From Marivivens donghaensis (GTDB lineage: Bacteria > Pseudomonadota > Alphaproteobacteria > Rhodobacterales > Rhodobacteraceae), in the NCBI RefSeq assembly GCF_011806565.1, contig NZ_JAATOP010000002.1, positions 372,001 through 436,000 of the forward strand: a stretch of 64,000 nucleotides of DNA, read 5' to 3'. Below the pieces are notes generated by a model. That model worked only from the letters and a program-made list of their open reading frames with translations, was not told where the DNA came from and did no database searches. How positions within the stretch are numbered: the stretch's first letter is position 1; every line of letters begins with the position of its first letter. This document shows positions 1-64,000 of the stretch, piece by piece. Both the position numbers and the translations under genes were made by a program.

Positions 1-472
1 TTTCAACGGCAATGACTTCAACCTCGGTGCCCCGCGGCAGCGTGTCGATCACGCCAAAACGCGTACCCGGACCCTGACGCATGTTCACCCAGCTACCGTC
101 AACAATATATGCGTCAACAGCGGGAGCTTCAGGCTCAACAGGTGCGGCTTCGGTCGTGGTCAGAGCAGCTTGCTGAACGACAGCTTCTTGCTCGACCGGT
201 TTCGCTTGGACTTTGGAAAGCGAGACCGAACGGGTCGAAATAGTGGTTACCGGAGCGGTCGCCGCAGCGTGGGCGTCGGCCTGTGCGAGAATCTCCTCGC
301 GGCTGGCGAAAATGCCACCCATGAGCGGAACGGACGCGCCGTCGATAGTGGATTGAGCAGAAGCAGTTTGAGCTTCGGCACGGGTCGCAGGAGTGAAGTC
401 CGAACCACCCGAAAGTTCGTAGAAAGTGCCTCCAAGCAGGACGAGGCTTACAGCAACAATGGTGCGTTTCAT
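1..472 (-). CDS. SH3-domain (SH3b) envelope protein, partial (C-terminus beyond left edge)
   Basis: Read on the minus strand from ATG at 472 and open to the window edge, about 157 codons. It starts MKRTIVAVSLVLLGG, a signal peptide or N-terminal membrane anchor. A low-complexity Ala/Thr/Glu/Val-rich linker follows. The segment beginning VDGSWVNMRQGPGTRFGVID is the start of a bacterial SH3 (SH3b) domain, with the usual N-M-R-x-G-P-G-x-x-F/Y signature. Such proteins are usually periplasmic or cell-wall associated, and the specific role is unknown. A good -10 lies just upstream. Family assignment is fairly secure; the exact function is not. Confidence 0.75.
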   Translation of the reverse strand, partial: MKRTIVAVSLVLLGGTFYELSGGSDFTPATRAEAQTASAQSTIDGASVPLMGGIFASREEILAQADAHAAATAPVTTISTRSVSLSKVQAKPVEQEAVVQQAALTTTEAAPVEPEAPAVDAYIVDGSWVNMRQGPGTRFGVIDTLPRGTEVEVIAVE

Positions 473-488
473 GGCTATCCCCTAGCCT

Positions 489-534
489 AGTATATCAGTT
501 GGTAGAACAAGCGATCGGAACGCTGAATCGTTCC
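489..534 (-). promoter_or_regulatory. Possible promoter and inverted repeat upstream of the SH3 gene
   Basis: On the minus strand TATACT (494 to 489) resembles a -10 and would start transcription about 10 nt before the ATG. No clear -35 is seen. A perfect inverted repeat, GGAACG-N6-CGTTCC, lies at 517-534, centred near -43 from the inferred start. That is where an activator could replace a -35. Confidence 0.3.
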
Positions 535-653
535 CAAGAAAATTCGGATATATTAATTGCAAGTGCGTCCGATTGGCTCGGCGGGGTCACGCTGCCAAGC
601 GGGTCAGAGTGTCGTTCCGCCCTTGAAAAATAGGGGTATCGTTTTGTTCACGA

Positions 654-683
654 TTGAAATGACAAACGGATAGTGCATAGTAT
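654..683 (+). promoter_or_regulatory. Possible promoter for the small membrane protein and fusion gene
   Basis: TTGAAA (654-659), an 18-bp spacer and TAGTAT (678-683), giving a start near 690 just ahead of the 698 start codon. Match by eye only. Confidence 0.4.
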
Positions 684-697
684 TCGAAAGTTAATTC

Positions 698-892
698 GTG
701 ATCGGTTCGATGGTCTATTTACTCGTTCTTCTTGTCGCTGGCGTGGTCCCGTTGTTCGTCGGTTTCGGTATCGACGACGTTCAGGACGCCGAGGCAGGCG
801 CTGATTTTGTCGACGATAGCGGCGACGCGCTACTTTCTGGGGCAGACATGGATTTTGCCGAGGACGAGGGGCTGTACGACGAAAGCCTCTGA
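698..892 (+). CDS. Small acidic single-pass membrane protein, unknown function
   Basis: 64 codons from GTG 698; ATG 710 is an alternative start, and neither has a strong ribosome-binding site. Residues about 5-22 form one hydrophobic helix (MVYLLVLLVAGVVPLFVGFG when read from ATG 710). The rest is a strongly acidic tail rich in Asp and Glu with no Lys or Arg. The stop is 6 nt before the next gene, so the two are probably co-transcribed. I do not recognise a family. It could be a small membrane accessory protein, or a short ORF kept by chance. Confidence that it is real rests on the coding-like composition, the TM segment and the tight spacing. Confidence 0.5.
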   Translation: MIGSMVYLLVLLVAGVVPLFVGFGIDDVQDAEAGADFVDDSGDALLSGADMDFAEDEGLYDESL

Positions 893-898
893 TCAATC

Positions 899-3010
899 AT
901 GAGCGCCGAAGAACCCGACTGCCCGATTACTGTCGTCATACCGTTTTATGACGAGACAGCCTTCTTGCCGGCTGCGGTCGAGAGTGTGATCGCGCAGGGG
1001 ATCGATGGCATCGAGATTATCGTGGTGAACGACAATCCCGAGGTATTCGGCGAAGCGGCTTTTCACGGGCTGCAAGCGACGGTCATCCATCACGAATTCA
1101 ATCGCGGTTTGTCCGCCGCGCGTAACTCCGGCATCGTGGCTGCTCGGGGGCGGCACATCGCGTTTCTGGACGCTGACGATTACTACCTGAGCGGCGGGCT
1201 AAAAGCGCAGTGGGAATATGCTGTGGAAACGGGCGCTGACATGACGCACGCCCAGACGTTGATGACGGCGGTAGGCAGTACGAAGACCGTCATCCTTCCC
1301 CGTGACCAGCGCCTGTTTCGCAAGTCCGGCGTGCGAGGCGGTCTGAGCAAAAGCGAGCGATGCCAGTTTATCGTTTCGAGCTGGTCCTGCGTCTACAGCG
1401 CGGATTTTCTTGCGCGGCACGCGCTCCGGTTTGACGAAGAGCAGCGCAAGTTCGAGGACCGCCTCTTCGTTCTGGGTGCCGTTTGCCGTGCGGAGACGAT
1501 TGCCTATCTCGGGCGTCCCACGCGGGTCTGGCGCAAGCGGGCGGGGTCAATCTCGACCAGTTCGACGGGCTTTGACGAGCATGAACTTCAACTCGGGCTT
1601 ATCGAAAAATGTACCACATTGGTGGTTGACCGCTCGGGGCATCATGGATTGCCTGAGCGCGTATATCAGCGCGAACTGTTCCAAGCGATCTCGCGGATCG
1701 TCTGGGATACGCGCCTGCTGGAGATGCTGGCGAAGGGCGGCGCTGAGTACGATCCACTGCGGGAGCGGGTGCTCAAGCTGGTACGGTCCGAGAAGCTGAA
1801 ACCGCGAACACTGAGCGACACACTTGTCATGCGGATCAGTCGGATCGGAGAGCAAACGGCGCGTGGCTGCATCGAAGAGGGCGATTTCCTCGATATCGTC
1901 CGGTTTCTGCGCCAAGGGAAGTTTGACAGGGCATACAGCGTGGTGGCCCAAGAGCCGCCAATGTTGGAGAAAAAGCTGCCGGATTTGATCCTGCACCTCG
2001 GGCTACACAAGACAGGCACTACCAGCATTCAGAAATGGTGTCTGTCGCATCGTGATCAGTTGTTGGCGCGCGGTGTCCTTTTCCCGAAGGCCGGTCTGCC
2101 AGATGACTTTCGGCCGATCAGAGAGGGCGGCTTCCCAGGGCATCAAGAACTGATGAAGCCCAATGCAAGCGCTTGGGATGACCTGCGTCATGCGATTGCT
2201 GAGAGCAACTGCGAGACGGTGATCATCAGTTGCGAGAACATGCTGATGCCGCTGCGACCCGACCGCGAAAAACAGATTGCGGCGCTGGGCGTGCGGCTTC
2301 GGGAGTTCGCCAGTGTTCGTATCGTTGTGGGTGTCCGCCGGCCGGATGTCTGGCTTGATCGTTTGTATCGGGAGATCGTGTCGAACGGACATGGCGCAGG
2401 CGCGCGTTCAGTGGACGAATTCCTATGCGAGTATCAGAGGCAATTGCTTGATCTACCCAGTTTGCTTGGTCCGTTCGCGGCGCTAGGCGACATTGAGCTT
2501 ATCGATTACGCCGACGGGCCGGTCGCTGGATTTGCGCGGATGTTCGATCTGACTGATGTTGGGACCGACCCTTCATATCCGTCACCCGATGCCCACGCCA
2601 TCGCGGGCGCGCGTCTGATCAACGCTAGCCTGACCGACAAGCAAAGGCGGATAAGTGCGCTGCGGGAATACTTCCAGATCATAGAGTCGGAGGCGACGGG
2701 CCCGACTTTGCTTACTCGCCAACAACGGCGCGAGGCGGTTGAACTCTTCCGGCTGAAATCCGGCGACTGGGCGGCTGAGCGTGGGTACATGCCAGACTAC
2801 GACGCCATGATTGCTGAAATCGAAGGTACTCCGGCGTTTCCGCTCCGCGACCTCCCGCAGCCGCAACTCGAACTCGCGCTGCGCAGTATCCAGCGAGCCG
2901 AAATCAATCATCCAACCAAGCGGCCAAGGCCAAAGAGCGCTCCGCCTTCGGTGACCCTCATGCTCCAACCATGGATCTGGCGCGTAATCCAATGGCTTCG
3001 CGGGCGCTAA
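899..3010 (+). CDS. Glycosyltransferase family 2 fused to a sulfotransferase-like domain
   Basis: 703 aa with two domains. Residues about 9-230 are a GT-A glycosyltransferase family 2 domain. They start with PITVVIPFYDE, carry the metal and nucleotide-sugar DADD motif at 91-94, and have a later E186-D187 pair that may be the catalytic base region. From residue 362 a sulfotransferase-like domain begins with LILHLGLHKTGTTSIQ. The HKTGTT loop at 370-375 resembles the PAPS 5'-phosphosulfate-binding loop. Inference: one polypeptide adds a sugar to a surface glycan and may also sulfate it. It follows the small membrane ORF by 6 nt. The protein at 6982 shares the LHLGxHKT signature. Donor and acceptor are unknown. 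Confidence 0.8.
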   Translation: MSAEEPDCPITVVIPFYDETAFLPAAVESVIAQGIDGIEIIVVNDNPEVFGEAAFHGLQATVIHHEFNRGLSAARNSGIVAARGRHIAFLDADDYYLSGGLKAQWEYAVETGADMTHAQTLMTAVGSTKTVILPRDQRLFRKSGVRGGLSKSERCQFIVSSWSCVYSADFLARHALRFDEEQRKFEDRLFVLGAVCRAETIAYLGRPTRVWRKRAGSISTSSTGFDEHELQLGLIEKCTTLVVDRSGHHGLPERVYQRELFQAISRIVWDTRLLEMLAKGGAEYDPLRERVLKLVRSEKLKPRTLSDTLVMRISRIGEQTARGCIEEGDFLDIVRFLRQGKFDRAYSVVAQEPPMLEKKLPDLILHLGLHKTGTTSIQKWCLSHRDQLLARGVLFPKAGLPDDFRPIREGGFPGHQELMKPNASAWDDLRHAIAESNCETVIISCENMLMPLRPDREKQIAALGVRLREFASVRIVVGVRRPDVWLDRLYREIVSNGHGAGARSVDEFLCEYQRQLLDLPSLLGPFAALGDIELIDYADGPVAGFARMFDLTDVGTDPSYPSPDAHAIAGARLINASLTDKQRRISALREYFQIIESEATGPTLLTRQQRREAVELFRLKSGDWAAERGYMPDYDAMIAEIEGTPAFPLRDLPQPQLELALRSIQRAEINHPTKRPRPKSAPPSVTLMLQPWIWRVIQWLRGR

Positions 3011-3052
3011 TTCACTCTGGAAACGGGGCGAGGCAGCGGCTAGACAACATCT

Positions 3053-5362
3053 ATGACCGAAAGCTCCGAAGACCCCCAAATCGGCACCCCCGATTATTCC
3101 GAACCGCTTCGCCGCGCGATTGGTGAGCGTTACCTCACCTATGCGCTTTCGACGATTATGCACCGCGCGCTGCCCGATGCGAGGGATGGTCTGAAGCCGG
3201 TTCACCGCCGCATCCTTTATGCGATGCGCGAACTGCGTCTGGCGTCGAATGGCGGCTTCCGTAAGTCGGCGAAGATCAGCGGCGATGTCATGGGTAACTA
3301 TCACCCCCACGGCGATACCGCGATTTACGACGCGATGGCCCGTTTGGCGCAGGACTTTGCCGTGCGCTATCCGCTGGTCGACGGTCAGGGTAACTTCGGC
3401 AACATCGACGGTGATAACCCTGCGGCGAGCCGATACACGGAAGCGCGTATGACGGCCCATGCCGAGGCGCTGCTCGAAGGGCTGAACGAGAACGCTGTCG
3501 ACTACCGTCCGAATTACGACGGTACGCTGGAAGAGCCTGTCGTGCTCCCCGCTGCGTTCCCGAACCTGCTGGCCAACGGTGCGTCGGGTATCGCGGTCGG
3601 TATGGCCACGAACATTCCGCCGCATAACCTGCACGAGCTGATCGAGGCCTGTCTGCACCTCATCAAGTCGCCCGACGCGCGCGATGAGACGCTGATGCAG
3701 TACGTGCCGGGGCCGGATTTTCCGACGGGCGGTATCATTGTCGAGCCGCGCGATTCCATTGCCGAGACGTACCGCACGGGGCGCGGTTCGATCCGCCTGC
3801 GTGCGCGCTGGGAGATCGAAGATCTTGGTCGCGGTCAGTGGCAGGTGGTTGTCACCGAAATCCCGTATCAGGTCCAGAAATCCAAGCTGATCGAAAAGCT
3901 GGCCGAGGTCATACAGACCAAGAAGGTGCCGCTCCTTGCCGACGTGCGCGACGAATCCGCCGATGACATCCGCATCGTGCTGGAGCCCCGCGCCAAGACG
4001 GTCGAGCCCGAGATGCTGATGGGAATGCTGTTCAAGAACTCCGACCTCGAGTTGCGGTTCAGCATGAACATGAACGTGCTGATCGACGGTGTGACGCCGA
4101 AGGTCTGCTCGATGAAGGAGGTGCTGCGCGCCTTCCTCGATCACCGCCGTGAAGTGCTCTGCCGCCGCAGTCAGCACCGGATGGATAAGATTGACCACCG
4201 TCTTGAGGTGCTTGAGGGCCTGATTATCGCCTTCCTCAACCTCGACCGCGTGATCGACATCATCCGCTACGACAACGACCCCAAAGCCGCATTGATGGCC
4301 GAGGATTGGTCGATCAAGCGCAAGCGTGCGACCGACGAGACCGACTATGTCTCGCCGCTGCCTACGAAGGGTGAAGGCGAGCTGACCGAGGTTCAGGCCG
4401 AAGCGATTCTCAACATGCGTCTGCGCAGCTTGCGCCGCCTTGAAGAAATCGAACTGACCCGCGAGCGCGATGCGCTGCTCGAAGAGCGCGCTGGGCTGGT
4501 CGAACTACTGGCGGACAATGGTAAGCAGTGGGCGAAGATTGCCGAGGAGCTGCGCGAGACCCGCAAGCAGTTCGGCCATAGCGCCGAGCGCGGGAAGCGC
4601 CTGACGACCTTCGCCGATGCGGCCGAGGTCGAAGAAGTCCCGATGGAAGCGATGATCGAGCGCGAGCCGATCACGGTGATCTGCTCCAAAATGGGCTGGA
4701 TCCGCGCGATGAAAGGGCACGTCAGCCTCGACACCGAATTCAAGTTCAAAGACGGCGACGAGGGCCGCTTCGCCTTCCACGCGGAGACGACGGACAAGAT
4801 GATCGTCGTTGGCTCCAACGGACGATTCTACACTTTGCTTGGTGCGAACCTTCCGGGTGGTCGCGGCATGGGTGAGCCGCTGCGTCTGATGATCGACCTG
4901 CCGAACGACGTGGAAATCGTCGATATCCTCGTTCATCAGACCGGCCGCAAACTGCTCGTCGCGTCCTCCGAAGGTGACGGTTTCATCGTTCCCGAAGCGG
5001 AGGTTATGGCGCAGACCCGTGCCGGTAAGCAGGTGCTCAACGTCAAGGACGGCATCGTGACGCGCGTGGTGAAGCCGGTTGCGGGAGATACCGTCGCTGT
5101 CGTGGGCGAAAACCGCAAGGTGCTGGTGTTCCCGATCGAGGAACTGCCCGAGATGACGCGCGGCAAAGGCGTACGTCTGCAAAAGTACAAGGACGGCGGC
5201 CTTTCGGACGCCGCGACGTTCAACATTGCCGATGGCCTTTCGTGGTTCGATCCCGCCGGCCGCAAGCGGACGGAGACCGAGCTGGCAGAATGGTCCGGCA
5301 AGCGTGCTGGCACCGGACGAATGGCGCCGCGCGGCTTCCCGCGGGATAACAAGTTCAACTGA
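3053..5362 (+). CDS. parC: DNA topoisomerase IV subunit A
   Basis: 769 aa. Subunit A of topoisomerase IV breaks and rejoins DNA to decatenate daughter chromosomes; the ATPase partner ParE is not in the window. The winged-helix/TOPRIM-partner core opens at PDYSEPLRRAIGERYLTYAL. The active-site tyrosine is Y128 in AASRYTEAR. In the quinolone region, GDTAIYDAM puts Thr89 and Asp93 at the positions of E. coli ParC Ser80 and Glu84. The C-terminal half is a beta-pinwheel of the shorter ParC type, which favours ParC over GyrA. It stands alone: a gap with a GC hairpin (CCGGCG-GAAA-CGCCGG) separates it from tuf. Confidence 0.95.
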   Translation: MTESSEDPQIGTPDYSEPLRRAIGERYLTYALSTIMHRALPDARDGLKPVHRRILYAMRELRLASNGGFRKSAKISGDVMGNYHPHGDTAIYDAMARLAQDFAVRYPLVDGQGNFGNIDGDNPAASRYTEARMTAHAEALLEGLNENAVDYRPNYDGTLEEPVVLPAAFPNLLANGASGIAVGMATNIPPHNLHELIEACLHLIKSPDARDETLMQYVPGPDFPTGGIIVEPRDSIAETYRTGRGSIRLRARWEIEDLGRGQWQVVVTEIPYQVQKSKLIEKLAEVIQTKKVPLLADVRDESADDIRIVLEPRAKTVEPEMLMGMLFKNSDLELRFSMNMNVLIDGVTPKVCSMKEVLRAFLDHRREVLCRRSQHRMDKIDHRLEVLEGLIIAFLNLDRVIDIIRYDNDPKAALMAEDWSIKRKRATDETDYVSPLPTKGEGELTEVQAEAILNMRLRSLRRLEEIELTRERDALLEERAGLVELLADNGKQWAKIAEELRETRKQFGHSAERGKRLTTFADAAEVEEVPMEAMIEREPITVICSKMGWIRAMKGHVSLDTEFKFKDGDEGRFAFHAETTDKMIVVGSNGRFYTLLGANLPGGRGMGEPLRLMIDLPNDVEIVDILVHQTGRKLLVASSEGDGFIVPEAEVMAQTRAGKQVLNVKDGIVTRVVKPVAGDTVAVVGENRKVLVFPIEELPEMTRGKGVRLQKYKDGGLSDAATFNIADGLSWFDPAGRKRTETELAEWSGKRAGTGRMAPRGFPRDNKFN

Positions 5363-5585
5363 TCACGGGCCGGCGGAAACGCCGGTTCTCGCGCCTTCGG
5401 GATGTCGTTTCGATGCAACATTCCGGCGGAGACGCGCCTGAATGCGATTTTGATCCCGGGATCGGCCCAAAGTCGTGCCGTTTTGACTAACTGACGCTTG
5501 ATTTCCGCACGGTTTGCCAATACATCGCCCGCGATGTTGAACCGGGCCTTGATGCGGCCCCCGAACTCGGAAGGCGCCTTCTCAA

Positions 5586-6761
5586 ATGGCTAAGGCAAAG
5601 TTTGAACGTTCCAAACCGCACGTTAACATTGGCACGATCGGCCACGTTGACCACGGCAAAACCACTCTGACGGCAGCGATCACCAAGTACTTTGGCGATT
5701 TCAAAGCGTACGACCAGATCGACGGCGCACCGGAAGAGAAGGCCCGCGGTATCACCATTTCGACCGCCCACGTCGAATACGAGACCGAAGCACGTCACTA
5801 CGCACACGTCGACTGCCCGGGTCACGCTGACTACGTTAAGAACATGATCACCGGCGCTGCGCAGATGGACGGCGGTATTCTGGTTGTTAACGCAGCTGAC
5901 GGCCCGATGCCGCAGACCCGCGAGCACATCCTTCTGGCTCGCCAGGTTGGCGTTCCGGCTCTGGTTGTGTTCATGAACAAGGTTGACCAGGTTGACGACG
6001 AGGAACTCCTCGAGCTCGTCGAAATGGAAATCCGTGAACTGCTGTCGACCTACGACTTCCCGGGCGACGATATTCCGATCGTAGCAGGTTCGGCTCTGGC
6101 CGCTATGGAAGGCCGCGATCCGGAAATCGGCGAAGAGAAGATCAAGGCTCTGATGGCTGCTGTCGACGAGTACATCCCGACTCCGGCACGTGCTGTTGAC
6201 CAGCCGTTCCTGATGCCGATCGAAGACGTGTTCTCGATCTCGGGTCGTGGTACCGTTGTCACCGGTCGTGTTGAGCGCGGTGTGATCAACGTTGGTGACG
6301 AAATCGAGATCGTGGGTATCCGCGACACCTCGAAGACCACCTGTACCGGCGTTGAAATGTTCCGCAAGCTGCTGGATCGCGGTGAAGCTGGCGACAACAT
6401 CGGCGCCCTGCTGCGCGGTGTTGACCGTGAAGGCGTTGAGCGTGGCCAGGTTCTGTGTAAGCCGGGTTCGGTCAAGCCGCACACCAAGTTCGAAGCCGAG
6501 GTCTACATCCTGACCAAGGAAGAAGGCGGCCGTCACACTCCGTTCTTCGCGAACTACCGTCCGCAGTTCTACTTCCGCACCACCGACGTCACCGGTACCT
6601 GCATCCTGCCGGAAGGCACCGAGATGGTCATGCCGGGCGACAACCTGAAGCTTCAGGGCGAACTGATCGCTCCGATCGCTATGGAAGAAGGCCTGCGCTT
6701 CGCGATCCGCGAAGGCGGCCGCACCGTTGGTTCGGGCGTTGTCTCGAAAATCATCGAGTAA
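5586..6761 (+). CDS. tuf: Elongation factor Tu, copy 1
   Basis: 391 aa. EF-Tu delivers aminoacyl-tRNA to the ribosome as a GTP complex. G1 loop GHVDHGKT is at residues 19-26, the G3 motif is DCPGHADY, and the G4 motif is in FMNKVDQ. Domains 2 and 3 are complete. The protein is identical to the copy at 25071, and identity continues through the downstream terminator, pointing to gene conversion. This copy sits upstream of tRNA-Trp and the secE-nusG-rpl cluster. The upstream gap (5363-5585) must hold its promoter, and I could not choose one confidently. Confidence 0.97.
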
Positions 6762-6786
6762 TTCGGACCAAAATCCGGACTACAAG

Positions 6787-6814
6787 AAGGGTCGCCAATA
6801 GGCGGCCCTTTTTC
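6787..6814 (+). terminator. Rho-independent terminator after tuf copy 1
   Basis: Stem AAGGGTCGCC / GGCGGCCCTT (one G-U pair), loop AATA, then a T-run. Identical to the terminator after tuf copy 2. Confidence 0.9.
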
Positions 6815-6838
6815 GTGGCAGTAATTGCATTTGACCTC

Positions 6839-6867
6839 TTGATCTCCCCTCGGTCCTGCCGTAATCA
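6839..6867 (+). promoter_or_regulatory. Possible tRNA-Trp promoter
   Basis: TTGATC (6839-6844), a 17-bp spacer and TAATCA (6862-6867) would start transcription about 6 nt before the tRNA. An alternative -35 is TTGACC at 6831. Confidence 0.35.
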
Positions 6868-6879
6868 CCGCGTCGGCGT

Positions 6880-6955
6880 AGGGGTATAGCTCAGTTGGTA
6901 GAGCGACGGTCTCCAAAACCGTAGGTCCCGGGTTCGAGCCCTGGTGCCCCTGCCA
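6880..6955 (+). tRNA. tRNA-Trp (anticodon CCA)
   Basis: 76 nt with an encoded CCA tail. The acceptor stem AGGGGTA pairs with TGCCCCT. The D-arm GCTC-AGTTGGTA-GAGC and the T-arm with GTTCGAGC are intact. The anticodon loop CTCCAAA carries CCA within the stem ACGGT/ACCGT. The order tuf, tRNA-Trp, secE, nusG is common in alphaproteobacteria; here a sulfotransferase-like gene interrupts it. Confidence 0.97.
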
Positions 6956-6981
6956 GCCACCGCTACTAGACAGGTAGCCAG

Positions 6982-7854
6982 ATGAACCAGTCCATCGATA
7001 TCACACTGCACCTTGGCGCTCACAAAACAGCGTCCAGTCATTTGCAGCGCTCGATACTGGATCACGAAGAAGCGCTCATTACTTTCGGCACTCGGGTCTA
7101 TGGCCCGCCCCATTTCCGCAACCGCGGTCGGTCGATCCCGACCCTGTTCGGGTTGCGTCCTTGGGGGAATCGCAAGCTCACCCGCCGTGAGCCGGAGGAC
7201 CAGTTGCGCTTCATGGCCAAGGGTGATCCGCGCGTGTTCCTGACGGAGGAGAACTTTCTCGGACCGCTGCTGAATGCCGAAGGTGGCCTGTCGCTGCCGC
7301 TCTATGGTGAGGCCGCCTTGCGTATTCAGGCACTGGCTGACGCGGTGCCCAACGCTAAGCTGCGTGTCGCCCTCGCGATCCGCGAGCCGCACAGCTTTCT
7401 GGGCTCGGCATACTCGCAAGCGCTGTTCGCAGGCCGTATCTTGCAGCCGGACGAGTTCATTGCGGCGAACGCGCCAGCGGATGTCGACTGGCTGCGTCTC
7501 TGTCGTGAGATCGCGGGTGTTGCGGAGCTCGCTGAGTTGATCGTCTGGCGGTACGAGGACTACGGCCTGCTTTTACCGACAATTGTCGACGAATTGTTGG
7601 GGCGGGGCGCGAGCGATATCGTGCAGGCTCACCCCAAGGCACTCCACACCGGCCTCTCGCGTGACGCGCACCAGCGGGTGATAGAGCTAGCAGGCGGCGA
7701 TTTTGAAAATCTGGCGATGACAGCGCGCCATGAACTGCCGATTGGGCCCGACAATCCGCCGTTCAGGCTCTTCGCGCATCCTGACACCAGCGCTTACCAA
7801 CGGCAGGTCGAAGCGATCCGCGCGTTACCGAATGTGCGCTTTCTGGAGCCCTGA
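6982..7854 (+). CDS. Sulfotransferase-like protein inserted between tRNA-Trp and secE
   Basis: 290 aa. The N-terminus reads DITLHLGAHKTASSHLQRS, the same LHLGxHKT loop as the C-terminal domain of the fusion at 899-3010. Here HKTA-S-S replaces HKTGTT, so the phosphosulfate loop is altered. The rest fits a single alpha/beta P-loop sulfotransferase fold, with TEENF near residue 90 and a later IREP stretch. There is no signal peptide. It begins 26 nt after the tRNA and could share its transcript. Function is inferred at fold level only; it may sulfate a surface glycan or be an inactive homologue. Confidence 0.65.
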   Translation: MNQSIDITLHLGAHKTASSHLQRSILDHEEALITFGTRVYGPPHFRNRGRSIPTLFGLRPWGNRKLTRREPEDQLRFMAKGDPRVFLTEENFLGPLLNAEGGLSLPLYGEAALRIQALADAVPNAKLRVALAIREPHSFLGSAYSQALFAGRILQPDEFIAANAPADVDWLRLCREIAGVAELAELIVWRYEDYGLLLPTIVDELLGRGASDIVQAHPKALHTGLSRDAHQRVIELAGGDFENLAMTARHELPIGPDNPPFRLFAHPDTSAYQRQVEAIRALPNVRFLEP

Positions 7855-7877
7855 TCCAGTGACTTTGCCGCGAAGGC

Positions 7878-7906
7878 TTGAAAACAGGGGCGGAGTTGCG
7901 TAAGTC
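7878..7906 (+). promoter_or_regulatory. Possible secE-nusG promoter
   Basis: TTGAAA (7878-7883), a 17-bp spacer and TAAGTC (7901-7906). The -35 is good and the -10 weak. A GGGCGG...CCGCCC hairpin overlaps the spacer. Confidence 0.3.
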
Positions 7907-7934
7907 CCGCCCGATCAGACAGAGGACTCACCTA

Positions 7935-8129
7935 ATGGCCCGGACCAATCCGATTCAGTTTATCCAGCAAACCCGTGCTGAAATTGCCAAGGTTGTCTGG
8001 CCGTCACGCCGTGAAGTCGTCATGACCACCGCAATGGTGCTGTTCATGGTCATTCTGCTGGCAGTGTTCTTCTCGCTGACCGATCTGATCATCCGCTTCG
8101 GTCTCTACGATCTGATCCTGAAGCAGTAA
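7935..8129 (+). CDS. secE: Preprotein translocase subunit SecE
   Basis: 64 aa from ATG 7935. An upstream in-frame start at 7878 would add residues unlike the family. SecE clamps SecY in the inner-membrane translocon. The cytosolic amphipathic part contains the conserved KVVWPSRREV, followed by one TM helix (about residues 30-50). This is the short single-TM form usual outside enterobacteria. nusG follows after about 200 nt. SecY is at 37673. Confidence 0.93.
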   Translation: MARTNPIQFIQQTRAEIAKVVWPSRREVVMTTAMVLFMVILLAVFFSLTDLIIRFGLYDLILKQ

Positions 8130-8325
8130 GCCCTTTAAGGGAAACAGGCTTTCACCCCTTGCCAGCAGTGGCTTGGGGCGGTATGAGCCGAAAACTCCGG
8201 AAGGGCGTGCGGCGAATCGCGTTGCGCGCCGATTTTCTATTTTCCGGGAACTTGCGGATAAGCCGCTAAAGAAATTGGAATAAATGCCCTTGTGCGGGGC
8301 TGTTTACGGCGAGGTGTCGGAGAAT

Positions 8326-8859
8326 ATGGCGAAACGGTGGTACTCGGTTAGCGTTCTCTCGAACTTCGAAAAGAAGATCGCCGAACAAATCCGCGCCAAG
8401 GTCGAAGAGCAGGGTCTCGAAGACCAGATCGACGAAGTTCTGGTTCCGACCGAAGAGGTCATCGAGGTTCGTCGCGGTAAGAAAGTGCCGACCGAACGCC
8501 GGTTCATGCCGGGTTACGTTCTGGTGCACATGGAAATGTCGGACGAGGGATATCATCTCGTCAACTCGATCAACCGGGTCACCGGTTTCCTTGGCCCGCA
8601 GGGTCGTCCGATGCCGATGCGCGATGCAGAGGTTCAGGCGATCCTAGGCCGCGTCGAAGAAGGTCAGGAAGCTCCGCGTGTGGAGATCCGCTTCGAGATC
8701 GGCGAGAAGGTCAAAGTCAACGATGGCCCGTTCGAAGGCTTCGATGGCATGGTCGAGGAAGTAGACGAAGACAATCAGCGCCTGAAGGTGACTGTCTCGA
8801 TCTTTGGCCGCGCTACGCCGGTCGAACTGGAATTCACTCAGGTCGCCAAGCAGGCCTGA
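8326..8859 (+). CDS. nusG: Transcription termination/antitermination factor NusG
   Basis: 177 aa from ATG 8326; the frame runs upstream to 8284, but the family starts at MAKRWYSV. NusG binds RNA polymerase and couples it to the ribosome or to Rho. The NGN domain (residues 1 to about 115) starts KRWYSVSVLSNFEKK. The KOW domain begins near FEIGEKVKVNDGPFEGFDG. GAGG/GGAG bases lie upstream, closer than usual. It leads into rplK after about 100 nt. Confidence 0.95.
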   Translation: MAKRWYSVSVLSNFEKKIAEQIRAKVEEQGLEDQIDEVLVPTEEVIEVRRGKKVPTERRFMPGYVLVHMEMSDEGYHLVNSINRVTGFLGPQGRPMPMRDAEVQAILGRVEEGQEAPRVEIRFEIGEKVKVNDGPFEGFDGMVEEVDEDNQRLKVTVSIFGRATPVELEFTQVAKQA

Positions 8860-8958
8860 TTGACCTCGTGGGAGGCTAGCGGGCGCGCCCGTGATGCCGG
8901 ACCACACAACTGAACTCCGCCCACGCGTGGTGCGGATGTTGGAAGAAGGAGAGGCCCA

Positions 8959-9384
8959 ATGGCCAAGAAAGTAATGGGGCAGCTCAAGCTGCAAGTCCCC
9001 GCTGGCGACGCAAAGCCGGCACCGCCCGTCGGTCCGGCTCTGGGTCAGCGCGGCATCAACATCATGGAATTCTGCAAGGCGTTCAACGCCAAGACTGCAG
9101 ACATGGACAAAGGCGCTCCGTGCCCGACCGTGATCACCTACTACCAGGACAAGTCGTTCACCTTCGAGATCAAGACTCCGCCTGCGTCGTACTACCTGAA
9201 GAAGGCTGCAAACCTGAAGTCGGGTGCGAACAAGCCGGGTAAAGAGACCGTTGGTAACGTCACCGTTGCTCAGGTTCGCGAAATCGCTGAGGCCAAAATG
9301 AAGGACCTCAACGCCAATTCGGTAGAAGCCGCTATGCAGATCATTCTGGGTTCGGCACGCTCCATGGGCATCGAGGTAAAGTAA
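8959..9384 (+). CDS. rplK: 50S ribosomal protein L11
   Basis: 141 aa, the normal L11 length. It binds the 23S GTPase-associated centre and is needed for stringent-factor activation. The N-terminal domain has the proline-rich [24 protein letters not shown] type segment. The C-terminal domain ends with the rRNA-binding [12 protein letters not shown] good ribosome-binding site (GAAGGAGAGG) precedes the ATG. One base separates it from rplA, so the pair is co-translated. Confidence 0.97.
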
Positions 9385-9385
9385 G

Positions 9386-10084
9386 ATGGCAAAACTCGGT
9401 AAGCGCACCGTTGCAGCTCGCGCTGCATTCGAAGGCAAAGAAAACCTGTCGGTCACCGAAGCTGTTGCTCTGGTGAAGGACAACGCCAAAGCCAAGTTCG
9501 ACGAAACCGTTGAAGTTGCACTGAACCTCGGCGTTGACCCGCGTCACGCTGACCAGATGGTTCGTGGCACTGTCAACCTGCCGAACGGCACCGGTAAAAG
9601 CGTTCGCGTTGCTGTTTTCGCTCGTGGCGACAAGGCTGAAGAAGCCAAGGCTGCTGGCGCAGACGTTGTTGGCGCAGAAGACCTGATGGAAACCGTACAA
9701 GGCGGCAAGATCGACTTCGATCGCTGCATTGCTACCCCGGACATGATGCCGATCGTCGGCCGTCTGGGTAAGGTCCTCGGCCCGCGCAACCTGATGCCGA
9801 ACCCGAAGATCGGTACTGTAACCATGGACGTTACCGAAGCTGTTAAGGCAGCCAAGGGCGGTCAGGTTCAGTTCAAGGTCGAAAAAGCCGGTGTGATCCA
9901 CGCTGGTATCGGTAAAGCATCGTTCGACGCTGCTGCTCTCGAAGAAAACCTGAAGGCTTTCGTCGACGCAGTTCAAAAAGCCAAGCCGGCTGGTGCCAAG
10001 GGTGCCTACATGAAGAAAGTCTCGATCTCCTCGACCATGGGGCCGGGCGTATCGGTTGACGTTACTTCGGCTACCGGCAACTAA
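9386..10084 (+). CDS. rplA: 50S ribosomal protein L1
   Basis: 232 aa, full length. L1 forms the mobile L1 stalk and in other bacteria represses its own rplK-rplA mRNA. The family motif [10 protein letters not shown] and the preceding [16 protein letters not shown] block are intact. It starts one base after the rplK stop. Hairpins follow its stop in the 231-nt gap before rplJ. Confidence 0.97.
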
Positions 10085-10315
10085 GAATTTTCGCCGCTAC
10101 GGCGGTGAAATGGCAGGGCTGGAAGCGGCCCTGTCCTGTCCGAGACGGAGGGTGGGGGAAACCTCATAAATCCTTCCTGAGATGGGAAACGAGATTTGGA
10201 TTTCCGTTCTACGAACGGGCGATTCTGGCCTCGGGACCCTGAAACGGACCCGAACGGCCCCCAAGACTTGGGGGTCAACATGAGCCGGGGGAAACCCCAA
10301 ACTTGGAGTGGAACT
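10085..10315 (+). promoter_or_regulatory. Structured rplJ leader between rplA and rplJ
   Basis: The gap holds several hairpins: near 10088-10110 (TTTC.CCG arms), about 10112-10136 (GCAGGGC/GCCCTGT), 10203-10217 (CCGTTC-TAC-GAACGG) and 10260-10276 (CCCCCAAG-A-CTTGGGGG). This is the place where L10-L7/L12 autoregulation acts in other bacteria. The match to a known L10-binding structure is inferred from position only. Confidence 0.45.
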
Positions 10316-10828
10316 GTGGATAGAGCCCAGAAAGAGAAAGTGGTCGAGGAACTCGGCCAGATCTTTGAAAGCTCTGGCGTCGTGGTGGTTGCCCGCTACG
10401 AAGGCATGACAGTTGCTGAAATGCAGGACCTCCGCGCGCAGATGCGCGATGCGGGCGGTGCTGTACGCGTTGCCAAGAACAAGCTCGCCAAGATCGCCCT
10501 CGAGGGTAAGCCGTGCGAAAGCATCGGTGACTTCCTCACGGGCATGACCGTACTCACCTACTCCGAAGATCCGACTGCTGCTGCACGGGTTATGGATAAG
10601 TACGCCAAAGGCAACGACAAGCTCGTTATCCTTGGCGGTGCTATGGGTGAAACGGCCCTGGACCAGGCTGGTGTCAAAGCTGTGGCCCAACTGCCGTCGC
10701 GCGAAGAGCTCATCGCTCAGATCGTGTCGTGCATTGGTGCACCCGCTTCGAACATCGCCGGTGCCATCGGCGCGCCTGCTTCGAACATCGCCAGCATTCT
10801 CTCGACCATCGAAGAGAACGCTGCGTAA
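10316..10828 (+). CDS. rplJ: 50S ribosomal protein L10
   Basis: 170 aa from GTG 10316 (protein start [17 protein letters not shown]), chosen because GGAG lies 7 nt upstream and related L10 proteins start there. ATG 10280 is in frame but has no such support. L10 anchors the L7/L12 dimers at the ribosomal stalk. The C-terminal helix that binds L7/L12 contains a duplicated IGAPASNIA repeat. rplL follows after 74 nt. Confidence 0.93.
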
Positions 10829-10902
10829 GCAAATTGTCTGTCCTCGTAGGGTCTTGCACCCGCACGTTGGAATACACATCTTAAACGAACGGAAAGCATA
10901 AA

Positions 10903-11280
10903 ATGGCTGATCTGAAGAAACTTGCTGAAGAGATCGTAGGTCTGACCCTTCTCGAAGCACAGGAACTGAAAAACATCCTGAAAGAAGAGTACGGCATCGA
11001 GCCGGCAGCTGGTGGCGCCGTAATGGTTGCTGGCCCGGCTGGCGACGCTGGTGGCGCTGCTGCTGAAGAAAAGACCGAATTCGACGTCGTCCTGAAGGAC
11101 GCCGGCGCTTCGAAGATCAACGTGATCAAAGAAGTTCGCGGCATCACCGGTCTTGGCCTGAAAGAAGCCAAAGAGCTCGTAGAAGCTGGCGGCAAGGTCA
11201 AAGAAGGCGCTGCGAAAGCAGAAGCAGAAGAAATCAAAGCCAAGCTGGAAGCAGCTGGCGCCAAGGTCGAACTGGCCTAA
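10903..11280 (+). CDS. rplL: 50S ribosomal protein L7/L12
   Basis: 125 aa. The multi-copy stalk protein recruits and stimulates translational GTPases. It has an N-terminal dimerisation helix ([20 protein letters not shown]), an Ala/Gly-rich hinge (about 38-53) and a C-terminal domain with [12 protein letters not shown] and [12 protein letters not shown]. The normal length and composition leave little doubt. The 239-nt gap to rpoB contains strong hairpins. Confidence 0.97.
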
Positions 11281-11317
11281 TTGGTTTCTTCAGGGCGCGG
11301 ATGCGCTCTGGATATCA

Positions 11318-11431
11318 GGCTGGGTTCGCGGTTTCGCGAGCCCAGCCGAACCTGTCTCAGAAGGTGGCATTTTATGAGCCATCTTCTCGGGTAGGTTCCA
11401 ATAGTCGGGAGGCCCCCCTTGGGAAGGGGGC
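11318..11431 (+). promoter_or_regulatory. Hairpin cluster between rplL and rpoB (attenuator/processing region)
   Basis: Three hairpins are visible: 11318-11347 (13-bp stem GGCTGGGTTCGCG, loop GTTT), about 11360-11386 (GAAGGTGGC / GCCATCTTC) and about 11410-11431 (GGCCCCC / GGGGGCC). None has a long T-run. In E. coli this gap holds an attenuator and an RNase III site that set the rpl:rpo ratio; a similar role here is inferred. Confidence 0.6.
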
Positions 11432-11519
11432 CAGGAATAGACTGGAACCCCCTTCTCAATGGGAGACTGCCGCGGCCCCGGCGACATGATCCCGCAGAGA
11501 TCGAAAGGTGATGACGCAC

Positions 11520-15659
<4,140 letters not shown>

Positions 15660-15697
15660 GGCGTTCGCGCCTCATTCACCTCCCCCTTGTTATGTAA

Positions 15698-19912
<4,215 letters not shown>

Positions 19913-19936
19913 TCCTCTCCCCTACAGCAAATACAG

Positions 19937-19963
19937 AAGGCCCTCGCATCGCGGGGGCCTTTT
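19937..19963 (+). terminator. Rho-independent terminator after rpoC
   Basis: Stem AAGGCCCTCGC / GCGGGGGCCTT (one G-U), loop ATC, then TTTT. Confidence 0.92.
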
Positions 19964-20023
19964 GCGTTTTCGCACAGCGATAGAGGCTAGCGGGCGCCGC
20001 AATCCGCTGCTAGCGGTGCGGGA

Positions 20024-20902
20024 ATGGATCACACGCTCGGCAACCGCCGCGGCGCGATGCTGATGGTTATCGGTGCCGCCGCTTTCACTTTGAACGACAC
20101 CTGCCTCAAGGCGCTTTCAGCGCACTTGCCGCTGTTTCAGACGCTATTTTTGCGCGGGGTCGGAAATACCATCATCTTGGGTATGCTGGCTTTTGCCTTC
20201 GGACACATGCGGTTTTCCTACAGCCGTCACGACTGGATGCTCATCGGTATCCGTTCACTGGCCGAGGCCGTTGCTGCTGTGCTTTTCGTGACCGCGCTGT
20301 TCCACATGGAGCTCGCCAACGCGACGGCGATCATGCAGGCAATGCCGATTGTGATGACGGTGGTAGGGGCGCTTTGGCTCAAGGAGAAGGTCGGCTGGCG
20401 GCGGACGCTGGCGACCTTGGTCGGTTTCATCGGCGTGTTGATGATCGTCCACCCGGGGACCGACAACTTCAACATTTATTCGCTGTTTGCGCTTGCGACC
20501 GTCGCGACAGTTTCGATCCGCGATCTTGCAGCGCGCCGGATGTCGGCGAATGTACCGTCGATCTTTGCCGCATGGAGCGCAGCTTCGGCGGTTGCGATTG
20601 TGTGCGGCGCTGGTTCGATCTTCGAAGACTGGCAACCCGTGTCCGGCACGAGCGTGATCCTGCTGTTCGGCGCGATGGCCTTTGTGATGACCGGCTACAT
20701 CATGTCCGTCATGGCGGTCAGGGTAGGGGAGATCAGCTTCGTCTCTCCGTTCCGCTACGCCTCGCTGCTGGTCGGGATCACGATGGGCTACCTCGTGTTC
20801 GGCGACCTTCCCAACGGTTTAGAATTTGCGGGTTGCGTCGTTGTCGTTGCCAGTGGTCTATTCATCCTGCTTCGTGAAAGGTCGTTGGAAAAGGAAGACT
20901 AG
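20024..20902 (+). CDS. DMT-superfamily (EamA) transporter
   Basis: 292 aa with about ten hydrophobic helices in two EamA repeats (about 10-140 and 150-285), the pattern of drug/metabolite exporters. The first repeat includes TLNDTCLKAL and LFLRGVGNT, and the second has YIMSVMAVRVGEISFVSPFR. The substrate cannot be told from sequence. Its TAG stop (20900-20902) directly abuts the GTG start of the next gene, so the two form one transcription unit. Confidence 0.85.
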   Translation: MDHTLGNRRGAMLMVIGAAAFTLNDTCLKALSAHLPLFQTLFLRGVGNTIILGMLAFAFGHMRFSYSRHDWMLIGIRSLAEAVAAVLFVTALFHMELANATAIMQAMPIVMTVVGALWLKEKVGWRRTLATLVGFIGVLMIVHPGTDNFNIYSLFALATVATVSIRDLAARRMSANVPSIFAAWSAASAVAIVCGAGSIFEDWQPVSGTSVILLFGAMAFVMTGYIMSVMAVRVGEISFVSPFRYASLLVGITMGYLVFGDLPNGLEFAGCVVVVASGLFILLRERSLEKED

Positions 20903-21751
20903 GTGGCAGTTCGGCAAATACAGGTGCTGGGGCTTTGCCGCTGGTCGTACCCTTCGCAACCCGGCGCGTTCAAATGGGACGGCGAAACCTTCGACGACTT
21001 GCTCACCCAGATCTACGATCCCGACCGCCTCGCGATGCGGCTGTTGTTCCTCGAACATGTCTGGCTTCCGTCTGTCCGTAGCCAGATCGACAAGGACTTC
21101 GAGATCGTCATGCTGATGGGTAACGACCTTCCGGTCGGGCCGGAGGTCGAAGCCCTCATCAAAGACATTCCGCAGATCAAGCCGGTGTACATGCCCACTG
21201 GGCGGAACCACCGCGAGGTCTGCAACGAGGTGATGATCGCCCACCGCGATCCTGACGCCAAGGTCATTGCGGAGTTCCGCCTCGACGACGACGATGCCGT
21301 CGCTTCGGAATTCGTCGCGATGGCGCGGAGCGAATTCCTCAAATTCCGCCCGATGTTCTATGACGCGACCCGCGTTGCGCTGGATTTCACGAGCGGTTTC
21401 GTCCTCGACGCAGGCGAAGACGTCACCGTGACGCCAGTCGATGCGCGTTGCTGGGTGCCAGGGACGGTGCAGTATTGCCGACCGCATAATCCGCACAGTC
21501 TCCTCGACATTCCGCACCTCGATATCTGGAAGCGGATGCCCGTCATGTCAGATGGCCGCGTGCCGATGTTTGTTCGCGGAAGTCACGCGGACAACGACAG
21601 CAATCTCCAACGCCGTTTACGCGAAAGTGATGGCACTCGGGCGTCTGACGAAGAAATTTCGACGATCCTGCAGGTGCGCTTCGGAATTGACATGCCTATG
21701 TTACGTTCTGCTTGGAAGAAGCACCAAGCCGGTTTGGCCGGACGGAGTTGA
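20903..21751 (+). CDS. Putative rhamnosyltransferase (PF11316-like)
   Basis: 282 aa starting at GTG 20903, which directly abuts the upstream stop; GGAAAAGGAAG upstream is a good ribosome-binding site. The sequence fits the putative rhamnosyltransferase family seen in Rhodobacterales: CRWSYPSQPGAFK near the N-terminus, LFLEHVWLPSVRSQ, and RLDDDDAVASEF with an acidic DDDD cluster (about 127-130) like a GT-A metal site. No TM or signal segment is seen. Paired with an exporter-like gene, it may act in surface polysaccharide assembly. Family recognition is moderately sure; the sugar is not established. The promoter of the str operon overlaps its stop. Confidence 0.7.
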   Translation: MAVRQIQVLGLCRWSYPSQPGAFKWDGETFDDLLTQIYDPDRLAMRLLFLEHVWLPSVRSQIDKDFEIVMLMGNDLPVGPEVEALIKDIPQIKPVYMPTGRNHREVCNEVMIAHRDPDAKVIAEFRLDDDDAVASEFVAMARSEFLKFRPMFYDATRVALDFTSGFVLDAGEDVTVTPVDARCWVPGTVQYCRPHNPHSLLDIPHLDIWKRMPVMSDGRVPMFVRGSHADNDSNLQRRLRESDGTRASDEEISTILQVRFGIDMPMLRSAWKKHQAGLAGRS

Positions 21752-21776
21752 CAGCAGTAGCGACTCTGCTTATAGG
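21748..21776 (+). promoter_or_regulatory. Strong promoter of the str operon (rpsL-rpsG-fusA-tuf)
   Basis: TTGACA (21748-21753, full consensus), a 17-bp spacer and TATAGG (21771-21776). The start is near 21783, giving a leader of about 215 nt before rpsL. The -35 overlaps the stop codon of the upstream gene. Confidence 0.7.
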
Positions 21777-21835
21777 CCAGCCATCCGGGACACGGGGGGA
21801 TTCCCTTTTGCCCGCATATCAGAGCTGAAGTGGAC

Positions 21836-21895
21836 ATGAACCGGGCTACTGCTGCCTTGTTCCTCTGGAAACCGACCGCATTGAACCTCCGGTAA
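21836..21895 (+). CDS. Candidate 19-aa leader ORF upstream of rpsL
   Basis: ATG 21836 to TAA 21893-21895 encodes MNRATAALFLWKPTALNLR. It lies in the rpsL leader and its last codons form the 5' arm of a terminator-like hairpin (21876-21916). The ribosome-binding site is weak (GAAGTGGA). The arrangement resembles translation-coupled attenuation. There is no run of a single amino acid that would tie it to one tRNA. The ORF could be fortuitous. Confidence 0.4.
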   Translation: MNRATAALFLWKPTALNLR

Positions 21896-21916
21896 GGGTT
21901 CGATTGCGGGCTTTTT
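21876..21916 (+). terminator. Terminator-like hairpin in the rpsL leader (possible attenuator)
   Basis: CCGCATTGAACC pairs with GGTTCGATTGCGG (one bulge), followed by GCTTTTTG. It lies downstream of the str promoter, so it can act on that transcript as well as on read-through from the rhamnosyltransferase gene. Confidence 0.7.
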
Positions 21917-21998
21917 GTGCTGGCGCATAGCTAGTGCACTTAGAGATAACCGCGGACCTACGGGGCCGCCTTGAGTGTAGGATAGGGACCAAAGCCCA

Positions 21999-22370
21999 AT
22001 GCCAACGATCCAACAGCTGATCCGCAAGCCGCGTCAGCCTAAAATTGTAAAGTCGAAGTCGCAGCACCTCGAGCAGTGCCCGCAGAAGCGTGGCGTTTGC
22101 ACCCGTGTGTACACTACCACCCCGAAAAAACCGAACTCGGCTATGCGTAAGGTTGCGAAGGTTCGCCTGACCAACGGTTACGAAGTCATTTCGTACATTC
22201 CGGGCGAAAGCCACAACCTTCAGGAACACTCTGTTGTCCTGATCCGTGGCGGCCGTGTGAAAGACCTTCCGGGTGTCCGTTACCACATCCTCCGTGGTGT
22301 TCTGGATACCCAGGGCGTCAAGAACCGTAAGCAGCGCCGTTCGAAGTACGGTGCGAAGCGTCCGAAGTAA
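21999..22370 (+). CDS. rpsL: 30S ribosomal protein S12
   Basis: 123 aa, full length. S12 sits at the decoding centre. Lys43 and Lys88 (in TPKKPNS and RVKDLPGV) are the streptomycin-sensitive residues, so the predicted allele is wild type. First gene of the str operon. rpsG follows after 12 nt. Confidence 0.97.
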
Positions 22371-22853
<483 letters not shown>

Positions 22854-22865
22854 GGAGTCCTACCC

Positions 22866-24989
22866 ATGGCACGCGATTATCCGCTTCCGCGCTACCGTAA
22901 CTTCGGCATCATGGCTCACATCGATGCCGGTAAGACCACCACTACCGAGCGTATCCTCTACTACACCGGTAAGTCCCACAAGATCGGCGAAGTCCACGAC
23001 GGCGCCGCGACTATGGACTGGATGGAACAGGAGCAGGAACGCGGTATCACCATTACTTCGGCTGCGACGACCACTTTCTGGCAGCGCCAGGAAGATCCGA
23101 CCGCTGAAGGTACCTCGGACACCAAGTACCGTTTCAACATCATCGACACTCCCGGCCACGTTGACTTCACCATCGAAGTTGAGCGTTCGCTGGCAGTTCT
23201 CGACGGTGCTGTCTGCCTCCTTGACGCCAACGCTGGTGTTGAACCGCAGACCGAAACCGTTTGGCGTCAGGCTGACCGCTACAAGGTTCCGCGTATCGTG
23301 TTCGTCAACAAGATGGACAAGATCGGCGCCGACTACTTCAACTGTGTCAAGATGATCAAGGACCGCACCGGCGGTACCCCGTGCCCGATCGCTCTGCCGA
23401 TTGGTGCCGAGGACAAGCTGGAAGGCATCATTGACCTCATCAAGATGGAAGAGTGGGTCTGGAAGGGTGAAGACCTCGGCGCAAGCTGGGTTCGTCAGCC
23501 GATCCGTGAAGAACTCTCGGACCTCGCTGATGAGTGGCGTGCCAATATGATCGAACTCGCCGTCGAACAAGACGACGACGCGATGGAAGCCTACCTCGAA
23601 GGCGAAGAGCCGAACGAAGAAACCCTGCGCAAGCTGATCCGTAAGGGTACGCTGTCGCTGTCGTTCTTCCCGGTTCTCGCTGGTTCGGCATTCAAGAACA
23701 AGGGCGTCCAGCCCCTCCTGAACGCTGTTATCGACTTCCTGCCGGCTCCGATCGACGTTCCGACCCTGATGGGCTTCTCGCCGGACGACGAGACCGAAGA
23801 GCGCAACATCCCGCGCGAAGCTTCGGACGAGTCGCCGTTCTCGGCACTGGCGTTCAAGATCATGAACGACCCGTTTGTCGGTTCGCTGACCTTCGCTCGT
23901 ATCTACTCGGGCGTCCTCAAGAAGGGCGACGGCATCATCAACTCGACCAAAGGCAAGCGTGAGCGCGTCGGTCGTATGATGATGATGCACTCGAACAACC
24001 GCGAGGAAATCGAAGAAGCATTTGCTGGCGACATCATCGCGCTTGCTGGCCTCAAAGAGACCACCACTGGTGACACCCTCTGTGACGCTCAGAAGCAGGT
24101 TGTTCTCGAAACCATGTCCTTCCCGGATCCGGTTATCGAAATCGCCGTTGAACCGAAGTCGAAAGCCGACCAGGAAAAGATGGGCCTCGCCCTCGCTCGC
24201 TTGGCAGCAGAAGACCCGTCGTTCCGCGTCGAGACCAACTTCGAATCCGGCCAAACCATCATGAAGGGTATGGGCGAACTTCACCTCGATATTCTCGTTG
24301 ACCGTATGAAGCGTGAATTCAAGGTCGAGGCGAACATCGGTGCTCCGCAGGTTGCTTACCGTGAGACCATCTCGCGCGCGGCAGAAATCGACTACACGCA
24401 CAAGAAGCAGTCCGGTGGTACCGGTCAGTTCGCGCGCGTTAAGCTCGAAATCCAGCCGACCGAGCCGGGCGAAGGTTACTCGTTCGAGAGCCGCATCGTT
24501 GGTGGTGCTGTTCCGAAGGAATACATCCCGGGCGTCGAAAAGGGCATCCAGTCGGTCATGGACTCCGGTCCGCTCGCTGGCTTCCCGGTTATCGACTTCA
24601 AGGTTGCGCTGGCTGACGGTGCATTCCACGACGTCGACTCCTCGGTCCTCGCCTTCGAAATCGCGACCCGCGCTGCAATGCGTGAAGGCCTCCGTAAGGC
24701 CGGTGCTAAGCTGCTCGAACCGATCATGAAGGTCGAAGTCGTGACTCCGGAAGAGTACACTGGTTCGATCATCGGCGACCTCACCTCCCGTCGCGGTATG
24801 GTGCAGGGTCAGGATACCCGCGGTAATGCAAACGTCATTGCTGCCATGGTTCCGCTGGCAAACATGTTCGGTTACATCAACAACCTTCGTTCGATGTCGT
24901 CCGGCCGTGCTGTCTTCTCGATGGTCTTCGACCACTACGACGCTGTTCCGCAGAACATCTCGGAAGAGATCCAGGCAAAGTACGCCTAA
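22866..24989 (+). CDS. fusA: Elongation factor G
   Basis: 707 aa. EF-G drives translocation after peptide bond formation. The G1 loop AHIDAGKT is at 17-24, DTPGHVDF is the G3 motif and NKMDK the G4 motif. Domains II-V are complete to QAKYA. TAAGGAG-type spacing after rpsG supports ATG 22866. An 81-nt gap with a GC-rich hairpin separates it from tuf copy 2. Confidence 0.97.
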
Positions 24990-24998
24990 TGGCGAACG

Positions 24999-25021
24999 GG
25001 CAGGGGGCTTTGTCCCCTGCC
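24999..25021 (+). other. Hairpin between fusA and tuf copy 2
   Basis: Perfect 8-bp stem GGCAGGGG / CCCCTGCC with loop GCTTTGT. No T-run, so it is more likely an mRNA stability or processing element than a terminator. Confidence 0.5.
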
Positions 25022-25070
25022 TTCCCAAATTCGGCAGCCTAGCTGCCTGTGAAAGACTAAGGAGGCCATA

Positions 25071-26246
25071 ATGGCTAAGGCAAAGTTTGAACGTTCCAAA
25101 CCGCACGTTAACATTGGCACGATCGGCCACGTTGACCACGGCAAAACCACTCTGACGGCAGCGATCACCAAGTACTTTGGCGATTTCAAAGCGTACGACC
25201 AGATCGACGGCGCACCGGAAGAGAAGGCCCGCGGTATCACCATTTCGACCGCCCACGTCGAATACGAGACCGAAGCACGTCACTACGCACACGTCGACTG
25301 CCCGGGTCACGCTGACTACGTTAAGAACATGATCACCGGCGCTGCGCAGATGGACGGCGGTATTCTGGTTGTTAACGCAGCTGACGGCCCGATGCCGCAG
25401 ACCCGCGAGCACATCCTTCTGGCTCGCCAGGTTGGCGTTCCGGCTCTGGTTGTGTTCATGAACAAGGTTGACCAGGTTGACGACGAGGAACTCCTCGAGC
25501 TCGTCGAAATGGAAATCCGTGAACTGCTGTCGACCTACGACTTCCCGGGCGACGATATTCCGATCGTAGCAGGTTCGGCTCTGGCCGCTATGGAAGGCCG
25601 CGATCCGGAAATCGGCGAAGAGAAGATCAAGGCTCTGATGGCTGCTGTCGACGAGTACATCCCGACTCCGGCACGTGCTGTTGACCAGCCGTTCCTGATG
25701 CCGATCGAAGACGTGTTCTCGATCTCGGGTCGTGGTACCGTTGTCACCGGTCGTGTTGAGCGCGGTGTGATCAACGTTGGTGACGAAATCGAGATCGTGG
25801 GTATCCGCGACACCTCGAAGACCACCTGTACCGGCGTTGAAATGTTCCGCAAGCTGCTGGATCGCGGTGAAGCTGGCGACAACATCGGCGCCCTGCTGCG
25901 CGGTGTTGACCGTGAAGGCGTTGAGCGTGGCCAGGTTCTGTGTAAGCCGGGTTCGGTCAAGCCGCACACCAAGTTCGAAGCCGAGGTCTACATCCTGACC
26001 AAGGAAGAAGGCGGCCGTCACACTCCGTTCTTCGCGAACTACCGTCCGCAGTTCTACTTCCGCACCACCGACGTCACCGGTACCTGCATCCTGCCGGAAG
26101 GCACCGAGATGGTCATGCCGGGCGACAACCTGAAGCTTCAGGGCGAACTGATCGCTCCGATCGCTATGGAAGAAGGCCTGCGCTTCGCGATCCGCGAAGG
26201 CGGCCGCACCGTTGGTTCGGGCGTTGTCTCGAAAATCATCGAGTAA
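25071..26246 (+). CDS. tuf: Elongation factor Tu, copy 2
   Basis: 391 aa, identical to the product at 5586. This is the classical str-operon position after fusA. A strong ribosome-binding site (AAGGAGG) precedes the ATG, unlike copy 1, whose leader is different. Expression can therefore differ while the protein stays the same. The terminator at 26272-26299 ends the str operon. Confidence 0.97.
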
Positions 26247-26271
26247 TTCGGACCAAAATCCGGACTACAAG

Positions 26272-26299
26272 AAGGGTCGCCAATAGGCGGCCCTTTTTC
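26272..26299 (+). terminator. Rho-independent terminator after tuf copy 2
   Basis: Same stem, loop AATA and T-run as at 6787-6814; part of the duplicated segment. Confidence 0.9.
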
Positions 26300-26333
26300 T
26301 ATGTGCCCTGCAGTGATTTTCCTTATTTTATGA

Positions 26334-26362
26334 TTGATAAGGTGTTCTACCACGTGTATTGG
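26334..26362 (+). promoter_or_regulatory. Possible S10 operon promoter
   Basis: TTGATA (26334-26339), a 17-bp spacer and TATTGG (26357-26362). The leader of about 110 nt contains a GTTCGC-TATCG-GCGAAC hairpin before rpsJ. Confidence 0.4.
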
Positions 26363-26480
26363 GCGCGAGTTCGCTATCGGCGAACGACGGATAGGGGATT
26401 CGTTCCTTGTCTAGGTTCGACGTGGGGAGGCAATGGTGCTCTCTCGACCTCTCAACCAAAAGCCGCGAAAGGCAATGTAT

Positions 26481-26795
26481 ATGGCCGCACAAAGCCAAAA
26501 CATCCGCATTCGGCTGAAAGCTTTCGATTACCGCGTTCTGGATGCGTCCACCGCAGAAATCGTAAGCACCGCGAAACGTACTGGCGCATCCGTGCGCGGT
26601 CCGATTCCGCTGCCGAACAAGATTGAGAAATTCACCGTTCTGCGTGGTCCGCACATCGACAAGAAGTCGCGCGACCAGTTCGAGATCCGCACTCACAAGC
26701 GTCTGCTTGATATCGTGAATCCGACTCCGCAGACCGTAGATGCCCTGATGAAGCTCGACCTCGCCGCTGGCGTTGACGTCGAGATCAAAGTTTAA
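26481..26795 (+). CDS. rpsJ: 30S ribosomal protein S10
   Basis: 104 aa from ATG 26481 ([16 protein letters not shown]). The frame opens at 26433, but AAAGG at 26468-26472 is correctly spaced only for 26481. S10 is part of the 30S head and of NusB antitermination complexes. The loop [19 protein letters not shown] is intact. First gene of the S10 unit; rplC follows after 11 nt. Confidence 0.95.
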
Positions 26796-26806
26796 GGGGG
26801 ATTACC

Positions 26807-27532
26807 ATGCGTTCTGGCGTTATTGCTAAGAAAATCGGTATGACCCGTCTGTTCATGGAAGATGGTAAGCAGATCCCTGTGACCGTTCTCCAGCTGGACA
26901 GCCTGCAGGTCGTCGCTCAGCGCACCGTTGACAAGGACGGCTACACCGCCGTTCAGCTCGGTGCTGGTGTCGCCAAGACCAAGCGCGTTTCGAAGCCCCT
27001 CCGTGGTTACTTCGCTGCTGCCAAGGTCGAACCCAAGCGTAAAGTCGCAGAATTCCGCGTCAGCGCGGAAAACCTGATCCCGGTCGGTGCTGAAATCATC
27101 GCTGACCACTACGTTGCCGGCCAGTTCGTCGACGTATCGGGTACTTCGATCGGTAAAGGCTTTGCCGGTGCGATGAAGCGCCACAACTTCGGTGGTCTTC
27201 GCGCTACTCACGGTGTTTCGATCTCGCACCGTTCGCACGGTTCGGTCGGTCAGTGTCAGGATCCGGGTCGCATCTTCAAAGGTAAGAAGATGGCCGGTCA
27301 CATGGGTGCTGCCCGCGTTACCACTCAGAACCTTCAGGTTGTTCGCACCGATGCGGACCGTGGCCTGATCATGGTTAAGGGTGCTGTTCCGGGTTCGAAG
27401 GGTGGCTGGGTCACCATCAAGGACGCTGTCAAAAAAGCAGCTCCTGAAAACCTGGTTCTGCCTGCTGCACTGAAGTCGGACGCTGCTCCGGCGGCTGCTG
27501 CTGTTGAAGGAGGCGAAAACAATGAAGGCTGA
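26807..27532 (+). CDS. rplC: 50S ribosomal protein L3
   Basis: 241 aa, longer than the 209 aa of E. coli because of an Ala-rich C-terminal tail typical of alphaproteobacteria. L3 helps start 50S assembly and reaches the peptidyl-transferase centre. The central loop [23 protein letters not shown] is the conserved L3 core, and its Gln is the residue methylated by PrmB in E. coli. The last 11 bases overlap rplD. Confidence 0.95.
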
Positions 27533-28142
27533 AGCAATCAAGCTTGATGGCGCTGCCGCTGGTTCCGTCGAACTCAACGACGAAATCTTCGGTCTCGAGC
27601 CGCGTGCCGACATCCTGCACCGCGTAGTCCGCTGGCAGCGTGCCAAGGCTCAGCAGGGTACCCACAAGGTACTCACCAAGTCGGAAGTCTCGTACTCGAC
27701 CAAGAAGATCTACAAGCAGAAGGGCACCGGCGGCGCACGTCACGGTTCCAAGAAAGCTCCGATCTTCCGTCACGGTGGTGTATACAAGGGTCCGACCCCG
27801 CGTTCGCACGCTCACGACCTGACCAAAAAGTTCCGCAAGCTCGGCCTGTGCCACGCTCTGTCGGCTAAAGCCAAAGCTGGTGAACTGGTCGTCGTCGAAA
27901 GCCTGGATCTGGCTGACGCCAAGACCTCGGCTCTGTCGAAGCAGGTTGCCAACCTCGGTTGGAAGCGTGCGCTGATCATCGACGGTGCTTCGGTTGACGA
28001 AGGCTTCGCAAAGGCTGCGCGTAACATCCAAAACCTGGACGTTCTGCCCACCATGGGTGCCAACGTCTACGACATCCTGAAGTCGGACACTCTCGTTCTG
28101 ACCAAAGCTGGTGTCGAAGCACTGGAGGCCCGTCTGAAATGA
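27522..28142 (+). CDS. rplD: 50S ribosomal protein L4
   Basis: 206 aa from ATG 27522, inside the end of rplC. AAGGAGG at 27507-27513, 8 nt upstream, decides the start; an upstream in-frame start at 27504 has no such site. L4 lines the exit tunnel and in E. coli represses the S10 operon. The conserved [20 protein letters not shown] segment is present. Its end overlaps rplW by ATGA. Confidence 0.95.
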
Positions 28143-28435
28143 GCACGAAGCCCGCACACTACGACGTGATCCGCAAGCCGATCATCACCGAGAAAGCAAC
28201 CATGGCATCCGAAAACGGTGCAGTTGTTTTCGAAGTAGCGGTCGACGCGAACAAGCCGCAGATCAAAGAAGCTGTTGAAGCTGTCTTTGGTGTGAAGGTG
28301 AAAGCGGTCAACACCGTTGTAACCAAAGGCAAGGTCAAGCGTTTCCGCGGTACCATCGGTACCCGTAACACGGTTAAAAAGGCCTACGTCACCCTCGAAG
28401 AGGGCAACACCATCGACGTCACCACCGGCCTCTAA
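28139..28435 (+). CDS. rplW: 50S ribosomal protein L23
   Basis: 98 aa. L23 sits at the tunnel exit and docks trigger factor and SRP. It starts [20 protein letters not shown] and has the VKVKAVNTV core. The 4-base overlap with rplD indicates coupled translation. Unusually for the S10 operon, a terminator follows it instead of rplB. Confidence 0.96.
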
Positions 28436-28461
28436 GGTCCGCTGGTACAATCGAATTGAAG

Positions 28462-28492
28462 AAGGCCTCTGCATCGAGCAGGGGCCTTTTTT
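28462..28492 (+). terminator. Rho-independent terminator after rplW, inside the S10 gene order
   Basis: Stem AAGGCCTCTGC / GCAGGGGCCTT (one G-U), loop ATCGA, then a T6 run. Confidence 0.92.
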
Positions 28493-28516
28493 ATGAGGGC
28501 TGCGCCCTAACGCAAT

Positions 28517-28620
28517 GCCTTTTCCATAAAAGGCTCAAGTGCTCTCGACAGTAGGCAGCTTCCCTGCTACTGACGCGCAATCACGAGGCCTCGGATTCGT
28601 TCCGGGGCCTGTGATTTTAT
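28517..28620 (+). promoter_or_regulatory. Three tandem hairpins in the rplB leader
   Basis: 28517-28534 GCCTTTT-CCAT-AAAAGGC; 28549-28572 CAGTAGGCAG / CTGCTACTG with a bulge; 28579-28616 AATCAC and AGGCCTCGGA pairing with TCCGGGGCCT and GTGATT, then TTAT. The last looks terminator-like. I found no convincing -35/-10 here, although the preceding terminator suggests that rplB needs a promoter or read-through. Confidence 0.55.
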
Positions 28621-28690
28621 GAGATGGGGACCTTAGGGGCCCTTTAACTGCCGGGATTAACCTCCCGCAAAGCAACGGAAGACAGAGAAC

Positions 28691-29530
28691 ATGGCACTCA
28701 AGTCGTATAAGCCGACGACGCCGGGCCAGCGTGGACTGGTTCTGATCGACCGTTCGGAGCTTTGGAAAGGTCGTCCGGTCAAGGCCCTCACCGAGGGTCT
28801 GACCAGCAAGGGCGGTCGGAACAATACCGGACGGATCACGATGCGCCGTCGTGGTGGTGGTGTAAAGCGCCTCTACCGTATCGTTGATTTCAAGCGTACT
28901 AAGTTCGACGTATCGGGCACCGTAGCCCGCATTGAATACGACCCGAACCGCACCGCTTTCATCGCCCTCATCCAGTATGATGACGGTGAGCAAGCATACA
29001 TCCTCGCTCCGCAGCGTCTGGCTGTTGGTGACAAGGTTGTCGCTTCGGCAAAGGCCGACATCAAGCCGGGTAACGCTATGCCGTTCTCGGGCCTGCCGAT
29101 CGGTACCATTGTCCACAACGTAGAACTGAAGCCCGGCAAGGGTGGTCAGCTGGCGCGCGCCGCTGGTACCTACGCCCAGTTCGTCGGTCGTGACGGCGGC
29201 TACGCACAGATCCGCCTTTCGTCGGGTGAACTGCGTCTCGTTCGTCAGGAATGCATGGCCACCGTTGGTGCCGTGTCGAACCCCGACAACTCGAACCAAG
29301 ACTTCGGTAAAGCTGGCCGTATGCGTCACAAGGGCATCCGCCCGAGCGTCCGCGGTGTTGCTATGAACCCGATTGACCACCCGCACGGCGGTGGTGAAGG
29401 CCGTACCTCGGGTGGCCGTCACCCGGTTACCCCGTGGGGTAAGCCGACCAAGGGTGCTCGTACCCGCAACAAGAAGAAGGCGTCGTCGAAGCTGATTCTG
29501 CGTTCGCGTCACGCCAAGAAAGGGCGCTAA
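28691..29530 (+). CDS. rplB: 50S ribosomal protein L2
   Basis: 279 aa. L2 is required for subunit association and peptidyl-transferase activity. The conserved C-terminal segment [18 protein letters not shown] contains the key histidine near the active site. It starts [15 protein letters not shown]. It opens a unit running through rplP, with rpsS 3 nt downstream. Confidence 0.97.
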
Positions 29531-29533
29531 GAC

Positions 29534-29812
29534 ATGACTCGCTCTGTATGGAAAGGCCCGTTCGTAGATGCTTACGTGCTTAAGAAAGCCGAAGCAGCTC
29601 GCGAAGCTAGCCGCAATGAAGTCATCAAGATCTGGTCGCGCCGCTCGACGATCCTGCCCCAATTCGTGGGCCTGACGTTTGGCGTCTACAACGGTCAGAA
29701 GCACATCCCCGTGCTAATTACTGAAGACATGATCGGTCAGAAGTTCGGTGAATATTCGCCGACCCGTACTTATTACGGACACGCTGCCGACAAGAAAGCG
29801 AAGCGGAAGTAA
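29534..29812 (+). CDS. rpsS: 30S ribosomal protein S19
   Basis: 92 aa. S19 is in the 30S head and forms bridges with L5. It starts [20 protein letters not shown]. The conserved [24 protein letters not shown] block is intact. It is packed 3 nt after rplB and 3 nt before rplV. Confidence 0.97.
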
Positions 29813-29815
29813 GTC

Positions 29816-30196
29816 ATGGGCAAGGCACAGAACCCCCGCCGCGTGGCCGACAACGAAGCAATGGCAAAAGCCAAAATGCTTCGCACCAGCCCGCAGAAAC
29901 TGAACCTCGTCGCCGCAATGATCCGCGGCAAGAAGGTCGAGAAGGCTCTTGCCGACCTCACCTTCTCGAACAAGCGGATCGCTCAGGACGTGAAGAAGTG
30001 TCTTCAGTCCGCGATTGCGAACGCCGAGAACAACCATAACCTCGACGTCGACGAACTCGTCGTTGCAGAGGCCTTCGTTGGTAAGAACCTGACCATGAAG
30101 CGCGGTCGCCCGCGTGCACGTGGTCGTTTCGGCAAGATCATGAAGCCGTTTTCGGAACTGACCATCAAGGTGCGTCAGATTGAGGAGCAAGCCTAA
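29816..30196 (+). CDS. rplV: 50S ribosomal protein L22
   Basis: 126 aa. The long beta-hairpin of L22 narrows the exit tunnel; the tip region [15 protein letters not shown] is intact, with no macrolide-resistance deletion visible. Its TAA shares a base with the ATG of rpsC (TAATG), so the two are translationally coupled. Confidence 0.96.
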
Positions 30197-30903
30197 TGGG
30201 TAATAAAGTAAATCCCGTCGGTATGCGCCTGCAGGTCAACCGCACCTGGGACAGCCGCTGGTACGCCGACACCAAAGACTACGGTGATCTTCTTCTTGAA
30301 GACCTTCAGATCAAGGACTTCATCAAGAAAGAGTGCAAGGCCGCTGGCATTGCACGCGTCATCATCGAGCGTCCGCACAAGAAGTGCCGCGTGACCATTC
30401 ACGCTGCGCGTCCGGGCGTTATCATCGGCAAAAAAGGCGCCGATATCGAAGTTCTCCGCAAGAAGCTGGCAAACCTGACTTCGTCGGAACTGCACCTGAA
30501 CATCGTTGAAGTCCGCAAGCCGGAACTCGACGCTCAGCTGGTTGCAGAATCGATCGGTCAGCAGCTCGAGCGTCGTGTGTCGTTCCGCCGCGCCATGAAG
30601 CGTGCGGTTCAGAACGCCATGCGCATGGGTGCTCTCGGCATCCGTGTGAACGTCGCCGGTCGTCTTGGTGGCGCTGAAATCGCACGTACCGAATGGTACC
30701 GCGAAGGTCGTGTGCCGCTGCACACCCTGCGTGCCGACATCGACTACGCCCTGTATGAAGCCTCGACCCCGTACGGCATCATCGGCATCAAGGTCTGGAT
30801 CTTCAAAGGTGAGATCATGGAGCACGATCCGATGGCTCGTGACCGTCGTCAGGCCGAGCTGCAAGATGGTCCGAGCCCTCGTGGCGCCGGCGGCCGTCGC
30901 TAA
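30196..30903 (+). CDS. rpsC: 30S ribosomal protein S3
   Basis: 235 aa. S3 is at the mRNA entry channel. The KH domain motif [15 protein letters not shown] is present, and the C-terminal domain includes [20 protein letters not shown]. It starts one base inside the rplV stop. rplP follows after 13 nt with a GGAG ribosome-binding site. Confidence 0.97.
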
Positions 30904-30916
30904 GGAGTAATGAACA

Positions 30917-31330
30917 ATGCTTCAGCCTAAGCGTACAAAATTCCGCAAAATGCACAAAGGCCGTATCCACGGTCAGGCAAAAGGCGGTTCGGATCTCAAC
31001 TTCGGCACCTATGGCCTCAAAGCCACTGAGCCGGAGCGTGTAACCGCTCGCCAGATCGAAGCCGCTCGTCGTGCTCTGACTCGTCACATGAAGCGTCAGG
31101 GCCGCGTTTGGATCCGTATCTTCCCGGACCTGCCGGTATCGGCAAAGCCCATCGAAGTTCGTATGGGTAAAGGTAAGGGTTCCGTGGACCGTTGGACCTG
31201 TAAGGTCAAGCCGGGCCGCGTGATGTTCGAAATCGACGGCGTGAACGAAGAGATCGCCCGTGAGGCCCTGCGCCTTGCAGCTATGAAGCTGCCGGTTAAG
31301 ACCCGCACCGTAGTTCGCGAAGACTGGTAA
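30917..31330 (+). CDS. rplP: 50S ribosomal protein L16
   Basis: 137 aa. L16 helps position the A-site tRNA. The exposed loop EVRMGKGKG contains Arg82, which corresponds to E. coli L16 Arg81, the residue hydroxylated there by the 2OG oxygenase YcfD (RoxA). It ends the rplB-rplP unit: a strong bidirectional terminator follows, and the convergent gene on the other strand encodes a 2OG-Fe(II) oxygenase. Confidence 0.96.
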
Positions 31331-31347
31331 TCAGGTCTGCAAGAATT

Positions 31348-31377
31348 AAGAAAGGCGCCCCTCGGGGCGCCTTTCTT
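31348..31377. terminator. Bidirectional terminator between rplP and the oxygenase gene
   Basis: AAGAAAGGCGCCC pairs perfectly with GGGCGCCTTTCTT around a CTCG loop. T-rich 3' arms exist on both strands, so it can serve the convergent rplP and oxygenase transcripts. Confidence 0.92.
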
Positions 31378-31401
31378 GGTTTTGGACGTTGGGGATGAAG
31401 A

Positions 31402-32022
31402 TCACTCCCACTTGTAATTGAAGCTGACGCTGACGCGGTCGAACTCGGACGTGTTGGCGGGCACCTCGTGGCGCAGCCAGCTTTCCCACAGCAGCACATC
31501 GCCGATTTCGGGCTTCACATAGATGAAGGCCTTCAAGTCGCGGCGGCAGTCCTTAATGCGTGGCGGGGCGGCCATCATCATGGCGTGGCGGGGATCTTCG
31601 AGCTTCAGAGCCGAGGTGCCTTCCGGCATCGACACGTAGGTTGTGCCCGAGATGACCGAGTGCGGGTGGATGTGCGAGCCATGGCCACCTGCTTCGGGCA
31701 GGATGTTGATCCAGAGGTCTTCGAGCACCAGCTTGCGGCCATCGAGGTTGAACTCGAGGTCTTCGGCAAACTTGGCGACGTGTTCATCCAGCGCCTCTTT
31801 GACGGCGGCGAAGATCGGGAACCGCCACGGTAGGTCGGCGAGGGAGGCGTAGGACGTGTACCCCGGATAGCCGTTTTCTTGGCACCACTCCATGCCCGCT
31901 TCGTCGTCGTCCATGATCGCGTAACAGCTGTCGTGCAGCTCTTCTTCGTCAACGCCAGGGCCGTACTCGTTAAGGCGTGCGCGATAGAGGCGGGTGACGA
32001 AGAGAGATTCGATTTCTGCCAT
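31402..32022 (-). CDS. 2OG-Fe(II) oxygenase family protein (TIGR02466-like)
   Basis: 206 aa on the minus strand, with GGAGGA upstream of the ATG. The jelly-roll signature of the TIGR02466 family is visible: HGSHIHPHSVISGTTYV, with iron ligands drawn from H117, H119 or H121; the distal ligand H185 in WLRHEVP; and R196 in FDRVSVSFN, the expected 2-oxoglutarate contact. The substrate is unknown. It interrupts the S10 gene order between rplP and rpmC, on the opposite strand, and converges on rplP. Because L16 is a known substrate of a different 2OG oxygenase in E. coli, ribosomal protein hydroxylation is a plausible but untested role. Confidence 0.8.
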   Translation of the reverse strand: MAEIESLFVTRLYRARLNEYGPGVDEEELHDSCYAIMDDDEAGMEWCQENGYPGYTSYASLADLPWRFPIFAAVKEALDEHVAKFAEDLEFNLDGRKLVLEDLWINILPEAGGHGSHIHPHSVISGTTYVSMPEGTSALKLEDPRHAMMMAAPPRIKDCRRDLKAFIYVKPEIGDVLLWESWLRHEVPANTSEFDRVSVSFNYKWE

Positions 32023-32062
32023 GTGGATGTCCTCCGGATATTGGGTGCGCTCTATGTACCCG

Positions 32063-32091
32063 TTGACCTGCGCACCTTAAACTGCTGTTAT
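32063..32091 (+). promoter_or_regulatory. Promoter of the rpmC-to-rpmD unit
   Basis: TTGACC (32063-32068), a 17-bp spacer and TGTTAT (32086-32091), giving a start near 32098 and a leader of about 205 nt. A perfect AGTTGTG-AAAGA-CACAACT repeat follows the -10. Confidence 0.6.
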
Positions 32092-32193
32092 CGGAGTTGT
32101 GAAAGACACAACTGCGCGGCGGGCCTGATTTTATTGGCCGACGCGTAAGTAAGGGTTGCTCTTCCATACCCCCTCCAGTATGTAGCGGCATCT

Positions 32194-32226
32194 CACGATT
32201 CCCCTTTGCGGGATTCGTGTGCTTTT
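32194..32226 (+). other. Terminator-like hairpin in the rpmC leader
   Basis: CACGATTCCC pairs with GGGATTCGTG (one mismatch) and is followed by TGCTTTTAG. It lies between the promoter at 32063 and rpmC, so it may attenuate the unit. Confidence 0.45.
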
Positions 32227-32302
32227 AGTTTGCCCACCAGGCCAATGAGTGACCCGTAGGAAATTCGTGCGGAGCTCTCTGGTGTAAGGAAAGGACAAGG
32301 CG

Positions 32303-32500
32303 ATGGACGCCAACGAACTTCGTAACAAGACCCCGGAGCAGCTCCGGGAAGAGCTTGTCTCGCTGAAGAAAGAGCAGTTCAACCTGCGCTTCCAGCAGGC
32401 CACTGGCCAACTCGAGAACACTGCGCGCATGCGCAAGGTCAAGCGCGACGCTGCTCGCGTTCTGACTATCCTGAACCAAAAAGCTGCTGCGGAGGCCTAA
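32303..32500 (+). CDS. rpmC: 50S ribosomal protein L29
   Basis: 65 aa, a two-helix protein near the tunnel exit. [20 protein letters not shown] and the [19 protein letters not shown] segment are typical. AAGGAAAGGA precedes the ATG. It opens the unit that continues to rpmD; rpsQ starts 3 nt after its stop. Confidence 0.95.
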
Positions 32501-32503
32501 GAC

Positions 32504-32734
32504 ATGCCCAAGCGTATTCTCCAGGGTGTTGTCACCTCGAGCCAGAACGAACAGACCGTAACCGTGCTCGTCGAGCGCCGTTTCAAGCACCCGCTGCTGC
32601 ACAAGACTGTTCGTAAGTCGAAGAAGTACCGTGCTCATGACGAGCACAACAAGTTCGCCATCGGTGACACCGTCCGTATCCAGGAATGTGCACCGAAGTC
32701 GAAAACCAAACGCTGGGAAGTCATCGACGCCTAA
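32504..32734 (+). CDS. rpsQ: 30S ribosomal protein S17
   Basis: 76 aa, an OB-fold protein needed for early 30S assembly. It starts [19 protein letters not shown] and has the conserved [10 protein letters not shown] and [19 protein letters not shown] 77-nt spacer separates it from rplN. Confidence 0.96.
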
Positions 32735-32811
32735 TGGTGTCGATCTCAGTTAATCGAAACCCTGAGGGTAAGGGCGATACTGCAAGCCCCCTCAAAGGTC
32801 GGGAGTAACCC

Positions 32812-33180
32812 ATGATCCAGATGCAGACCAATCTGGATGTCGCTGATAACTCTGGCGCTCGCCGAGTTCAGTGCATCAAGGTCCTCGGCGGTTCGCACCG
32901 CCGTTATGCGTCGGTTGGTGACATCATCGTTGTTTCGGTGAAAGAAGCCATCCCGCGCGGCCGTGTGAAGAAAGGTGACGTCCGTAAGGCCGTCGTCGTT
33001 CGCACCGCCAAAGAAGTTCGCCGTGAAGACGGCACTGCAATCCGCTTTGACCGCAACGCTGCTGTTATTCTGAATAACAACGGTGAACCGGTTGGCACCC
33101 GTATCTTCGGACCGGTTGTTCGCGAACTGCGCGCTAAGAACTTCATGAAAATCATCTCGCTTGCTCCGGAGGTGCTGTAA
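32812..33180 (+). CDS. rplN: 50S ribosomal protein L14
   Basis: 122 aa. L14 forms intersubunit bridges and is the binding site of the silencing factor RsfS. It starts [19 protein letters not shown]. The conserved C-terminal part [20 protein letters not shown] is intact. Its TAA overlaps the rplX ATG by one base. Confidence 0.97.
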
Positions 33181-33485
33181 TGGCTGCTAAGCTCCGTAAA
33201 GGCGATAATGTCGTCGTTCTCGCTGGCAAGGACAAAGGCAAAACCGGTCAGATCACTTCGGTTGATCCGGCTGCCGGTAAAGCTGTTGTCGACGGTGTAA
33301 ACGTCGCCATCCGCCACCAGAAGCAGAGCCAGACCGCACAGGGCGGCCGCCTCCCGAAGGCGATGCCGATCCAGCTGTCGAACCTGGCAATCGTTGACGC
33401 AAATGGTAAAGCAACCCGCGTTGGCTTCCGCATGGAAGACGGCAAGAAGGTACGCTTCGCCAAGACTACTGGGGACGTTATCTGA
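33180..33485 (+). CDS. rplX: 50S ribosomal protein L24
   Basis: 101 aa with an N-terminal KOW motif ([20 protein letters not shown]). L24 is one of the two initiators of 50S assembly. The start overlaps the rplN stop (TAATG) and the end overlaps the rplE start (TGATG), so three genes are tightly coupled. Confidence 0.97.
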
Positions 33486-34048
33486 TGCTTGACACCGCTA
33501 ACTACACCCCGCGTCTCAAAGAGGTCTACAAGTCGCAGATCCGTGCCGCTCTCAAAGAAGAGTTCGGTTACAAGAACGACATGATGATCCCGCGTCTCGA
33601 CAAGATCGTCCTGAACATCGGCTGTGGTGCTGAAGCTGTCCGTGACAGCAAAAAAGCCAAGTCGGCTGTTGAGGATCTGACCACTATCGCTGGTCAGAAG
33701 GCTGTTTCGACGAAAGCTAAGAAGTCCATCGCTGGCTTCCGCGTTCGTGAAGACATGCCGCTCGGCGCAAAAGTCACCCTGCGTGGCGACCGTATGTACG
33801 AATTCCTTGATCGTCTGATCACCATCGCTATGCCCCGTATCCGCGACTTCCGCGGCGTATCGGGCAAGTCGTTTGATGGTCGTGGCAACTACGCCACCGG
33901 TCTGAAGGAACACATCGTATTCCCGGAAATCAACTTCGATAAAGTTGATGAAGTCTGGGGTATGGACATCGTCATCTGCACCACCGCGAACAACGACGCG
34001 GAAGCAAAGGCGCTGTTGAAGCACTTCAACATGCCTTTCAACAGCTGA
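33485..34048 (+). CDS. rplE: 50S ribosomal protein L5
   Basis: 187 aa. L5 binds 5S rRNA and contacts the P-site t[16 protein letters not shown] and [19 protein letters not shown] are conserved L5 blocks. It starts one base inside the rplX stop. Confidence 0.97.
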
Positions 34049-34067
34049 TCGCGGGGAGATTAGAGTA

Positions 34068-34373
34068 ATGGCTAAAAAATCCATGGTCGAACGCGAGAAG
34101 AAGCGCGAACGCCTGGTAGCTAAATACGCTGCCAAGCGCGCTGAACTCAAAGAAATCGCGAACGATGAAACCAAGTCGATGGAAGAGCGCTTCAAGGCCC
34201 GCCTGAAGCTGGCAGAACTGCCGCGCAACAGCTCGCCCACCCGTCTTCACAACCGTTGCCAGCTGACCGGTCGTCCGCACGCGTACTACCGCAAGCTCAA
34301 GATCAGCCGTATTAAGCTCCGTGAACTGGGCTCGAACGGCGAGATCCCGGGCATGGTCAAGTCGAGCTGGTAA
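34068..34373 (+). CDS. rpsN: 30S ribosomal protein S14, zinc-independent form
   Basis: 101 aa. Only one Cys is present in the core ([15 protein letters not shown]), so this is the long C- (zinc-free) form. It starts [17 protein letters not shown] after a GGGGAG ribosome-binding site. No zinc-binding paralogue was seen in the window. Confidence 0.96.
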
Positions 34374-34385
34374 GGAGGGTTAGAA

Positions 34386-34778
34386 ATGAACGATCCTATC
34401 GGTGATATGCTGACCCGTATCCGTAACGCCCAGATGCGTGGCAAGTCGACCGTGTCGACCCCCGCTTCGAAGCTGCGCGGTTGGGTTCTGGACGTGCTTG
34501 CGGACGAAGGTTACATCCGCGGCTACGAAAGCACCACTGACGCCAAGGGCCACGCAGCTCTTGAAATCAGCCTCAAGTACTTCGAAGGCACTCCTGTCAT
34601 TCGCGAACTGAAGCGGGTCTCGAAGCCCGGTCGTCGCGTTTACATGAGCGTCAAGGACATCCCGTCGGTCCGTCAGGGCCTGGGCGTGTCGATTGTCTCC
34701 ACCCCGAAGGGTGTGATGTCGGACGCAAACGCTCGCGCAGCCAACGTTGGCGGCGAAGTGCTTTGCACCGTCTTCTAA
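34386..34778 (+). CDS. rpsH: 30S ribosomal protein S8
   Basis: 130 aa. S8 organises the central 16S domain and in E. coli represses the spc operon by binding near rplE. It starts [16 protein letters not shown]. The C-terminal [21 protein letters not shown] is conserved. A TAAGGAGG junction supplies the ribosome-binding site for rplF. Confidence 0.97.
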
Positions 34779-34788
34779 GGAGGGGCTG

Positions 34789-35322
34789 ATGTCACGTATT
34801 GGTAAAAAACCGGTCTCGCTTCCGAGCGGCGTAACCGCTTCGGTTTCGGGCCAGACCATCGAAGTTAAGGGTGCCAAAGGCTCCCGTTCCTTCACTGCTA
34901 CCGATGATGTTACCATCGCTGTCGAAGACAACGCTGTTTCGGTTACCCCGCGTGGTAGCTCGAAGCGCGCTCGTCAGCAGTGGGGCATGACCCGCACCAT
35001 GATCGAAAACCTCGTCACTGGCGTGACCGAGGGCTTCAAGAAAGAGCTTGAGATCACTGGTGTTGGTTACCGTGCTCAGATGCAGGGCAACACCCTGAAG
35101 CTGGCCCTCGGTTACTCGCACGACGTCGACTTCGAAGTTCCGGCTGGCGTAACCGTCACCGCTCCGAAGCAGACCGAGATCGTTGTGGAAGGTACTGACC
35201 AACAGCTGGTGGGGCAGGTTGCTGCCAACATCCGCGAGTGGCGTAAGCCGGAGCCCTACAAGGGCAAAGGTATCCGCTACAAGGGCGAGTACATCTTCCG
35301 CAAAGAAGGCAAGAAGAAGTAA
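34789..35322 (+). CDS. rplF: 50S ribosomal protein L6
   Basis: 177 aa from ATG 34789, set by AAGGAGG at 34777-34783. The frame continues upstream to 34747 inside rpsH, but without support. L6 lies near the sarcin-ricin loop. It has two L6 repeats, the second ending with the [13 protein letters not shown] signature. Confidence 0.96.
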
Positions 35323-35333
35323 GGAACGCGAAA

Positions 35334-35693
35334 ATGGCAAACAGCAAAAGAACCCTGTTTCTGAAGCGCCGCCTGCGCGTCCGGAACAAACTTCGCGCCG
35401 TGAACGCTGGTCGCGTTCGCCTTTCGGTGCACCGTTCGAACAAGAACATCAGCGTCCAGCTGATCGACGACGTCAAGGGTACCACCTTGGCGGCGGCCTC
35501 GACCCTCGAAAAGGATCTGGGCCTCGTCGGCAAGAACAACATCGAAGCTGCGGCCAAGGTTGGTCAGGTTATTGCAGAGCGTGCCAAGGCCGCTGGCGTG
35601 ACCGAAGCCTACTTCGATCGTGGTGGCTTCCTGTTCCACGGCAAGGTGAAGGCTCTGGCCGACGCTGCGCGTGAAGCTGGTCTGAAGATCTAA
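35334..35693 (+). CDS. rplR: 50S ribosomal protein L18
   Basis: 119 aa. L18 binds 5S rRNA with L5. The basic N-terminus ([20 protein letters not shown]) and the [21 protein letters not shown]-terminal signature are both present. Short spacers carrying GGAG on each side support a single operon. Confidence 0.97.
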
Positions 35694-35705
35694 GGAGACG
35701 AGAAA

Positions 35706-36263
35706 ATGGCAGAACGTGAGAACCGCCGGGACCGTCGCGAACGCGACGAAGCTCCGGAATTCGCCGATCGTCTCGTGGCGATCAACCGCGTCTCGAAGAC
35801 TGTTAAGGGTGGTAAGCGTTTCGGCTTCGCTGCTCTGGTAGTCGTCGGCGACCAGAAAGGCCGTGTCGGCTTCGGCAAGGGCAAGGCTAAAGAAGTACCG
35901 GAAGCGATCCGCAAGGCCACTGAACAGGCTAAGCGCTCCATGATCCGTGTGCCGCTGCGCGATGGTCGTACGCTGCACCACGACATGGAAGGTCGTCACG
36001 GTGCGGGCCGCGTCGTAATGCGTCAGGCTCCGGAAGGTACCGGTATCATTGCCGGTGGTCCGATGCGTGCCGTGTTCGAAATGCTGGGCATCAAGGACGT
36101 TGTGTCCAAGTCGCTCGGTTCGCAGAACCCGTACAACATGATCCGTGCTACCCTCGACGGTCTGAAGAAAGAAGCTTCGCCCCGTTCGGTAGCACAGCGT
36201 CGCGGCAAAAAGGTTGCTGACATCCTTCGTAAGGATGAAGCACCGGCCGAAGCTGAAGCGTAA
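35706..36263 (+). CDS. rpsE: 30S ribosomal protein S5
   Basis: 185 aa, with short tails beyond the core. S5 acts in decoding fidelity and mRNA unwinding. The N-terminal dsRBD-like part reads [19 protein letters not shown]. The loop [20 protein letters not shown] is wild type, with no spectinomycin-resistance deletion visible. Confidence 0.97.
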
Positions 36264-36275
36264 GGAGACAGGACC

Positions 36276-36464
36276 ATGGCAAAAACCATCGTCGTCAAGC
36301 AGATCGGCTCGCCGATCCGTCGCCCCGACGTTCAGCGCCGTACGCTGATCGGTCTGGGCCTGAACAAGATGCACAAGACTCGTGAACTCGAAGATACCCC
36401 TTCGGTCCGCGGCATGGTCGAAAGCATCCCGCACCTCGTCGAGATCATCGAAGAGCGCGGCTAA
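36276..36464 (+). CDS. rpmD: 50S ribosomal protein L30
   Basis: 62 aa. [28 protein letters not shown] is the typical L30 core. GGAG lies upstream of the ATG. It ends the rpmC-rpmD unit: a terminator follows, and rplO, its usual neighbour, is about 640 nt away beyond a DUF1127 gene. Confidence 0.95.
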
Positions 36465-36488
36465 GGCTTAGCCCACGCATCAATTCAG

Positions 36489-36518
36489 AAGGCCCTGCAG
36501 GAAACTGCGGGGCCTTTT
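36489..36518 (+). terminator. Rho-independent terminator after rpmD
   Basis: Stem AAGGCCCTGCAG / CTGCGGGGCCTT (one G-U), loop GAAA, T-run. Confidence 0.92.
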
Positions 36519-36553
36519 GCTATTGCGCTGCTGCATGGCTGTATTGCTGCGCT

Positions 36554-36574
36554 TGCATTATGCAGAATCTGCAT
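36554..36574. promoter_or_regulatory. Overlapping palindromes upstream of the DUF1127 gene
   Basis: TGCATTATGCA (36554-36564) and ATGCAGA-A-TCTGCAT (36560-36574) are both perfect and share a half-site. The possible -10 CATTAT falls inside the first. A repressor operator is inferred; I do not recognise the regulator. Confidence 0.45.
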
Positions 36575-36697
36575 GTCGGGCAGACCGAACTGTCCGTTGT
36601 TTGCGTTAACGGTGGGGGCTACATCAGGGACACCGAAGACAAGAACACAGAAAACTGCACGGGACACACGGTCCCGACGATCAAAGGAAAATAACTC

Positions 36698-36916
36698 ATG
36701 GCATACGTTGCTAACGCTCCCCGCACTGCTTTCGCTCCGGCTCGTTTCGTCGCAACCGTCGCTGAAAACCTCTCGGTCTATCGCACCCGCCGCGCCGCAT
36801 TCAAGCGCACCCTGGCAGAGCTCGACAGCCTGAACGACCGCGAACTGTCCGATCTGGGACTGACCCGCTTCATGATCGAAGACGTTGCTCGCGAAGCTGC
36901 ACGCCGCGCCGCATAA
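36698..36916 (+). CDS. DUF1127-family small protein
   Basis: 72 aa. The C-terminal half [30 protein letters not shown] is the DUF1127 (YjiS-like) signature: an Arg-rich helical motif seen in short proteins linked to RNA binding and to phosphate and carbon responses in alphaproteobacteria. AAAGGAAAA precedes the ATG. It is monocistronic, flanked by terminators, and inserted between rpmD and rplO. Palindromes lie upstream. The role of this particular copy is unknown. Confidence 0.85.
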
Positions 36917-36940
36917 AGCACCCCACGCTCTATACGACCC

Positions 36941-36967
36941 AGCCCCGACGCTTGCGCCGGGGCTTTT
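36941..36967 (+). terminator. Terminator after the DUF1127 gene
   Basis: AGCCCCGACGC pairs with GCGCCGGGGCT (one mismatch), short loop, then TTTTG. Confidence 0.8.
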
Positions 36968-36981
36968 GTATTTCTGGGGCC

Positions 36982-37010
36982 TTGCATTGCGCGGGAGGGG
37001 AATCTATACG
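36982..37010 (+). promoter_or_regulatory. Possible promoter of rplO-secY-adk
   Basis: TTGCAT (36982-36987), a 17-bp spacer and TATACG (37005-37010). A leader of about 87 nt precedes rplO. Confidence 0.4.
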
Positions 37011-37103
37011 CCTCCGGTGGCCTTGGAGCCTCAAGAATCAATCTATGTAAGCCGTGTTTGCCCACTCCGTCGCTGGAGGGCAGTTCCGGCAAGGAGAAGC
37101 GAC

Positions 37104-37568
37104 ATGAAACTGCACGAACTTCGTGACAATGAAGGCGCAACCAAAAAGCGTATGCGCGTTGGCCGTGGCCCCGGTTCCGGTAAAGGTAAAATGGGTGGCC
37201 GTGGTATCAAAGGTCAGAAATCCCGTTCGGGCGTAGCTATCAAGGGCTACGAAGGCGGCCAGATGCCCCTCTACCAGCGTCTTCCGAAGCGCGGCTTCAA
37301 CAAGCCCAACGCCAAGAAGTTCACTGCGATCAACGTTGGTCTGATCCAGAAGTTCATCGACGCCGGCAAGCTCGACGCTGCGAACATCACCGAAGACACC
37401 CTGATCGCTTCGGGTCTGGTACGTCGCAAGCTCGACGGCATCCGCATCCTCGGCAAAGGTGAAATCACCTCCGCTGCAACCATCACTGTCACCGGCGCTT
37501 CGAAAGGTGCTGTTGAGGCAGTTGAAAAGGCCGGCGGCAAGCTCAACGTCGCTGCGGCGGCGGAATAA
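37104..37568 (+). CDS. rplO: 50S ribosomal protein L15
   Basis: 154 aa from ATG 37104 with AAGGAG at 37091-37096; the frame is open upstream to 36885, but the family starts [16 protein letters not shown]15 is a late 50S assembly protein. The glycine/lysine-rich loop [20 protein letters not shown] is typical. It is separated from rpmD by a terminator and the DUF1127 gene. Confidence 0.95.
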
Positions 37569-37577
37569 GGGTTGAGG

Positions 37578-37648
37578 GCGCCCCTCCGGGCGCTTAACTA
37601 CCTTCCTAGTTTTCCTTTCGCCGCCGTCCGGGAAACCGGTCGGCGGCG
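37578..37648 (+). other. Two hairpins between rplO and secY
   Basis: GCGCCC-CTCC-GGGCGC near 37580-37595, and CGCCGCCG (37619-37626) pairing with CGGCGGCG (37641-37648), with an inner CCGG-GAAA-CCGG. Neither has a proper T-run. They may moderate read-through into secY or stabilise the mRNA. Confidence 0.5.
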
Positions 37649-37672
37649 TTATCGTTGAAAGAGATCCCATCC

Positions 37673-39034
37673 ATGGCTTCTGCAGCAGAGCAAATGGCGG
37701 CGAACCTCGACTGGTCGACCTTCGGAAAGGCCAAAGAGCTACGCCAGCGCATTTTCTTCACGATCGGTCTGCTGATCGTCTACCGCCTCGGCACCTATAT
37801 TCCGGTGCCCGGTATCGACATCGCAGCACTTTCGAACTTCTTTGAATCCCAGAACACCGGTATCGGCGGCATGCTCGCTATGTTCACCGGTGGCGCGCTG
37901 AGCCGTATGGGCATCTTCGCACTGGGTATCATGCCCTACATTTCGGCCTCGATTATCGTCCAGCTGGTCGGCTCCATGTACGAGCCGTGGAAGCAGCTGA
38001 AGAAAGAGGGCGAACCTGGCCGCAAGAAGCTCAACCAGTACACCCGCTACGGCACTGTCGTCCTCGCGATGTTCCAGTCCTACGGTCTGGCTGTCGGCCT
38101 CGAAAGCGGTGGCATGGCGCACGATCCGGGCCTGTTCTTCATCGTTTCGACCATGGTGACTATCGTCGGTGGTACCATGTTCCTCATGTGGCTCGGCGAA
38201 CAGATCACCAGCCGCGGTATCGGCAACGGTATCTCGCTGATCATCTTCGTCGGTATCGTTGCTGAACTTCCGGCTGCTGCTGCCCAGTTCCTGACGACCG
38301 CCCAGCAAACCTCCAACTGGGCTCTGGTCCTCGGCGTTATCGCGATGCTCGTTGTCGTGCTGGCATTCGTGGTCTTCATGGAGCGCTCGCTCCGCAAGAT
38401 CCACATTCAGTACCCCCGTCAACAGCGCGGTATGAAGGTTTACGACGGTGGCTCTTCGCACCTGCCGATCAAGGTAAACCCCGCTGGCGTGATCCCCGCG
38501 ATTTTTGCTTCGGCTCTTCTGCTGCTGCCGACTACCATCGCGACCTTCACCCAGAACACCACCAACCCCGTGCTGCTGTGGCTCACCGCCAACCTCGGTC
38601 CGGGTCAGTGGCTGTACCTTGTGTTCTTCACCTCGATGATCGTCTTCTTCACGTACTTTTACACGAAGGAAGTCGCGTTCAAGACTGACGACGTCGCCGA
38701 GAACCTGAAGAACCAGAACGGCTTCGTTCCGGGTATCCGTCCTGGCAAGAATACTGCGAAGTACCTCGACTACGTTGTGACCCGTGTTCTTGTGCTCGGT
38801 TCTGGTTACCTTGCGCTAGTTTGTCTCATGCCGGAAATTATTCGTAGCTTTACCGGTTTCACTTTCTATTTTGGCGGCACTTCGGTTCTGATTATTGTGT
38901 CTGTGGGGATGGATACGATTCAGCAGATCCAATCGCACCTGTTGGCCCACCAATACGAAGGGCTAATTGAGAAATCGCAACTGCGTGGTAAACGCAGCGC
39001 CAAGAAACGTAGCAGGGGACCCTCTCGTCGATGA
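37673..39034 (+). CDS. secY: Preprotein translocase subunit SecY
   Basis: 453 aa from ATG 37673 ([17 protein letters not shown]); TTG 37655 is in frame but puts the GAGA bases inside the gene. Ten TM segments form the protein-conducting channel of the inner membrane. Early motifs [12 protein letters not shown] and [14 protein letters not shown] (TM2) are conserved, and the cytosolic [15 protein letters not shown] loop contacts SecA and the ribosome. The end overlaps adk by ATGA. Confidence 0.96.
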
Positions 39035-39678
39035 ACATAATCCTTCTCGGACCGCCGGGCGCGGGCAAAGGCACACAGGCTCGCAAGCTTGTTGAAGAAC
39101 GCAACATGATCCAGCTGTCGACCGGCGACATGCTGCGGGAAGCTCGCACCAGCGGCACCGAGATGGGTAAGAAGGTTGCCGAAGTCATGGACGCCGGCAA
39201 TCTGGTCACCGACGAAATCGTCATCGGTCTGATCCGCGAAAAGCTGGAATCGGGCGAAGCTGCCGGCGGCTATATCTTCGATGGCTTCCCGCGCACTCTG
39301 GCTCAGGCCGATGCGCTGGGTCAGCTGCTCGACGATCTGGGTGCCAAACTTGACCGCGTTGTTGAAATGCAAGTTGATGATGCCGCGCTCGTCGCACGTA
39401 TCACGGCCCGCTCGACCTGTGGCAACTGCGGCGAGGTCTACAACGACCAAACCAAGCCGATTCCCGATGACGGCGTCTGCACCTCCTGCGGCGAGAAGGC
39501 CGAATTCAAGCGTCGCGCCGACGACAACGAAGATAGCCTCAAGACCCGCCTGTTGGCCTACTACAAGCAGACCAGCCCGCTGATCGGCTACTACTACGCC
39601 AAGGGCGACCTCGTTTCGATCGATGGTCTGGCCTCGATGGACGAAGTTGCTGCCAGCATGAAAAACGCACTCGCATAA
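39031..39678 (+). CDS. adk: Adenylate kinase
   Basis: 215 aa. It interconverts ATP + AMP and 2 ADP. P-loop GPPGAGKGT is at 7-15, and the AMP site contains DGFPRT. The LID carries four cysteines (C130, C133, C150, C153), so this is the zinc-binding long form. The ATGA overlap with secY shows translational coupling. Confidence 0.97.
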
Positions 39679-39720
39679 GTGCAGGGTAGGGGGCTCTGGC
39701 CCCTATATCCACTTTGCGGG

Positions 39721-39749
39721 TTGACGTGTTGGGAATACCCCAATACACA
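39721..39749 (+). promoter_or_regulatory. Possible promoter of the alpha operon
   Basis: TTGACG (39721-39726), a 17-bp spacer and TACACA (39744-39749). The spacer contains the inverted repeat TTGGG-N5-CCCAA. The leader of about 150 nt has a GGCCCGT / ACGGGCC hairpin (39824-39848). Confidence 0.45.
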
Positions 39750-39903
39750 GCCCCATCCCAAAATGGGAATCATCCATGTTATGCGGGTCGCACCCGTAGA
39801 CGCATGATCACCTCATTGACTGCGGCCCGTCGGTTATCGCCACGGGCCTACGTTGTGAAAAAAGGTTCCGGAACTACGGAATCGCAACGAAAGGAAAGAT
39901 AAC

Positions 39904-40272
39904 GTGGCACGTATCGCCGGCGTGAACCTCCCTACTGGTAAGCGGGTTCCTATCGCTCTCACCTACATCACTGGCGTCGGTCCTGCGACCGCCGAACAGA
40001 TCTGCGAAGCCAACAACATCGACCGTACCCGTCGTGTTAACGAACTCTCGGACTCCGAAGTTCTGGCAATTCGCGAATACATTGACGCAAACCTCACCGT
40101 TGAAGGTGACCTGCGCCGTGAAGTCCAGATGAACATCAAGCGTCTGATGGACCTCGGCTGCTACCGTGGTCTGCGCCATCGTCGTAACCTGCCCGTTCGC
40201 GGTCAGCGTACCCACACCAACGCTCGCACCCGCAAAGGCCCCGCAAAGGCCATCGCTGGTAAGAAGAAGTAA
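39904..40272 (+). CDS. rpsM: 30S ribosomal protein S13
   Basis: 122 aa starting at GTG 39904, preceded by AAAGGAAAG. S13 in the 30S head contacts P-site tRNA. It starts [15 protein letters not shown]; the C-terminal [17 protein letters not shown] tail is intact. First gene of the alpha operon. rpsK follows after 15 nt. Confidence 0.96.
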
Positions 40273-40287
40273 GGGAGGGCATAGACA

Positions 40288-40680
40288 ATGGCTCGTGATA
40301 CCCGTCGTGGTGGCAAGAAAAAGGTTTCCAAGAACATCGCCGCTGGCGTTGCTCATGTAAACTCCACCTTCAACAACACCAAGATCCTCATCTCTGACGT
40401 GCAGGGCAACGCCATTTCGTGGTCGTCGGCCGGCACCATGGGCTTCAAGGGCTCGCGTAAGTCGACCCCGTACGCCGCTCAGATGGCTGCTGAAGATGCA
40501 GGCCGCAAGGCTCAGGATCATGGCGTTAAGACTCTCGAAGTCGAAGTTCAGGGCCCGGGTTCGGGTCGTGAATCGGCACTCCGTGCTCTGGCTGCTGTTG
40601 GCTTCAACATCACGTCGATCCGTGACGTGACCCCGTTGGCTCACAACGGCTGCCGCCCGCCGAAGCGCCGCCGCGTCTAA
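40288..40680 (+). CDS. rpsK: 30S ribosomal protein S11
   Basis: 130 aa. S11 lines the platform near the Shine-Dalgarno duplex. [14 protein letters not shown] and the C-terminal [18 protein letters not shown] are diagnostic. rpoA follows directly, without rpsD, as is usual in alphaproteobacteria. Confidence 0.97.
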
Positions 40681-40790
40681 TCGAAAGATTACCCGCTGGG
40701 GCTGTGGTTTTTCCACGGCCCCAGTTCGTCATTTCAACCTCGGGCGTCTGCCTTTTAGGACATGGAAGGTAGACAAGTATGGAGGGACGC

Positions 40791-41807
40791 ATGATCCACA
40801 AAAATTGGGCGGAACTGATCAAGCCGACCCAGCTCGATGTCAAACCGGGCAATGACCCGCAGCGCCAGGCAACTGTCGTCGCAGAACCGCTGGAACGCGG
40901 CTTCGGTCTTACCCTTGGCAACGCGCTGCGTCGTATTCTGCTTTCGTCGCTTCAGGGCGCTGCAATTACCGCCGTTCACATTGACAACGTCCTGCACGAG
41001 TTCTCCTCGGTTTCGGGCGTTCGTGAAGACGTCACCGACATCGTGCTGAACCTCAAGGGCGTTTCGCTCAAGATGGAAGTCGAAGGTCCGAAGCGTCTCA
41101 CCGTTCAGGCTAAAGGCCCGGGCGTTGTAACTGCTGCTGACATCTCGGAATCGGCTGGTATCGAGGTCCTGAACAAGGATCACGTGATCTGCCACCTCGA
41201 CGATGGCGCCGACCTGTACATGGAACTGACCGTCAACACCGGTAAGGGCTATGTTTCGGCTGACAAGAACAAGCCGGAAGACGCTCCGATCGGCCTCATC
41301 GCCATCGACGCGATCTACTCGCCGGTCAAGAAAGTTTCGTACGACGTTCAGCCGACCCGTGAAGGTCAGGTTCTGGACTACGACAAGCTGACCATGAAAG
41401 TCGAAACCGACGGTTCGATCACTCCGGAAGATGCTGTTGCTTTCGCTGCACGCATCCTTCAGGACCAGCTGTCGATCTTCGTAAACTTCGACGAGCCGGA
41501 ATCGGCACAGGCTGGCGGCGACGACGACGGTCTCGAGTTCAACCCGCTTCTGCTCAAGAAAGTGGACGAGCTGGAACTGTCCGTACGTTCGGCCAACTGC
41601 CTCAAGAACGACAACATCGTCTACATCGGTGATCTGATCCAGAAGACCGAAGCAGAGATGCTGCGCACGCCGAACTTCGGCCGCAAGTCGCTCAACGAGA
41701 TCAAGGAAGTTCTGTCGGGCATGGGCCTGCACCTCGGTATGGATGTCGAGGACTGGCCGCCGGACAACATCGAAGAACTCGCTAAGAAATACGAAGACCA
41801 GTTCTAA
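40791..41807 (+). CDS. rpoA: DNA-directed RNA polymerase subunit alpha
   Basis: 338 aa from ATG 40791; ATG 40779 is in frame, but GGAGG at 40781-40785 serves 40791. The N-terminal domain dimerises and nucleates core assembly ([19 protein letters not shown]). The C-terminal domain, which contacts UP elements and activators, includes [17 protein letters not shown] and [12 protein letters not shown]. An acidic linker lies between them. Confidence 0.96.
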
Positions 41808-41818
41808 GGTCTTCAGGT

Positions 41819-41909
41819 GGGGCGGAAACGCCCCGCCAACACCCCGGGCAATAATGCCCCAAGGAGAGTGGCCAACACGCATAGGCCACCGGACAAAGCA
41901 TAAAACGCT
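41819..41909 (+). other. Three small hairpins between rpoA and rplQ
   Basis: GGGGCG-GAAA-CGCCCC, GGGCA-ATAA-TGCCC and GTGGCC-N10-GGCCAC. No T-run follows any of them. Possibly mRNA processing or stability signals within the operon. Confidence 0.4.
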
Positions 41910-41921
41910 AGGAGATACAAA

Positions 41922-42341
41922 ATGCGTCACGCTCGCGGTTACCGCCGTCTCAACCGTACCCACGAACACCGTAAAGCTCTGCTTTCGAACATGAGCGGCT
42001 CGCTCATCGAGCACGAGCAGATCAAGACCACCCTGCCGAAAGCCAAGGAACTCAAGCGCGTCATCGACAAGCTGATCACCCTCGGCAAGCGCGGCGACAT
42101 TCACGCCCGCCGTCAGGCTGCTGCGATGCTCAAGCAGGACAAGGACGTTGCCAAGCTGTTCGAAGTTCTCGGCCCGCGCTACAAGGACCGCAACGGTGGT
42201 TACTCGCGCGTTCTGAAAGCTGGCTTCCGCTACGGCGACATGGCTCCGATGGCAATCATCGAGCTGGTTGATCGTGATCCGGCTGCTAAGGGCGCTGCTG
42301 ACAAAGCCCGTCTCGAAGCCAAAATGGCCGACGACGAATAA
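41922..42341 (+). CDS. rplQ: 50S ribosomal protein L17
   Basis: 139 aa. The N-terminus [20 protein letters not shown] and the following [19 protein letters not shown] core are typical of L17. AGGAG lies upstream. Last gene of the alpha operon, closed by a strong terminator; the quorum-sensing pair follows. Confidence 0.97.
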
Positions 42342-42368
42342 GAATTCCGATCCTTTCAGGATCTAAAG

Positions 42369-42402
42369 AAGCCCCGCTCGCACATCGCGAGCGGGGCTTT
42401 TT
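42369..42402 (+). terminator. Rho-independent terminator after rplQ
   Basis: Perfect stem AAGCCCCGCTCGC / GCGAGCGGGGCTT, loop ACATC, then a T5 run. Confidence 0.95.
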
Positions 42403-42426
42403 CTTTGCCCTCAAGCGGCCTCCTCC

Positions 42427-42483
42427 TAAAGTTGATCGCAATACACTTTAAAGTTGACTAAATTTTAAAACAGTTGCCATATA
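42427..42483 (+). promoter_or_regulatory. luxR upstream region: direct repeat and possible promoter
   Basis: TAAAGTTGA occurs at 42427-42435 and again at 42449-42457, 22 bp apart (two helical turns). TTGACT (42454-42459), an 18-bp spacer and CATATA (42478-42483) could be a promoter, but it would start at or near the ATG 42489. An AT-rich island in GC-rich DNA. Confidence 0.4.
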
Positions 42484-42488
42484 GGTGT

Positions 42489-43101
42489 ATGACCTTGGCG
42501 ATTGAAACCGCTAACTACTCGGACAGGCTCGATAAAATCGCGCCTCACGGCTACTTTTACGGATTGCATATCCGGGCCGCGATGCCGCTGTTTTCGGCGC
42601 AGACGTTCCCAAGGGCATGGATGGATCACTATGTCGAGGAGGCCTATGCGCTCCGTGATCCGATCATTGCTTGGGGGGCTTGATCGGGTTGGAACTGCCA
42701 GATGGAGCGAAATAACCATCCCGGACCCGTTCGATATTCTTGGACAGGCTCGCGCATACGGGATGAACTGCGGATTGGCCGTATCGTGCGGTACGCTGAA
42801 ATCCAGAACGATCGCAACTGCCACGCGACCGGATCGCGAATTCACAGAATGTGAAATTGCCGAATTTGCGCATGTCATCGAGGCGATGCATGCCGACTTT
42901 TGCCCCCCGCTGTCCTTGACGGACGCACAATCACAAGCCCTGCGGCGGATCGCCGAGGGGGATCGTCACGCGGCAGCCGCCGCGAAGCTCGGTATCTCAG
43001 AAAGCGCCTTCAAGGCGCGCCTGTCGGACGCCCGTTCGAGCATGCACGCCCGGACAACAGTGGAGGCTATCCAAAAAGCAAGGAGCTACCGTCTGCTTTG
43101 A
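42489..43101 (+). pseudogene. LuxR-family quorum-sensing regulator with a frameshift
   Basis: The first frame, from ATG 42489, encodes the autoinducer-binding domain and stops at TGA 42681-42683. The second frame continues the protein to TGA 43101. The break is a GGGGGG tract (42671-42676); removing one G joins the frames into 203 aa. In the joined protein W44, Y48, D57 and W72 have exactly the spacing of TraR W57, Y61, D70 and W85. The C-terminal half is a GerE-type HTH (ISESAFKARLSDARSSM). It is short for a LuxR. It may be a recent mutation, a sequencing error or slippage-controlled expression. luxI lies 54 nt downstream. Confidence 0.8.
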
Positions 43102-43155
43102 CGCCTTCTCGGACCGGCGCGGGGGAATAACCCTAAAAAACGCTGGAGGCTACAC

Positions 43156-43746
43156 ATGCAAAGCACGGTTCTCTCATTCGCCAATATGCACCATCACGGC
43201 GAGCTTTTTGCCAACGTCCTGCGCGCGCGCAGGGACTCTTTTATTCTCAAGCGGTCGTGGGACCTGCCAGAGACAATGGGCATGGAATACGATCAATATG
43301 ACACGCCTGCATCGCGCTACGTAGCGGTTCACGATGACACCGGCCGCGTGCTGGCAGGCGCGCGTCTTACGCCGACAACGGCACGTTGTGGCATCTACTC
43401 CTACATGGTTCGCGACGCACAGAACGGGCTGCTGGATTCGATCCCGCAGGATTTGCTCTATGACGATGCACCTGTGGACGAGAGTGTCTGGGAAGTGACC
43501 CGCGGTTTCATCGGGGATGATGTCCCGACCAACGTGCGCTTGCGGGTTCGTCTGTTGCTGACCGGCCAGATCGTCAAGGCGGGCCGCGAGCTCTGTGCGA
43601 GCCGGATGGTTGCACTGCTGCCGTCGAACTGGACCCGCTGGTCGAAGCGCGCGGCGCTGGATCTGTCGCCTGCTGGCCGCGTGATGAACATGGGCGGGAT
43701 CGAGTATCAGGCCGTATGGTTCAACCTTGCGGACAAGCTGCACTGA
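43156..43746 (+). CDS. luxI: LuxI-type acyl-homoserine lactone synthase
   Basis: 196 aa. It makes acyl-homoserine lactone signals from S-adenosylmethionine and acyl-ACP. The residues invariant in LuxI proteins are present: R25, F29, W35, D46, D49, R70, E113 and R116, in RARRDSFILKRSWDLP, MEYDQYDTP, GARLTPTT and WEVTRGF. Acyl-chain preference cannot be read. CTGGAGGCT precedes the ATG. A 17-bp hairpin follows its stop and covers the rarA start. The linked regulator gene is frameshifted while this gene is intact. Confidence 0.93.
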   Translation: MQSTVLSFANMHHHGELFANVLRARRDSFILKRSWDLPETMGMEYDQYDTPASRYVAVHDDTGRVLAGARLTPTTARCGIYSYMVRDAQNGLLDSIPQDLLYDDAPVDESVWEVTRGFIGDDVPTNVRLRVRLLLTGQIVKAGRELCASRMVALLPSNWTRWSKRAALDLSPAGRVMNMGGIEYQAVWFNLADKLH

Positions 43747-43754
43747 GTGATTGC

Positions 43755-43797
43755 AAAGATCGGACATGAGCCTAAGTTGCGCTCATGTCCGATCTTT
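43755..43797 (+). promoter_or_regulatory. Perfect 17-bp hairpin after luxI that includes the rarA start codon
   Basis: AAAGATCGGACATGAGC (43755-43771), a 9-nt loop, then its exact complement (43781-43797), ending in TTTT. The rarA ATG is at 43785, so the 3' arm encodes M-S-D-L and the first two bases of the F codon. It may terminate luxI transcription and also hide the rarA start in long transcripts. Confidence 0.75.
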
Positions 43798-45101
43798 TCG
43801 AAACGCCCTCGGCGACGCCCTCCAACGCCCCGCATCCGCTTGCCGACCGCCTTCGTCCCAAGACGCTGGCAGAGGTTATCGGCCAGAAGCAGGTTATCGG
43901 TGAGGACGGCCCGCTCGGCGTCATGCTCGAATCGGGGTCTCTATCGTCGCTGATCCTCTGGGGGCCACCGGGGGTTGGTAAGACCACGATTGCGCGTCTG
44001 CTGGCGCGCGAGACGGACCTTCACTTCGAACAGATCAGCGCGATTTTCAGCGGCGTGCCGGAGCTTCGCAAAGTGTTCGAAGCGGCCAAGATCAGGCGCG
44101 GCAACGGGCGAGGGACCCTGTTGTTTGTCGACGAGATCCACCGTTTCAACAAAGCGCAGCAGGACAGTTTCCTGCCGCATATGGAGGACGGCACCATTGT
44201 CCTCGTCGGCGCCACGACCGAGAACCCGTCCTTTGAGCTCAACGCCGCTATCCTGAGCCGTTCTCAGGTTCTGGTTCTGACGCGTCTCGACGATGACGAA
44301 CTGGATGCACTGGCGACACGCGCCGAAAAAGAGATCGGGCGCGACCTGCCGCTGGAGCCTTCTGCCCGAACTGCTTTGCTGTCGATGGCGGATGGGGACG
44401 GGCGCACGCTGGTCAATCTGATCGAGCAGGTGTCGGCTTGGAAGGTCACCACTCCGCTCGGCGTCGAGCAGCTCACGACCCGCCTGATGCGCCGCGCTGC
44501 GAAGTACGACAAGTCGGGCGACGAACACTATAACCTCATATCCGCACTACATAAATCCGTGCGCGGGTCCGATCCCGATGCCGCGCTTTACTGGTTTTCG
44601 CGGATGCTCGAAGGCGGTGAGGACCCGCGCTACCTCGCGCGGCGCATCCTGCGTATGTCGGTCGAGGATATCGCGCTCGCCGATCCGCAGGCGCAGACGG
44701 TCTGCCTCCATGCGTGGGAAACTTACGAACGCCTCGGCAGTCCCGAAGGCGAGCTCGCGCTGGCGCAGGCGGTGATCTACCTCGCGCTCGCCCCCAAGAC
44801 CAATGCGGGCTACGTGGCTTACAAAGCGTCCCGCGATGCCGCTCGCAAGTCGGGCAGCGAGCCGCCGCCCAAACATATTCTCAACGCGCCGACAAAGATG
44901 ATGAAGGAACAGGGCTACGGCGCGGGATACGCCTACGATCACGATGCCGAAGACGGGTTTTCGGGTCAGGACTATTTCCCCGACCGCATGCAGCGCCCGA
45001 CGTTCTACGCTCCGGTCGAACGCGGATTTGAGCGAGAGCTGAAAAAACGGGTAGAGTATTTCGCGGGGCTCCGGTCCAAGCGAAACAGTCCCCGCGATTG
45101 A
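43785..45101 (+). CDS. rarA: Replication-associated recombination protein A (AAA ATPase)
   Basis: 438 aa. RarA (MgsA) is an AAA+ ATPase of the clamp-loader type that acts at stalled forks. Walker A GPPGVGKTT is at 60-68, Walker B is LLFVDEIHRFN, and sensor 1 is in GATTENPSFELN. The C-terminal MgsA domain includes EGGEDPRYLARRILRMSVEDI. The start MSDLFETP fits related proteins, but no Shine-Dalgarno is visible and the ATG lies in a hairpin arm. crcB follows after 31 nt. Confidence 0.95.
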   Translation: MSDLFETPSATPSNAPHPLADRLRPKTLAEVIGQKQVIGEDGPLGVMLESGSLSSLILWGPPGVGKTTIARLLARETDLHFEQISAIFSGVPELRKVFEAAKIRRGNGRGTLLFVDEIHRFNKAQQDSFLPHMEDGTIVLVGATTENPSFELNAAILSRSQVLVLTRLDDDELDALATRAEKEIGRDLPLEPSARTALLSMADGDGRTLVNLIEQVSAWKVTTPLGVEQLTTRLMRRAAKYDKSGDEHYNLISALHKSVRGSDPDAALYWFSRMLEGGEDPRYLARRILRMSVEDIALADPQAQTVCLHAWETYERLGSPEGELALAQAVIYLALAPKTNAGYVAYKASRDAARKSGSEPPPKHILNAPTKMMKEQGYGAGYAYDHDAEDGFSGQDYFPDRMQRPTFYAPVERGFERELKKRVEYFAGLRSKRNSPRD

Positions 45102-45132
45102 CACTCCGGCCCCAAAGGGTCAAGGAACGCTG

Positions 45133-45510
45133 ATGATTTGGAATACTCTCATAGTGGCCCTCGGAGGGGGGATCGGTGCTGCGGGGCGTTATCTGACGAA
45201 TGTCGGCGTAATGCGTCTGGTCGGTCCGGGCTTCCCCTTCGGCACGGTGACGGTCAACGTCGCCGGCTCGTTCCTGATGGGCCTATTGGTGATCCTGCTC
45301 GCGGAAAAGGGCGGCAACAAGTACGCGCCGTTTCTGATGACGGGGGTGCTCGGCGGTTTCACGACCTTCTCGGCATTCTCGCTCGATGCGGTCGCCCTCT
45401 ATGAGCGCAACGAAATATTACTGGCGGGCGTCTACGTGCTGGGCACGGTCATCGTCGGTATTGCAGCTTTGGTCGCCGGCATGGCGATCGGACGGATGGT
45501 GCTATCATGA
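45133..45510 (+). CDS. crcB: CrcB-type fluoride channel
   Basis: 125 aa with four TM helices. CrcB/Fluc dimers export fluoride. It starts with LGGGIGAAGRYL, and the pore motif GGFTTFSAFSLDA is present with its Phe-box residues. No fluoride riboswitch was recognised in the 31-nt upstream gap. Its end overlaps the next gene by ATGA, so expression is tied to an RNA-modification gene rather than to fluoride sensing. Confidence 0.94.
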   Translation: MIWNTLIVALGGGIGAAGRYLTNVGVMRLVGPGFPFGTVTVNVAGSFLMGLLVILLAEKGGNKYAPFLMTGVLGGFTTFSAFSLDAVALYERNEILLAGVYVLGTVIVGIAALVAGMAIGRMVLS

Positions 45511-46565
45511 GCGGTGTTCAGACCCGTACGATTACACACGACGATGCCGAAATGCGGATCGACCGCTGGCTTCGCAAGGAATTCCCGCACCTCACTCAGG
45601 GCCGCATCGAAAAGATGTGCCGCAAAGGTGAGCTGCGCGTCGATGGGGGCCGCGTGAAGCCGAACGCGCGCCTCGAATACGGACAGAAGGTGCGCATCCC
45701 GCCGCTGAGCGAGGCTGATAGCCAGCCTGCGCCGGTGACGCTCCGCAAGATCAATAAGTCCGACACCAAGATGATTCAGGACTGTGTTCTCTGGAAAGAC
45801 GAGCACATCATCGCGCTGAACAAGCCGCCGGGACTGCCGTCGCAGGGTGGCTCGGGGCAGGGCGAACGTCACGTCGACGGTTTGGCCGAGGCGCTGAAGT
45901 TCGGCTACAAGGAAAAACCCAAGCTGGTGCACCGCCTCGATAAGGACACCTCGGGCCTTCTGCTGCTCGCGCGCACCCCGCGCGTTGCCCGTGCGCTGAG
46001 CGAAGCGCTGCGTCACCGCAATGTGCGCAAGATCTACTGGGCCGCCGTCGCTGGTCAGCCGTCGCCCAAGGCCGGTTCGATCAAATACGGCCTGCTCAAG
46101 GCGCCCGGTCGCGGTCAGCGCGGCGAAGGCGAAAAAATGCAGTGTATCCACCCGCGCGACGTTGCGACCACCGAAGGCGCCAAACGTTCGCACACCGACT
46201 ACGCCATTCAGGACACTGCGGGCACCCGTATGACTTGGGTCGCGCTGGTGCCGATCACGGGCCGGACGCACCAGCTGCGCGCCCACATGGCTGAAATTGG
46301 CCATCCGATCGTCGGTGATGGCAAATACGGCGGCTCGTCGTCCGAGAATGCGGGCGATGGTTGGGGTGCCGGCGTCGGCGGAGAGATCAGCCGCAAGCTG
46401 CACCTCCACGCTCGTACGCTCATCATCGAGCATCCGATCACCAAAGAGATGATCACGCTTCAGGCGCCGCTGCCTGAGCATATGCAACGCACTTGGGACT
46501 ATGTCGGCTGGAACGTGGACCACGCGCCGCTCGACCCGTTCAATATGGACGATGACCGATCTTAA
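45507..46565 (+). CDS. RluA-family 23S rRNA pseudouridine synthase (RluC/RluD-like)
   Basis: 352 aa. An S4 RNA-binding domain (about 16-75: MRIDRWLRKEFPHLTQGRIE) is followed by the RluA catalytic domain with HRLDKDTSG, in which D145 is the catalytic aspartate. It isomerises uridines in 23S rRNA. RluC versus RluD cannot be settled by eye. It overlaps crcB by 4 bases at the start and the HAD gene by 14 bases at the end. Confidence 0.9.
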   Translation: MSGVQTRTITHDDAEMRIDRWLRKEFPHLTQGRIEKMCRKGELRVDGGRVKPNARLEYGQKVRIPPLSEADSQPAPVTLRKINKSDTKMIQDCVLWKDEHIIALNKPPGLPSQGGSGQGERHVDGLAEALKFGYKEKPKLVHRLDKDTSGLLLLARTPRVARALSEALRHRNVRKIYWAAVAGQPSPKAGSIKYGLLKAPGRGQRGEGEKMQCIHPRDVATTEGAKRSHTDYAIQDTAGTRMTWVALVPITGRTHQLRAHMAEIGHPIVGDGKYGGSSSENAGDGWGAGVGGEISRKLHLHARTLIIEHPITKEMITLQAPLPEHMQRTWDYVGWNVDHAPLDPFNMDDDRS

Positions 46566-47223
46566 GCTGGTAATCTTCGATGTGGACGGCACGCTGGTCG
46601 ATAGCCAAGGGCTGATCGTGGCGTCCATGACGGCTGCGTTCGAGCAGATCGGCATGACCGCGCCTAGCCGCGATGCCATCAAGTCCATTGTGGGCCTGTC
46701 GCTCGAAGAGGGCATGGCGGTTCTGGTGCCAGAAGTTGATGCTGGCGAGCATATCCGTCTGGCCGAAGCCTACCGCCGCGCCTACTTCGAGCAGCGCGAG
46801 GCGCGCGGTTCTGTCGCCACGAGCCCGTTTTACGATGGCGCGCGAGAGGTACTCGATCTGCTCCGCGCCGATGACTGGACGCTTCTGGCGATTGCTACCG
46901 GCAAATCGAAGCGCGGCGTCGACAAGCTGATCGAAGGGCACGGGCTGGAGGGATACTTCGCCTCCGCTCAGTGCTCCGATTTCCATCCGTCCAAACCTCA
47001 CCCGTCCATGATCCACGCGGCGCTTCGCGAAACGGGCGTGGATTCGGCAAACGCGGTGATGGTGGGCGATACGACATTCGATATGGATATGGCGAAGGCC
47101 GCAGGCGTAAAGGCGATCGGCGTATCGTGGGGCTACCACGATGTAGCCGAACTGAACGCTGACGTGATCATCAACAGCTTTGCAGAGTTGCCCGCCGCCA
47201 TCCAAAACCTTCTGGGAGACTGA
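46552..47223 (+). CDS. HAD-family phosphatase (phosphoglycolate-phosphatase-like)
   Basis: 223 aa from ATG 46552; the frame opens at 46501 inside the previous gene. HAD subfamily IA: motif I DVDGTLVDS with D10 (nucleophile) and D12, a cap domain (about 18-85), motif II around ATGKSKRG, a Lys in HPSKPHP, and motif III GDTTFDMDMA. Substrate unknown; phosphoglycolate or another small phosphate ester is likely. atp12 follows 2 nt after the stop. Confidence 0.88.
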   Translation: MTDLKLVIFDVDGTLVDSQGLIVASMTAAFEQIGMTAPSRDAIKSIVGLSLEEGMAVLVPEVDAGEHIRLAEAYRRAYFEQREARGSVATSPFYDGAREVLDLLRADDWTLLAIATGKSKRGVDKLIEGHGLEGYFASAQCSDFHPSKPHPSMIHAALRETGVDSANAVMVGDTTFDMDMAKAAGVKAIGVSWGYHDVAELNADVIINSFAELPAAIQNLLGD

Positions 47224-47225
47224 CC

Positions 47226-47933
47226 ATGTGGAAAGCCAAGCGTTTCTGGAAAGAGGCCACCGTTGCCGAGGTTGAAGGCGGTTGGACCGTGCAGCTTGAC
47301 GGTCGTCCGGTAAAGACGCCCGCAAAAACGCTGCTCGTCGTTCCGACCCGTGAACTGGCCGAAGCTGTCGCGGCAGAGTGGGACGCCCAAGAAGGCGAGA
47401 TCGACCCGAACCAGATGCCCTACACCCGCGCCGCCAACTCGGCGCTGGACAAGGTCACCGTCCAGTTTGACGAAGTGGCCGACATGCTGGCCGCCTATGG
47501 TGGCAGCGATCTGCTCTGCTACCGTGCCGACAGCCCCGAGGGGCTCTGCGCGCGTCAGGCGTCAGGCTGGGACCCGATTCTTGACTGGCTTCACAGCACC
47601 CACGGTGTGCGTCTGAACAAGATCGCCGGCGTGATGCCGGTGGCGCAGGACGAGGCTGGACAGGTCACGCTGCGCGAGCGCGTTGGCAAGCTCAGCGCCT
47701 TCGAAATGGCAGGTTTCCACGATCTTGTGACGATTTCCGGCTCGTTTGCGCTCGCTCTCGCGGTCATCGAAAACCGCCTCCAGCCCGAAGAGGCGTGGGA
47801 GCTTTCTCGCATCGACGAGAACTGGCAGATCGAGCAGTGGGGCGCCGATGAAGAGGCGACCGAGCTGGCCGAATACAAAAAGGCCGCCTTCCTCCTCGCG
47901 GCCGATCTTTATGCGAAAGCATATGTCGCCTAA
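47226..47933 (+). CDS. ATP12-family F1-ATPase assembly chaperone
   Basis: 235 aa matching ATP12 (PF07542), which in mitochondria holds the F1 alpha subunit during ATP synthase assembly. The N-terminal block KRFWKEATVAEVEGGW-VQLDGRPVKTPAK and the C-terminal SRIDENWQIEQWGADEEA are characteristic. Bacterial members are mostly alphaproteobacterial, which supports the taxonomic call. It closes the rarA-crcB-rlu-HAD run. Confidence 0.9.
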   Translation: MWKAKRFWKEATVAEVEGGWTVQLDGRPVKTPAKTLLVVPTRELAEAVAAEWDAQEGEIDPNQMPYTRAANSALDKVTVQFDEVADMLAAYGGSDLLCYRADSPEGLCARQASGWDPILDWLHSTHGVRLNKIAGVMPVAQDEAGQVTLRERVGKLSAFEMAGFHDLVTISGSFALALAVIENRLQPEEAWELSRIDENWQIEQWGADEEATELAEYKKAAFLLAADLYAKAYVA

Positions 47934-48141
47934 CCGACAGGACAAAAGTTAATCACGCGATGAAATTTTGTTCGTTTGACCTGTGTCCTCATGTGACTCG
48001 GGGGCATGGGCCTCTTGACCTCTAGGCCGCTTTTCGCTCAGTCTACAGCATCGCGTCGGGGCACACCGGCGTGCGCGGTTCCCAATCCGCGGACCAAACT
48101 AACAACTGGCTCAAATGCCAGAAACTCAGGAAGAGGTTAAA

Positions 48142-49161
48142 ATGAAGAAATCCGTACTGCTCGGCGCAGTTGCCGTCGCGGGTCTTACCGCTGCCGCTGC
48201 ATCGGCCGCCACTCTGGACGATGTCAAAGCACGCGGCTCGCTGAACTGCGGCGTCTCGTCCGGTCTGACCGGTTTCTCGGAGCCCGACGCGAACGGCGTA
48301 TGGCAGGGTTTTGACGTGGCTGTCTGCCGCGCAATCGGTGCCGCTGTTCTCGAAGATCCGACCGCTGTAGAATTCGTACCGCTCACCACTCAGGTTCGTT
48401 TCACTGCTCTGTCCTCGGGCGAAATCGACATCCTGTCGCGTAACACCACCTGGACCTTCTCGCGTGATACCGACCTGAACCTGAACTTCATCGGCGTAAA
48501 CTACTACGACGGTCAGGGCTTCATGGTTCCCAAAGAGCTCGGCGTTACCTCGGCTAAGGACCTCGACGGTGCAACCGTTTGTATCCAGACCGGTACCACC
48601 ACCGAACTGAACCTCGCTGACTTCTTCCGCTCGAACAACATCAACTACGAGCCGGTTCCGATCGAAACCAACGCAGAAGCTCAGCAGCAGTACCTCGCTG
48701 GCGCTTGCGACGTTTACACCACCGACGCATCGGGCCTCGCAGCGACCCGCGCAACCTTCGAAGATCCGTCGGCACACGTCATTCTGCCGGAAATCATTTC
48801 GAAAGAGCCGCTCGGCCCGGTCGTTCGTCACGGCGACGACAACTGGATGGACATCGCTCGTTGGACCCTCAACGCTCTGATCGCTGCTGAAGAACTCGGC
48901 GTGACCTCGGCTAACGTTGAAGAGCTGGCAGCTGCACCGACCAACAACCCGGAAATCAACCGTCTGCTCGGCACCGAAGGTGACCTCGGCGCCATGATCG
49001 GCCTCGACAAGCAGTGGGCTGTCCGCGCTATCGCAGCCGGCGGCAACTACGGTGAGATCTTCGAGCGCAACATCGGCGAGTCGACCCCGATCGGTCTGGC
49101 CCGCGGCCTGAACGCACAGTGGACCGAAGGCGGTCTGATGTACGCACCGCCGTTCCGCTAA
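48142..49161 (+). CDS. aapJ: General amino-acid ABC transporter, substrate-binding protein
   Basis: 339 aa from ATG 48142, set by AGGAAGAGG upstream. The signal peptide MKKSVLLGAVAVAGLTAAAA ends near ASA-A. The mature protein is a family 3 periplasmic binding protein of the AapJ/BztA type (RGSLNCGVSSGLTGFSEPD, NTTWTFSRDTDLN). It binds polar amino acids such as glutamate and glutamine. A terminator lies after it, which would give more binding protein than permease. Confidence 0.93.
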   Translation: MKKSVLLGAVAVAGLTAAAASAATLDDVKARGSLNCGVSSGLTGFSEPDANGVWQGFDVAVCRAIGAAVLEDPTAVEFVPLTTQVRFTALSSGEIDILSRNTTWTFSRDTDLNLNFIGVNYYDGQGFMVPKELGVTSAKDLDGATVCIQTGTTTELNLADFFRSNNINYEPVPIETNAEAQQQYLAGACDVYTTDASGLAATRATFEDPSAHVILPEIISKEPLGPVVRHGDDNWMDIARWTLNALIAAEELGVTSANVEELAAAPTNNPEINRLLGTEGDLGAMIGLDKQWAVRAIAAGGNYGEIFERNIGESTPIGLARGLNAQWTEGGLMYAPPFR

Positions 49162-49178
49162 GAACGGCTCACAGGATA

Positions 49179-49204
49179 GGGCGCGGCAATGGCCGCGCCC
49201 TTTT
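49179..49204 (+). terminator. Terminator/attenuator between aapJ and aapQ
   Basis: GGGCGCGGC / GCCGCGCCC, loop AATG, then TTTT. Partial read-through is expected because aapQMP have no obvious separate promoter. Confidence 0.88.
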
Positions 49205-49287
49205 CCTAAGTAAACCAAGAACAAGCCCCCCACGTCATAATCAAAGAGCATAAGCCAAGGCGTGGAAAGGGAGCCGGGGAGAAATGG

Positions 49288-50697
49288 ATGACGACCCAAT
49301 CGGACCCGCCGAAGCGTAATGGCTTTCGGCTTTCTCAGCTAATTTACGACACCCGCTATCGCTCGATCACCCTGCAGGTCATTGCGCTGCTTCTGATCGG
49401 TGGGGGCCTATTCTGGCTCTACAGCAACACCGTGACCAACCTCGCAGCACAGGGTAAGGACTTCCGTCTCGACTTCCTGTGGAAGCGCGCAGGTTACGAC
49501 ATTAACCAGCAGCTCATTCCGTATACCTCGAACGACACGCACATCCGTGCGGCGGCCGTCGGTATGTTCAATACCCTGCTCGTCGCCCTGCTTGGCTGCG
49601 TATTCGCGACGATTCTCGGTATTGTTTTCGGCGTTCTGCGCCTGTCGAAGAACTTTATGGCTTCGCGACTTGCTGCCGTATACGTCGAAGGTTTCCGCAA
49701 CGTTCCGCTCCTCCTCTGGATCGTGGCGATCTTCGCTATCGTGACCGAAGCCACCCACCAGCCGCGTGACTTCAAAACCGGCGATGCGTCGATGCTCTTC
49801 AACGAGTCCGTCGCGATCACCAACCGCGGTACGTTTATTCCGAGCCCGATCTTCGGCGCTGGCTGGGAACTGCTCGCTATCGTGGCGGTTCTGGCCATTG
49901 GCGCGGCGATTTGGCTTCGCAAGTGGTCGATCAAGCGTCAGGCTGCAACGGGCGAATCTCCAATGCCGATCTGGCTGGGAATCGTGCTCGTGATTGCCGC
50001 TATCCTGCTGGTTTACAGCCTTCAGGCCGGTCTGATGTTCGCGCTGCTGAGCATCATCAAAGTGGCGATCATCGTCGCTATTGCCGTCATCGGCTACCGC
50101 GTTGCAAAGACGTTCGTGCCGAATGTGCTGGCCGCTCTGATTGCCGCCGCTCTGATCATCCTCTGGCAGTATTTCATTGCCGGTCCGTTCTGGGGCATGT
50201 TCGGCTTCCAGCCTGCGTTCGATCCGTCGGTCACCTTCGATTACCCCGAACTCGGTGGTTTCAACTTCTCGGGTGGTCTCCAGATCCGTAACTCGCTGAT
50301 CGCTCTTCTGCTGGCGCTGTCGCTCTACACCGGCGCATTCATTGCAGAGATCGTGCGTGCGGGTATCCTCTCGGTCTCCAAGGGCCAGAGCGAAGCCGCT
50401 TTCGCACTCGGTCTGCGCGCCAACCGGACCATGAGCCTCGTGATCCTGCCGCAAGCGATGCGCGTGATCATTCCCCCGCTTATTTCGCAGTTCCTGAACC
50501 TGACCAAGAACTCCTCGCTGGCTATCGCCATCGGTTACATGGACATCCGCAGTACTCTCGGCGGTATCACCGTGAACCAGACGGGCCGCGAGCTCGAAGG
50601 CATTCTGCTGACGGGTATGTTCTACCTCATCCTGAGCCTTCTGATTTCGGCCGGTATGAACTGGTTCAACAACAGCGTAAAACTGAAGGAGCGCTAA
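49288..50697 (+). CDS. aapQ: Amino-acid ABC transporter permease AapQ (BztB) with an extra hydrophobic segment
   Basis: 469 aa, longer than the roughly 400 aa usual for AapQ/BztB. The N-terminal part (LDFLWKRAGYDINQQLIPY) and the permease core (GMFNTLLVALLG; EGFRNVPLLLWI) match the family. The C-terminal EAA loop region includes ALGLRANRTMSLVILPQAMR. Residues about 245-310 form an additional, mostly hydrophobic stretch (two or more possible TM helices) before the conserved TFDYPELGGFNFSGG. GGGGAG supports ATG 49288. One base separates its stop from aapM. Confidence 0.92.
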   Translation: MTTQSDPPKRNGFRLSQLIYDTRYRSITLQVIALLLIGGGLFWLYSNTVTNLAAQGKDFRLDFLWKRAGYDINQQLIPYTSNDTHIRAAAVGMFNTLLVALLGCVFATILGIVFGVLRLSKNFMASRLAAVYVEGFRNVPLLLWIVAIFAIVTEATHQPRDFKTGDASMLFNESVAITNRGTFIPSPIFGAGWELLAIVAVLAIGAAIWLRKWSIKRQAATGESPMPIWLGIVLVIAAILLVYSLQAGLMFALLSIIKVAIIVAIAVIGYRVAKTFVPNVLAALIAAALIILWQYFIAGPFWGMFGFQPAFDPSVTFDYPELGGFNFSGGLQIRNSLIALLLALSLYTGAFIAEIVRAGILSVSKGQSEAAFALGLRANRTMSLVILPQAMRVIIPPLISQFLNLTKNSSLAIAIGYMDIRSTLGGITVNQTGRELEGILLTGMFYLILSLLISAGMNWFNNSVKLKER

Positions 50698-50698
50698 G

Positions 50699-52402
50699 AT
50701 GTCTGACACACACGCGCAAACCGTCAGGTACGTTCGCGATTCCATGATCCAGCCGTCCGAGCCGCCAAACGCTCAGACAGGTGCGGTCAAATGGATGCGC
50801 GAAAACCTCTTCTCGGATTGGGTGAACGGTCTGATGACCGTCATCGCGATCTACATCATCTACTCGGTGCTCGCTGCGATCGCTCCGTGGTTCTACCATT
50901 CCGTCTGGAATGCGGGATCGCTGAACGAATGTCGTGAAGTCATCGCGATCAACTCGCCGAACGCCATGCATGGCGGTGGCTGTTTCGCGGTCATTTCCGA
51001 CCGTTGGCTCCAGCTGCTGTTCGGCTTCTACCGCGCCGACCTTCACTGGCGCCCGATCCTTGCCTTCGTTCTGCTGTTCGTTGCGCTTGGCCCAATCCTG
51101 TTCCCGAACCGCTTCCCGCGTCCGCTGATGTGGCTCGCTGCGGCGTACCCGTTCCTCGTGGTATGGCTGCTGTGGGGCGGCTCGTTCTGGGTGCCGATCC
51201 TTGCGGCACTCGGCTTCGTCATCGGCGGTATCGTCGGTTACTTCGGTAACAAGGTTGGCGGTCTCGGTGTTGCTGTTGCCGCTGCCGTTGTTTCGGCTGT
51301 TGTCTGGTGGGTCTACCTAATGCCCGTCGTCAACGACGGCCTGCACGCAACCGTCGCAGAGGCGCGCCTCGAAACGATTGCCGAGCAGACGGAAGCCGAT
51401 CTCATCGCCATTCCGGAAGCTCAGGAAGCCATCGAAACGCGTATGGCTGAACTCAACGCTCGCGTTGCCGAGCTTGATGCCCAGCTTGAAGAAATCGTCG
51501 CTGTGGAAGAGACCGACGCCGTCAAGGCCGAGTTCAACGCAATCATGGACGAGCTCGAAACCGTACGTGCGGAGCTGCGTATCCTCAGCCGCGACGCCTA
51601 CTACTACTCGCAGAAATCGACCGATGCGAAGACCATCGCATCCAACCTCGAAATGCTGCCGGAGTGGAAGGCCGCTGCTGCCGAAGGTGACGAAATTGCT
51701 CAGCGGAACCTCAGCGACGCCTACGGTCGTCTGGGTCTGGTCGGCCTCGAGCCGGTCACCAGCCGTGAATTCGGTGGCTTCATGCTCGCGATCATCATCG
51801 GTGTCGCTGGTATCGGTCTGTCGCTGCCGCTCGGTGTTCTACTGGCGCTCGGTCGTCAGTCGGACCTGCTGGTGGTCAAGGTCGCCTGTATCGTCTTCAT
51901 CGAAGTCATCCGCGGCGTTCCTCTGATCGTCTGGCTGTTCACCGCATCGCTGCTGCTGAACTACTTCCTACCGCCGGGTACGAATTTCGACCTCGTTCTG
52001 CGGGTTGTGATCATGGTCACGCTCTTCTCGGCGGCCTACATCGCCGAGGTGGTTCGAGGCGGTCTCGCGGCGCTTCCTAAGGGCCAGTACGAAGCGGCTG
52101 ATGCGCTTGGTCTGGACTACTGGAAATCCATGCGCCTGATCGTCCTGCCACAGGCACTGAAGATCTCGATCCCGGGTATCGTGAACACCTTTATCGGTCT
52201 GTTCAAAGATACCACGCTGGTCGGCATCATCGGTCTGCTTGACCCGATCAACCTCTCTAACTCAATTCGCGCCTCCAGTGATTGGAACGGCGTCTATTGG
52301 GAACTTTTCATCTTCATCGGCCTCGTATTCTTTGTCTGCTGTTTCAGCATGGGCCGTTACTCGCTGTGGCTGGAGAAACAACTCCAGCGCGGACACCGCT
52401 AA
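50699..52402 (+). CDS. aapM: Amino-acid ABC transporter permease AapM (BztC) with a coiled-coil insertion
   Basis: 567 aa, well above the roughly 385-440 aa usual for AapM/BztC. The first TM and [20 protein letters not shown] are normal. Extra hydrophobic helices (about 163-208) are followed by a charged Glu/Ala/Leu-rich region (about 215-350) with coiled-coil heptads. Then the conserved [14 protein letters not shown], the [13 protein letters not shown] core and the EAA loop ([20 protein letters not shown]) resume. The insertion keeps frame and codon style, so it is not a frameshift artefact. Confidence 0.92.
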
Positions 52403-52413
52403 GGAGACCTGAC

Positions 52414-53205
52414 ATGTCTGAACTTGCTATCGACCGCACGATCGACCGTAGCACCATGAAGGTCTCGGACGAGGTGGCTATCCAGATCACCAACATGAAC
52501 AAGTGGTACGGCCAGTTCCACGTTCTGCGTGATGTGAACCTGACCGTTAACCGTGGTGAACGCATCGTTATCTGTGGCCCGTCGGGCTCGGGTAAATCGA
52601 CGCTGATCCGCTGTATCAACCGCCTTGAAGAACATCAGGCCGGCCAGATCATCGTGGATGGTACGGAACTGACCTCCGACCTCAAGAACATCGACAAGAT
52701 CCGGTCCGAGGTCGGCATGTGCTTCCAGCACTTCAACCTGTTCCCGCACCTGACCATTCTGGAAAACTGCACTCTGGCGCCGATCTGGGTCCGTAAGGTT
52801 CCCAAGAAAGAAGCCGAAGAGATCGCGATGCACTACCTTGAAAAGGTGAAGATCCCCGATCAGGCCCACAAGTATCCGGGTCAGCTTTCGGGTGGTCAGC
52901 AGCAGCGTGTGGCGATTGCCCGCTCGCTGTGCATGAAGCCGCGCATCATGCTGTTCGACGAACCGACCTCGGCTCTCGACCCCGAGATGATCAAGGAAGT
53001 TCTCGACACCATGATCGAGCTGGCCGAAGAGGGCATGACCATGCTCTGCGTGACGCACGAAATGGGCTTTGCCCAAGCCGTTGCGAACCGCGTGATCTTC
53101 ATGGACCAAGGCCAGATCATCGAACAGAACGAACCGCACGAGTTTTTCAACAACCCGCAGTCGGATCGTACCAAGCTGTTCCTGTCACAGATCCTCGGTC
53201 ACTAA
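52414..53205 (+). CDS. aapP: Amino-acid ABC transporter ATP-binding protein
   Basis: 263 aa from ATG 52414, set by AAGGAG at 52401-52406. Walker [10 protein letters not shown], signature [15 protein letters not shown], Walker [13 protein letters not shown] and the switch His in CVTHEMGFA are all present. It energises AapQM for polar amino-acid uptake. Last gene of the operon; a terminator follows. Confidence 0.96.
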
Positions 53206-53223
53206 TCTGCTGCAAAATCAAAG

Positions 53224-53254
53224 AGAAAGGCCCAGCGTTTGCCGGGCCTTTCTT
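53224..53254. terminator. Terminator between convergent aapP and sixA-like genes
   Basis: AGAAAGGCCC pairs with GGGCCTTTCT around an inner GC-GTTT-GC. Nearly symmetrical, so it may serve both strands. Confidence 0.8.
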
Positions 53255-53739
53255 CATTCCAGATCCTTGGGCACCGCGAAGTCGGTGACTGTGCCTTTTT
53301 CAATATCCCGCCATCTGTCCTGATCAAAATTGAGAACTGTGGTCGCGAGTGTCGGATAGGCGTGGAATTTCGGATGCGCGGCAGGCTCGGCTGCGAGCGC
53401 GTAGGCGAGTTCCCCGATGCCGGGGTTGTGGCCGATCATCGCAATGCAGCCTTCCTCGCGCTTCGATAACTCGCGAAACATAACGTCGGGCGTCGCAAGA
53501 TACAGCGAGTCCTCGTAAATGACCGTGGTGTCCAGAGCGAGCAGATCCAACGTCTCCCGCGTCCGCACGGCAGCAGAGCACAGCACGACATCCGGCACAT
53601 ATCCGTTCTTGCGCAGCCAGCGCCCCAGTAGCGGCGCCTGCCGACGCCCGCGTTCATTTAGATTGCGCGCCTTGTCAGGTTGGTTCAGATCACCCCAATC
53701 CGATTTTGCGTGGCGGATCAGGATCAGTCGTTTCGGCAT
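53254..53739 (-). CDS. SixA-like histidine phosphatase
   Basis: 161 aa from ATG 53739 on the minus strand; the frame extends upstream, but the family starts MPKRLILIRHAKSDW. Catalytic RHA (R9, H10) and a second histidine in IGHNPG (H104) identify a SixA-type phosphohistidine phosphatase of the histidine phosphatase superfamily. The target is unknown. Its start overlaps the end of the Fe-S protein gene by 16 bases, so the two are coupled behind argB. Confidence 0.88.
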   Translation of the reverse strand: MPKRLILIRHAKSDWGDLNQPDKARNLNERGRRQAPLLGRWLRKNGYVPDVVLCSAAVRTRETLDLLALDTTVIYEDSLYLATPDVMFRELSKREEGCIAMIGHNPGIGELAYALAAEPAAHPKFHAYPTLATTVLNFDQDRWRDIEKGTVTDFAVPKDLE

Positions 53740-54371
53740 CTCAGGAACTCTTGCAGTGAATAGGCGGATTGATCCGCAGGGCGATTGGCTGAGCCGACAT
53801 GACACGACCGCCGGACGCGGCAACCCATTTCCAAACAGTCGCTACCCGCTGGCGACCTCAGATAGGCGGCGCATTTCGCAGTATCGTAGCCGCCCGCGTT
53901 CAATGCGTCGACAGGGCAGGAGGAGAGGCACGACCGCCGTTCGCAGGTGGAGCAGGGCGCGGTGAGTGTAGCGATCTGAACGAATTTGTCGAAAGCCAAT
54001 GCGCCGCGAAACGATGCGAACAATCCCGCAGTCCCATCGGCCAGTAGCATAACGGGCGAGGCGCATGCGCCAGCCTTAATGGCCCACTTATAGAACGGGC
54101 GGAACGGTGGGTCGGTGAAGGGAAACAGCGGCTTTGCGCCCGATGCCTCGGCAATTTCGCCGATGACACGGGCAGACCAGCTATCGAGCGGATCCGCATG
54201 ACCGTCGGTCCACTCGGGTGACGAGGTGAACACGATCCAGAAATGCGGTTCGTCGGGTGCCAACATGATAACGGCCTGCACCTCATCGGGCAGGCCGTCA
54301 GCGACATCGGGTATGAAGGCGCCAGCTGCGCGCAGGCCGTGCTCGGCCAGTATTTCGCGCAGCGCGTCCAA
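53724..54371 (-). CDS. Fe-S (ferredoxin-like) protein downstream of argB
   Basis: 215 aa. The start TTG (54371-54369) directly abuts the argB TGA, and no ribosome-binding site is visible, so it relies on coupling. The C-terminal region has C140, C143, C148 and C152-Pro, then C167, C179, C184 and C190: a [4Fe-4S]-type cluster site resembling the ferredoxin part of QueG-like proteins. The N-terminal part shows no domain I can name. No membrane segment. A redox role is likely, with the partner unknown. Confidence 0.7.
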   Translation of the reverse strand: MDALREILAEHGLRAAGAFIPDVADGLPDEVQAVIMLAPDEPHFWIVFTSSPEWTDGHADPLDSWSARVIGEIAEASGAKPLFPFTDPPFRPFYKWAIKAGACASPVMLLADGTAGLFASFRGALAFDKFVQIATLTAPCSTCERRSCLSSCPVDALNAGGYDTAKCAAYLRSPAGSDCLEMGCRVRRSCHVGSANRPADQSAYSLQEFLRCRND

Positions 54372-55247
54372 TCAGGTGCGCGGAACGACGCGCGGCGGAG
54401 TAGTGCGGATCATCGAACCCGCGCCGTGCTCGGTGAAGAGCTCGAGAAGACATGCGTTGGACACGCGCCCATCCATGATGACCACTGCGCGCACACCATC
54501 CTCTACCGCCTTCAGTGCGGTTTCGGTTTTCGGGATCATGCCGCCCGCGATGGTGCCGTCTGCGATCATGTCGCGGACGTCGTCGGGAGTCATCTGGGTG
54601 ACGATCTCGCCTTCTTTGTTCTTCACTCCCGACACGTCGGTCAAAAGAAGCAGGCGGTCGGCCTTGAGGGCGCCCGCAATCGCGCCCGCTGCGGTGTCGC
54701 CGTTTACGTTGAAGGTCTCGTTGTCCTTCATGCCCGTCGCAACCGGCGCGATGACAGGGATGATGCCCGCAGCAAAGAGGTCGCGCAATACCTGTACGTT
54801 CATCTCGACCGGCTTGCCGACGAAACCAAGTTCCGGATCATCCGCCTCGCAGACCATCATGTCGTCGTCTTTACCCGACAGACCAACCGCGCGGCCGCCT
54901 TCGTCCATGATCGCCTGAACGATCCGCTTGTTGACGAGGCCGGTGAGGACCATCTCGACGACTTCAACGGTTTTTTTGTCGGTCACGCGCTTGCCGCGCA
55001 CCCACTCGGACTCGATGCCGAGCTTCGAGAGCATGTCGTTGATCATCGGGCCGCCGCCGTGCACGACGACGGGGTTCACGCCGACCTGACGCATCAGAAC
55101 GATGTCGCGGGCAAATTCCGCCATCGCGTCCTGATCGCCCATGGCGTTGCCGCCGAATTTGACCACGACGATCGCGCCCGAGTATCGCTGCAGATAGGGC
55201 AATGCCTCTGACAGCGTGCGTGCGGTTGCGATCCAGTCTTGGTTCAT
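54372..55247 (-). CDS. argB: Acetylglutamate kinase
   Basis: 291 aa from ATG 55247 ([12 protein letters not shown]), with GAGGAA upstream; GTG 55262 would place that site inside the gene. It phosphorylates N-acetylglutamate in arginine synthesis. [11 protein letters not shown] and [11 protein letters not shown] bind ATP and substrate, and [12 protein letters not shown] is conserved. Other arginine genes are not in the window. The Fe-S protein gene starts at its stop. Confidence 0.96.
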
Positions 55248-55284
55248 TTCTTGTTTCCTCACGTCCGGCCCCTTTCCGGGTTAG

Positions 55285-55935
55285 TCAGTCGATAGTGGAG
55301 ATAATAGCTCGCAAAGTTGCAATGCCATCGCCTTTGTCGGACGACGTCAGCACAATTTCGGGGAATGCGGCAGGGTGACGCGAAAGCGCTTCACGCGTGG
55401 CTTCAAGCGATTCATTCAGCTGCTTCTGTCCGATCTTGTCGACTTTGGTCATCACGACTTGGAAGGTCACGGCGGAGCGGTCGAGCAGAGTCATGATTTC
55501 TTCGTCGACCTTCTTCGCGCCGTGGCGCGCGTCGATCAGGACGAAGACGCGGCGCAGGGTCTGGCGACCTGACAGGTACTGTTTGAGCAGGTTCTGCCAT
55601 TTTTCGACCACTGCAACCGGCGCATTGGCATAACCATAGCCAGGAAGGTCAACGATGTAGCGTTCGTCACCGACGGTGAAGTAGTTGATTTCCTGCGTAC
55701 GGCCCGGCGTGTTCGACGCCCGCGCGAGGCCTTTGCGGCCGGTCAGCGCGTTGATCAGGCTCGACTTGCCGACGTTCGAGCGACCGGCAAAGCAAACCTC
55801 GAGCCTGTCCGCAGGCGGCAGGCCGGACATGGCGACGACGCCCTTGAGGAAGTCGACGGGGCCAAGGAAAAGCTTGCGGCCGGTTTCGAGAGTGAACTCG
55901 TCAGGCTGTTCGACAATCGGAAAAGTCAGTTGCAT
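55285..55935 (-). CDS. engB: Ribosome biogenesis GTP-binding protein YihA/EngB (YsxC)
   Basis: 216 aa. An essential GTPase for late 50S assembly in many bacteria. G1 GRSNVGKSS is at 51-59, G3 DLPGYGYA follows, and the G4 motif is in MTKVDKIGQ. It lies 15 nt past a terminator that follows yidC, so it is expressed by read-through or from its own promoter. Confidence 0.95.
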   Translation of the reverse strand: MQLTFPIVEQPDEFTLETGRKLFLGPVDFLKGVVAMSGLPPADRLEVCFAGRSNVGKSSLINALTGRKGLARASNTPGRTQEINYFTVGDERYIVDLPGYGYANAPVAVVEKWQNLLKQYLSGRQTLRRVFVLIDARHGAKKVDEEIMTLLDRSAVTFQVVMTKVDKIGQKQLNESLEATREALSRHPAAFPEIVLTSSDKGDGIATLRAIISTID

Positions 55936-55949
55936 CGGGGTTCCCCTGT

Positions 55950-55974
55950 AAAAGGGCCGCCCTGAGGCGGCCCG
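55950..55974 (-). terminator. Terminator after yidC
   Basis: On the minus strand GGGCCGCC-TCAG-GGCGGCCC followed by TTTTA. Perfect 8-bp stem. Confidence 0.88.
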
Positions 55975-55980
55975 ATGTAT

Positions 55981-57756
55981 TTACTTCGTTGCGTCGGCTT
56001 TGTTCTTGCGGAGCCCGCCGAACATGTTGCCGAGCACATCGGGCTTATGTCCGTGGCTTCGCATGATGCCATACTGCTGCACGAAAGTAATCGTGTTGTT
56101 GGTGATCCAGTAGAGCACCAGACCCGAAGCGAAGTTGCCGAGCATGAACATGAAGATCCACGGCATCCAAGCGAAGATCATCTTCTGCGACGGATCGGCG
56201 GGGGCCGGATTCAGCTTCTGCTGCAGCCACATCGAGATACCCAGCAGGATCGGCAGGATACCGAGCGAGATGATCGCGAGGAAGCTGGTCGGCTCCGGCG
56301 CGGCCCACGGCAGCAGACCGAAGAGGTTCAGGATCGACGACGGATCAGGCGCGGACAGGTCGTTGATCCAGCCAATCCAAGGCGCATGACGCAGTTCGAG
56401 CGTCACGAAGATCACCTTGTAGAGAGAGAAGAAGATCGGAATCTGCAGCAGCATCGGCAGACAGCCGGACGCCGGATTGACCTTGTTGTCGCGGTAGAGC
56501 TTCATCATGCCCTGCTGCAGACCAGCACGGTCGTCGCCCATACGCTCTTTGAGCTTCTCCATTTCGGGCTGCAGCTCCTTCATCTTCGCCATGGAGACGT
56601 AGGATTTGTAGGAGAGCGGCAGTACCAGCGCCTTTAGAACGAAGGTCAGGACGATGATCGACCAACCCATGTTGCCGATGAGCGCGTGGATGTTGTGGAG
56701 GAGCCAGAAGATCGGCTTTGTCAGGAAGAAGAACCAACCCCAGTCGATGGTGTTGATGAAGTTAACGATGCCACCATCGTTCTGGTAGGCGCGGATGGTT
56801 TCCCATTCCTTAGCGCCTGCGAAGAAGCGGGTCGAAACGGTCGTCTCGCCGCCGGCAGCGACGGTTTCGCTCGGCATGATGGCGTCGGCTTCGTAGACGT
56901 CGTTGGTGCCGAAATAGCGCGAAATGGCTTCGAACGGACGGGTCTGATCGGGGATCAGCGTCGTCATCCAGTAGTGGTCGGTGTAGCCGATCCAGCCGCT
57001 TTCGGTGACTGTTGTACGATCGGCGGCGGTTTCGTCGGCGATGTCTTTGTATTTGATTTGGTCGAGCGAGCCGTCGGCCATGCGGATCAGGCCTTCGTGT
57101 AGAACAAAGAAGCCTTCGAGGTCGTCCGGTTCAGTATAGCGACGGATCAGGCCGTAAGGCGCAACGGTTGCGTCTGCGTCGCCATTGTTAACGACAGACT
57201 GATCGATGGTGATCATGAACTTGTCGTCGACGGTATAGGTATTGCGGAAGGTCAGGCCGGCGCCGTTGTCCCATTTGATAGTGACGGGGCTGTCGGGGCT
57301 GAGCGTTTCGCCCTCTTCCAGTTCCCACATGGTGTCGGGGCCAGGAACGGCGTCGGCGGCGACGCCCTGATTGGCGCTCCATCCGAAGCTGGCGAAGTAG
57401 GCATCATTGCTGCCCGAGGGGCGCAGCAGATGGATCGTGTCCGAGTCCTCTTCGACCGAAACGCGGTAGTCGGTCAGGTATAGGTCGTCGAGGCGGCCGC
57501 CCATCAGGTTGATCGAACCCGACAGCTCAGGCGACTCGATCGGAACGCGTGGTGTGTCGGCTACGACTTCGGTCGGGACAGCTGCCACGCCCGGAGTCGC
57601 CGAGTTCGCGACAGGTGCATCAAGCGTTTGTTCTGCGGCCACATCTTCGGCTACTGCGGGAGATTGCTCCGGCAGGGGGAAGAGGGTGTACCACACGCCG
57701 AGCACACCCGCGCAAAGCACGAGCGCCAACAGCATATTTCTGTTCTGATTGTCCAT
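55981..57756 (-). CDS. yidC: Membrane protein insertase YidC
   Basis: 591 aa. The N-terminal TM (about 7-26) is followed by a large periplasmic domain (about 27-350), then the conserved insertase core of five TM helices from FFFLTKPIFWLLHNIHALIGN, including KYKSYVSMAKM-type loop residues and a GCLPMLLQIPIFFSLYKV helix. A basic C-terminal tail binds ribosomes. It inserts small membrane proteins with or without SecYEG. It is part of the rpmH-rnpA-yidD-yidC neighbourhood. Confidence 0.96.
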   Translation of the reverse strand: MDNQNRNMLLALVLCAGVLGVWYTLFPLPEQSPAVAEDVAAEQTLDAPVANSATPGVAAVPTEVVADTPRVPIESPELSGSINLMGGRLDDLYLTDYRVSVEEDSDTIHLLRPSGSNDAYFASFGWSANQGVAADAVPGPDTMWELEEGETLSPDSPVTIKWDNGAGLTFRNTYTVDDKFMITIDQSVVNNGDADATVAPYGLIRRYTEPDDLEGFFVLHEGLIRMADGSLDQIKYKDIADETAADRTTVTESGWIGYTDHYWMTTLIPDQTRPFEAISRYFGTNDVYEADAIMPSETVAAGGETTVSTRFFAGAKEWETIRAYQNDGGIVNFINTIDWGWFFFLTKPIFWLLHNIHALIGNMGWSIIVLTFVLKALVLPLSYKSYVSMAKMKELQPEMEKLKERMGDDRAGLQQGMMKLYRDNKVNPASGCLPMLLQIPIFFSLYKVIFVTLELRHAPWIGWINDLSAPDPSSILNLFGLLPWAAPEPTSFLAIISLGILPILLGISMWLQQKLNPAPADPSQKMIFAWMPWIFMFMLGNFASGLVLYWITNNTITFVQQYGIMRSHGHKPDVLGNMFGGLRKNKADATK

Positions 57757-57792
57757 CTGAACTGCCTATTTCGCCTTATTTTGGTCGGGTTG

Positions 57793-57821
57793 GTTCAACA
57801 GGCCACAGGCTCAAAGGTCAA
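57793..57821 (-). promoter_or_regulatory. Possible yidC promoter
   Basis: On the minus strand TTGACC (57821 to 57816), a 17-bp spacer and TTGAAC (57798 to 57793). The leader would be about 30 nt. Confidence 0.4.
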
Positions 57822-57878
57822 GCGGTTTTGCGATGTTTTGCAGGCGAACGGGCTTTTGTTTACTCACATTTGCGAAGG

Positions 57879-59393
57879 TCAGCACGCCCTGAGATGTCGG
57901 GGTGGCGGGCTGATCCGCTGTGCAGTGTAGTTCGAAATCCAGTCGTCCACCAATTCGGGCGCGAGCGGGCGGGCGATGCCGTAGCCTTGGACCTCGTGAC
58001 AGCCCAGCTGGGCCAATTTTGCGCGCTCCTCCGACGTTTCGACCCCTTCAGCGAGGGTTTGGAGGCCCAGCCGCTCCGCCATCGTCAAAATAGCTGCCAC
58101 CATTTTTTGCTGTTCTACGTCCTTGTCGATGCCAGAGACGAAGGACCGGTCAATTTTGATGCGTCCGACCGAGTAGTTGCGGATCGATGTGATCGATGCG
58201 TGCCCAGTTCCGAAATCGTCCAGATCAAGGCTGCATCCGAGGCGCGCGAGGCCGGAGAGGTTGCTGAACAGGATCTCGTCCGCCTGATTGGCGACCACCG
58301 TTTCCAGCACTTCGACAGCAATGCGGTCTGGAAGGAGGCGATACGACCCGACACGGCACCGGATGCGGTCCACGAGGTTAATGGCGTGAAGCTCCTCGCT
58401 GGAGAAATTCACGCCGACACGTGGCACGGTGAATCCCTTCTGGTCCCAGCGCGTGATGGCTTCGAGCGTGTCGTTCAGGATCACTTCGCCGAGCCGATGC
58501 ATCATATTGGCCTGCGCGATAGCAGGCAGGAAATCGAGGGGCGGGATCAGGCCGCGGTCGGGATGTTGCCAGCGGGCAAGCGCCTCGAAGCCGGTAATTT
58601 CACCTGTCACGGTCGACACCTGCGGCTGGAAAAACGCGCGGATTTCGCCGTCGTGGAACGCGCGGCTGACTTGCTGCATCAGACTATTTCGCGCTTCGAT
58701 GCGGCTCCGCATGGCTGGCGAATAGCTACGGACTGACGACGGACCGTGGCGTTGGGCCTCGATCAGCGCGTTTGTTGTCGCTTGCAGCAGGTCTTCGGTT
58801 CGGGTCGACGAAATGCAGTCGGACATCGAAAAACCGATGGAAGCCGTCATGTGGACGTTCATGCGCCCGACGATCAGCGGACGCTTGATCGCTTGTTGGA
58901 TGCGGGACGCGAGTTCGAGCGCGTCTTCTATGTCCGGCTTGCTCGACAGATCGGTCATGACCGCGAACGAAAACCCGTCCATGCGTGAAATCAGGTCGGT
59001 CTCTCGAATGTTCAGCTTGATCCGATATGCGACAATCCGAAGGATTTCTTCGATCCCGTCGCGGTCGTGCACCTCTTCCAGCAGTTTATGCCGGTCGATT
59101 TCAATGAGGAACAAAGTGCTGAATTTGCGCCGCCGTTGGGCGTGGATCAATCGCCGGTGCGCCGCGCTCATGAACGCATCGCGGGTCATCAGGTCGGTCA
59201 CACGGTCTACTTGGACATCGCGCGATAGCGACTTCAGCAAAACGGGCGGGATAGCAGCGCCAGCAACGAGGCCCGCGTAGCCGAGCATCTCGAATCCGGC
59301 GAAAGCTCCGATAGGCGTGATGACCGAGAGCGGCACACTTTCGATCGCGCGCCGCAGGTTCTGGGACACAGTATTGTACCCGATATTCAACAT
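57879..59393 (-). CDS. GGDEF/EAL protein with degenerate GGDEF: likely c-di-GMP phosphodiesterase
   Basis: 504 aa. The N-terminus (about 20-55) is hydrophobic enough for one or two membrane segments. The GGDEF domain (about 60-225) has DGFSF at 139-143 in place of GGDEF, so cyclase activity is not expected. The EAL domain is intact: E270-A-L, NFSSEEL, EVLETV, DDFGTGHAS, KIDRSFV and EGVET supply the metal and catalytic residues. It probably hydrolyses c-di-GMP, with the GGDEF part as a possible GTP sensor. It sits between ttcA and yidC and is read in the same direction. Confidence 0.88.
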   Translation of the reverse strand: MLNIGYNTVSQNLRRAIESVPLSVITPIGAFAGFEMLGYAGLVAGAAIPPVLLKSLSRDVQVDRVTDLMTRDAFMSAAHRRLIHAQRRRKFSTLFLIEIDRHKLLEEVHDRDGIEEILRIVAYRIKLNIRETDLISRMDGFSFAVMTDLSSKPDIEDALELASRIQQAIKRPLIVGRMNVHMTASIGFSMSDCISSTRTEDLLQATTNALIEAQRHGPSSVRSYSPAMRSRIEARNSLMQQVSRAFHDGEIRAFFQPQVSTVTGEITGFEALARWQHPDRGLIPPLDFLPAIAQANMMHRLGEVILNDTLEAITRWDQKGFTVPRVGVNFSSEELHAINLVDRIRCRVGSYRLLPDRIAVEVLETVVANQADEILFSNLSGLARLGCSLDLDDFGTGHASITSIRNYSVGRIKIDRSFVSGIDKDVEQQKMVAAILTMAERLGLQTLAEGVETSEERAKLAQLGCHEVQGYGIARPLAPELVDDWISNYTAQRISPPPRHLRAC

Positions 59394-59454
59394 TGTCTTG
59401 TCCTTCGCCGTAGCAGTCTTGCCGCCACGCTAGGGAACAACGTTGACCGGATCG

Positions 59455-60321
59455 TTAACGCAGGTCGGGAATATCGTTAGAATTGTTCTGTTTTCGCTCG
59501 CCGATCTCCAGCCCCTTGAAGTCGAACAGGGCAGGGTCGAGCAGGTGGGACGGGCGCGTATTCATTAGCGCGCGGAACATCTTCTGACGGCGACCAGGGG
59601 CGTTCTTTTCCCATTGGTCGAGCATGCCTTTGACCTGCATGCGCTGGAGGCCGTCCTGCGAACCGCAGAGGTCGCACGGAATGATCGGGTAGTTCATCGA
59701 CTTGGCGAACTTCTCGCAATCGGCCTCGGCCACATAGGCGAGGGGGCGGTAGACGAACAGATCGCCGTCTTCGTTTACCAGTTTCGGCGGCATCGTCGCG
59801 AGGCGCGAGCCGTGGAAGAGGTTCATGAAGAACGTCTCGAGGATGTCGTCGCGGTGGTGGCCGAGCACAACAGCGCTGCATCCTTCTTCGCGTGCAATCC
59901 GGTAGAGGTTGCCGCGGCGCAGGCGCGAGCAGAGGGCGCAGTAGGTGCGGCCCTGCGGGACCTTGTCAACAACGATGGAGTAGGTGTCCTGATACTCGAT
60001 CCGGTGCGGAACGCCCATGTCCTCAAGGAACTTCGGCAGCACGGTCGACGGGAACCCAGGCTGGCCCTGATCAAGGTTGCAGGCAAGTATATCGACGGGC
60101 AGCAGGCCGCGCCACTTCAGTTCATACAGAACCGCGAGCAGGGTGTAGCTGTCCTTGCCGCCTGACAGACACACCAGCCAACGCGCGTCGCGTTCGATCA
60201 TACCGAAATCGTCGGTCGCCTGACGCACGTTCTGCACGATGCGTTTGCGCAGCTTTTTGAATTCGGTCGACTTGGGAGCGCCGTGGAAGAGCGGGTGGAT
60301 GTCGTCGAGATCGTCGAGCAT
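59455..60321 (-). CDS. ttcA: tRNA 2-thiocytidine(32) synthetase TtcA
   Basis: 288 aa. An ATP-dependent, Fe-S-containing enzyme that thiolates C32 of some tRNAs. The PP-loop SGGKDS is present, and the cluster and catalytic cysteines are in CALCSRLRR and [35 protein letters not shown] is the family block. It starts 20 nt after yidD, in the rpmH cluster. Confidence 0.95.
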
Positions 60322-60341
60322 GGCGGCCTCCGAAGGCGCTA

Positions 60342-60563
60342 TCAGTCAGGTACGTTGTCGATGCCGGAGCTGCCCCAAGGGTGGCAGCGCAGCAGGCGGT
60401 GAACGGTGAGGTAGGTGCCCTTGATCCCGCCGTGCTTTTCCAGCGCTTCCATCGCGTAGGCAGAGCACGTCGGCTGGAACCGGCAGCTGTGTCCGATGTA
60501 GGGCGACAGGACCACGCGGTAGGCGCGCACGGGCAGAGATATGACCCACGCAAGCGGGGTCAT
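60342..60563 (-). CDS. yidD: Membrane protein insertion efficiency factor YidD
   Basis: 73 aa. YidD is a small membrane-associated basic protein that helps Yid[19 protein letters not shown] and RLLRCHPWG are diagnostic. Its start overlaps the rnpA end by four bases. Confidence 0.95.
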
Positions 60564-60952
60564 TGGTGCACCTTTTTCAGTGCCCAGATCAGGTCGCGCT
60601 TCATCTGGTCGAAGTTATGGTCGGCAGTCATGTCCTTACGTCCGACGAGGACATAATCCCAACCGTCGCGGCCATGCTTTTGCATGATCAGCCGCGCGAT
60701 TTCGCGCAGACGACGTTTGGCACGGTTGCGAGCAACCGCGTTACCGACTTTCTTCGAGCAAGTATAACCGACGCGCAGAGGCTCATCGTCGTCGCGCTTA
60801 CGTGCCTGAAGGTGAAAGCCTTTGGTCCCCTGACGACGCGCGGATGCGGCACGCAGGAAATCGGCCCGTTTTTTCAGGACTGGCGGACGAACGAAAACCG
60901 CCGTAGGCGCGGCCTCGGCGGTCTGCGTCTGGTCAAGCTGTTGCGAAGTCAC
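60560..60952 (-). CDS. rnpA: Ribonuclease P protein component
   Basis: 130 aa. The protein subunit of RNase P binds precursor-tRNA leaders. The RNR motif is in NAVARNRAKRRLRE. The basic core from LKKRADFLRAASARRQGTKG is typical. An N-terminal extension of about 25 residues precedes the core. rpmH lies 20 nt upstream. Confidence 0.94.
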   Translation of the reverse strand: MTSQQLDQTQTAEAAPTAVFVRPPVLKKRADFLRAASARRQGTKGFHLQARKRDDDEPLRVGYTCSKKVGNAVARNRAKRRLREIARLIMQKHGRDGWDYVLVGRKDMTADHNFDQMKRDLIWALKKVHQ

Positions 60953-60972
60953 TGATGACCTCGCGGCGCCAA

Positions 60973-61107
60973 TCAGGCGCTCAGCTTCTTGCGGCCACGT
61001 GCGCGACGGGCGTTAAGGACTTTACGGCCAGCCTTAGTTGCCATGCGGGCACGGAAGCCGTGACGGTTCTTGCGAACTCGGTTCGAGGGTTGGAACGTGC
61101 GCTTCAT
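60973..61107 (-). CDS. rpmH: 50S ribosomal protein L34
   Basis: 44 aa, full length: [20 protein letters not shown], ending [10 protein letters not shown]34 is a very basic protein of the 50S. First gene of the rpmH-rnpA-yidD-ttcA cluster, which in many bacteria marks the neighbourhood of the replication origin; no DnaA-box array or dnaA was seen here. A consensus-like promoter lies upstream. Confidence 0.96.
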
Positions 61108-61179
61108 CGCGTTCTCTCCGGTCTAAAAGAAGGCCGAACCCGTCTCAGGATTCGAGGCCGTTAAGCATTCGAGGCCCTG

Positions 61180-61208
61180 CCTTTAGTCGCGATACCGTCA
61201 TGTGTCAA
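61180..61208 (-). promoter_or_regulatory. rpmH promoter
   Basis: On the minus strand TTGACA (61208 to 61203, full consensus), a 17-bp spacer and TAAAGG (61185 to 61180). The start is near 61173, 66 nt before rpmH. Confidence 0.6.
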
Positions 61209-61362
61209 CGCGGCTCACCGTGGTTTTTGCCCTGATCCCACGATTCTCCGCCTTGTTATTGCAACAATTTATCATAGCGGCGTGAGAACCCTATCCGGCG
61301 CGCTATCTTTCGGCCATTGAGCGCTTATTGCTCGACCTTATTTTACGCGGAAAATTGACCCT

Positions 61363-62073
61363 ATGCCACGATTGATCCGGCTAATGCCCATCGCGATCCT
61401 CGCTGTAGCCGCGGCGATTCTCTATGCGATGTATGGCGAGTATCTGAGCTTTGATGCTCTCCGAGATCAGCGTGAGGCTTTGCTGGCTTATCGCGATAGT
61501 CATTATGTGGCTGCGGTCATTATTTTCGTTGCCGTCTACGTGGCTATCGTCGCTACCTCTATCCCCGGCGCGACGATCATCTCGCTCACGGGCGGGTTCC
61601 TTTTTTCGATTTTTCCTGGGCTTTTGCTGAACGTGCTCGGGGCGACTGTCGGCGCGACGCTTCTGTTCCTCGCGGTACGCTTCGGGTTCGGCGACACGCT
61701 GGTGTCCCGCATCGATTCGAGCTCGGGCCGCGTGAAGCGGATCAAGGACGGCATCGACGAAAACCAGTGGTCGGTTCTCTTTGCAATGCGGCTTTTGCCA
61801 CTCGTGCCGTTCTTTGTCGCGAATCTGCTGCCTGCGCTCATGGGCGTGCCGCTCTATCGCTATGTCGTCACGACTGCGCTCGGCATCATTCCGGGCGCTT
61901 TCCTCTATACATCGGCGGGCGCCGGCCTTGGCGCTGTGTTCGACGCGGGAGAATTGCCTGATGCGTCGAGTTTTCTGGAACCTCGCTATCTTGTGATCGT
62001 TATCTTGGTAGTTTGTGCGGCGCTGGTGCCGAGCACCTGGAAGCGCTGGCAGGGCAAAAGGACGCCTGAATGA
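61363..62073 (+). CDS. TVP38/TMEM64 (VTT-domain) membrane protein
   Basis: 236 aa with about five or six TM segments. The VTT/SNARE-associated core runs from SIPGATIISLTGGFLFSIFPG through MRLLPLVPFFVANLLPALMGV, with the re-entrant loop GxxP-type residues of DedA-like scramblases and transporters. Substrate unknown. It overlaps the flavoprotein gene by ATGA, a pairing common in proteobacteria. Confidence 0.88.
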   Translation: MPRLIRLMPIAILAVAAAILYAMYGEYLSFDALRDQREALLAYRDSHYVAAVIIFVAVYVAIVATSIPGATIISLTGGFLFSIFPGLLLNVLGATVGATLLFLAVRFGFGDTLVSRIDSSSGRVKRIKDGIDENQWSVLFAMRLLPLVPFFVANLLPALMGVPLYRYVVTTALGIIPGAFLYTSAGAGLGAVFDAGELPDASSFLEPRYLVIVILVVCAALVPSTWKRWQGKRTPE

Positions 62074-63434
62074 ACACCATTAAAACAGATGTCTGCGTGA
62101 TTGGCGCAGGCTCCGGCGGTTTGACCGTGGCTTCGGGCGCAGTGCAGATGGGCGCCAAAGTTGTCCTGATCGAAGCGGGCAAGATGGGCGGCGATTGCCT
62201 GAACTACGGCTGCGTTCCGTCGAAAACGCTGATCCATGCGGGCCGCGCTGGCATGAACTACGCCGAGGCTATGGCCGACGTTCAGCGCGCCATCACGACC
62301 ATTGCTCCTCACGACAGTCAGGAACGCTTTGAAAAGCTGGGCTGCACTGTCATCCGCGACACTGCGCGGTTCGAGGACGAGGACACCATTATTGCAGGTG
62401 ATACCCGTATCGGAGCGCGGCGCATCGTGATCGCGACGGGCTCTTCGCCGATGGTGCCGCCAATCGACGGTATCGACAGTGTGCCATACCTGACCAACGA
62501 GACGCTGTTTGCGCAGCGGGAGACGCCAGAGCACCTGATCATCATCGGCGGCGGCCCCATCGGGATCGAGATGGCCTTTGCCCACCGGTCGTTTGGCTGC
62601 GAAGTCACCGTCATCGACGGCGACCAAGCGCTGAGCAAAGAAGACCCTGACGCGGCTAAGATTGTGCTCGACCGGTTGCGGGCCGAAGGCGTCACTCTCA
62701 TGGAGGGCGCGAAGGTCGAAGCCGTTTCAGCTGAGAATGGCGTCACCGTTCAAACGTCCAAGGGGCCTGTAACCGGTTCGCATCTGCTCGTGGCCGCTGG
62801 CCGCAAGCCGAACCTCGATAAGCTCGACCTTGATAAGGGCAACGTCCCGCGAACGAAGACTGGCGTCGACGTGGACGGTTCCCTCCGTTCGGTAAGCAAT
62901 AAGAAAGTCTACGCGATCGGCGATGCTGCGGGCGGAATGCAGTTCACTCACCTAGCGGGCTATCACGGCGGGGTCATCATCCGCTCAATGCTGTTCGGTA
63001 TTCCGGCCAAGGCCAAGACCGCGCACATCCCGCGCGTTACTTACGGCTCGCCCGAGCTGGCCCAGATCGGCCTGACCGAAGCCGAGGCTCGCAAGGAACA
63101 CGGCGACAAGCTCACCGTCATTCGCGAAGACCTTAAATCGAACGACCGCGCCGTGACGGCTGGCATCACCGAAGGTTTCATCAAGCTGATGGTGCACAAG
63201 GGTCGCCCCGTCGGCGTCACCCTCGTCGCGCCGAATGCGGGCGATTTGATCGCACCGTGGGCGCTCGCGATGGCGAACAACATGAAGCTTTCGGCTATGT
63301 CGAACGCTGTTTTTCCCTATCCGACGCTTGCCGAGATTAACAAACGCGCTGCCGGTTCCTATTTTAGTCCCAAGCTGTTCGACAGCGCGCTGGTCAAGAC
63401 TGCCGTCGGCCTCGTGCAGCGCTGGCTCCCGTAG
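62070..63434 (+). CDS. FAD-dependent pyridine nucleotide-disulfide oxidoreductase (MerA/Lpd-like)
   Basis: 454 aa. The FAD-binding GAGSGG (12-17), the redox-active C43-x4-C48 pair in GGDCLNYGCVPSK, the NAD(P)-binding GGGPIGIEMA and the second FAD motif AIGDAAGG are all present. The dimerisation domain lacks the His-Glu dyad of dihydrolipoamide dehydrogenases (FPYPTLAE in place of the HAHPT region) and also the C-terminal cysteine pair of mercuric reductase. So neither activity is assured. It is translationally coupled to the TVP38 gene, and the kinase gene starts 15 nt later. Confidence 0.88.
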   Translation: MNTIKTDVCVIGAGSGGLTVASGAVQMGAKVVLIEAGKMGGDCLNYGCVPSKTLIHAGRAGMNYAEAMADVQRAITTIAPHDSQERFEKLGCTVIRDTARFEDEDTIIAGDTRIGARRIVIATGSSPMVPPIDGIDSVPYLTNETLFAQRETPEHLIIIGGGPIGIEMAFAHRSFGCEVTVIDGDQALSKEDPDAAKIVLDRLRAEGVTLMEGAKVEAVSAENGVTVQTSKGPVTGSHLLVAAGRKPNLDKLDLDKGNVPRTKTGVDVDGSLRSVSNKKVYAIGDAAGGMQFTHLAGYHGGVIIRSMLFGIPAKAKTAHIPRVTYGSPELAQIGLTEAEARKEHGDKLTVIREDLKSNDRAVTAGITEGFIKLMVHKGRPVGVTLVAPNAGDLIAPWALAMANNMKLSAMSNAVFPYPTLAEINKRAAGSYFSPKLFDSALVKTAVGLVQRWLP

Positions 63435-63449
63435 GAGCACGGAGGATCA

Positions 63450-64000
63450 ATGTTCAAGACACTCTCAGGGCGCTTCCTGTTCCTGACGGTCATCTTTGTA
63501 CTGCTGGCGGAGGTTTTCATCTTCGTCCCTTCCGTTGCGCGCTATCGGCAGGATTATCTGTCATTGCGCCTCGAACGAGCCCAGATCGCCTCGCTGGCGC
63601 TACTTGCCGACGGCATGATCTCCGATTCGCTGGAGAAGGAGCTGCTGGATAACGCCGGCGTCTTTAACGTCGTGCTCCGCCGTGACGAAGTGCGCGAACT
63701 TGCACTGTCATCGCCGATTCCCTCGCCGATTGTTGCCACTTACGACTTGCGCGACGATGGTGCGGTGACGCTGATTTCAGACGCGCTGTCAGCCATGTTC
63801 ACCAAGGGTAACCCGATCATCCGCGTCATCGGCAACCCTGTGCAGGACGGCGGTCTACTGATCGAAGTCACGATGGAGCAGGGGCCCTTGCGGCAGGCGA
63901 TGCTGGAATATGGCCTGAATGTTTTTATCCTGTCGGCTGCGATCTCGATCATCACCGCGATGTTGTTGTTCGTTGCCGTCCGAACCTTCCTTGTTGCGCC
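63450..64000 (+). CDS. Sensor histidine kinase, N-terminal part (runs off right edge)
   Basis: About 183 codons, open at the window end. GGAGGA precedes ATG 63450. TM1 (about 9-29: FLFLTVIFVLLAEVFIFVP) is followed by a periplasmic domain (about 30-155) and TM2 (about 157-178). This is the layout of a membrane-bound HAMP-type histidine kinase. The HAMP and kinase domains would lie beyond the edge, so the kinase call rests on layout and on the family's usual start. Confidence 0.65.
   Translation, partial: MFKTLSGRFLFLTVIFVLLAEVFIFVPSVARYRQDYLSLRLERAQIASLALLADGMISDSLEKELLDNAGVFNVVLRRDEVRELALSSPIPSPIVATYDLRDDGAVTLISDALSAMFTKGNPIIRVIGNPVQDGGLLIEVTMEQGPLRQAMLEYGLNVFILSAAISIITAMLLFVAVRTFLVA

Follow-up and report, generated by a model that had tools for sequence, protein, structure and literature searches.

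The window, that is, the whole stretch of 64,000 nucleotides that we analysed, lies within contig 17 of a 3.33-Mb Marivivens genome (G000). On its forward strand, at 42489–43101, it carries a gene of the gtaR/luxR1 type (gtaR or luxR below) that consists of two open reading frames (ORFs) in different frames, joined at a run of G. The position of this gene, after rplQ and upstream of gtaI (luxI), matches that of the gtaR/luxR1 type. The features of the locus are as follows:

41922–42341, + strand: rplQ (ribosomal protein L17), an ORF; the upstream neighbour that anchors the locus
42444–42458, + strand: conserved promoter block CACTTTAAAGTTGAC with a -35-like TTGAC; the family form is CAATTTAAGGTTGAC, from which the window differs by 2 mismatches
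42459–42488, + strand: the place of an operator-like dyad, TTGTCTAAAAAGACAT, in many relatives; unrecognizable in the window (7 mismatches)
42489–42683, + strand: gtaR/luxR piece 1, ATG at 42489, 64 amino acids ending in AWGA*, stop codon at 42681–42683; start of the ligand domain
42673–42678, + strand: run of six G at which the frame changes; G001, the nearest relative, has five G, and the 70 relatives that could be read have four or five
42679–43101, + strand: gtaR/luxR piece 2, in the other frame; remainder of the ligand domain and the probable helix-turn-helix (HTH), matching profile positions 63–203 (E = 1.1e-69)
43145–43149, + strand: GGAGG, a ribosome-binding-like site of luxI; the same GCTGGAGG block precedes luxI in loci L007, L018, L019, and L028
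43156–43746, + strand: gtaI/luxI, AHL synthase, 196 amino acids, intact; Ka/Ks of 0.027 against G001
43785–45101, + strand: ATPase gene, which we take to be of the rarA type; an ORF aligned across the genus, serving as downstream neighbour and synteny marker

The preliminary description of this DNA had reported a frame break at a G run in a luxR gene, and the two ORFs are indeed in different frames; it was also correct in counting six G, although the coordinates that it gave for them (42671–42676) are two bases off. Its expectation that one G fewer would restore a protein of 203 amino acids is borne out by G001, the nearest relative compared (94 per cent identity over a 1.5-kb query), in which the run is five G long and gtaR is open throughout its 203 amino acids; G002, G003, and the metagenome-assembled genome (MAG) L028 agree. 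Piece 1 has a Pfam match to Autoind_bind that is over the cut-off (E = 4.9e-6; E = 1.5e-12 in the intact G001 protein) and stops inside this ligand domain. The GerE match of piece 2 (Pfam E = 0.0026, 17.8 bits) is below the cut-off of 23.5, and in the intact G001 protein a Pfam match to GerE is absent too at E 0.01. The family profile that piece 2 fits also matches solved LuxR proteins, for example, an RhlR variant (positions 22–197). The pocket residues W44, Y48, D57, P58, and W72 are invariant across 15 aligned relatives and correspond to W57/Y61/D70/P71/W85 in the TraR numbering given in section 3.1 of PMC11655674. Because no single ORF covers the whole protein, the window gtaR is a broken copy and not a working member of the gtaR/luxR1-type regulators. 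No second lesion was seen in it.

The luxI partner, in contrast to the broken luxR, is intact, as had been stated. Its product carries an Autoind_synth domain (Pfam E = 2.8e-7), and its residues R25, F29, W35, D46, D49, R70, E113, and R116, which we take to be the catalytic set, are invariant in 12 relatives. An intact gtaI is present at this locus in 7/7 Marivivens species.

In a family sample of 149 genomes, gtaR-type matches at E ≤ 1e-60 occur in 52 (55 matches), and 54 of the 55 extend stop-free from model position ≤7 to ≥202, the exception being the match in the window, with the proviso that this threshold would miss gtaR copies broken into two weak halves. Loci found by luxI similarity give a second view. 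Among the best 80 of 113 such loci, rplQ lies upstream of luxI in 66 (tblastn; several of the others are short pieces), and luxR reaches the model start in 76. The remaining four of these best 80 are L037, in which luxR is out of frame, L049, in which it is cut by the contig end, and L017 and L020, which have no luxR. L037 comes from a MAG of Octadecabacter sp., and its gtaR residues 1–23 are in another frame than the rest, around 800–880, beside a T run; it is not a copy that merely lacks 21 N-terminal positions, because residues 1–23 are present in that other frame. This break, next to a T run in a MAG, is likely an assembly error. At the site of the window's break, 70 of 78 matched luxR segments are readable; five G were counted in 32 of them, four in 38, and six in none.

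A gtaI-type match (E ≤ 1e-50) unaccompanied by a gtaR-type match (E ≤ 1e-60) occurs in 15/62 family genomes. Stretches of 3.5–4 kb around these 15 solo gtaI genes (with downstream flanks of a few hundred bases) showed no gtaR, rplQ, or rarA, so that these solo genes, all outside Marivivens, look like another locus. The reverse state occurs in G013, G051, G057, G097, and G148, which at these thresholds have a gtaR-type match and none of the gtaI type, as has been reported for Cereibacter sphaeroides (see below).

Within the genus, three species (G001, G002, and G003) have an intact gtaR, G000 (the genome of the window) has a frameshifted one, and G004, G005, and G006 have none at the locus. In these last three species, the rplQ match and luxI are separated by 205 bp (G004), 578 bp (G005), and 615 bp (G006), with no LuxR-like ORF between them, and gtaR was not found elsewhere in the three genomes, where the best other match (3.0e-52) is a CerM-like gene. 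The luxI at the locus is thus an orphan in G004–G006; that of the window adjoins a broken luxR. In a search for decayed gtaR in the gaps, the best plus-strand similarity was equalled by 27 (G004), 5 (G005), and 34 (G006) of 100 shuffles, which makes G005 the only marginal case. In G005, the luxI open frame (L154:9238–10014) continues upstream for 63 codons and thereby enters the region that gtaR would occupy.

A FastTree phylogeny of eight neighbouring proteins, including luxI, has the topology (G005,((G004,(G002,G003)),(G006,(G000,G001)))), with internal support of 1.000 except for the grouping of G006 with G000/G001 (0.974) and that of G005 with the rest (0.966). On this tree, parsimony would ask for four gtaR losses, or for three if G006 actually groups with G004 or G005. 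The gap lengths differ and the first promoter block is retained in G005 and G006, not in G004, which points to the losses in G004, G005, and G006 having probably been separate events. Alternatively, the same distribution could have arisen if gtaR was regained by transfer instead of being lost repeatedly. One further MAG (L028, Marivivens sp.), which is outside the seven species in the tree, has both an intact gtaR and the dyad.

The two genes of the pair differ in how strongly they are constrained. Between G000 and G001, luxI has a Ka of 0.0113 and a Ks of 0.416 (Ka/Ks of 0.027), and the two luxR pieces have a Ka of 0.0110 and a Ks of 0.071 (Ka/Ks of approximately 0.155); the median Ka/Ks over 73 pairs of mechanically chosen ORFs is 0.029. 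The synthase is therefore tightly constrained, and the regulator loosely. The earlier statement that both halves of luxR look under selection stands insofar as some weak constraint is visible, but this constraint is looser than that of luxI or of the median ORF. The looseness is not caused by the frameshift, because constraint is also weak between G002 and G003 (Ka 0.0120, Ks 0.121, Ka/Ks of approximately 0.10; luxI Ks 0.426), in which the gene is intact. By reading of the alignment, the private gtaR changes number approximately three non-synonymous and six synonymous in the window and approximately two and three in G001, with no clear excess in the window lineage; those of the window include M at codon 185 (L otherwise invariant) and D at codon 180 and are too few for a test. 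In two pairs, the Ks of gtaR is far below that of the adjoining luxI (0.071 vs 0.416 for window 42489–43101/L007, and 0.121 vs 0.426 for L018/L019). Recombination as the source of the low gtaR divergence between G000 and G001 was considered and not used for dating, gtaR divergence being low between G002 and G003 as well. Elsewhere in the window, two 1.23-kb stretches (5585–6813 and 25070–26299), perhaps duplicated tuf genes, are each 98.8 per cent identical to the G001 counterpart of the other.

Many family loci (L021–L095) share two promoter blocks upstream of luxR, namely, CAATTTAAGGTTGAC and, near the start codon, the dyad TTGTCTAAAAAGACAT. The first block has no mismatches in G005, two in G006, and five in G004 (raw counts). 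The dyad occurs within four mismatches in 50/76 family loci vs 2/380 letter shuffles, a count that is partly circular, the pattern having been derived from the same alignment; only the resemblance of the dyad to the CerM site does not depend on that alignment. The CerM site, TNT(N5)AAGACA(N2)T, which the dyad fits, resembles the GtaR site according to PMC11655674. In the four Marivivens gtaR promoters, the dyad is at chance level (seven mismatches in the window and six in G001, G002, and G003), as it is upstream of luxI in G004–G006 (five to seven mismatches). The genus thus seems to have lost this operator-like site before it lost gtaR. At the same time, 26/76 family loci have more than four dyad mismatches and keep luxR, and because 24 of these loci are outside the genus, loss of the dyad would be permissive at most for loss of gtaR. 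Genome-wide searches for the operator with up to three mismatches gave, as hits/backward control, 10/5 in G000, 10/5 in G001, 12/12 in G002, 19/14 in G003, 33/27 in G004, 18/11 in G005, and 17/19 in G006, a signal too weak to name targets in the seven Marivivens genomes.

The gene at the locus is not the only potential receiver of the signal. On contig 18, G000 also has a luxR adjoining a luxI; contig 22 has a weaker match, of the synthase-like kind, that falls short of the Pfam cut-off; and contig 20 (L156:9396–10601) has two divergent gtaR-related LuxR genes, one with an HTH and one without. Such a pair of an HTH-bearing and an HTH-less LuxR was found in five genomes (L156–L160; Pfam was run on one HTH-bearing G000 protein and both G004 proteins), and this CerM/CerN-like pair is at the same place in G000, G001, G004, G005, and G006. 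G002 and G003 lack it there, and the genes that flank it elsewhere are direct neighbours in these two. The pair is therefore kept in 4/4 gtaR-deficient species, and both species without it keep gtaR. The complementarity is a hint from seven related genomes, its hypergeometric probability (4/4 vs 1/3) being 5/35 = 0.14 when calculated by hand with kinship ignored. The preliminary description had reasoned that an intact luxI next to a broken luxR would mean signalling without this receptor; this reasoning is supported, and widened by the three further species without gtaR at the locus, but the broken protein would not have been the sole receptor.

Whether the six G are real has to be judged from one genome per species, in which the extra base was observed once. 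We lean, with some reserve, towards a genuine loss of a receptor/repressor that was no longer needed, with the synthase kept and its signal perhaps read by the CerM/CerN-like pair. It is possible, if rather doubtful, that the gene of the isolate is intact and that the extra G entered the consensus through an error of sequencing or assembly: the lesion is a lone homopolymer indel in a single genome, the sister copy is intact, no second lesion accompanies it, and the other out-of-frame gtaR, that of L037, is in a MAG beside a T run. Against such a mistake, 36 of the 38 runs of at least six equal bases are indel-free in a 118.7-kb alignment of G000 and G001, the two exceptions being the luxR run and an intergenic one. 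Over the same approximately 118.7 kb, there are 14 frame-breaking indels, of which only that in luxR is well inside a gene (by eye), the rest being at gene ends, at gene starts, or intergenic. Extending the comparison with G001 to 450 kb (405 gene-like G000 ORFs) gave 61 frame-breaking indels, 26 of them flagged in gene-like ORFs: the luxR indel, 14 in mutually compensating groups, 10 near ORF starts, and one 5-bp case. For the 10 near ORF starts, the main ORFs of the two genomes still differ by approximately 2 to 20 per cent in length and the true start is ambiguous; with these 10 left as ambiguous, luxR is alone over the 450 kb in showing an uncompensated frame break deep within a gene. The 5-bp indel (C17:276676) was considered as a second broken gene and is read instead, by eye, as a gene junction, the true start (MKPMKD...) probably coinciding with the indel. 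General sequencing noise as the cause is not supported by either survey, although it keeps a small residual probability. Because the genus loses gtaR repeatedly, the prior for a real loss in the window is also higher. L037 and the 10 ambiguous indels near ORF starts count slightly against a real loss; on balance, we infer that the extra G is probably not a consensus error.

The preliminary description had left open a recent break, an assembly error, and a slippage switch. The break is present in the sequence and has no second lesion beside it, but slippage finds no support, as none of the 70 readable relatives has six G. A switch of this kind, in which cells would gain or lose the sixth G and so activate or silence the receptor, is suggested by the location of the lesion in a mononucleotide run and by the otherwise clean frame. 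However, the run is not maintained (only four G in 38/70 readable relatives), and no copy is out of frame at the same site among the 54 family matches. Phase-variable genes are recognized by a long, maintained repeat tract; gtaR has six G only, and six G is short for a slippage switch. A keyword search of the literature found no paper on a homopolymer switch in a luxR homolog. We regard phase variation here as very improbable. Equally improbable in our view is that the gene is expressed in two pieces or by recoding, either through a frame shift at the G run or with an internal start that would yield the C-terminal HTH part as a protein of its own. From 42502 onwards the second frame is open, and it has an in-frame ATG at 42763, upstream of the HTH (by eye), but the arrangement is absent from the 76 complete copies among the best 80 of 113 loci and from the 54 family matches, and piece 1 terminates inside the ligand domain.

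If the loss is genuine, its consequences can be sketched from related systems. With one G more in the run than the sister species has, translation would end after 64 residues, leaving an incomplete ligand domain and no HTH. In Rhodobacter capsulatus, AHL-free GtaR acts as a repressor of its own operon as well as of gafA, and it lowers ctrA, as described in section 4 of PMC11655674 and in PMC6363796; by analogy, once GtaR is lost, its repression would be expected to be lifted from gtaI, for which a separate GGAGG site is present, and from targets of the gafA type. Such a loss may cost little, because the operator before gtaRI would already have gone and because the divergent CerM/CerN-like pair could answer the same signal, so that the synthase could be kept while the regulator was lost four times. 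More tentatively, GtaI may have become uncoupled from its own LuxR in Marivivens through loss of the operator and then, four times, of the regulator, with the CerM/CerN-type pair taking over the signal and either receiver being droppable; none of the seven species is without both.

By itself, the gtaR frameshift is ordinary gene loss, and its interest comes from the pattern in the genus. Receptor and synthase are usually viewed as a co-evolving pair, and in relatives, according to the literature, the pathway controls gene transfer agents (GTAs) and motility; the GTA marker GTA_TIM is present in 7/7 Marivivens genomes. Repeated loss of one half of the pair among seven related species, in one of them perhaps caught at the first mutation, provides a natural series in which one can ask what use a synthase has without its neighbouring receptor and whether its signal passes to paralogous LuxRs. 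In an unsystematic survey of the literature, we met no precedent for repeated loss of gtaR at gtaRI within one genus, with one of the losses perhaps still at the stage of a single-base break, together with a missing dyad and a paralogous pair.

The Marivivens locus is most readily likened, by description, to gtaR-gtaI of R. capsulatus and luxR1-luxI1 of Dinoroseobacter shibae, in which a LuxR-type gene is also directly upstream of the synthase. The two regulators are syntenic (PMC11655674, section 3.1), D. shibae luxI1 is the master synthase according to PMC6473078, and rplQ is upstream in relatives including two Dinoroseobacter MAGs (L051 and L061). In contrast to these systems, the Marivivens regulator is broken in the window and absent in three sister species, and the dyad is unrecognizable in the genus. 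Orphan luxI genes are already known in roseobacters: PMC3907830 counts 17 luxI homologs unlinked to luxR, topologies H, I, and J of PMC3824088 place orphan luxI beside histidine kinase genes, and sscI of Ruegeria KLH11, an orphan luxI that both papers treat, is proposed to be a duplicate. Marivivens resembles these cases in having an AHL synthase without an adjacent luxR, but, unlike the kinase-side orphans or the duplicate sscI described there, its orphan arises by loss of luxR at a conserved gtaRI locus. C. sphaeroides, as portrayed in PMC11655674, likewise lost one half of gtaRI and has a related LuxR with an HTH and another without; there, CerM is active in the absence of signal and is displaced from DNA by CerN together with AHL. 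The W57F substitution of C. sphaeroides CerM is not found in the Marivivens pair, whose five HTH-bearing proteins retain the W (by eye). The Marivivens pair is divergent. As to which half was lost, the two are mirror images: C. sphaeroides kept gtaR and lost gtaI, whereas Marivivens keeps gtaI and loses gtaR.
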